Below are positions 1 to 5,128 of a stretch of DNA of 5,128 nt, piece after piece. Every line of letters starts with the position of its first letter. The stretch's first letter is position 1. This DNA is from Oscillospiraceae bacterium. Lineage in GTDB: Bacteria; Bacillota_A; Clostridia; Oscillospirales; CAG-272. The DNA lies in the NCBI GenBank assembly GCA_015064665.1, contig SVRU01000108.1, positions 1-5,128 on the forward strand. The letters are read 5' to 3'. Position numbers and translations under genes: made by a program. The notes under the pieces were generated by a model. It was not told the origin of the DNA. It saw only the letters and a list, made by a program, of their open reading frames with translations, and ran no database searches.

Positions 1-1263
1 GAGCTTCAGATCGTCGATTCTGTTCTTGAATCCGTTTGTGAAGCCGTTTGAGGAGGACGGAGTCCATTCCCAGATTATAGCGCTGTCGGCGGTTGGGGCT
101 TTTGCCGAAAGGTCAATAACGACAGCCTTGTTGTTCTTCTGGTCGCAAAGACCTATCGGAACTTTTCCGTTCAGCGACGAGGGCAGAGAATAGCTCGGAA
201 GCTCCATAGTAAAGGTTTCCGAAAGCTTTGGTGTTACGTCAAGCGTTTCACGTTCCTTTGCCGTCGTGAGAACGTCAGTAAGCTCTCTCACAGCGCGAAT
301 AAGCGTTCTTTTCGTTGCGGATATTTCAAAGCCGTTTGCCGTTTGCTTGAATGCGTATTCAGTGTCGTTTAACGACGAATTTTTGTAGTTTAAATATATT
401 TGAGCCTTGCCCGTAGCGACGTTCTCGCTGACTACCTTTATTACGTGACCGCTTGTCGCGGCAACTCTTTGTGAAATAAGCGAAGCGGCGTAATTACAAG
501 CGGCGTTTGCGGGTCTTGGAATTACTATCTCGTATTCGGAGATGCTCTTGCCGCAAAGAGTAAGGTCGCTTATTTTATAGCTTCCCGTTTGAGACTTGAT
601 AACGCCCGCGGGGAATATCAGCGAGGCTTTGTTACCGCTTAGATATTTTTCCGTGAAAAACTCAACCGCGGCTTGCGTTGCGGCGTCTGAGCCGCCGACG
701 ATTACGAGCTGATTGCCTTCAACGGCAATTACGTAGTCGTTGACCTTGAGCGACTCGTAATATTTCACGCTAAGCGAACGGTTGGTCTCACCTATAAGAA
801 TCGAGGGCTCGTTTTCGGGAATTTTATTTCCTGAAGAAACGTAGTCGGTTTTTAAATCAAGATTGAAGCCCTTTTCCTTGAAGCTTGCCTCAAGCGATTT
901 TGATATGCTAATCATATCGGCGCTGCCCTTTATCGGGCGAATCAAGGAAAATTCCGCGGCATTTGCGGAGGTAAGCATAAAATGACTCGGCTTTTCGGTC
1001 TCCTCGGCGGTATCAGCCGTTGATTCGGCGGTTTGAGCCGTGTCTGAGGTTCCCGTCTCACTTTCGGTTGTGTCGGCACTCGTTTGAGCGACGCTTGATG
1101 TTTCCGCGGATTCTTTGGATTCCTCGGTTGTATCTTCCGGCACAGCCTCGGAGTTTTGAGTAATGGGCGGCAGGCTGTCAAGCGTACCTTGCGGCTCTCC
1201 CTTGCACGAAACGAGCGGTATTATCAAGAGGATAACCGACAAAAATGCTATAAAACGTTTCAT
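1..1263 (-). CDS. Secreted lipoprotein, partial (C-terminus beyond window), with duplicated alpha/beta-like region and start of a possible DUF6528-type propeller
   Basis: The frame stays open for 421 codons from an ATG at 1263 to the window edge, so the C-terminus is missing. Residues 1-20 are a lipoprotein signal: basic start, hydrophobic core, and lipobox LVSC with Cys20 as lipidation site. Residues 21-93 are a Ser/Thr/Glu/Ala-rich linker, expected to span the cell wall. Residues about 100-220 contain an ILIGETNRS stretch and then a YVIAVEGNQLVIVGG stretch, resembling the N-terminal accessory alpha/beta domains of some glycoside hydrolases (GH20/GH67N-like). Residues about 240-335 look like a second copy. 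From about 370, CDQKNNKAVVIDL followed by WEWTP resembles the first blade of DUF6528-type beta-propellers; this match is from memory and uncertain. The start is firm: AAAGGAG at 1271-1277 lies 7 bases upstream. It is the third gene of an operon, 18 bases after the SGNH hydrolase. Enzymatic activity cannot be assigned. Confidence 0.88.
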   Translation of the reverse strand, partial: MKRFIAFLSVILLIIPLVSCKGEPQGTLDSLPPITQNSEAVPEDTTEESKESAETSSVAQTSADTTESETGTSDTAQTAESTADTAEETEKPSHFMLTSANAAEFSLIRPIKGSADMISISKSLEASFKEKGFNLDLKTDYVSSGNKIPENEPSILIGETNRSLSVKYYESLKVNDYVIAVEGNQLVIVGGSDAATQAAVEFFTEKYLSGNKASLIFPAGVIKSQTGSYKISDLTLCGKSISEYEIVIPRPANAACNYAASLISQRVAATSGHVIKVVSENVATGKAQIYLNYKNSSLNDTEYAFKQTANGFEISATKRTLIRAVRELTDVLTTAKERETLDVTPKLSETFTMELPSYSLPSSLNGKVPIGLCDQKNNKAVVIDLSAKAPTADSAIIWEWTPSSSNGFTNGFKNRIDDLKL

Positions 1264-1281
1264 TTTAAAGCTCCTTTAAAT

Positions 1282-1962
1282 TCAACTCCCGATAATCATA
1301 CCGTAAAGGCTGTCGGCAAAAAGCTCGTGCATTTCGGGGGTTGGGTGATTTATTCTGTTCGCGAGAAGATAGGTGATATCCTGCGTTTTTGAAAGCTCCT
1401 TCCATTTTGAATAGCAGTCGCAAACGGGTATTCCGTATCCTATTGCCAGATTTATTGCCGAATAGATATATTCGTCCATTCTTCCGCTGTTTTGCATTTC
1501 TGACGTTTTTATTGCGTAATCGTAAAGGTCATTGGGAGTGTCGTCGGCAATGCTTACGTTAAGCATATTCGGTGTCATAAAAATAACGTCAGTGCCCGCC
1601 GCGGAGCATTTTTTGAAAATGCTTTCAAGTGAATTTAAATAGTCATCAAGAGCTCCGTTTACGTCATTGAGCCCGAAGCATACGATAACCAAATCGGGCT
1701 TGTGCACAAGCACCTGAGATTCTAATCTGCCGAGCGATTTTGTTGCCGTACTACCGGCAACGGAGGCGTTTATCATATTGACTGGAACGTAATCGCGAAA
1801 AGCATTCAGCTTCTTTTTTAGCCTGTTATGATATACGTTTTCGTAATCCATATAGCCGTTAAATGCTCCGTGAGATACGCTGTCTCCAAATACAACTATG
1901 CTTATAGGTCCGTGCTCGTAAAGACCTTTTTCGTCAAGCATAATTTTATCTTTGATTTTCAT
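1282..1962 (-). CDS. SGNH/GDSL-type hydrolase (esterase or deacetylase family)
   Basis: A 226-residue protein without signal peptide or membrane segment, so probably cytoplasmic. Block I is FGDS at 25-28 with Ser28 as expected nucleophile. Block II Gly is probably Gly70 in NASVAGSTA. Block III is GLND at 97-100 with Asn99 as oxyanion residue. Block V is NRINHP at 202-207 with His206 as catalytic base. The family normally has Asp three residues before that His; here it is Arg203, so the enzyme may work with a Ser-His dyad or use another acid. Length fits single-domain family members. The substrate (acetyl or acyl ester, possibly on a glycan) is not determined. The ATG at 1962 is chosen because the frame upstream is Arg/Lys-rich and merely overlaps the preceding gene. 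No clear Shine-Dalgarno precedes it, so translational coupling to the gene ending 28 bases upstream is likely. A second ATG at 1941 is less likely. Confidence 0.9.
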   Translation of the reverse strand: MKIKDKIMLDEKGLYEHGPISIVVFGDSVSHGAFNGYMDYENVYHNRLKKKLNAFRDYVPVNMINASVAGSTATKSLGRLESQVLVHKPDLVIVCFGLNDVNGALDDYLNSLESIFKKCSAAGTDVIFMTPNMLNVSIADDTPNDLYDYAIKTSEMQNSGRMDEYIYSAINLAIGYGIPVCDCYSKWKELSKTQDITYLLANRINHPTPEMHELFADSLYGMIIGS

Positions 1963-1990
1963 AAGTATCGACTTAAAAATACTGTGGTAT

Positions 1991-2647
1991 TTATTGTGCG
2001 TCGGGCTCGGATTCCGCTTTCTGCTCCTCTTGCTGAAGCACCTGCGTCTCTTTCTTCTGAGCCTCTTCCTGAGCTGCTCTCTGAGCCTCTTCACGAGCTA
2101 CTCTCTGAGCCTCTTCCTGAGCTTTTTCCGCCAAAGCGGTTTGAAGCTCAGCGCCGTGCTTGAAAATCAAGGACAGGAACAAGAAGAACAATCCAGTTGT
2201 GAGCGATATCGACATATTAACGTCGGCATTCAAGTTGGTTGAGGCGGTGAAGAGAATGATTGCGAAAGCAATGATTCCCGCCAGTACCGAGGTCGAAGCC
2301 GAAATTATAATAGAGGTAATTCCAAGACGGAAGCATTCCTTTGAGCCGTCAAACGTGAAGGGCGTTCCTGCGCTAAGAACGTTTTTGAAATAACGCTCCG
2401 CAAAAAACGCGAAAACGGCTTCTCCCGCACAAGCAACCGCGCCTGCCAAGCAAGCTATGTAGGCGGAGGGCAGATTGAATTCCTGCATTAGCAATAAATC
2501 ACTTTCCAGCAATCCGCTTGCCAAAGGAAGCATTACCAAGCCGAGAATACAGCCCGCGCCGCCGACAATGCAAAGAATGAAAATGATTTTGGCAAGAATT
2601 CTTGCCACCTTAAAAACGGTTAAAATGCGTGATAGATTTTTACTCAT
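1991..2647 (-). CDS. DUF2975-like four-helix membrane protein with EEAQ-repeat tail
   Basis: A 218-residue membrane protein. Hydrophobic segments lie at about 19-43, 62-83, 108-133 and 145-163. A GTPFTFD motif (94-100) precedes the third helix and FKHGAELQ (162-169) follows the fourth; both resemble conserved positions of DUF2975 proteins, which are four-helix membrane proteins of unknown function often near small Cro/C1-type regulators. No such regulator is visible here. The C-terminal 45 residues are unusual: a charged Glu/Gln/Ala/Arg helix containing three octad repeats starting EEAQ (178-197), then an acidic Gln/Glu end, probably a cytoplasmic coiled coil. Start at ATG 2647 is supported by GAAAGGA (2656-2662), 8 bases upstream, and by a strong SigA promoter at 2704-2732. 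It is the first gene of a three-gene operon. Family assignment is from motif memory and moderately sure; the role is unknown. Confidence 0.85.
   Translation of the reverse strand: MSKNLSRILTVFKVARILAKIIFILCIVGGAGCILGLVMLPLASGLLESDLLLMQEFNLPSAYIACLAGAVACAGEAVFAFFAERYFKNVLSAGTPFTFDGSKECFRLGITSIIISASTSVLAGIIAFAIILFTASTNLNADVNMSISLTTGLFFLFLSLIFKHGAELQTALAEKAQEEAQRVAREEAQRAAQEEAQKKETQVLQQEEQKAESEPDAQ
2058..2129. repeat. 24-bp tandem repeat, three units, coding
   Basis: Three adjacent 24-base units (2058-2081, 2082-2105, 2106-2129), each beginning TGAGCCTCTTC on the plus strand. The first two differ at only a few bases; the third diverges in its last part. Because 24 is a multiple of three, they encode the in-frame EEAQ octads of the tail of the DUF2975-like protein. 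Unit number could vary between strains by slippage. Confidence 0.85.
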
Positions 2648-2694
2648 AATATTTGTCCTTTCAATAAACAGATTGTATATTGCAATTTGCTTTA

Positions 2695-2784
2695 TTATAA
2701 TTTATTGTAATCCCAAACGGGAAATATGTCAAGATTTTTCGAAATTTTTTCGTTTGGCGAGAGGGTAGGTAATATTATCTTCAT
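2695..2784 (-). CDS. Small ORF (29 codons) with its own promoter and ribosome site; leader peptide or gene remnant
   Basis: An ATG at 2784 opens a 29-codon frame ending with TAA at 2695. The peptide starts MKIILPTLSPNEK, ends FPVWDYNKL and has no recognised domain or membrane segment. Expression signals are good: AAAGGCGGT (2791-2799) lies exactly 6 bases upstream, as in the two other minus-strand genes with this site, and an extended -10 promoter lies at 2808-2836. The leader from 2791 to 2819 nearly matches that of the 78-residue gene at 3403. The SigA promoter of the downstream operon lies inside this frame, and its stop is 47 bases before the DUF2975-like start. It could be a real small protein, a regulatory leader, or the stub of a gene deleted after its start. 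Translation is inferred from signals only. Confidence 0.4.
   Translation of the reverse strand: MKIILPTLSPNEKISKNLDIFPVWDYNKL
2704..2732 (-). promoter_or_regulatory. SigA-type promoter of the three-gene operon
   Basis: On the minus strand a perfect -35 TTGACA (2727-2732), a 17-base spacer and -10 TACAAT (2704-2709, five of six consensus). It lies about 57 bases before the DUF2975-like start. A TATAAT at 2694-2699 lies a little downstream but has no -35 at proper distance. The spacer contains a short inverted repeat, TCCC-N4-GGGA (2711-2722), a weak operator candidate. Confidence 0.8.
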
Positions 2785-2790
2785 GTATTG

Positions 2791-2799
2791 ACCGCCTTT
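2791..2799 (-). promoter_or_regulatory. Variant Shine-Dalgarno AAAGGCGGT before small ORF
   Basis: AAAGGCGGT differs from the canonical AAAGGAGGT at one base and lies 6 bases before the ATG at 2784. The same nine bases at the same distance precede the starts at 3403 and 4672, which supports use as a real ribosome site. Confidence 0.6.
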
Positions 2800-2807
2800 C
2801 TGTGTTT

Positions 2808-2836
2808 ATTATAGCATATTTTCGCCCAAAAATCAA
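2808..2836 (-). promoter_or_regulatory. Extended -10 promoter upstream of the small ORF
   Basis: On the minus strand: -35 TTGATT (2831-2836), a 17-base spacer, -10 TATAAT (2808-2813) with TGC directly before it (extended -10). The -10 region and leader are nearly identical to those of the promoter at 3428-3456, apart from one inserted base. Confidence 0.65.
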
Positions 2837-2903
2837 CTGCAAATCGGGAATTTGAGGGGGAGAGGATTTTGGGTTGCGCATCAACAGAAGGCTCTGCCTG
2901 ACC

Positions 2904-2951
2904 GTAGGGGCGAACTGTGTTCGCCCGCGGGCGTTCAAAGAACGCCCCTAC
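2904..2951. repeat. Tandem double hairpin within a GTAGGGGCG inverted repeat
   Basis: Outer arms GTAGGGGCG (2904-2912) and CGCCCCTAC (2943-2951) are perfect inverted repeats. Inside are two perfect 8-bp hairpins with 3-base loops: GGGCGAAC/GTTCGCCC (2908-2926) and GGGCGTTC/GAACGCCC (2929-2947), joined by GC. The block can form a cruciform or two RNA hairpins. GTAGGGGCG palindromes of this sort are common intergenic repeats in Clostridia genomes, as I recall; no protein is encoded. Confidence 0.8.
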
Positions 2952-2980
2952 GAGATAGAATCGCAATTCCGTTAATATCT

Positions 2981-3140
2981 CGGTAGGGGAGGATATTATA
3001 CTCCCGAAAAATCAAACAAAAAAGCGGGAGCACCAAGGCGCTCCCCTACCGATTTCACACGGCGAATGCGAACCTGATTCTGCACACGAGTACCCCAGCC
3101 AACGCAAAAAGGACACCCGAGGTGTCCTTTGCGGTGTGTT
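2981..3140 (-). repeat. Composite palindromic repeat, copy A
   Basis: It begins with an 11-bp perfect inverted repeat, CGGTAGGGGAG (2981-2991) and CTCCCCTACCG (3041-3051), with inner GGGAG/CTCCC hairpins and an A-rich linker that starts CCCGAAAAATC (3003-3013). From 3043 to 3140 it matches copy B (3612-3710) except for one base, and it ends with the hairpin at 3104-3132. It lies directly downstream of the 78-residue gene. The strand is set by the neighbouring gene and the T-run after the hairpin. Confidence 0.85.
3104..3132 (-). terminator. Rho-independent-like terminator of the 78-residue gene
   Basis: On the minus strand GGACACC pairs with GGTGTCC (7 bp, 3111-3127, loop of 3); A-T pairs extend the base and a TTTTT run follows. 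It starts about 35 bases after the stop at 3167. The opposite strand has only TTT after the stem, so minus-strand termination is favoured. Confidence 0.7.
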
Positions 3141-3144
3141 TTGT

Positions 3145-3162
3145 GACCGTTTTAGATGACAT
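3145..3162 (-). repeat. Short repeat flanking hairpin A
   Basis: GACCG-N3-TAGATGACAT here recurs at 5013-5030 beside hairpin C, 15 of 18 bases identical, at nearly the same distance from the hairpin. Copy B lacks it. It shows that copies A and C share sequence beyond the hairpin on the gene side. Confidence 0.6.
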
Positions 3163-3166
3163 CTTA

Positions 3167-3403
3167 TTATTCATTAACATAATAGGTATTCTCGTATATT
3201 TCAATTCCCAAAAGGTTGATTGCCCAACCTTTCATAGTTTGATCGTCGAAATACAGCATATTAAAAATGTATATTTCGTACGTTGGTATAATAGGGCGTA
3301 AATATATAGTTCCACCGTCCTTTAATGTATGCGGAATCGGTACGATTAAAAGAAGAATGACAACTACTATACAAACAATAAAAATTATTTTTGTTTTCTT
3401 CAT
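3167..3403 (-). CDS. Small single-pass membrane protein of unknown function
   Basis: A 78-residue protein. Residues 1-4 are basic and 5-23 form one strongly hydrophobic helix, acting as membrane anchor or uncleaved signal; no lipobox Cys follows. The next stretch reads VPIPHTLKDGGTIYLRP. A PIP-x-x-LKDGGT-x-Y pattern just after an N-terminal helix recurs, as I remember, in many short uncharacterised proteins of gut Firmicutes, so the outer part is probably a small extracytoplasmic domain. The C-terminal half has several Tyr, Ile and Leu and ends YYVNE. Start at ATG 3403 is supported by AAAGGCGGT at 3410-3418 and an extended -10 promoter at 3428-3456. The frame closes with two consecutive TAA codons, and a terminator-like hairpin follows at 3132. 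It appears monocistronic. No function is assigned. Confidence 0.8.
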   Translation of the reverse strand: MKKTKIIFIVCIVVVILLLIVPIPHTLKDGGTIYLRPIIPTYEIYIFNMLYFDDQTMKGWAINLLGIEIYENTYYVNE

Positions 3404-3409
3404 AACGCC

Positions 3410-3418
3410 ACCGCCTTT
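3410..3418 (-). promoter_or_regulatory. Variant Shine-Dalgarno AAAGGCGGT before the 78-residue gene
   Basis: This site lies 6 bases before ATG 3403, the same sequence and spacing as at 2791-2799 and 4679-4687. It fixes the start of the small membrane protein. Confidence 0.7.
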
Positions 3419-3427
3419 CTGTGTTTA

Positions 3428-3456
3428 ATTATAGCATATCTTTGCGTAAATGTAAA
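3428..3456 (-). promoter_or_regulatory. Extended -10 promoter of the 78-residue gene
   Basis: On the minus strand: -35 TTTACA (3451-3456, five of six consensus), 17-base spacer, TGC then -10 TATAAT (3428-3433). The leader that follows, AAACACAGAAAGGCGGT, is shared with the promoter of the small ORF at 2784. Confidence 0.8.
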
Positions 3457-3468
3457 GTATCTTTTGTA

Positions 3469-3488
3469 GGGGCGACCATTGGTCGTCC
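3469..3488. repeat. GTAGGGGCG-type hairpin beside promoter
   Basis: GGGCGACC (3470-3477) pairs with GGTCGTCC (3481-3488) around an ATT loop, with one wobble pair; the left arm is preceded by GTAG. It is the same family of palindrome as at 2904-2926 but single. It lies just upstream of the -35 of the 78-residue gene. Confidence 0.65.
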
Positions 3489-3494
3489 GCTTAT

Positions 3495-3710
3495 GGCACT
3501 AGGGTAACTCCGCTTCGCTCCGTGATTCGCACGCTCTCCTCCTGACGGTAGGGGTCGGCGCCTCGACGACCCGAAAAATCCACCGAGGAAACGAGCTGTC
3601 GTGGGCGCCAGCCCCTACCGATTTCACACGGCGAATGCGAACCTGATTCTGCACACGAGTACCCCAGCCAACGCAAAAAGGACACCCGAAGGTGTCCTTT
3701 GCGGTGTGTT
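3495..3710 (-). repeat. Composite palindromic repeat, copy B, with terminal inverted repeats
   Basis: Left end GGCACTAGGGTAACTC (3495-3510) is shared with copy C. GAGTACCCC (3657-3665) is the near inverted match of AGGGTAACTC, so these look like terminal inverted repeats. Inside, CGGTAGGGG-TC-GGCGCC (3546-3562) and GGCGCC-AG-CCCCTACCG (3604-3620) form arms with 15 of 17 bases matching. CCCGAAAAATC (3570-3580) is shared with copy A, and 3612-3710 is 98 of 99 identical to copy A. No gene lies here; frames across it are by-products of the palindromes. Confidence 0.8.
3673..3702 (-). terminator. Rho-independent-like terminator of the PH-like membrane gene
   Basis: The same GGACACC/GGTGTCC stem as at 3104-3132 (here 3680-3697), with a 4-base loop, one A longer, and a TTTTT run on the minus strand. 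It begins 28 bases after the stop at 3730. Confidence 0.7.
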
Positions 3711-3729
3711 ATAAGCTTGATAGATTACT

Positions 3730-4672
3730 TTAAAACAATGCTATTAAAAGGAAAATAACTGTGGGCAATAACGCAATAAATATCGTAAGAGGAAGCTCTC
3801 CTTTTGCCCATCGTACAGTTTGATTGGGAAGGTGCTTTTTTAACTTTCTTAATCCGTACAGTGTAAAGTTTGAAACTTCAACAACATATTCTCTTTTCCT
3901 TGCAGGTGCCACGGTAATGGTTATGTATGCTGCACGGAAATTAAATTTTGAAAAATGTGTTGTGTTGTATTCTACTGATTTTATGTCTTCCCACGGAATA
4001 AAAGTATTATCCAAATACAAGCCTTTTTGTTCAACGACTGCTATTGTCTTTCCAAATATAAATTTACTGCAAACAGACAAAAGAAACAAAGGCAATATAA
4101 ATGACGCAATCGTCGGCAAAGCCTCGGCGGTAGTATTCCAAAGAAGACGCCACGAATTCCAAACTGAAACGTTTTGCTTTTCGCATTCCAAAATGAATAT
4201 CATGGGAATAATAGGAAGAAGCGTAGCAAGAAATACATATAAAATAAAATTAAAGTACTGCCTTCTGATTTTTGTTCCGTTAATTTGATTTAAATCGGGA
4301 ACATTTTTGTTTGGGGTTTTGCTTTTAAGATATGATAAAAATTTGGGTAAATTTTCTTTTTGCGAGTCGATAGCCAAAACTTTAGGAAAAGCGGTTATTC
4401 GACAAGGCGCCCCCTCGTTAAAATTAATATCTATTACGTGTTCATTCAAAAAAAGATTTTTCTTGATTTGTACCGAATTTATATCCAACGGAACACGAAT
4501 CGTATCTGTAACGGTTTTTCCTGATACCAATGCAATTAAAAGAACCTTTTCTGTAAATCCAAAATATCCATAGTATTGCCTTTCGCCTTGCACCAACAAA
4601 CCATTTTGATTTGTTTATTTTAATGAGTAATTTTCGTTGTATATCTTGTTTTGTGATCACTTGCTTTTTCAC
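3730..4672 (-). pseudogene. Membrane protein with two probable PH-like domains, frameshifted near its N-terminus
   Basis: Two frames make one protein. From GTG 4672 a frame reads VKKQVITKQDIQRKLLIKIN for 22 residues. The rest (289 residues from a TTG at 4599 to the stop at 3730) lies one base over. Dropping one A from the AAAA run (plus-strand TTTT 4604-4607) joins them into 313 residues reading KINKSNGLLVQGE at the seam. Positions below count from 4599. Residues 1-95 are beta-rich and end in an amphipathic helix (LPKFLSYLKS), PH-like. Hydrophobic helices lie at 118-137 and 161-183. A second beta-rich part contains GLYLDNTFIPWEDIKSVEY (193-211), typical of bacterial PH-like domains. A third helix (269-288) ends the protein. 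GTG is favoured by AAAGGCGGT 6 bases upstream; ATG 4696 would place that site inside the gene. The gene is visibly more AT-rich than the operon to the left. It could be a real frameshift or a sequence error. Confidence 0.75.
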
Positions 4673-4678
4673 CGTCAC

Positions 4679-4687
4679 ACCGCCTTT
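4679..4687 (-). promoter_or_regulatory. Variant Shine-Dalgarno AAAGGCGGT before GTG 4672
   Basis: The same nine bases and 6-base spacing as before the starts at 2784 and 3403. It decides for GTG 4672 rather than ATG 4696 as the start of the PH-like gene. Confidence 0.65.
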
Positions 4688-4778
4688 CGTTATCATTTTC
4701 GTCTGCTATCAAGCCAACTGTAATAATTCTCTAATAGCTTTTTGCAAGAAAAGTTTTTGAAAATTAATTGTTGAGATT

Positions 4779-4807
4779 ATTATAACATAAATTCAGAAAA
4801 ATGTAAA
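4779..4807 (-). promoter_or_regulatory. Extended -10 SigA promoter of the PH-like membrane gene
   Basis: On the minus strand: -35 TTTACA (4802-4807), 17-base spacer, TGT then -10 TATAAT (4779-4784). It leaves a leader of about 100 bases before GTG 4672, in which no clear riboswitch or terminator is visible. Confidence 0.8.
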
Positions 4808-4822
4808 GGAAAATTTGTGTTC

Positions 4823-4970
4823 GGCACTAGGGTACTCGCCTTTGGCGAGGATTCTTCGCCGAGCCTCCCGTGAGCGAGCTCCCGTCGGCTTTCGGCTCGA
4901 ATGCGAACCTAATTCCGCTAACACCTTCGGTGTGCGGAGCTACGCTCGGCACACCAGTGCCCCAGCCAAC
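4823..4970 (-). repeat. Composite palindromic repeat, copy C (divergent)
   Basis: Left end GGCACTAGGGTACTC (4823-4837) matches copy B apart from one base. GGCACT (4823-4828) and AGTGCC (4956-4961) are inverted. Hairpins: CTCGCC-TTT-GGCGAG (4835-4849), CGAGCC/GGCTCG (4860-4899), and GGTGTGC/GCACACC (4929-4955) with inner GAGC-TAC-GCTC. CGAATGCGAACCTAATTC is shared with copies A and B apart from one base, and CCCCAGCCAACGC is shared exactly. The third hairpin looks inserted relative to A and B. No gene here. Confidence 0.75.
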
Positions 4971-5000
4971 GCAAAAAGGACGCCGATTGGCGTCCTTTGC
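4971..5000 (-). terminator. Terminator-like hairpin, copy C, with compensatory change
   Basis: GGACGCC (4978-4984) pairs with GGCGTCC (4989-4995) around GATT, with TTTTT following on the minus strand. Compared with hairpins A and B, one A-T pair has become G-C on both arms, which supports the stem as a selected structure. It would end transcription of the gene whose possible tail stops at 5058. Confidence 0.7.
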
Positions 5001-5012
5001 GTTGTGATTAAC

Positions 5013-5030
5013 GACCGAAATAGATGACAT
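5013..5030 (-). repeat. Short repeat flanking hairpin C
   Basis: GACCG-N3-TAGATGACAT, partner of the copy at 3145-3162. It lies between the possible gene end at 5058 and hairpin C. Confidence 0.6.
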
Positions 5031-5057
5031 GCCAAAAACGCTGATTTTATAAGGGTT

Positions 5058-5126
5058 TTATGGCTTTTTTGAGTTTTTTTGAGCCATGTTTTCAAGTTTT
5101 TTGAGCTTGGGGATTATTGGTGCGAT
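5058..5126 (-). CDS. Possible C-terminal tail of a gene beyond the window
   Basis: On the minus strand one frame is open from the window edge for 22 codons to TAA at 5058, ending MAQKNSKKP. The Lys-rich tail, the stop 58 bases before a terminator-like hairpin and the common strand fit the end of an upstream gene. The stretch is too short to identify, and its T-run content (three copies of TTTTTTGAG at 5065-5105 on the plus strand) could also be non-coding. Confidence 0.3.
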   Translation of the reverse strand: MAPIIPKLKKLENMAQKNSKKP

Positions 5127-5128
5127 TT

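Follow-up and report, generated by a model that had tools for sequence, protein, structure and literature searches.

Repeat units copied from the 3' ends of tRNA genes in a family of Clostridia: architecture, spread and a possible origin by recombination

The stretch of DNA analysed here (the window; 5,128 bases) carries three copies of a non-coding repeat, A (3043-3140), B (3612-3710) and C (about 4897-5005), and the locus raises the question of what this repeat is and where it comes from. The original prediction proposed an uncharacterised terminator-linked repeat or RNA family. We find that the three copies are real and are part of a larger element, an rtT-like "tRNA-tail unit" made of a partial duplicate of a tRNA gene 3' end, from the T-loop to CCA, together with an inverted copy. 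The repeat is indeed uncharacterised, terminator-linked and supported by real covariation, but the family to which it belongs is tRNA-derived and tRNA-linked.

Results

Copies A and B share an exact match of 78 nt and differ solely by a base inserted in the hairpin loop, and the blocks named in them are also present in copy C. The hairpins read GGACACC-CGA-GGTGTCC in A, GGACACC-CGAA-GGTGTCC in B and GGACGCC-GATT-GGCGTCC in C, which bears out the predicted exchange of a stem A-T pair in A and B for G-C in C on both arms, as well as the loop lengths of 3, 4 and 4. All three copies have the same orientation and, as first described, minus-strand stops at 3167 and 3730 precede copies A and B, respectively; the region preceding copy C lies beyond the end of the contig. 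The model R1 matches the minus strand of the window at 4823-4916 and 3495-3650, so that copy C reaches 4823 and copy B 3495, and gave no match for copy A. On the minus strand copy C is complete, copy B interrupted and copy A truncated, the fold of A and B being broken by a CGGTAGGGG..CCCCTACCG palindrome. The features of the window are as follows.

5013..5030, minus strand: joint core ATGTCATCTATTTCGGTC, end of the preceding unit
4978..4995, minus strand: copy C, terminator hairpin as given above, with a minus-strand T-run (from the sequence)
4917..4972, minus strand: copy C, inverted tRNA-Gln 3' end (GCGTTGGCTGGGGCACT) and variable hairpin
4823..4916, minus strand: copy C, three-way junction formed by a T-arm copy of tRNA-Gln(CTG) in which the T-loop is expanded (R1, fold, covariation)
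4779..4807, minus strand: promoter-like TTTACA-17-TATAAT behind copy C (from the sequence)
3730..4599, minus strand: putative cassette gene, 289-aa ORF, membrane protein with a weak DUF986 match
3612..3710, minus strand: copy B, 5' part of the T-arm, inverted tRNA-Gln end and terminator (3680-3697)
3546..3620, no strand assigned: CGGTAGGGG..CCCCTACCG palindrome within copy B, a separate repeat (inverted repeat I10)
3495..3650, minus strand: copy B fold with the palindrome interruption (R1, 38.3 bits)
3428..3456, minus strand: promoter-like TTTACA-17-TATAAT behind copy B (from the sequence)
3167..3403, minus strand: putative cassette gene, 78-aa membrane protein (ORF)
3145..3162, minus strand: joint core ATGTCATCTAAAACGGTC adjoining the stop of the 78-aa gene
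3043..3140, minus strand: copy A, truncated T-arm copy, inverted tRNA-Gln end and terminator (3111-3127)
2981..3051, no strand assigned: CGGTAGGGG..CCCCTACCG palindrome truncating copy A, a separate repeat (from the sequence)

Read on the minus strand, the unit runs from the terminator hairpin through an inverted tRNA 3' end to a T-arm copy of the same tRNA, in which the 7-base loop is replaced by an insert of about 75 bases made of two hairpins; its size is about 130-240 nt and it carries no gene. The junction of copy C has a closing stem TTAGG/CCTAG, an unpaired TTCGC and the arms ATTC..GAAT and CTCGCC..GGCGAG; its fold energy is -36.0 kcal/mol and it scores 99.4 bits with R1, whose building set includes copy C itself. 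As judged from its sequence, the G+C-rich hairpin followed by a T-run would be an intrinsic terminator. The tail beyond it (GCGTTGGCTGGGG) had been noted as conserved beyond what a terminator needs; this sequence is the inverted 3' end of tRNA-Gln(CTG), not an accessory of the terminator or an RNA motif standing on its own. In L002, L007, L008, L011, L013, L014 and L017, the tRNA-Gln(CTG) 3' end itself forms the opposite side of the variable hairpin. The terminator hairpin of copy C stands directly 3' of tRNA-Gln in relatives, and in 9 of 14 genomes the hairpin is joined to the 3' end of tRNA-Gln(CTG). No Rfam match reached the gathering score within the window.

An exact 20-base piece of the repeat is present in 17 stretches from a collection of 84,980 genomes, so the repeat is not due to chance. 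Two of these stretches (L005 and L018) appear unrelated. The covariance-model search for further copies that had been suggested found many: of 395 genomes from one Clostridia family, 143 have an R1 match to the fold, as against none of 390 other genomes of the same class. Among the top-ranked copies sampled, 66 of 85 lie no more than 600 nt downstream of a tRNA on the same strand, with 14 isoacceptors represented, and the copy nearest to the tRNA is mostly 66-111 nt away (exceptions at 167, 224 and 827). The closing stem tracks the T-stem of the neighbouring tRNA, matching its own tRNA at 4.63 of 6 positions as against 2.86 for other isoacceptors (maximum of 1000 draws, 3.17), and the own tRNA was the best or tied match in 57 of 65 cases. 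A repeat of the tRNA 3' end of at least 8 nt occurs in 18 of the 46 nearest copies (control fraction 0.0002) and has decayed in the remainder; it is error-free from the T-stem to CCA (16 of 16) in five of the 46. As in islands integrated at tRNAs, an intact tRNA is accompanied by a direct repeat of the 3' portion. Unlike a fixed mobile element, the units carry ends matched to 14 tRNAs, and copies must therefore form or be corrected in place.

Covariation was found in all four helices, above shuffled controls, for a structure drawn from single-sequence folds and a column scan, both made on the sequences counted, and so partly derived from them (controls were slid as well as shuffled). Counting covarying pairs, as had also been suggested, revealed stem changes that retain pairing. 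The three-way junction is the lowest-energy fold in only 16 of 30 cores, and a simple RNAalifold consensus from a MAFFT alignment was poor. Conserved paired stems suit an RNA reading equally well, and action of the repeat as RNA is one possible candidate: tRNA transcripts reading through the first terminator would carry an rtT-like trailer, in which the T-arm mimic may bind tRNA-processing or -modifying enzymes, or pair with the inverted arm, and so tune 3' maturation. Beyond the covariation itself, the position of the fold on the tRNA's strand at a near-fixed distance, the predicted ability of the tRNA 3' end to pair with the inverted arm, and the annotation of E. coli rttR as a small RNA in the position corresponding to the fold all speak for this reading. 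We nevertheless consider it unlikely, if a serious contender, because the loci inspected have a terminator-like hairpin ahead of the fold, frequently with a T-run of 4-6, the fold in the window has a terminator on one side and the next promoter on the other, and selection on folded single-stranded DNA would be expected to produce the same covariation.

The closest known system is the rtT repeat of E. coli (RttR; tyrT/tyrV; Rfam RF00391, RtT), so far a one-locus curiosity, which we compared directly and which has the same plan. There, the tRNA is followed by three recurrences of the exact 19-nt tRNA-Tyr 3' end, starting from the T-loop, at a spacing of 178 bp, and inspection by eye places AAGGTTCG with a long insert, as well as GGGGAAGGAT, complementary to a portion of the tRNA end, ahead of each recurrence; an automated scan for the last 14 nt of tRNA-Tyr in inverted form was negative. 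In both systems the unit opens with the part of the tRNA 3' end that starts at the T-loop, and this part is repeated downstream of the tRNA. Unlike rtT, the units described here stand behind at least 14 tRNAs, each with matched copies; their insert is different, the fold is preceded by a hairpin resembling a terminator, and gene cassettes are present. The four best R1 matches in the E. coli locus are the four RtT units (10.1, 7.7, 7.1 and 6.4 bits; E 0.07-0.6), scores too weak for claiming descent, and rtT was rejected as a homologue. The RtT model scored above its cut-off in none of 32 of these genomes, with the E. coli control detected, and had no match at E<=0.5 in five loci. In the related loci, five in number, only tRNAs and an rRNA piece reached an Rfam gathering score, other matches at E<=0.5 being weak and of unrelated names. 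The open-licence literature, a scope that makes an absence weak evidence, held no description of such a family in Clostridia; a structured-RNA survey of human microbiomes (PMC8040213) may include a model of this element in its tables.

Neighbouring units are spaced at 129-201 nt in 21 of 22 tandem pairs (one at 348), and intermediate tails exist, with L287 showing the inverted arm without the fold and L290 the T-arm copy without the insert. Spacing and intermediates alike would fit a passive DNA origin, in which fold-back template switching carried palindromic terminators into the tRNA, slippage produced tandems, homologous recombination spread the copies and kept them similar, and the arrays reflect ordinary repeat recombination. 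This would account for tRNA-specific copies without an enzyme, in line with our failure to find a recombinase (see below), yet we regard it, too, as improbable: one and the same insert fold, with changes that compensate each other, is found in many genomes downstream of 14 isoacceptors, where drift would break it, and the five copies that keep the full tRNA 3' end to CCA are as integration would leave them. Plain bidirectional terminators repeated by chance are very improbable and, despite a good hairpin and T-run in each copy, are largely refuted by the spread of the R1 family, the tRNA linkage, the T-stem matching and a fold conserved outside a hairpin that itself occurs with exchangeable sequences (types GCCACCC, GGGCACGCC and CCGACC).

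At tRNA-Gln loci, co-oriented genes are separated by units and gene content varies among relatives. The distance from the boundary gene ORF159 to tRNA-Gln is 0.40 kb in G006, 2.89 kb in G395 and 4.82 kb in G012, with different genes in between. Such arrays of co-oriented single genes split by folded sites occur at tRNA-Gln(CTG) and tRNA-Gln(TTG) but are not the rule at other tRNAs. In a sample of 52 units (7 in tRNA-less loci), 29 are followed by a convergent gene and 14 by a co-oriented one, and in 9 the next gene is absent or far, so the cassette arrays are a subset. The tRNA-Arg(acg) locus, short in G006 and about 5 kb in G003, was rejected as another variable array; its large genes are common to G003, G395 and G012, which makes a deletion in G006 as likely, and the locus was not counted. 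Only two pairs among 49 putative cassette ORFs are shared between genomes. The 289-aa cassette, for which 73 proteins were found (itself counted) and whose 5' end is unlike that of its 316-324-aa relatives, is 91-92% identical in G395 (a tRNA-Gln array) and G007; between these two, upstream similarity stops at the ribosome site and a joint core abuts the stop codon. A 171-aa cassette is common to G002, G014 and G057, adjoining tRNA-Gln(CTG) in the last. The joint core GTCATCTANNNNGGTC has 13 exact matches in 9 of 27 genomes (reversed control, 1), 9 of the 13 on tRNA-Gln(CTG) contigs; the exact core is absent from the other 18, and no recognisable core lies beside the window's 289-aa gene at the copy B end. 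The core is also present, inverted, just behind tRNA-Gln in G082 and G083. The promoter-like module of copy C recurs in the G012 array. The 78-aa protein has no match in Pfam, PADLOC, PHROGs or NCBIfam, and the cassette proteins scanned gave no meaningful match to defence or phage families; the idea that cassette genes are orphan immunity proteins was dropped, with no family in support.

No tyrosine recombinase was found on the array contigs of 14 genomes, whose PF00589 matches all lie on contigs other than the arrays, a test limited by the fragmented MAGs. Twelve of these matches form one close family and a 13th is a distant relative; the one protein scanned was nearest to XerC at 219.7 bits, under that model's cut-off of 335. 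Integron integrase TIGR02249 exceeded its cut-off in 0 of 23 genomes and also in 0 of 14 control genomes, hence this search has no positive control. Two integrase-like frames lie on the contig of a unit but apart from it, in G145 (C8, about 33 kb from tRNA-Gln) and G082 (C41, about 5 kb 5' of tRNA-Cys), and an Mpi-like serine invertase is located inside one array (G001).

Discussion

The reading we tentatively favour is that the units are T-loop recombination scars and cassette-array joints. We infer that they arise and act as DNA: recombination at the T-arm would leave them as scars and use them as sites. The T-arm stem with its 7-bp loop is similar to a tyrosine-recombinase core, and the folded copy would be retained since a recombinase, or the folding of single-stranded DNA, needs it. 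Units at tRNA-Gln would be joints for the gain and loss of single genes, which bring their own promoters and are each closed by a terminator, and the window would be a piece of such an array, with copies A-C as joints and its tRNA-Gln outside the 5,128 bases.

The T-arm is described as serving as an integrase site core (PMC8371274, PMC9897764). The units resemble integrase att sites in tRNA genes (the attL/attR scars of islands) in their intact tRNA, 3' direct repeat and T-arm core, but differ in the approximately 75 nt in the T-loop of the repeat, the inverted arm, their size of about 130-240 nt with no gene inside and the lack of an adjoining integrase in our searches. In the cassette arrays of integrons, single genes that are co-oriented and for the most part private are separated by structured sites, and the tRNA-Gln arrays are alike in all these respects. 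Unlike integrons, they are anchored by a tRNA, their cassettes carry promoters and terminators, and no IntI was found; GTTGGCT, checked by eye only, does not fit the integron box consensus GTTRRRY. A bolder proposal, which we hold to be doubtful, is a form of cassette capture distinct from integrons, in which expanded folded T-arms, each a copy of the tRNA that it happens to stand behind, would be the recombination sites, several tRNA loci would anchor arrays of exchangeable single genes and the E. coli rtT repeats would be a relic of this process.

With the rtT plan present behind many tRNAs in 36% of the sampled family genomes, and with copies matched to their tRNAs, the origin of such repeats becomes testable, and tRNA tails are linked to gene turnover in gut bacteria. 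Should the repeat act as RNA, it would represent an RNA family whose members copy their own tRNA; sites that recombine would provide a new way of building gene-cassette arrays.

Copies in the window

The original prediction of a three-copy repeat is borne out by the window sequence. Read along the minus strand, on which every likely gene of the window lies, the copies run from a terminator hairpin through GCGTTGGCTGGGG into a further conserved block ending in TACCCTAGTGCC. This block is retained whole in copy C (4823-5005); in copies A (3043-3140) and B (3612-3710) a CGGTAGGGG..CCCCTACCG palindrome interrupts it. R1, a covariance model of the fold with copy C in its building set, scores copy B at 38.3 bits and gives no match to copy A. 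Related palindromes recur nearby, and similar ones occur in loci of three relatives (G002, G008 and G395).

Window 2903-2952, 2981-3051, 3466-3490 and 3546-3620: MITE-like palindromes GTAGGGG..CCCCTAC, two inside copies A and B

Directly behind copies C and B, the sequence contains sigma-70-like promoters (TTTACA-17-TATAAT), followed by AAAGGCGG ribosome sites and then one gene apiece. The 289-aa gene behind copy C is shorter than its relatives (316-324 aa): their N-terminus is missing from it, and its 5' end is either different or out of frame. A 24-bp tandem repeat in three copies (window 2056-2127) encodes the charged tail of a 218-aa ORF.

The conserved tail is an inverted tRNA-Gln end

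An exact 20-base search of an 84,980-genome collection returned 17 stretches, two of which (L005, L018) look like chance matches; a match to the repeat on a viral contig looks unrelated. The remaining 15 are Oscillospiraceae/Clostridia MAGs from 14 genomes, with a ruminant (sheep, deer, yak) named in 8 of the 15 titles. In nine of these 14, a tRNA-Gln(CTG) gene is joined at its 3' end to the hairpin, which makes CCCCAGCCAACGC..hairpin..GCGTTGGCTGGGG a single long palindrome. The hairpin occupies the expected place of the tRNA-Gln terminator, and the conserved tail is the inverted 3' end of the same tRNA-Gln, including four trailer bases. Copy C as query gave 1 to 7 matches per genome in these 14, mostly on the tRNA-Gln contig, one palindrome sometimes being counted twice.

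Fold and covariation

The core of the unit, which carries a T-arm copy with an insert in its T-loop, can fold in models as a three-way junction, the lowest-energy fold in 16 of 30 cores.

Closing stem: TTAGG..CCTAG, a tRNA T-stem
Unpaired part: TTCGC
First arm: ATTC..GAAT, with an inner GGAGCTNGCTC hairpin
Second arm: TTCGCC..GGCGAA

In a 30-sequence alignment, 94.6% of pairing cells were paired versus 86.0% in shuffles, 12 of 18 pairs changed on both sides versus 5.3, and the covariation score was 0.302 versus 0.149, equalled in 0 of 500 shuffles; slid versions of the structure reached at most 47.3% pairing. For 85 distinct matches, whose alignment was made with the model and hence leans towards it, pairing was 96.7% versus 82.4%, 14 pairs changed on both sides versus 9.0, and covariation was 0.425 versus 0.155. 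Single-sequence stability was unexceptional (z -0.7 to -2.1 for three elements).

Spread and match to the adjoining tRNA

Under strict filters R1 detected the fold in 143 of 395 family genomes, and none of 390 others from the class gave a match (the class-wide run covered 391, G012 itself included). Fuller scoring of four genomes gave 10, 10, 4 and 6 copies. Sixty loci were then considered, a non-random sample from the upper part of the ranked R1 list with most known tRNA-Gln loci skipped; they held 85 matches, with two further ones being the window's own. A same-strand tRNA lay ≤600 nt upstream of 66 of the 85, representing 14 isoacceptors; 16 copies came from tRNA-less loci, several of which lie at contig ends, and three were other cases. 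Thr and Tyr tRNA cases were also found outside this sample.

The copies resemble their own tRNA, as compared for 65 of the 66 tRNA-linked copies (one was unparsable). The T-stem copy matched its own tRNA at 4.63 of 6 positions and tRNAs of other kinds at 2.86 (own best or tied in 57/65), and the 3' strand at 6.86 of 9 versus 4.68 (46/65). The inverted arm, at 8.02 of 12 versus 6.87 (29/65), is thus the least preserved part. Among the 46 nearest copies (two >200 nt away excluded), five carry an error-free repeat of the tRNA 3' end from T-stem to CCA and 18 retain at least 8 nt of it, against a control fraction of 0.0002; the clearest case is at tRNA-Pro(CGG) (locus L223).

Behind tRNA-Arg(acg), locus L290 has a T-arm copy whose T-loop is not expanded (CGGGGTTCGAATCCCATC) and which may be an intermediate. 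The tRNA-Arg(acg) loci of G007 and G012 (L303:2930-3150, L305:1-270) carry a second, different structured insert (..TTGATAGCTTTGG..), in tandem, between the inverted arm and the tRNA 3' copy. The tRNA-Arg(acg) and ORF209/210 block appears inverted between G007 and G152 (L303 versus L304). A palindromic hairpin stretch of 28-29 bp (L249:1199-1228) recurs near-exactly at >10 places in G006 and at several in G012 and G395.

Cassette arrays at tRNA-Gln

At tRNA-Gln(CTG), several genomes show, in the tRNA's direction, the order unit, gene, joint core, terminator, unit, gene. The joint core GTCATCTANNNNGGTC, a short sequence at the gene end, has 13 exact matches in 9 of 27 genomes, nine of them on tRNA-Gln(CTG) contigs, versus one match for the reversed pattern; many joints have mismatched or other cores. 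The distance from tRNA-Gln to the boundary gene ORF159 is 0.40 kb in G006, 2.89 kb in G395 and 4.82 kb in G012, and the genes between differ. The window's 289-aa gene is 92% identical to that of G395 and 91% to that of G007; in both relatives the joint core directly adjoins the stop codon (with one mismatch in G395), and going upstream the two cease to resemble each other at the ribosome site. A 171-aa gene is common to G002, G014 and G057. At tRNA-Gln(TTG), G006 has a single 179-aa gene ahead of the boundary gene, and G395 has, besides the same gene start, a second unit and three more ORFs. Among 49 putative cassette ORFs, some of them doubtful, a membrane-like segment is present in 31, and two pairs are common to different genomes. 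A small conserved ORF, MPNLKPYYQVKLTLLRCKLSF, occurs in three arrays (L182:9578-9829, L052:17033-17254, L055:17959-18171), and the leader of the 289-aa gene in the window contains a remnant of it, KLLENYYSWLDSRRK (about 4690-4740, minus).

Of 52 sampled units, seven of them from tRNA-less loci, 29 are followed by a convergent gene and 14 by a co-oriented one, and for nine the next gene is absent or far, which counts against the generality of cassette arrays. Promoter-like sites ≤400 nt behind the unit were on the same strand for 21 units and on the opposite strand for nine.

Comparison with E. coli rtT

Downstream of E. coli tyrV, three exact copies of the final 19 nt of tRNA-Tyr follow at intervals of 178 bp; in front of each stand AAGGTTCG and a long insert. 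At the position of the inverted arm of the Clostridia units, rtT has GGGGAAGGAT, which complements a section of the tRNA end; an automatic search of the locus for the final 14 nt of tRNA-Tyr in inverted form found none. The RtT model (Rfam RF00391) has four matches there, with which the four best R1 matches coincide at 6.4 to 10.1 bits. RtT has no match in 32 genomes of the Clostridia family. The plan is common to both, but the models do not place the Clostridia units within RtT, and the R1 scores are too weak for a claim of common descent.

Mechanism

The T-arm is described as an integrase target with dyad symmetry, and the usual integration scar as an intact tRNA plus a repeat of its 3' part (PMC8371274, PMC9897764). 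The unit boundaries agree with such a scar, but it does not explain why the inverted arm and T-stem copy follow each tRNA, for which copying in place would be needed. A functional RNA and passive duplication each seem to us rather unlikely accounts of the units, to about the same degree.

No tyrosine recombinase was found near the array; those of the 14 genomes are all on non-array contigs, and 13 belong to one Xer-like family, loosely in one case. Two further units share a contig with an integrase-like frame, at a distance of about 5 kb in one case and 33 kb in the other. A resolvase within the array of G001 is a single case, located between two units and opposite to the cassettes.

L049:9779-11984, plus strand: Mpi-like serine invertase, HNH protein and 268-aa protein

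The need for in-place copying and the lack of a nearby recombinase weigh against DNA-level recombination, but the boundaries fit an integrase scar, and we therefore propose, tentatively and at somewhat less than even confidence, that the units may act through recombination at the DNA level.
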